NCBI GenBank assembly: GCA_902766185.1
Contig: CACXCQ010000069.1
Location: 1 to 8,760 of the forward strand
DNA length: 8,760 bases
Source: an uncultured Eubacteriales bacterium
GTDB taxonomy: Bacteria; Bacillota; Clostridia; Peptostreptococcales; Anaerovoracaceae
Reading direction: 5' to 3'
Shown here one piece after another: positions 1 to 8,760 of this stretch. Numbering within the stretch: the stretch's first letter is position 1; each line of letters starts with the position of its first letter. The position numbers were made by a program, and so were the translations under genes. The notes beneath the pieces were generated by a model. That model had not been told where the DNA came from, did not search any database, and was given only the letters and a program-made list of their open reading frames with translations.

Positions 1-3
1 CTG

Positions 4-216
4 TCATACCGGAAGCAGAAGATTGCTCTCTGCGGCAACGATTTCCTTGACCACGTGTTCAGTAGTCCTGACGAACTCCGATAAGGCCGGCGTGGCGTTC
101 TTCAGGGTCTTGACCATGTAGCCCATGGTGCGGGAATGGATCTGGTGTCCCATGAGGGTCAGGAAATATGCCGCGGTCAGCCCGCTGGTGCCGCCGCCGA
201 TGATGGCGACAAGTCT
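4..216 (-). pseudogene. Remnant of an FAD/NAD(P)-binding oxidoreductase
   Basis: Read on the minus strand, about 70 codons end in TGA at 4-6. The front part (145-213) reads VAIIGGGTSGLTAAYFL followed by TLMGH. This is the nucleotide-binding GxGxxG-type loop and first helix of the pyridine nucleotide-disulfide oxidoreductase/glutamate synthase small-subunit type, whose usual form is IGGGPAGLTAAYFLALMGH. After that, the expected beta strand ending in an acidic residue is missing. An unrelated-looking helical stretch of about 45 residues follows and then a stop. No ATG/GTG/TTG with a ribosome site lies just before the Rossmann segment; the only upstream in-frame ATG (456) is inside the plus-strand peptide gene region. 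These families are normally several hundred residues, so I read it as a decayed fragment. The origin of the tail is unknown. Confidence 0.55.
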
Positions 217-252
217 AAACGCTCCGACAAATGATTTGACCGAACATGTGCG

Positions 253-282
253 TTGACAGTGCTGCTCGGGTCGGGTTAAAAT
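253..282 (+). promoter_or_regulatory. Promoter P1 upstream of the first peptide gene
   Basis: TTGACA at 253-258 is a perfect -35 box. It is followed after 18 bases by TAAAAT at 277-282, and the region is AT-rich down to 288. It would start transcription near 290, leaving a leader of about 57 bases before the GTG at 347. The same -35/18/-10 arrangement recurs before the second peptide gene. Confidence 0.7.
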
Positions 283-312
283 ATATAACGGAGAAAGGGC
301 AGGTGCCTGCAG

Positions 313-329
313 CGCACTTGTCCGGTGCG
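313..329 (+). other. Small hairpin in the leader of the first peptide gene
   Basis: CGCAC (313-317) can pair with GTGCG (325-329) across a 7-base loop, just upstream of the AGGAGGAG ribosome site at 333-340. A further inverted repeat, GCAGG/CCTGC, lies at 299-310. The leader of the second peptide gene also has a 5-bp GC hairpin before its ribosome site. The stems are short, so a regulatory role is only a suggestion. Confidence 0.25.
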
Positions 330-346
330 GAGAGGAGGAGTGCACA

Positions 347-445
347 GTGAAGAAGGTATATGAAAGAGCAGAAATGGAAATTGTGAACTTCGACTGTGAT
401 GTCATTCTGACGTCAAGTGTCACTACTACTGCTACTGGGCCATAG
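347..445 (+). CDS. RiPP-like precursor peptide A1 (32 aa)
   Basis: The gene starts at GTG 347, six bases after the strong ribosome site AGGAGGAG (333-340), and ends at TAG 443-445. The product begins MKKVYERAEMEIVNF, continues DCD, VILTSS, and ends in a Thr-rich tail VTTTATGP. It aligns without gaps to the second peptide (552-647) through residue 27, with 17 identical positions: conserved M-x-K-x-YE-x-AE-x-E-x-VNF, then D-x-ILTS, then TT. A charged, conserved front half and a variable Ser/Thr-rich back half is the usual layout of a leader plus core of a ribosomally made, modified peptide. A PqqD-like leader-binding protein follows downstream. It has no membrane segment or Gly-Gly motif. It has one cysteine (Cys17), absent from its partner. 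GC is about 42% by hand count, below its neighbours. From memory, similar MKK-Y-PE-E-V-F-DVITTS micro-proteins are common in Clostridia and mostly called hypothetical. The coding call is firm; the function is inferred. Confidence 0.8.
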   Translation: MKKVYERAEMEIVNFDCDVILTSSVTTTATGP

Positions 446-462
446 ACATTCATCATAATGAG

Positions 463-492
463 TTGACGCTGACGCCGGATCGGGACTAAAAT
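463..492 (+). promoter_or_regulatory. Promoter P2 upstream of the second peptide gene
   Basis: TTGACG (463-468) and TAAAAT (487-492) are separated by 18 bases, the same spacing and the same -10 hexamer as P1. A TCGGG motif sits just before the -10 in both. It would start transcripts near 500 and drive the second peptide gene and the five enzyme genes behind it. Confidence 0.6.
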
Positions 493-510
493 GTGTACAT
501 AGTGTTGAAT

Positions 511-529
511 GCGCCAACGGTATGGGCGC
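511..529 (+). other. Small hairpin in the leader of the second peptide gene
   Basis: GCGCC (511-515) can pair with GGCGC (525-529) over a 9-base loop, ahead of the ribosome site AAAGGA (539-544). It occupies the same place as the hairpin in the first peptide leader, which suggests the whole promoter-leader-gene unit was duplicated. Function is unknown. Confidence 0.25.
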
Positions 530-551
530 TGAGCACAGAAAGGAAAACACA

Positions 552-647
552 GTGAGAAAAGAGTACGAGAAAGCGGAGCTGGAAGTCGTAAACTTCAGTG
601 AGGATATCATCCTTACTTCACAGATCACCACCGCAGAGCCCACATAA
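552..647 (+). CDS. RiPP-like precursor peptide A2 (31 aa)
   Basis: The gene starts at GTG 552, seven bases after AAAGGA (539-544), and stops at TAA 645-647. The product begins MRKEYEKAELEVVNF, continues SED, IILTS, and ends QITTAEPT. It is a clear paralogue of A1. The front 15 residues differ almost only conservatively (K/R, R/K, M/L, I/V), while the tails differ in length and sequence. Third codon positions have drifted widely between the copies, yet the protein is conserved, which argues for purifying selection and an old duplication. Candidate modification sites in the tail are Thr22, Ser23, Thr26, Thr27 and Thr31. It has no Cys. The PqqD-like gene begins 24 bases after the stop, with no terminator between, so A2 and the enzymes should share a transcript. 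The role as a modified-peptide precursor is inferred from paralogy and neighbours. Confidence 0.8.
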   Translation: MRKEYEKAELEVVNFSEDIILTSQITTAEPT

Positions 648-660
648 ACGGCGACGGACA

Positions 661-675
661 GTGAGAAACAAATGA
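661..675 (+). other. Four-codon mini-ORF overlapping the PqqD-like start
   Basis: GTG AGA AAC AAA TGA (661-675) overlaps the ATG of the next gene as ATGA (672-675). The sequence before and at the GTG, GACAGTGAGAAA, nearly copies the initiation site of peptide A2, CACAGTGAGAAA at 548-559. It may be a translational-coupling leader for a gene with a weak ribosome site, or the vestige of a third peptide copy. It could also be chance. Confidence 0.3.
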
Positions 676-938
676 AACTGAAAGACGAATACATCACATA
701 TGATGCGGGAGAAGGCAAGTCCCTCCTCGTGGCTTCCGGATCGGAGACGAAAACGTTCCGGGGGTTTCTGAGGATGAACGCCACATCCCGTTTTGTTGTC
801 GATTGTCTGAGAGAAGACACGACGAAGGAAGAGATCCTGGACAGGATGGCGGAGGAATACGATGCGGACAGAGCATCGATGGCCTCGGATCTGGACATGA
901 TCATCGACACGCTGAATGAAATAGGAGCGCTGGAGTAG
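672..938 (+). CDS. PqqD-family peptide chaperone (RiPP recognition element)
   Basis: An 88-residue protein of about the normal PqqD length (80-100). The core pattern is visible: F-R-G-F-L-R-MN-A-T-S-R-F-V-V-D-C-L at residues 29-46 (family form LNxxGxxIWxLL), then T-KEEI at 51-55, a hydrophobic/acidic helix to EEYDAD (61-66), and a final D-L-D-x-I-I-D-x-LNEIGALE (73-88). PqqD proteins are small cytoplasmic winged-helix-like folds that bind the leader of a precursor peptide and present it to modifying enzymes. Here the obvious clients are the two peptides just upstream. The start has no strong Shine-Dalgarno, so it may be coupled to the ATGA-overlapping mini-ORF. The next gene starts 2 bases after its stop. 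The subtype resembles PqqD relatives found next to HPr-kinase-like genes, from memory of that family. The family call is confident; the partner assignment is inference. Confidence 0.85.
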   Translation: MKLKDEYITYDAGEGKSLLVASGSETKTFRGFLRMNATSRFVVDCLREDTTKEEILDRMAEEYDADRASMASDLDMIIDTLNEIGALE

Positions 939-940
939 TC

Positions 941-2125
941 ATGTACCGCGTGCTTTCCGTTGGCATCCTCAGGGGGCTCAACGGCTTGAATACGTCCATG
1001 ATGAACCTTTACCGGAACATGGACCGGGATCTGGTGCAGTGGGATTTCCTCATCATGAACAAATTTCGGGACGAGGAGAGCCAGCTGGAGACCGAGATCC
1101 GCGACCTGGGGGGACGGATCCATTATTTGACGTACGACAATCTGGGGATCCCCAAGGGGAGCCGAAAGAAATTCCGGGAACTGCTGTCTTCAGATCCGGA
1201 GATCATGGGAGTGCATGTGCATGCGCTCTCTCTTAATGTGTGGCCGCTTTGGGCGGCAGGTCAGCTGGATCTGCCGGTTCGCGTCATCCAGGGCCATTCC
1301 GGTCCCTCCCGCAGCAGTCTCGCCTCCAAAGGCCCGGTGATGAATGCTTCGGTCCGCGCCAGACTGCGCATGATCGAAGGAGATGATTACGACCGGTGGG
1401 CCTGCAGCGACCTGGTGGGCGCGAACCTCTACCGGGGTCTTCCTTTTGAGGTCTTCCCAAACGCAGTGGATACGAAACGATTCGCCTTCAATCCGGTCTA
1501 CCGGCAGGTGGTCCGCAGCCAGCTGGACATCGGGGAGGATACAGTAGTTATCGGATTTGTGGGGACGCTCTATCCGATCAAGAACCTGCTGTTCGCGCTG
1601 CAGGTCTTCAAGTGCTATCACCGGAGAAATCCCAACTCCCGCATGCTCATTCTCGGCGGACGGGTCGTGGAGGAAACGGAGTACCTGGACAAATGCATGG
1701 CCTATCCGAAGGAAAACGGCATGGAAGACGCAGTCCGTTTTCTGGGCGTGCAGCCCTCCATCGACGTCTTCTACTCAGCCTTCGACGCCATGCTGTGTCC
1801 TTCCCGGCACGAAGGGTTCCCGAATGTCCTGGTGGAGGCGCAGGCCGCCGGCGTACCGTGCCTCGTGTCCGACGAAATCACCGAAACAGTCCGGCTGACG
1901 GATCTGGTCACCATGCTCCCGCTGGAGCAGCCCGGAGAGGACAAGCCTGAGCAGGTCTGGGCAGAGAAGCTGGAACAGATCCTGCCGGAGAATCCGGAAA
2001 GACGATCCTACGGCAAGGAGATCAAGTCCGCCGGCTACGATATCCGGGACGCCGGCAGACGCCTGACGGAGCATTACCTGAACCGGATCGAAGCGTGGGA
2101 GAGGCGCCGCGCCAAGGAGAAATAA
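941..2125 (+). CDS. Glycosyltransferase family 4 (EpsF-like)
   Basis: A 394-residue protein of normal GT-B length. The N-terminal domain opens MYRVLSVGILRGLNGLNTSM, then MNLYRNMDRDLVQWDFLIMN (residues 21-40). That opening is like EpsF-type exopolysaccharide transferases, although the usual GGxE loop is altered here to RGLNGLN. The hinge FPNAVDTKRF is at 172-181. The C-terminal domain begins VVIGFVGTLYPIKN (202-215). The GT4 signature E-x7-E is EGFPNVLVE at 291-299, followed by AQAAGVP. It should move a sugar from a nucleotide donor; the acceptor is not readable from sequence. It begins 2 bases after the PqqD-like gene with GGAG five bases upstream, so it is cotranscribed. A glycosyltransferase inside a PqqD/kinase/nucleotidyltransferase operon suggests sugar addition to the peptide, but surface polysaccharide synthesis is the alternative. 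No membrane segment is seen. Confidence 0.88.
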   Translation: MYRVLSVGILRGLNGLNTSMMNLYRNMDRDLVQWDFLIMNKFRDEESQLETEIRDLGGRIHYLTYDNLGIPKGSRKKFRELLSSDPEIMGVHVHALSLNVWPLWAAGQLDLPVRVIQGHSGPSRSSLASKGPVMNASVRARLRMIEGDDYDRWACSDLVGANLYRGLPFEVFPNAVDTKRFAFNPVYRQVVRSQLDIGEDTVVIGFVGTLYPIKNLLFALQVFKCYHRRNPNSRMLILGGRVVEETEYLDKCMAYPKENGMEDAVRFLGVQPSIDVFYSAFDAMLCPSRHEGFPNVLVEAQAAGVPCLVSDEITETVRLTDLVTMLPLEQPGEDKPEQVWAEKLEQILPENPERRSYGKEIKSAGYDIRDAGRRLTEHYLNRIEAWERRRAKEK

Positions 2126-2133
2126 AGAGCAGT

Positions 2134-2922
2134 ATGGCAGATGGAAAGCAGACAGACAGCAGAACATTCCGGATCAGGCTGGCGGAAGTCGCCTTCGACG
2201 TGCAGCCCCTGTCCGCGGATCTGGCGGAATTCTGCGCCCGATATATCGAGGAGGGCCCGGAACGGCAAGGCGGCGAAGCGGACCATCTCATCCGGCTAAC
2301 TGAGGACGACCTGCGGTACGAGGACGAACTGACCCTGCAGATCTTGCAGCAGCATGCCATCTCCCGGGAGGAATCGGAGCAGCTCGCTCTCTGCCGGAAG
2401 GCGGCGGAGAAACTGGTGCTTTCGGATACGCTGCTCATGCACGGGGCGGCGATCCGGTTCAAAGGCAGGGCATACATCTTCACCGCTCCCAGCGGCACAG
2501 GCAAGACCACTCACGTTTCCCTTTGGGAAAAGCGGTTCGGAGATCAGGTCACGATCATCAACGGCGACAAACCTTTTCTGAAGATTCGTCAGGACGGTGT
2601 CTTCGTCTACGGAAGCCCTTGGAGCGGCAAGGAACAGCAGAACGCGAATGTCTCCGCGCCTTTGGCGGGGATCGCCTGTCTTCAGCAGGCAGAGGAGAAC
2701 CGTGCAGAGCCCATGGGGCATCAGGAAAAATGGGAATTCCTGCTGAACCAGATGAACCGCAGTTTGGGTCCGCAGCAGATGGCTCATGCCCTGCAGCTCC
2801 TCGATCGTCTGATCGGCAGCGTGCCCATCTTCCGGCTGTGCTGTGATCCGCATCCTCAGGCGGTGGAAACGGCGCTGGCCGCATTCAGGAAATACGAGAT
2901 ATGTACGAGATCCGGGAAATAG
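2134..2922 (+). CDS. HPr-kinase-like P-loop kinase, probable peptide kinase
   Basis: A 262-residue protein of the PEPCK/HPr kinase superfamily. Key segments: LLMHGAAIRFKGRAYIFTAP (residues 100-119), with the Walker A loop APSGTGKTT at 118-126; IINGDKPFLK (141-150) in the position of the second acidic motif; and VYGSPWSGKEQQNANVS (158-174), typical of the HprK/ScmC-like branch. The Ser-binding regulatory N-terminal domain of true HprK is absent, so this is not the carbon-regulation enzyme. In lasso clusters such as paeninodin, homologues (PadeK type) phosphorylate the C-terminal Ser of the precursor. Here the Thr/Ser-rich tails of the two peptides are the likely targets (inference). The start was set at ATG 2134. 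A GTG at 2095 also opens the frame, but it lies inside the previous gene and has no good ribosome site; AGGAG (2115-2119) precedes 2134. It overlaps the next gene by 22 bases. Confidence 0.82.
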   Translation: MADGKQTDSRTFRIRLAEVAFDVQPLSADLAEFCARYIEEGPERQGGEADHLIRLTEDDLRYEDELTLQILQQHAISREESEQLALCRKAAEKLVLSDTLLMHGAAIRFKGRAYIFTAPSGTGKTTHVSLWEKRFGDQVTIINGDKPFLKIRQDGVFVYGSPWSGKEQQNANVSAPLAGIACLQQAEENRAEPMGHQEKWEFLLNQMNRSLGPQQMAHALQLLDRLIGSVPIFRLCCDPHPQAVETALAAFRKYEICTRSGK

Positions 2923-4052
2923 ATCAGACAACAAGAGACTACCTGCTTCTGCTCAGATGCGGGACACAGGACAGGACCGGCTGCAGGGAGCGCATCCTGC
3001 GGATGGACCTGGATCTGCTGTGCGATCAGTTCCGGGACAACGGGCTGAATCCCTTCATCTGCCGGGTGCTGCGCGAAAACGGGATCGAACACGAGGGGTT
3101 CAGCCGCTCCTATGACGCCAACTGCGCCCACCTGCTGCTTCTGGACATGGAGCGGGAGCAGATCCTCCAAAGGCTGGCCGGGCAGAAGATCCGCTGCACG
3201 CCCCTCAAAGGCGCTGTGATCGGAAAACTCTATCCTGCCTTTGGACTGAGGACCATGGGGGATCTGGATATCCTCATCGGGAAGAAAGACAGAAAAAGGG
3301 CGGGCATGCTCATGGAGGAACTGGGCTACGATGCCCACGACCACGGCGTCAACTACCATACGGAGTTCAGCAAAGGCTACGTGATGGTGGAACTGCACCA
3401 CACGCTGATGAAGTCCTCCATAAACGATGCGTGGGAGGACTGGATGAAGGGGGTTCCCGCCAGGCTGAAGCGGGACGGAGAGGATCCCTTCCGGTGTGAC
3501 CTGAGCGAGGCGGACCACTACATTTTCATGATCGCCCACGCGTATAAGCACTTCATCGCCAGCGGCATCGGCCTGCGCTTCCTGCTGGACCTCTGGTACT
3601 GGGATAAGGCTTACCCCGGGACCGGGCAGGATCCCTTCGTGCAGGACACGCTCAGGGCAATGGGGCTGGAGGAGTATGCCCGGCGGGCGGAACAGCTCTC
3701 GCAGGCGCTGTTCGGCGTGCCGGGGGAAGAACTTCTGCTCACCGCCGAACAGGAAAAAGACCTGGCCTTCTACCTCGATTCCGGGGTGGGCGGAAACGAG
3801 GAGCAGAAGCACATGATCATCCGGGATCCGCAGGCGCTGCAGGGCAGAGGCGTCCTCGGCACCTTCCGGGGGATCCTGGAACAGCTGGAGGAGAGGGAGG
3901 ACGTCTATGCGTTCATGGCCCCCTTTGCCTACCGCCACCGCTGGGCAAGGCCAGCATTTGTGCTGCGATGCATCCTCCGGGACTTCCTGGCTGACCCGCG
4001 GGCACTGCTGGGCCGGTATCGCACCCTGAAGAAAAAAGGAGACTTCAAATGA
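2901..4052 (+). CDS. Nucleotidyltransferase family protein (NTP_transf_5 type)
   Basis: A 383-residue protein with the marks of the uncharacterised nucleotidyltransferase family PF14907. It has PLKGAVIGKLYP (101-112), then the catalytic loop GLRTMGDLDILI (115-126) with the metal-binding pair Asp121/Asp123. VMVELHHTL (161-169) gives a probable third carboxylate, Glu164. The helical signature HAYKHFIASGIGLRFLLDLW lies at 213-232. The pattern is of the DNA polymerase beta-like fold, moving an NMP or similar group from a nucleotide donor. Homologues sit in lasso clusters beside the kinase. In the pseudomycoidin cluster the corresponding protein (PsmN) is linked with hexose decoration, so the true donor may be a nucleotide sugar. 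The start at ATG 2901, with AGGA at 2887-2890, lies inside the kinase gene, which implies translational coupling. Its stop overlaps the next start as ATGA. The exact substrate is unknown. Confidence 0.82.
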   Translation: MYEIREIDQTTRDYLLLLRCGTQDRTGCRERILRMDLDLLCDQFRDNGLNPFICRVLRENGIEHEGFSRSYDANCAHLLLLDMEREQILQRLAGQKIRCTPLKGAVIGKLYPAFGLRTMGDLDILIGKKDRKRAGMLMEELGYDAHDHGVNYHTEFSKGYVMVELHHTLMKSSINDAWEDWMKGVPARLKRDGEDPFRCDLSEADHYIFMIAHAYKHFIASGIGLRFLLDLWYWDKAYPGTGQDPFVQDTLRAMGLEEYARRAEQLSQALFGVPGEELLLTAEQEKDLAFYLDSGVGGNEEQKHMIIRDPQALQGRGVLGTFRGILEQLEEREDVYAFMAPFAYRHRWARPAFVLRCILRDFLADPRALLGRYRTLKKKGDFK

Positions 4053-4516
4053 GTCACCAGAAGGAAAACGCGATTCAGATCGATGAAATACCGGGAAGCT
4101 CCATTGAGACAGAACTGAGGGAGCACGGCTTTGTGATCAGCCCGGCGAAGGGGTTCAGCATGACCCCTCTGCTTCCGCCGGAGAAGTGTCTGGTGAAGAT
4201 CGTGCAGTTGCAGAGCCGGCCGAAGAAGTACGATGTCGTCCTCTTTCGTGCTCCCGGTGGGAAAATCGTGCTCCATCGGATCCTTGAGGTCCATCCGGAG
4301 CATTTTGTGCTCTGCGGTGATGCCAACCTGAAGAAAGAAGGACTCGTGAGAGACGCGCAGATCATGGGCATTCTCGACTCCTTCGTTCGCGATACGGGCA
4401 AAAAGCCGCTGCACTGGGTAAAGACTACAGATCTGTGGTATCGCGGCTATTCCCGGCTGATCGTCGCCGCGGGGGAGATCCGAAGGAGAAGACGCCGGAG
4501 AAAACGCCGGCGCTGA
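4049..4516 (+). CDS. S24/S26 family serine peptidase with Arg-rich tail
   Basis: A 155-residue protein. The catalytic box AKGFSMTPLLPP (33-44) places the nucleophile at Ser37. YDVVLFRAP (61-69) and KIVLHRILEV (72-81) follow, with His76 where bacterial signal peptidase I has its general-base lysine. The Gly-Asp box CGDANLKKEG (89-98) and the final strand IMGILDSF (105-112) complete the fold. A Ser/His pair recalls the SipW/ER-type branch. Unlike SipW there is no N-terminal transmembrane anchor, so the protein looks cytoplasmic. The C-terminus, residues 145-155, is ten arginines and one lysine, written with mixed Arg codons and so not a simple DNA repeat. Within this operon the natural guess is removal of the peptide leader, but this is inferred. 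The start is firm: AAGGAG (4036-4041) seven bases upstream, and an ATGA overlap with the nucleotidyltransferase gene. It is the last gene of the operon. Confidence 0.8.
   Translation: MSHQKENAIQIDEIPGSSIETELREHGFVISPAKGFSMTPLLPPEKCLVKIVQLQSRPKKYDVVLFRAPGGKIVLHRILEVHPEHFVLCGDANLKKEGLVRDAQIMGILDSFVRDTGKKPLHWVKTTDLWYRGYSRLIVAAGEIRRRRRRRKRRR
4493..4512. other. GC hairpin at the convergent gene ends
   Basis: CGCCGG (4493-4498) pairs with CCGGCG (4507-4512) over an 8-base loop. It lies inside the last arginine codons of the peptidase gene, next to the stop of the opposing gene at 4520-4522. Neither strand has a T-run, so it is at best a weak or Rho-assisted end for the two convergent transcripts. 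It may simply follow from Arg codon choice. Confidence 0.3.
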
Positions 4517-4519
4517 GGA

Positions 4520-5389
4520 TCATTCGAGGGAATTATCCTGCGCGGAATTCCAACGCTCCTCCGTCTGCTGATGGAACCGAATATGGGCGAACAGCTGCCG
4601 CTCTGCAAACCGGGCCAGAGCGTCTTTTTTGTTTTCCCGGTAGTAATCGATCCGGTCCGTAAAAGCCAGGATCACATCCTGGATCATCTTCTGACGGGAG
4701 GCGGAAGTCATGATGCTGCCCGGGCGCACCCGGTAACCGTACATACGCATCCCGGTGACGACTACACGGCGGCAGGGGAGCATCAGCCGGTGCGCAACAG
4801 CGTTGTCTTCGGCATACTGCCCCACGGGATAGCGCAGATCCCGGAACAGATCCCGGTGGTACATCTTGCAGTGGGCGCTGCCGAAGAAATAACCCGCCGG
4901 AAGGTCCTTCCACCGGCAGGCCTCTTCGCCGGAAAAAACGGCGATGGGAGAGGGGCTGCCCCAGGGGTCCGGGATCGGGTCGCCATCGTGAAAGGCGAGA
5001 AGCCCGCAGCAGCTGATCTGAGCGTCATTGCTGCGGATGGCATCATAGAGGATCCTGAGAAAGTCGCGGTGGGCCAGAACATCATCGGAATCCACCATGA
5101 CCAGATATTCTCCTCTGGCGTGGTCCAGTCCGGTGTTTCTGGCGGCGGACAGGCCTGCGTTTTGCTGGTGAAAGACTCGGATCCTTTCGTCCCGGGCAGC
5201 GTAGGAATCGCAGATCTGCCCGCCGGCATCGCGGGAGCCGTCATCCACCAGGAGCATCTCCCAGTCGGTGAAGCTCTGCCGGAGGATGCTGTCGAGGCAG
5301 TCCGGAAGATAGGCCTCTACCTGGTAGACGGGTACGATGATGCTGATCTCGGGACGGACCGCGCCGCCGCTGCTGCAGTTGCTGTGCAT
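4520..5389 (-). CDS. Glycosyltransferase family 2
   Basis: A 289-residue GT-A fold transferase of usual length. The N-terminal strand EISIIVPVYQVEAYLPDCLD (residues 14-33) leads to LLVDDGSRD (46-54), with the nucleotide-binding DDGS. HQQNAGLSAARNTGLDHARG (74-93) follows, and VDSDD (99-103) is the metal-binding DxD site. YAEDNAVAHRLM (192-203) holds the ED catalytic-base motif. YGYRVRPGSIM (217-227) resembles EpsJ-like exopolysaccharide enzymes. No C-terminal membrane helices are seen. I moved the start 17 codons inside the longest frame to ATG 5387-5389, because AGGAG (plus-strand 5397-5401) lies seven bases before it, while the upstream ATG at 5438-5440 falls within the promoter. The gene is convergent with the peptide operon (3 bases between stops) and divergent from the GT14 gene. 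The acceptor and sugar cannot be read. Confidence 0.88.
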   Translation of the reverse strand: MHSNCSSGGAVRPEISIIVPVYQVEAYLPDCLDSILRQSFTDWEMLLVDDGSRDAGGQICDSYAARDERIRVFHQQNAGLSAARNTGLDHARGEYLVMVDSDDVLAHRDFLRILYDAIRSNDAQISCCGLLAFHDGDPIPDPWGSPSPIAVFSGEEACRWKDLPAGYFFGSAHCKMYHRDLFRDLRYPVGQYAEDNAVAHRLMLPCRRVVVTGMRMYGYRVRPGSIMTSASRQKMIQDVILAFTDRIDYYRENKKDALARFAERQLFAHIRFHQQTEERWNSAQDNSLE

Positions 5390-5396
5390 GGAAACA

Positions 5397-5401
5397 CTCC
5401 T
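5397..5401 (-). promoter_or_regulatory. Ribosome binding site fixing the GT2 start
   Basis: AGGAG on the minus strand sits seven bases before ATG 5387-5389. It favours this start over the in-frame ATG at 5438-5440, which has no such site. Confidence 0.7.
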
Positions 5402-5430
5402 GTTATCCGCGGACTCTTGCTCATGGATAA

Positions 5431-5439
5431 ATAATACCA
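5431..5439 (-). promoter_or_regulatory. Extended -10 promoter for the GT2 gene
   Basis: On the minus strand TGGTATTAT matches the extended -10 form TGnTATAAT, with no convincing -35 box. It would start transcription near 5424, leaving a short leader before the ribosome site. Confidence 0.45.
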
Positions 5440-5457
5440 TAATTCAGCAATGCAGTC

Positions 5458-5486
5458 TTGCCGTTTCGGCGATTCTGTTGTATATA
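5458..5486 (+). promoter_or_regulatory. Promoter for the GT14 gene
   Basis: TTGCCG (5458-5463), a 17-base spacer and TATATA (5481-5486) give a good housekeeping-sigma promoter. Transcripts would start near 5493, ahead of AAGGAAGGG (5502-5510) and the ATG at 5518. Confidence 0.6.
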
Positions 5487-5517
5487 GGATACAGAGTCGA
5501 AAAGGAAGGGAAAACCG

Positions 5518-6420
5518 ATGAGCAACAGACACGCATATCTCGTGATGGCGCATCACAGGCCGGATCTGCTCCAGATGCTTCTGGAGGAGCTGGATGATCC
5601 GCGCAATGATATCTTCCTCCACATCGACCGAAAAGCGGGTGCGGACATGGAGCCGTCCAGGTTTTGCGTCAGGCAGAGCCGCCTGACGGTCATCCCCTCC
5701 ATGAAGGTGGAGTGGGCGGGGTACTCGCAGGTGGCCTGCGGGATGGCGCTACTGAAAGCTGCGGTGGGAACGGAGAAATACGCCTACGTCCACATGATGA
5801 CCGGGGCGAGTTATCCGCTGTGCACGCAGGACGAGATCCACGCCTTTTTCGAGGCCAATGCCGGCAGAGAGTTCATGGAGATCAGCCCCCGAAACTGTGA
5901 GGAGAGAGTGCGATATCGCTGGATCTTCAACGAGATCGGCAAGAGATACGAAACGGACAGCTGGTACAGGCTGATCCACAAGGTGCAGCAGAAGTTTGGT
6001 ATTCTGCAGCAGAGCTGGGGCATCGACAGGTTTCGCAAATACGGGATGGAATGCCGGAAGGGCCTGGCCTACTGGTCCGTCACCGGGGAGCTTGCCGCGT
6101 ATCTGGTCAGCCGGGAAAAGCTGATCCGCCGGATGCTGAGGCACTCCGTTTACGGGGATGAGATCTTCGCGCAGACCATAGCCTATAACAGCCCCTTCCG
6201 GGAGAACCTGTTCGATGAAGAGGGCAGGCCGAACGGATCCCGCCGGGCGACCACCTGGCTGCTGGAGAATGCGGGCATTCGCAGAGAAGGACACAACTTC
6301 CGGCGGGAGGACATTCCGTTCCTCCGGCAGACAGACGATCTCTTCGCCCTTAAATTCGAAGGGAAAGACGGACCGATGCTGATCCGGCAGATCAGGGAAT
6401 GGATGGAGGAGCGTGCCTGA
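5518..6420 (+). CDS. GT14 'Branch' family beta-1,6-N-acetylglucosaminyltransferase-like protein
   Basis: A 300-residue protein with the core-2/I-branching (PF02485) pattern. It opens HAYLVMAHHRPDLLQMLLEE (5-24), then DIFLHIDRKA (31-40), WAGYSQVACGMALLKAAV (66-83), YVHMMTGASYPL (90-101), KGLAYWSVTGELAAYLV (181-197) and GDEIFAQTIAYNSPF (213-227). The conserved Trp-Gly-x-S, SG/TGxxYPL and DE boxes are all in order. The animal members add GlcNAc to glycans. Bacterial members lack the signal-anchor, as here, and are found in polysaccharide and capsule loci; their substrates are mostly unknown. The start is supported by AAGGAAGGG eight to sixteen bases upstream. It is transcribed away from the GT2 gene from a shared intergenic region of about 130 bases. 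No clear terminator follows, so some read-through into the next gene is possible. Confidence 0.87.
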   Translation: MSNRHAYLVMAHHRPDLLQMLLEELDDPRNDIFLHIDRKAGADMEPSRFCVRQSRLTVIPSMKVEWAGYSQVACGMALLKAAVGTEKYAYVHMMTGASYPLCTQDEIHAFFEANAGREFMEISPRNCEERVRYRWIFNEIGKRYETDSWYRLIHKVQQKFGILQQSWGIDRFRKYGMECRKGLAYWSVTGELAAYLVSREKLIRRMLRHSVYGDEIFAQTIAYNSPFRENLFDEEGRPNGSRRATTWLLENAGIRREGHNFRREDIPFLRQTDDLFALKFEGKDGPMLIRQIREWMEERA

Positions 6421-6456
6421 AGCCTCATCTGTTCGCATCCCTTTGCATCGGTGGGG

Positions 6457-6462
6457 TATAAT
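6457..6462 (+). promoter_or_regulatory. -10 box for the FMN reductase gene
   Basis: TATAAT is a perfect -10 hexamer. The only -35 candidate, TTCGCA, is 19 bases upstream and weak, which may indicate an activator or a need for other contacts. An ATCGGTG element (6447-6453) lies directly upstream. Confidence 0.5.
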
Positions 6463-6488
6463 ATGATAAACTAAACAACGTCAACTGC

Positions 6489-6508
6489 ACCGATCACTTT
6501 GGATCGGT
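6489..6508 (+). promoter_or_regulatory. Inverted repeat in the FMN reductase leader
   Basis: ACCGATC (6489-6495) and GATCGGT (6502-6508) form a perfect 7-bp inverted repeat around a 6-base centre, 22 bases before the ATG. A third related half-site, ATCGGTG, is at 6447-6453 just upstream of the -10 box. It could be an operator flanking the promoter or an RNA hairpin ahead of the ribosome site GAAGGAGG (6514-6521). Confidence 0.4.
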
Positions 6509-6530
6509 ATCGAGAAGGAGGAACAGTTAA

Positions 6531-7043
6531 ATGAAGATCACAGTGTTAAACGGAAGTCCCCGTAAGGTCAACACGTCGTTCATGGTGGACGCTTTCGTCG
6601 CTGGCGCTGAGGAAGCCGGACATACGGTCGAGGTCATCCAGGTCGGTAAGATGAAGATCGCCGGCTGCCTCGGCTGCGAGTACTGCCATGGCAAGGGGGA
6701 GGGCCAGTGCATCCAGAAGGATGATATGGAAAAGGTCATCCCCGCGTATCAGGACTGCGACATGATCGTGTTCGCGTCCCCGATCTACTACTTCACCATG
6801 ACGGCGCAGATGCAGGCCGCCATCCAGAGAGTATACAGCATCATGAAGCCGCCCAAAGCAACCAAGGCCGCGCTGCTGCTGTCCTCCATGTCTCCGAATG
6901 TCTACGACGGCGCCATCGGCGAGTACAAGGGCATCCTGGGATTCATGGGCATCGAGGATATGGGCATCTTCACCGCGAAGGATCCGGAGAACGGAAGCGA
7001 TGAGCTGAAGCAGACCATCTACGATTTTGCCAAGGGTCTGTAG
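6531..7043 (+). CDS. Flavodoxin-fold NAD(P)H-dependent FMN reductase
   Basis: A 170-residue protein of the NADPH-dependent FMN reductase/iron-sulfur flavoprotein-like family. The N-terminus MKITVLNGSPRKVNTSFMV carries the FMN phosphate loop GSPRK (8-12). A cysteine cluster, C46, C49, C52 and C60, lies in CLGCEYCHGKGEGQC before DDM (64-66). SPIYYF (83-88) contacts the flavin ring. The C-cluster may hold an Fe-S cluster as in Isf proteins, or it may be the related C-x-x-C redox pair; I cannot decide. It is cytoplasmic, using NAD(P)H to reduce FMN or an electron acceptor, and common in strict anaerobes. The start has a strong GGAGG site. It has its own promoter and a strong terminator behind it, so it is likely a single-gene unit with no evident tie to the peptide operon. 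Confidence 0.88.
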   Translation: MKITVLNGSPRKVNTSFMVDAFVAGAEEAGHTVEVIQVGKMKIAGCLGCEYCHGKGEGQCIQKDDMEKVIPAYQDCDMIVFASPIYYFTMTAQMQAAIQRVYSIMKPPKATKAALLLSSMSPNVYDGAIGEYKGILGFMGIEDMGIFTAKDPENGSDELKQTIYDFAKGL

Positions 7044-7060
7044 AAGGAATCGATCCCGGT

Positions 7061-7107
7061 AAAAAAAACACTGCAGGCAGCGGTACTTGCCTGCAGTGGT
7101 TTTTTTT
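7061..7107. terminator. Bidirectional Rho-independent terminator
   Basis: CACTGCAGGCA (7069-7079) pairs perfectly with TGCCTGCAGTG (7088-7098), an 11-bp stem with an 8-base loop. It is flanked by eight A (7061-7068) and eight T (7100-7107), so it works for the FMN reductase on the plus strand and the CoA-transferase on the minus strand. The T-run overlaps the CoA-transferase TAA stop. Confidence 0.93.
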
Positions 7108-8455
7108 ATTCTCCTACATACGGCGTGTTGAATCTCTCTTCAAAGGCCTTTGACAGTTCGTCCACCACCGACGGATGGGCGATGTTGATCAGGGCACGGG
7201 CACGCTCCCGGAGGGTCTTGCCCTTCAGGTGGGCGATGCCGTACTCGGTGATGATGTAGTCTACGTCGTAGCGGTTGGTGGTCACCGCAGCGCCGTTATC
7301 GATGTAGGGTACGATCTTGGAAATGATGGTGCCGTCCTTTTTCGTTACGATGGAGGACATGGCGATGATGGAGATGCCCTTGCCGTCCTCCGCTCTGGAG
7401 GCACCGCGGACGAAGTCGACCTGTCCGCCTACACCGGAGAACTGTTTCGTGCCGATGGAGGCAGCTACCACCTGACCCATGAAGTCCACCTGGAGAGCGG
7501 AGTTGATGGAGACCATCTTATTGTTCTTCGCGATGACCGTGGGGTCGTTGACGTAGTCCACCGGACGGAGCATCAGCATGGGGTTGTGATCCGCGAAGTC
7601 ATAGAGCCGCTTCGTGCCCATCAGGAAGGTGACCACGATCTGGCCCTTGTGAAGAGTCTTCTCGGAGCAGTCGATGACACCAGCTTCCACCAGATCCAGA
7701 ACGCCGTCGGCGATCATCTCGGAGTGGATGCCCAGATGCTTGTGGTTCCGCAGGGAAGCCAGCACCGCGTCGGGGATGGCGCCGATGCCCAGCTGCAGCG
7801 TGGACCCGTCTTCGATCAGGGAGGCGCAGTATTCGCCGATGGCCATTTCCACATCTCCAACCACCGGAGGCTGGGATTCCATCAGCGGCTCGTTCATCTC
7901 AACGATGGCGTCCAGCTGGCTGACGTGTACGTGGGTGTCACCGTAGGCGAAGGGCATGTTCTCGTTGACCTGGGCGATGACGATCTTCGCGGAGCGGATC
8001 GCCTGGAAGGTGTATCCGGACTCCACACCGAGGTTGCAGTAGCCCCACTGATCCGGCGGGGAGACCATCACCAGGCACACATCGAAGTTCAGGATCCCCC
8101 GGCGCATCCAGATGGGCAGCTCGGAGAAGTACACCGGGATGACATCGCCGTTGCCGTGGGCAATGCTGTTTCTTGTTCCGGCGCCGAAGAAGATGCCGTC
8201 AAAGGTGAAGTTGTCCTTGTACTTCGGGTTCGTGTATTCTCCCTTGCCCAGAGAGACCATGTGGGTGATGTGCACGCCGCGGTAGGCGTCGTGGTTGGCT
8301 ACCATGGCGTCGATCAGCCCTGTGGGCTCGCAGATGCAGTGTCCGAAGATCACGTGATCGTGGGATTTGATCAGCTTCACCGCCTCCTCTGCGGTGGTCA
8401 GCCTTTCCTGATATATGTCCTTCCAGTTCATGGGGTTTCCGCTCATCTCTTTCAT
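7106..8455 (-). CDS. Acetate/butyrate/4-hydroxybutyrate-type CoA-transferase
   Basis: A 449-residue class I CoA-transferase of the acetyl-CoA hydrolase/transferase family, of normal length (430-460). It shows GIGAIPDAV (223-231), GIHSEMIADGV (242-252) with the likely catalytic Glu246 that forms the glutamyl-CoA intermediate, and GVGGQVDFVRGA (341-352), the CoA-site motif. VDYIITEYGIAHLKGKT near the C-terminus is also typical. It exchanges CoA between an acyl-CoA and acetate in fermentation. The motif form points to the 4-hydroxybutyrate or butyryl-CoA:acetate groups, but I cannot fix the substrate. The start was set at ATG 8453-8455 because AGGAGGT lies eight bases before it; the longer frame from 8473 would translate through that site. 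It has no cofermentation gene beside it here. The AT-rich region 8456-8553 must carry the promoter, but I see no clean -35/-10 pair. Confidence 0.9.
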   Translation of the reverse strand: MKEMSGNPMNWKDIYQERLTTAEEAVKLIKSHDHVIFGHCICEPTGLIDAMVANHDAYRGVHITHMVSLGKGEYTNPKYKDNFTFDGIFFGAGTRNSIAHGNGDVIPVYFSELPIWMRRGILNFDVCLVMVSPPDQWGYCNLGVESGYTFQAIRSAKIVIAQVNENMPFAYGDTHVHVSQLDAIVEMNEPLMESQPPVVGDVEMAIGEYCASLIEDGSTLQLGIGAIPDAVLASLRNHKHLGIHSEMIADGVLDLVEAGVIDCSEKTLHKGQIVVTFLMGTKRLYDFADHNPMLMLRPVDYVNDPTVIAKNNKMVSINSALQVDFMGQVVAASIGTKQFSGVGGQVDFVRGASRAEDGKGISIIAMSSIVTKKDGTIISKIVPYIDNGAAVTTNRYDVDYIITEYGIAHLKGKTLRERARALINIAHPSVVDELSKAFEERFNTPYVGE

Positions 8456-8462
8456 TTTCAGC

Positions 8463-8469
8463 ACCTCCT
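8463..8469 (-). promoter_or_regulatory. Ribosome binding site fixing the CoA-transferase start
   Basis: AGGAGGT on the minus strand lies eight bases before ATG 8453-8455. The upstream in-frame ATG (8471-8473) directly abuts this site and so is not the start. Confidence 0.85.
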
Positions 8470-8553
8470 GCATATAAGGGTGGGTTCTTTCTTTGTTCCA
8501 ATTTTAATACATTGTTGTCATTTGTATAGGGGTATTCATCGCTTTAGCCCGAC

Positions 8554-8597
8554 AAAAAAATGCGTATGCGCATAGAACTTGATGCGTTAACGCATTT
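8554..8597 (-). terminator. Terminator of the EamA gene, built from two palindromes
   Basis: On the minus strand AAATGCGT pairs with ACGCATTT (8 bp). After a 3x3 internal loop CGCAT pairs with ATGCG (5 bp) around the 8-base loop CAAGTTCT, and a run of seven T follows the stem directly (plus-strand A-run 8554-8560). This fits an intrinsic terminator 19 bases past the EamA stop. The arms are themselves palindromes, ATGCGTATGCGCAT (8560-8573) and ATGCGTTAACGCAT (8582-8595), so an operator role is an alternative. Confidence 0.6.
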
Positions 8598-8615
8598 CTC
8601 GGGCATGACCTAAGG

Positions 8616-8760
8616 TCACTTCCCCGCCGCGACGGACCTGGTCAGAACGATGATGGCTGCGATCACGAGGAATGTGCCCGCAAGGCCGGCAATGGTGGGG
8701 ATCTCCTGGTAAACGATGAGTCCGAAGATCAGCGCCGATGTGGGTTCCGCGCCGGAGGCC
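8616..8760 (-). CDS. EamA/DMT-family transporter, C-terminal end (partial)
   Basis: Only the last 47 codons are in the window; the rest lies beyond the right edge. The segment reads ASGAEPTSALIFGLIVYQEI, then PTIAGLAGTFLVIAAIIVLT, and ends RSVAAGK. AEPTSALIFGLIVYQE is the usual loop and ninth membrane helix of EamA repeats (family form EPVxAxxxGxxxxGE), and IAGLAGTFLVIAAIIVL is the last helix. It ends in a short basic tail, with the stop at 8616-8618. These proteins are ten-helix membrane transporters for small metabolites or drugs; the substrate is unknown. A terminator hairpin follows. Confidence 0.8.
   Translation of the reverse strand, partial: ASGAEPTSALIFGLIVYQEIPTIAGLAGTFLVIAAIIVLTRSVAAGK

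What the first reader, a model, noticed from the sequence alone, without database searches (positions are those of the whole stretch)
347..938. Two tandem 31-32 residue precursor-like peptides feeding a PqqD-type chaperone
Seen: two GTG-started micro-genes with proper ribosome sites, 17 identical aligned residues, a conserved charged front (YE-AE-E-VNF) and divergent Thr/Ser-rich ends, directly followed by a PqqD-like gene. Known: PqqD-type domains bind leader peptides of RiPP precursors. Inferred: these are leader-core precursors of a modified peptide, with leader about residues 1-20 and core from about ILTS onward. The length, tandem arrangement and lack of Cys in A2 do not match lasso peptides, lanthipeptides or sactipeptides, so this may be a new class.
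Basis: partly seen in the sequence, partly recalled or inferred. Interest (0 to 1): 0.88.

Follow-up and report, generated by a model that had tools for sequence, protein, structure and literature searches.

The report
Tandem linear-phosphopeptide precursor genes
Two tiny neighbouring genes encode short peptides that are likely bound, phosphorylated and trimmed by the enzymes encoded beside them, and most of their relatives found in a sample of related genomes sit directly behind a gene for a protein that is predicted to be exported, which hints at an unexplored partnership at the cell surface.

Summary
Peptide genes A1 (347-445) and A2 (552-647) belong to a family that a profile built without them finds at 33.4 and 28.4 bits; the next window ORF scores 1.0, the best of 60 shuffles 6.4. 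They precede a PqqD-type RRE, a GT4 glycosyltransferase, an HprK-like kinase, an NTP_transf_5 protein and an S26-type peptidase. That gene set matches the linear polyphosphorylated peptides (LPP) published in May 2026 (PMC13381572), so this is not a new RiPP class. Predicted route: the RRE holds the leader, the kinase phosphorylates Ser23, the peptidase cuts after Ile20. In other genomes of the class the picture looks new. The peptides occur in 27 of 245 genomes, up to 22 copies each, mostly not beside the cassette. Of those 27, 27 carry the kinase and RRE, 26 the peptidase, 25 NTP_transf_5. Of 105 distinct peptide genes, 101 follow a co-directional gene (median gap 20 nt); in 75 of 84 with a visible start that gene looks signal-peptide-bearing, against 117 of 405 other ORFs. 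I read this as one trans-acting LPP cassette serving many peptide satellites of surface proteins. The window pair itself has no such partner in view.

The parts
347..445 (+). Peptide A1, 32 aa, GTG start, LPP-type precursor (predicted)
   Evidence: ORF; family profile without window rows 33.4 bits
347..406 (+). A1 predicted leader, residues 1-20; Y5 opens the YxxA variant of the YxxP motif
   Evidence: Inferred by alignment with the LppA description in PMC13381572
407..442 (+). A1 predicted core LTSSVTTTATGP; Ser23 codon at 413-415 is the predicted phosphorylation site
   Evidence: Ser is 18 residues after Tyr5, as S3 after Y-16 in LppA; inferred
552..647 (+). Peptide A2, 31 aa, GTG start, LPP-type precursor (predicted), tandem paralogue of A1
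   Evidence: ORF; 28.4 bits without window rows; 17 identical residues with A1
612..644 (+). A2 predicted core LTSQITTAEPT; Ser23 codon at 618-620 is the predicted phosphorylation site
   Evidence: Inferred from the same spacing
672..938 (+). PqqD-type RRE (LppB-like), 88 aa
   Evidence: PF05402 42.8 bits; family profile finds the LppB structure 9x8z at E 3.5e-4; N36 and D73 align with LppB N33 and D70
941..2125 (+). GT4 glycosyltransferase, 394 aa, between RRE and kinase genes
   Evidence: PF00534 E 1.1e-19
2134..2922 (+). HprK-like kinase (LppK-like), 262 aa
   Evidence: No family in the Pfam scan; a 98% identical database protein carries PF27840; model pLDDT 91 resembles PEPCK and HprK/P folds at modest TM-scores
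2901..4052 (+). NTP_transf_5 nucleotidyltransferase-like protein (LppN-like), 383 aa
   Evidence: PF14907 133.6 bits, cut-off 31.2
4049..4516 (+). S26/SipW-type peptidase (LppS-like), 155 aa, Ser37, His76, Asp91
   Evidence: Curated families only below cut-off; Ser, His-Arg and Gly-Asp identical in 90 of 90 aligned sequences and 20 of 20

Best explanation
The window encodes two short peptides, likely precursors, and beside them enzymes predicted to bind, phosphorylate and trim them, in what looks like a clostridial version of the linear polyphosphorylated peptide (LPP) pathway. The PqqD-type RRE is predicted to hold the leader through Tyr5, the HprK-like kinase to phosphorylate Ser23 (position 3 of the core), and the SipW-type S26 peptidase to cut after Ile20, freeing an 11-12 residue core; NTP_transf_5 and the GT4 enzyme may decorate the phosphate. 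In related genomes the same cassette likely works in trans on many precursors, most of them encoded directly behind a gene for a predicted exported protein. Shown by calls: the genes, the family, the co-occurrence and the pairing. Inferred: every chemical step, the cleavage site, the host class (from the names of relatives), and any functional link between peptide core and exported partner.
For: Gene order A-A-B-GT-K-N-S in the window, the LPP core set without its exporter. RRE residues that contact the leader in LppB are kept or similar: N33 to N36 (20 of 20 aligned), Y60 to Y63, E61 to D64, D70 to D73. Peptidase Ser-to-His spacing 39 in window and LppS; Ser, His-Arg and Gly-Asp in 90 of 90. 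Peptides: of 105 distinct ones in other genomes 102 had the motif as searched and 101 of those a Ser 18-20 residues after the aromatic residue (at 19: 89% Ser, at other positions 0-16%). Kinase fold supported. Genome link: peptides in 27 of 245 genomes, all 27 among the 74 with the kinase (Fisher p 1.8e-16, kinship not corrected); RRE 27 of 27, peptidase 26 of 27, PF14907 25 of 27. Pairing: 101 of 105 within 300 nt behind a co-directional gene, median gap 20 nt; 75 of 84 with visible start signal-peptide-like against 117 of 405 control ORFs.
Against: Both window peptides have Ala where the motif has Pro (YERA, YEKA); P-13A weakened binding in LppA, and only 5 of 102 motif-bearing relatives have Ala there. 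No exporter gene was seen in the 8,760-base contig. The consensus after YxxP differs from the published YxxPxVLxHQxIxFETxxS. The catalytic Asp of LppS lies 25 residues after its His, the conserved Asp here 15 after, so that residue's equivalence is inferred. The RRE profile fits the lasso RRE TbiB1 better (E 7e-10) than LppB (3.5e-4). The window pair has no exported partner in view, and in the kinase-proximal set only 8 of 15 scorable upstream genes look signal-peptide-bearing. The system is rare in the window's own genus: peptides in 3 of 49 genomes, PqqD relatives in 4 of 49, the window's included. Ser conservation is partly built in, since the search profile contains that column.
Confidence: 0.77

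Rival explanations
1. A phosphorylated lasso peptide cluster whose cyclase and leader protease lie elsewhere in the genome. The PqqD, HprK-like kinase and NTP_transf_5 proteins would then serve a lasso peptide of the paeninodin or pseudomycoidin kind.
For: Lasso clusters of rumen bacteria carry HPr kinase, PqqD and nucleotidyltransferase genes (PMC7533575, passages only); the RRE profile's best solved match is the lasso RRE TbiB1; the window RRE's best NCBIfam match is the lasso PqqD chaperone model, below its cut-off. A2's predicted core has a Glu at position 9.
Against: No cyclase or B2 protease among the 11 window proteins scanned; an S26 peptidase is present instead; A1's predicted core has no Asp or Glu to close a ring (ring rule recalled, no call). 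The rest of the fragmented genome was not searched for a cyclase.
Confidence: 0.09
2. The peptides are unmodified small partner proteins that are co-translated with exported proteins and help their export or folding; the kinase cassette is coincidental.
For: 101 of 105 relatives follow another gene at a median gap of 20 nt, and 75 of 84 scorable partners look signal-peptide-bearing; few peptides lie near the cassette.
Against: Peptides were found only in kinase-bearing genomes (27 of 74 against 0 of 171), and most keep the YxxP motif and one fixed Ser. The window pair lies in front of the cassette with no exported partner.
Confidence: 0.1
3. A radical-SAM RiPP (sactipeptide or ranthipeptide type) in which the cassette only phosphorylates or trims; the window would be a degenerate case.
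For: Radical-SAM genes lie next to peptides in L007, L014, L021, L041 and L049 and, by homology alone, L006 (no Pfam match); most of those tails hold several Cys.
Against: No radical-SAM protein among the 11 window proteins scanned and no Cys in either predicted core; A1's one Cys lies in the leader.
Confidence: 0.03

Closest known systems
Linear polyphosphorylated peptides (LPP), lppA-K-B-S-D-N of Paenibacillus alginolyticus (PMC13381572, 2026; seen: abstract, found passages, and in full the sections on discovery, heterologous expression, RRE structures, leader cleavage and discussion)
   Same: Short precursor with Tyr-based leader motif and a Ser 18 residues later, discrete RRE, HprK-like kinase, SipW-type peptidase, NTP transferase, no cyclase in the cluster, glycosyltransferases nearby
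   Different: YxxA instead of YxxP in the window; different consensus after YxxP; no exporter in the contig; in other genomes of the class precursors are dispersed, up to 22 per genome, mostly behind predicted exported-protein genes, where the paper reports one to three per cluster
Paeninodin-type and pseudomycoidin-type phosphorylated lasso peptides
   Same: PqqD (B1), HprK-like kinase, NTP transferase
   Different: No macrolactam cyclase and no B2 cysteine protease among the window proteins scanned; S26 peptidase instead
HPr-rel-A system and SynChlorMet cassette (NCBIfam TIGR04352, TIGR04353, TIGR04249)
   Same: HprK-related protein plus PqqD-family peptide chaperone
   Different: All scores below the curated cut-offs
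Prochlorosin-type systems (one enzyme, many precursors; recalled, and described in an abstract listed)
   Same: One modifying machinery, many precursor genes
   Different: Here kinase, RRE and S26 peptidase, and the precursors are coupled to exported-protein genes

Membership tests
LPP (linear polyphosphorylated peptides) | Precursor with conserved YxxP leader motif and variable C terminus | tested here: inconclusive
   Window peptides have YxxA; relatives 77 YxxP and 14 FxxP of 102 with a motif
LPP (linear polyphosphorylated peptides) | Ser at core position 3, 18 residues after the motif Tyr | tested here: met
   Ser23 is 18 after Tyr5 in A1 and A2; Ser at 18-20 in 101 of 102 motif-bearing relatives; phosphorylation itself untested
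LPP (linear polyphosphorylated peptides) | Discrete RRE with leader-holding residues | tested here: met
   PF05402; N36 and D73 match LppB N33 and D70
LPP (linear polyphosphorylated peptides) | HprK-like kinase | tested here: met
   PF27840 on a 98% identical protein, fold like PEPCK and HprK/P
LPP (linear polyphosphorylated peptides) | SipW-type (SpI-like) leader peptidase with Ser, His, Asp | tested here: met
   Conserved residues; curated family scores are below cut-off; Asp equivalence inferred
LPP (linear polyphosphorylated peptides) | NTP transferase | tested here: met
   PF14907, 133.6 bits
LPP (linear polyphosphorylated peptides) | MsbA-like exporter | tested here: inconclusive
   None seen in the contig; ABC transporter ORFs flank the cassette in 6 of 7 loci scanned (L005, L012, L019, L025, L078, L081; not L064)
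LPP (linear polyphosphorylated peptides) | Polyphosphorylated linear product | not testable with these tools
   Needs expression and mass spectrometry
LPP (linear polyphosphorylated peptides) | RRE falls in the LPP clade of the RRE tree | not tested
   No set of published LPP RREs was at hand
Lasso peptides (phosphorylated) | Macrolactam cyclase and B2 protease in the cluster | tested here: not met
   Neither among the 11 window proteins scanned; the rest of the fragmented genome not searched

The most novel reading that the evidence does not exclude
In Clostridia the LPP pathway is a genome-wide surface-protein accessory system: one kinase-RRE-peptidase cassette acts in trans on many precursor peptides, each encoded as a satellite directly behind its own Sec-exported, adhesin-like protein, and the phosphorylated, possibly glycosylated core joins or decorates that protein at the cell surface.
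Probability: 0.35. Interest if true: 0.85.

Novelty: new variant of a known kind. Interest (0 to 1): 0.64.

Why it matters
The role of LPPs and of their phosphorylated lasso cousins is unknown; the 2026 paper only speculates about biofilms. Finding precursors hard-wired to genes of predicted exported proteins, some with LRR, Ig-like or lectin-like domains, gives that question a handle: each such peptide has a candidate partner that can be tested for binding, attachment or display. It would make these bacteria examples of RiPP chemistry used to build the cell surface and not to make a free metabolite. It also places LPP-type cassettes in genomes that mostly bear clostridial names (the paper's main text does not mention Clostridia, its supplements were not seen), and shows that looking only inside the gene cluster misses many precursors.

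Tried and rejected
Chance ORFs: rejected. New RiPP class: rejected in favour of LPP type. Lasso peptide: no cyclase or B2 among the 11 window proteins scanned; two amidotransferase-like neighbours in other loci proved to be a GlmS-like protein (SIS and GATase domains) in L015 and an asparagine synthase in L125 that I take for ordinary AsnB. HPr-rel-A or SynChlorMet membership: scores below cut-off. A single-sequence peptide search in 197 family genomes found one weak hit besides the window: too insensitive, replaced by the profile searches. A loose regular expression over small ORFs gave mostly noise and was replaced by the iterative profile. The PqqD single-sequence search of the PDB gave mainly artefactual matches to designed repeat proteins; the profile searches are used. 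The kinase profile against PDB sequences gave nothing useful. Similarity of peptide C-termini within a genome was only modestly above that between genomes (mean 0.24 against 0.16 identity over 14 residues), so I claim no common tail motif. Literature searches that could have shown the pairing with exported proteins (listings only) showed nothing on it; in the LPP paper's main text 'clostridia', 'secreted' and 'surface' do not occur.

Full report
What is in the window. The window is a whole contig (G000:C69, 8,760 bases) of a fragmented, 83%-complete genome of 1.94 Mb. Two GTG-started ORFs, A1 (347-445) and A2 (552-647), are followed on the same strand by a PqqD-domain protein (672-938), a GT4 glycosyltransferase (941-2125), an HprK-like protein (2134-2922), an NTP_transf_5 protein (2901-4052) and a small S26-like protein (4049-4516). 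The short overlaps of the last three genes suggest one operon (inference). Beyond it lie a GT2 gene on the other strand, a Core-2/I-branching type gene and an FMN reductase, and an acetyl-CoA hydrolase/transferase.

The peptides are real family members. With the kinase as bait I obtained 80 loci, the best 80 of 583 confirmed. Among 14,992 small ORFs in 84 sources (the window, 80 kinase loci and 3 PqqD loci) an iterative profile found 34 peptides at E 2.7e-7 or better, the next at 2.6; two are the window's. A profile from 29 non-window rows scores A1 at 33.4 and A2 at 28.4 bits against 1.0 for the next of 104 small ORFs in the window and at most 6.4 in 60 shuffles. The consensus is roughly K-K-x-Y-E-x-P-x-x-E-x-x-x-F-x-x-x-D-V-I-T-T-S followed by a variable tail.

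The cassette. In those 84 sources PqqD was seen in 70, the S26 protein in 62, NTP_transf_5 in 28 and a peptide in 25 (summed; many loci are cut by contig ends). ABC transporter ORFs flank the cassette in 6 of 7 loci scanned. The S26 protein keeps the Ser, the His-Arg and the Gly-Asp in 90 of 90 sequences. The kinase has no match in the Pfam copy used but its 98% identical database twin carries PF27840; its model (pLDDT 91) resembles PEPCK (TM 0.43-0.51 over the query) and HprK/P (0.33-0.37) structures.

What it is. This is the gene set of the linear polyphosphorylated peptides described by Popov and colleagues in May 2026 (PMC13381572): precursor, HprK-like kinase, discrete RRE, SipW-type leader peptidase, exporter, NTP transferase, no cyclase. 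There the leader motif is YxxPxVLxHQxIxFETxxS and the kinase adds several phosphates to core Ser3, 18 residues after the motif Tyr. In A1 and A2 Tyr5 and Ser23 have exactly that spacing, which places the predicted cut after Ile20. The RRE residues that hold the leader in LppB map onto the window protein: N33 to N36, Y60 to Y63, E61 to D64, D70 to D73; N36 is invariant in 20 aligned sequences. Points against: both window peptides have Ala for the motif Pro, the exporter is not in the contig, the Asp of the peptidase sits at a different distance from His than in LppS, and the RRE profile scores the lasso RRE TbiB1 better than LppB. I therefore call it LPP-type, with clade membership untested.

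What looks new. A profile search of 245 genomes of the same class found peptides in 27 (E up to 1e-3), with up to 22 copies in one genome (110 matches including the window's two). All 27 are among the 74 of 245 genomes with a kinase match at E 1e-20 or better; RRE 27 of 27, S26 protein 26 of 27, PF14907 25 of 27. The peptides are mostly not beside the cassette: 7 of 107 entries have the kinase and 8 of 107 the PqqD within 6 kb inside the stretches fetched, which reach about 5 kb to each side or to the contig end, so these are lower bounds. Instead, 101 of 105 distinct peptide genes follow a co-directional gene within 300 nt, 93 of them within 50 nt, median 20 nt. Where the upstream gene's start was in view, 75 of 84 look signal-peptide-bearing by a simple hydropathy rule, against 117 of 405 other ORFs of the same stretches (Fisher p 1.3e-25, kinship not corrected). 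Two of the nine negatives (L232, L240) visibly start like signal peptides that the rule missed. The four exceptions are a second copy of a tandem (L173), one at a contig start (L216), and two with gaps of 654 and 1,012 nt (L225, L226). Of 55 partner proteins scanned (those up to 760 aa of 75), 8 match Big_2, 3 BspA-type LRR, 3 laminin-G-like and 2 transglutaminase-core domains; of the 75 partners 36 fall in one homology cluster, and 186 of 241 alignments reach both C-termini.

Results that limit this. In the kinase-proximal set the pairing is weaker: 21 of 32 peptides have an upstream gene within 300 nt, 8 of 15 scorable ones signal-peptide-like, and the window's A1 has no exported gene in the 346 bases before it. 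In the window's own genus peptides were found in 3 of 49 genomes and PqqD relatives in 4 of 49, so the system is patchy there. At least nine genomes with a strong kinase match have no peptide at E 1e-3.

Mechanism. Most likely: leader bound by the RRE, Ser23 phosphorylated, leader removed by the S26 protein, core possibly extended by NTP_transf_5 and the GT4 enzyme, then export. In the dispersed setting the simplest reading is that each core is made together with, and acts on or with, the exported protein encoded in front of it. No chemical step was tested here.

Caveats. The class search profile contains the conserved Ser column, so its conservation among hits (Ser at position 19 after the aromatic residue in 89%) is partly built in. 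Genomes are related, so p values are rough. The signal-peptide rule is crude; its background of 117 of 405 shows that, and the control ORFs come from the same stretches, some rich in exported proteins. The searched literature is open-access only; the LPP paper's supplements, which may list Clostridia, were not available.

Noticed in passing
L006, L007, L014, L021, L041, L049: Radical-SAM genes (SPASM in L014; L006 by homology only) sit beside peptides of this family, most with several Cys in the tail; L041 holds two kinase-peptide-rSAM-type-PqqD units in tandem, the second rSAM-type ORF not scanned.
   Followed up: partly
Partner proteins in G255, G289, G343 (e.g. L186, L187, L208, L221): Different exported partners share almost the same signal peptide (MRKRRILSLLLAVAV...TASA), as if recruited as a set.
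   Followed up: no
L019:8959-10451: An AbiEii-type gene with a smaller companion ORF sits between kinase and PqqD of the cassette, like an inserted toxin-antitoxin pair.
   Followed up: no
window 4-456, minus strand: ORF with a dinucleotide-binding-like AIIGGGTSGLTAAY stretch, overlapping A1 antisense near the contig end; looks like a cut or decayed flavoprotein-like gene (motif recalled).
   Followed up: no
window 7060-7110: Inverted repeat followed by a T run after the FMN reductase gene, probably a terminator (by eye).
   Followed up: no
G363, G431, G472, G387, G249, G340, G376, G290, G315: Genomes with a strong full-length kinase match but no peptide at E 1e-3; they may carry diverged precursors.
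   Followed up: no
L187, about 5,690-5,790: A third peptide-like reading frame of this family without an acceptable start codon, possibly a decayed or fused copy.
   Followed up: no
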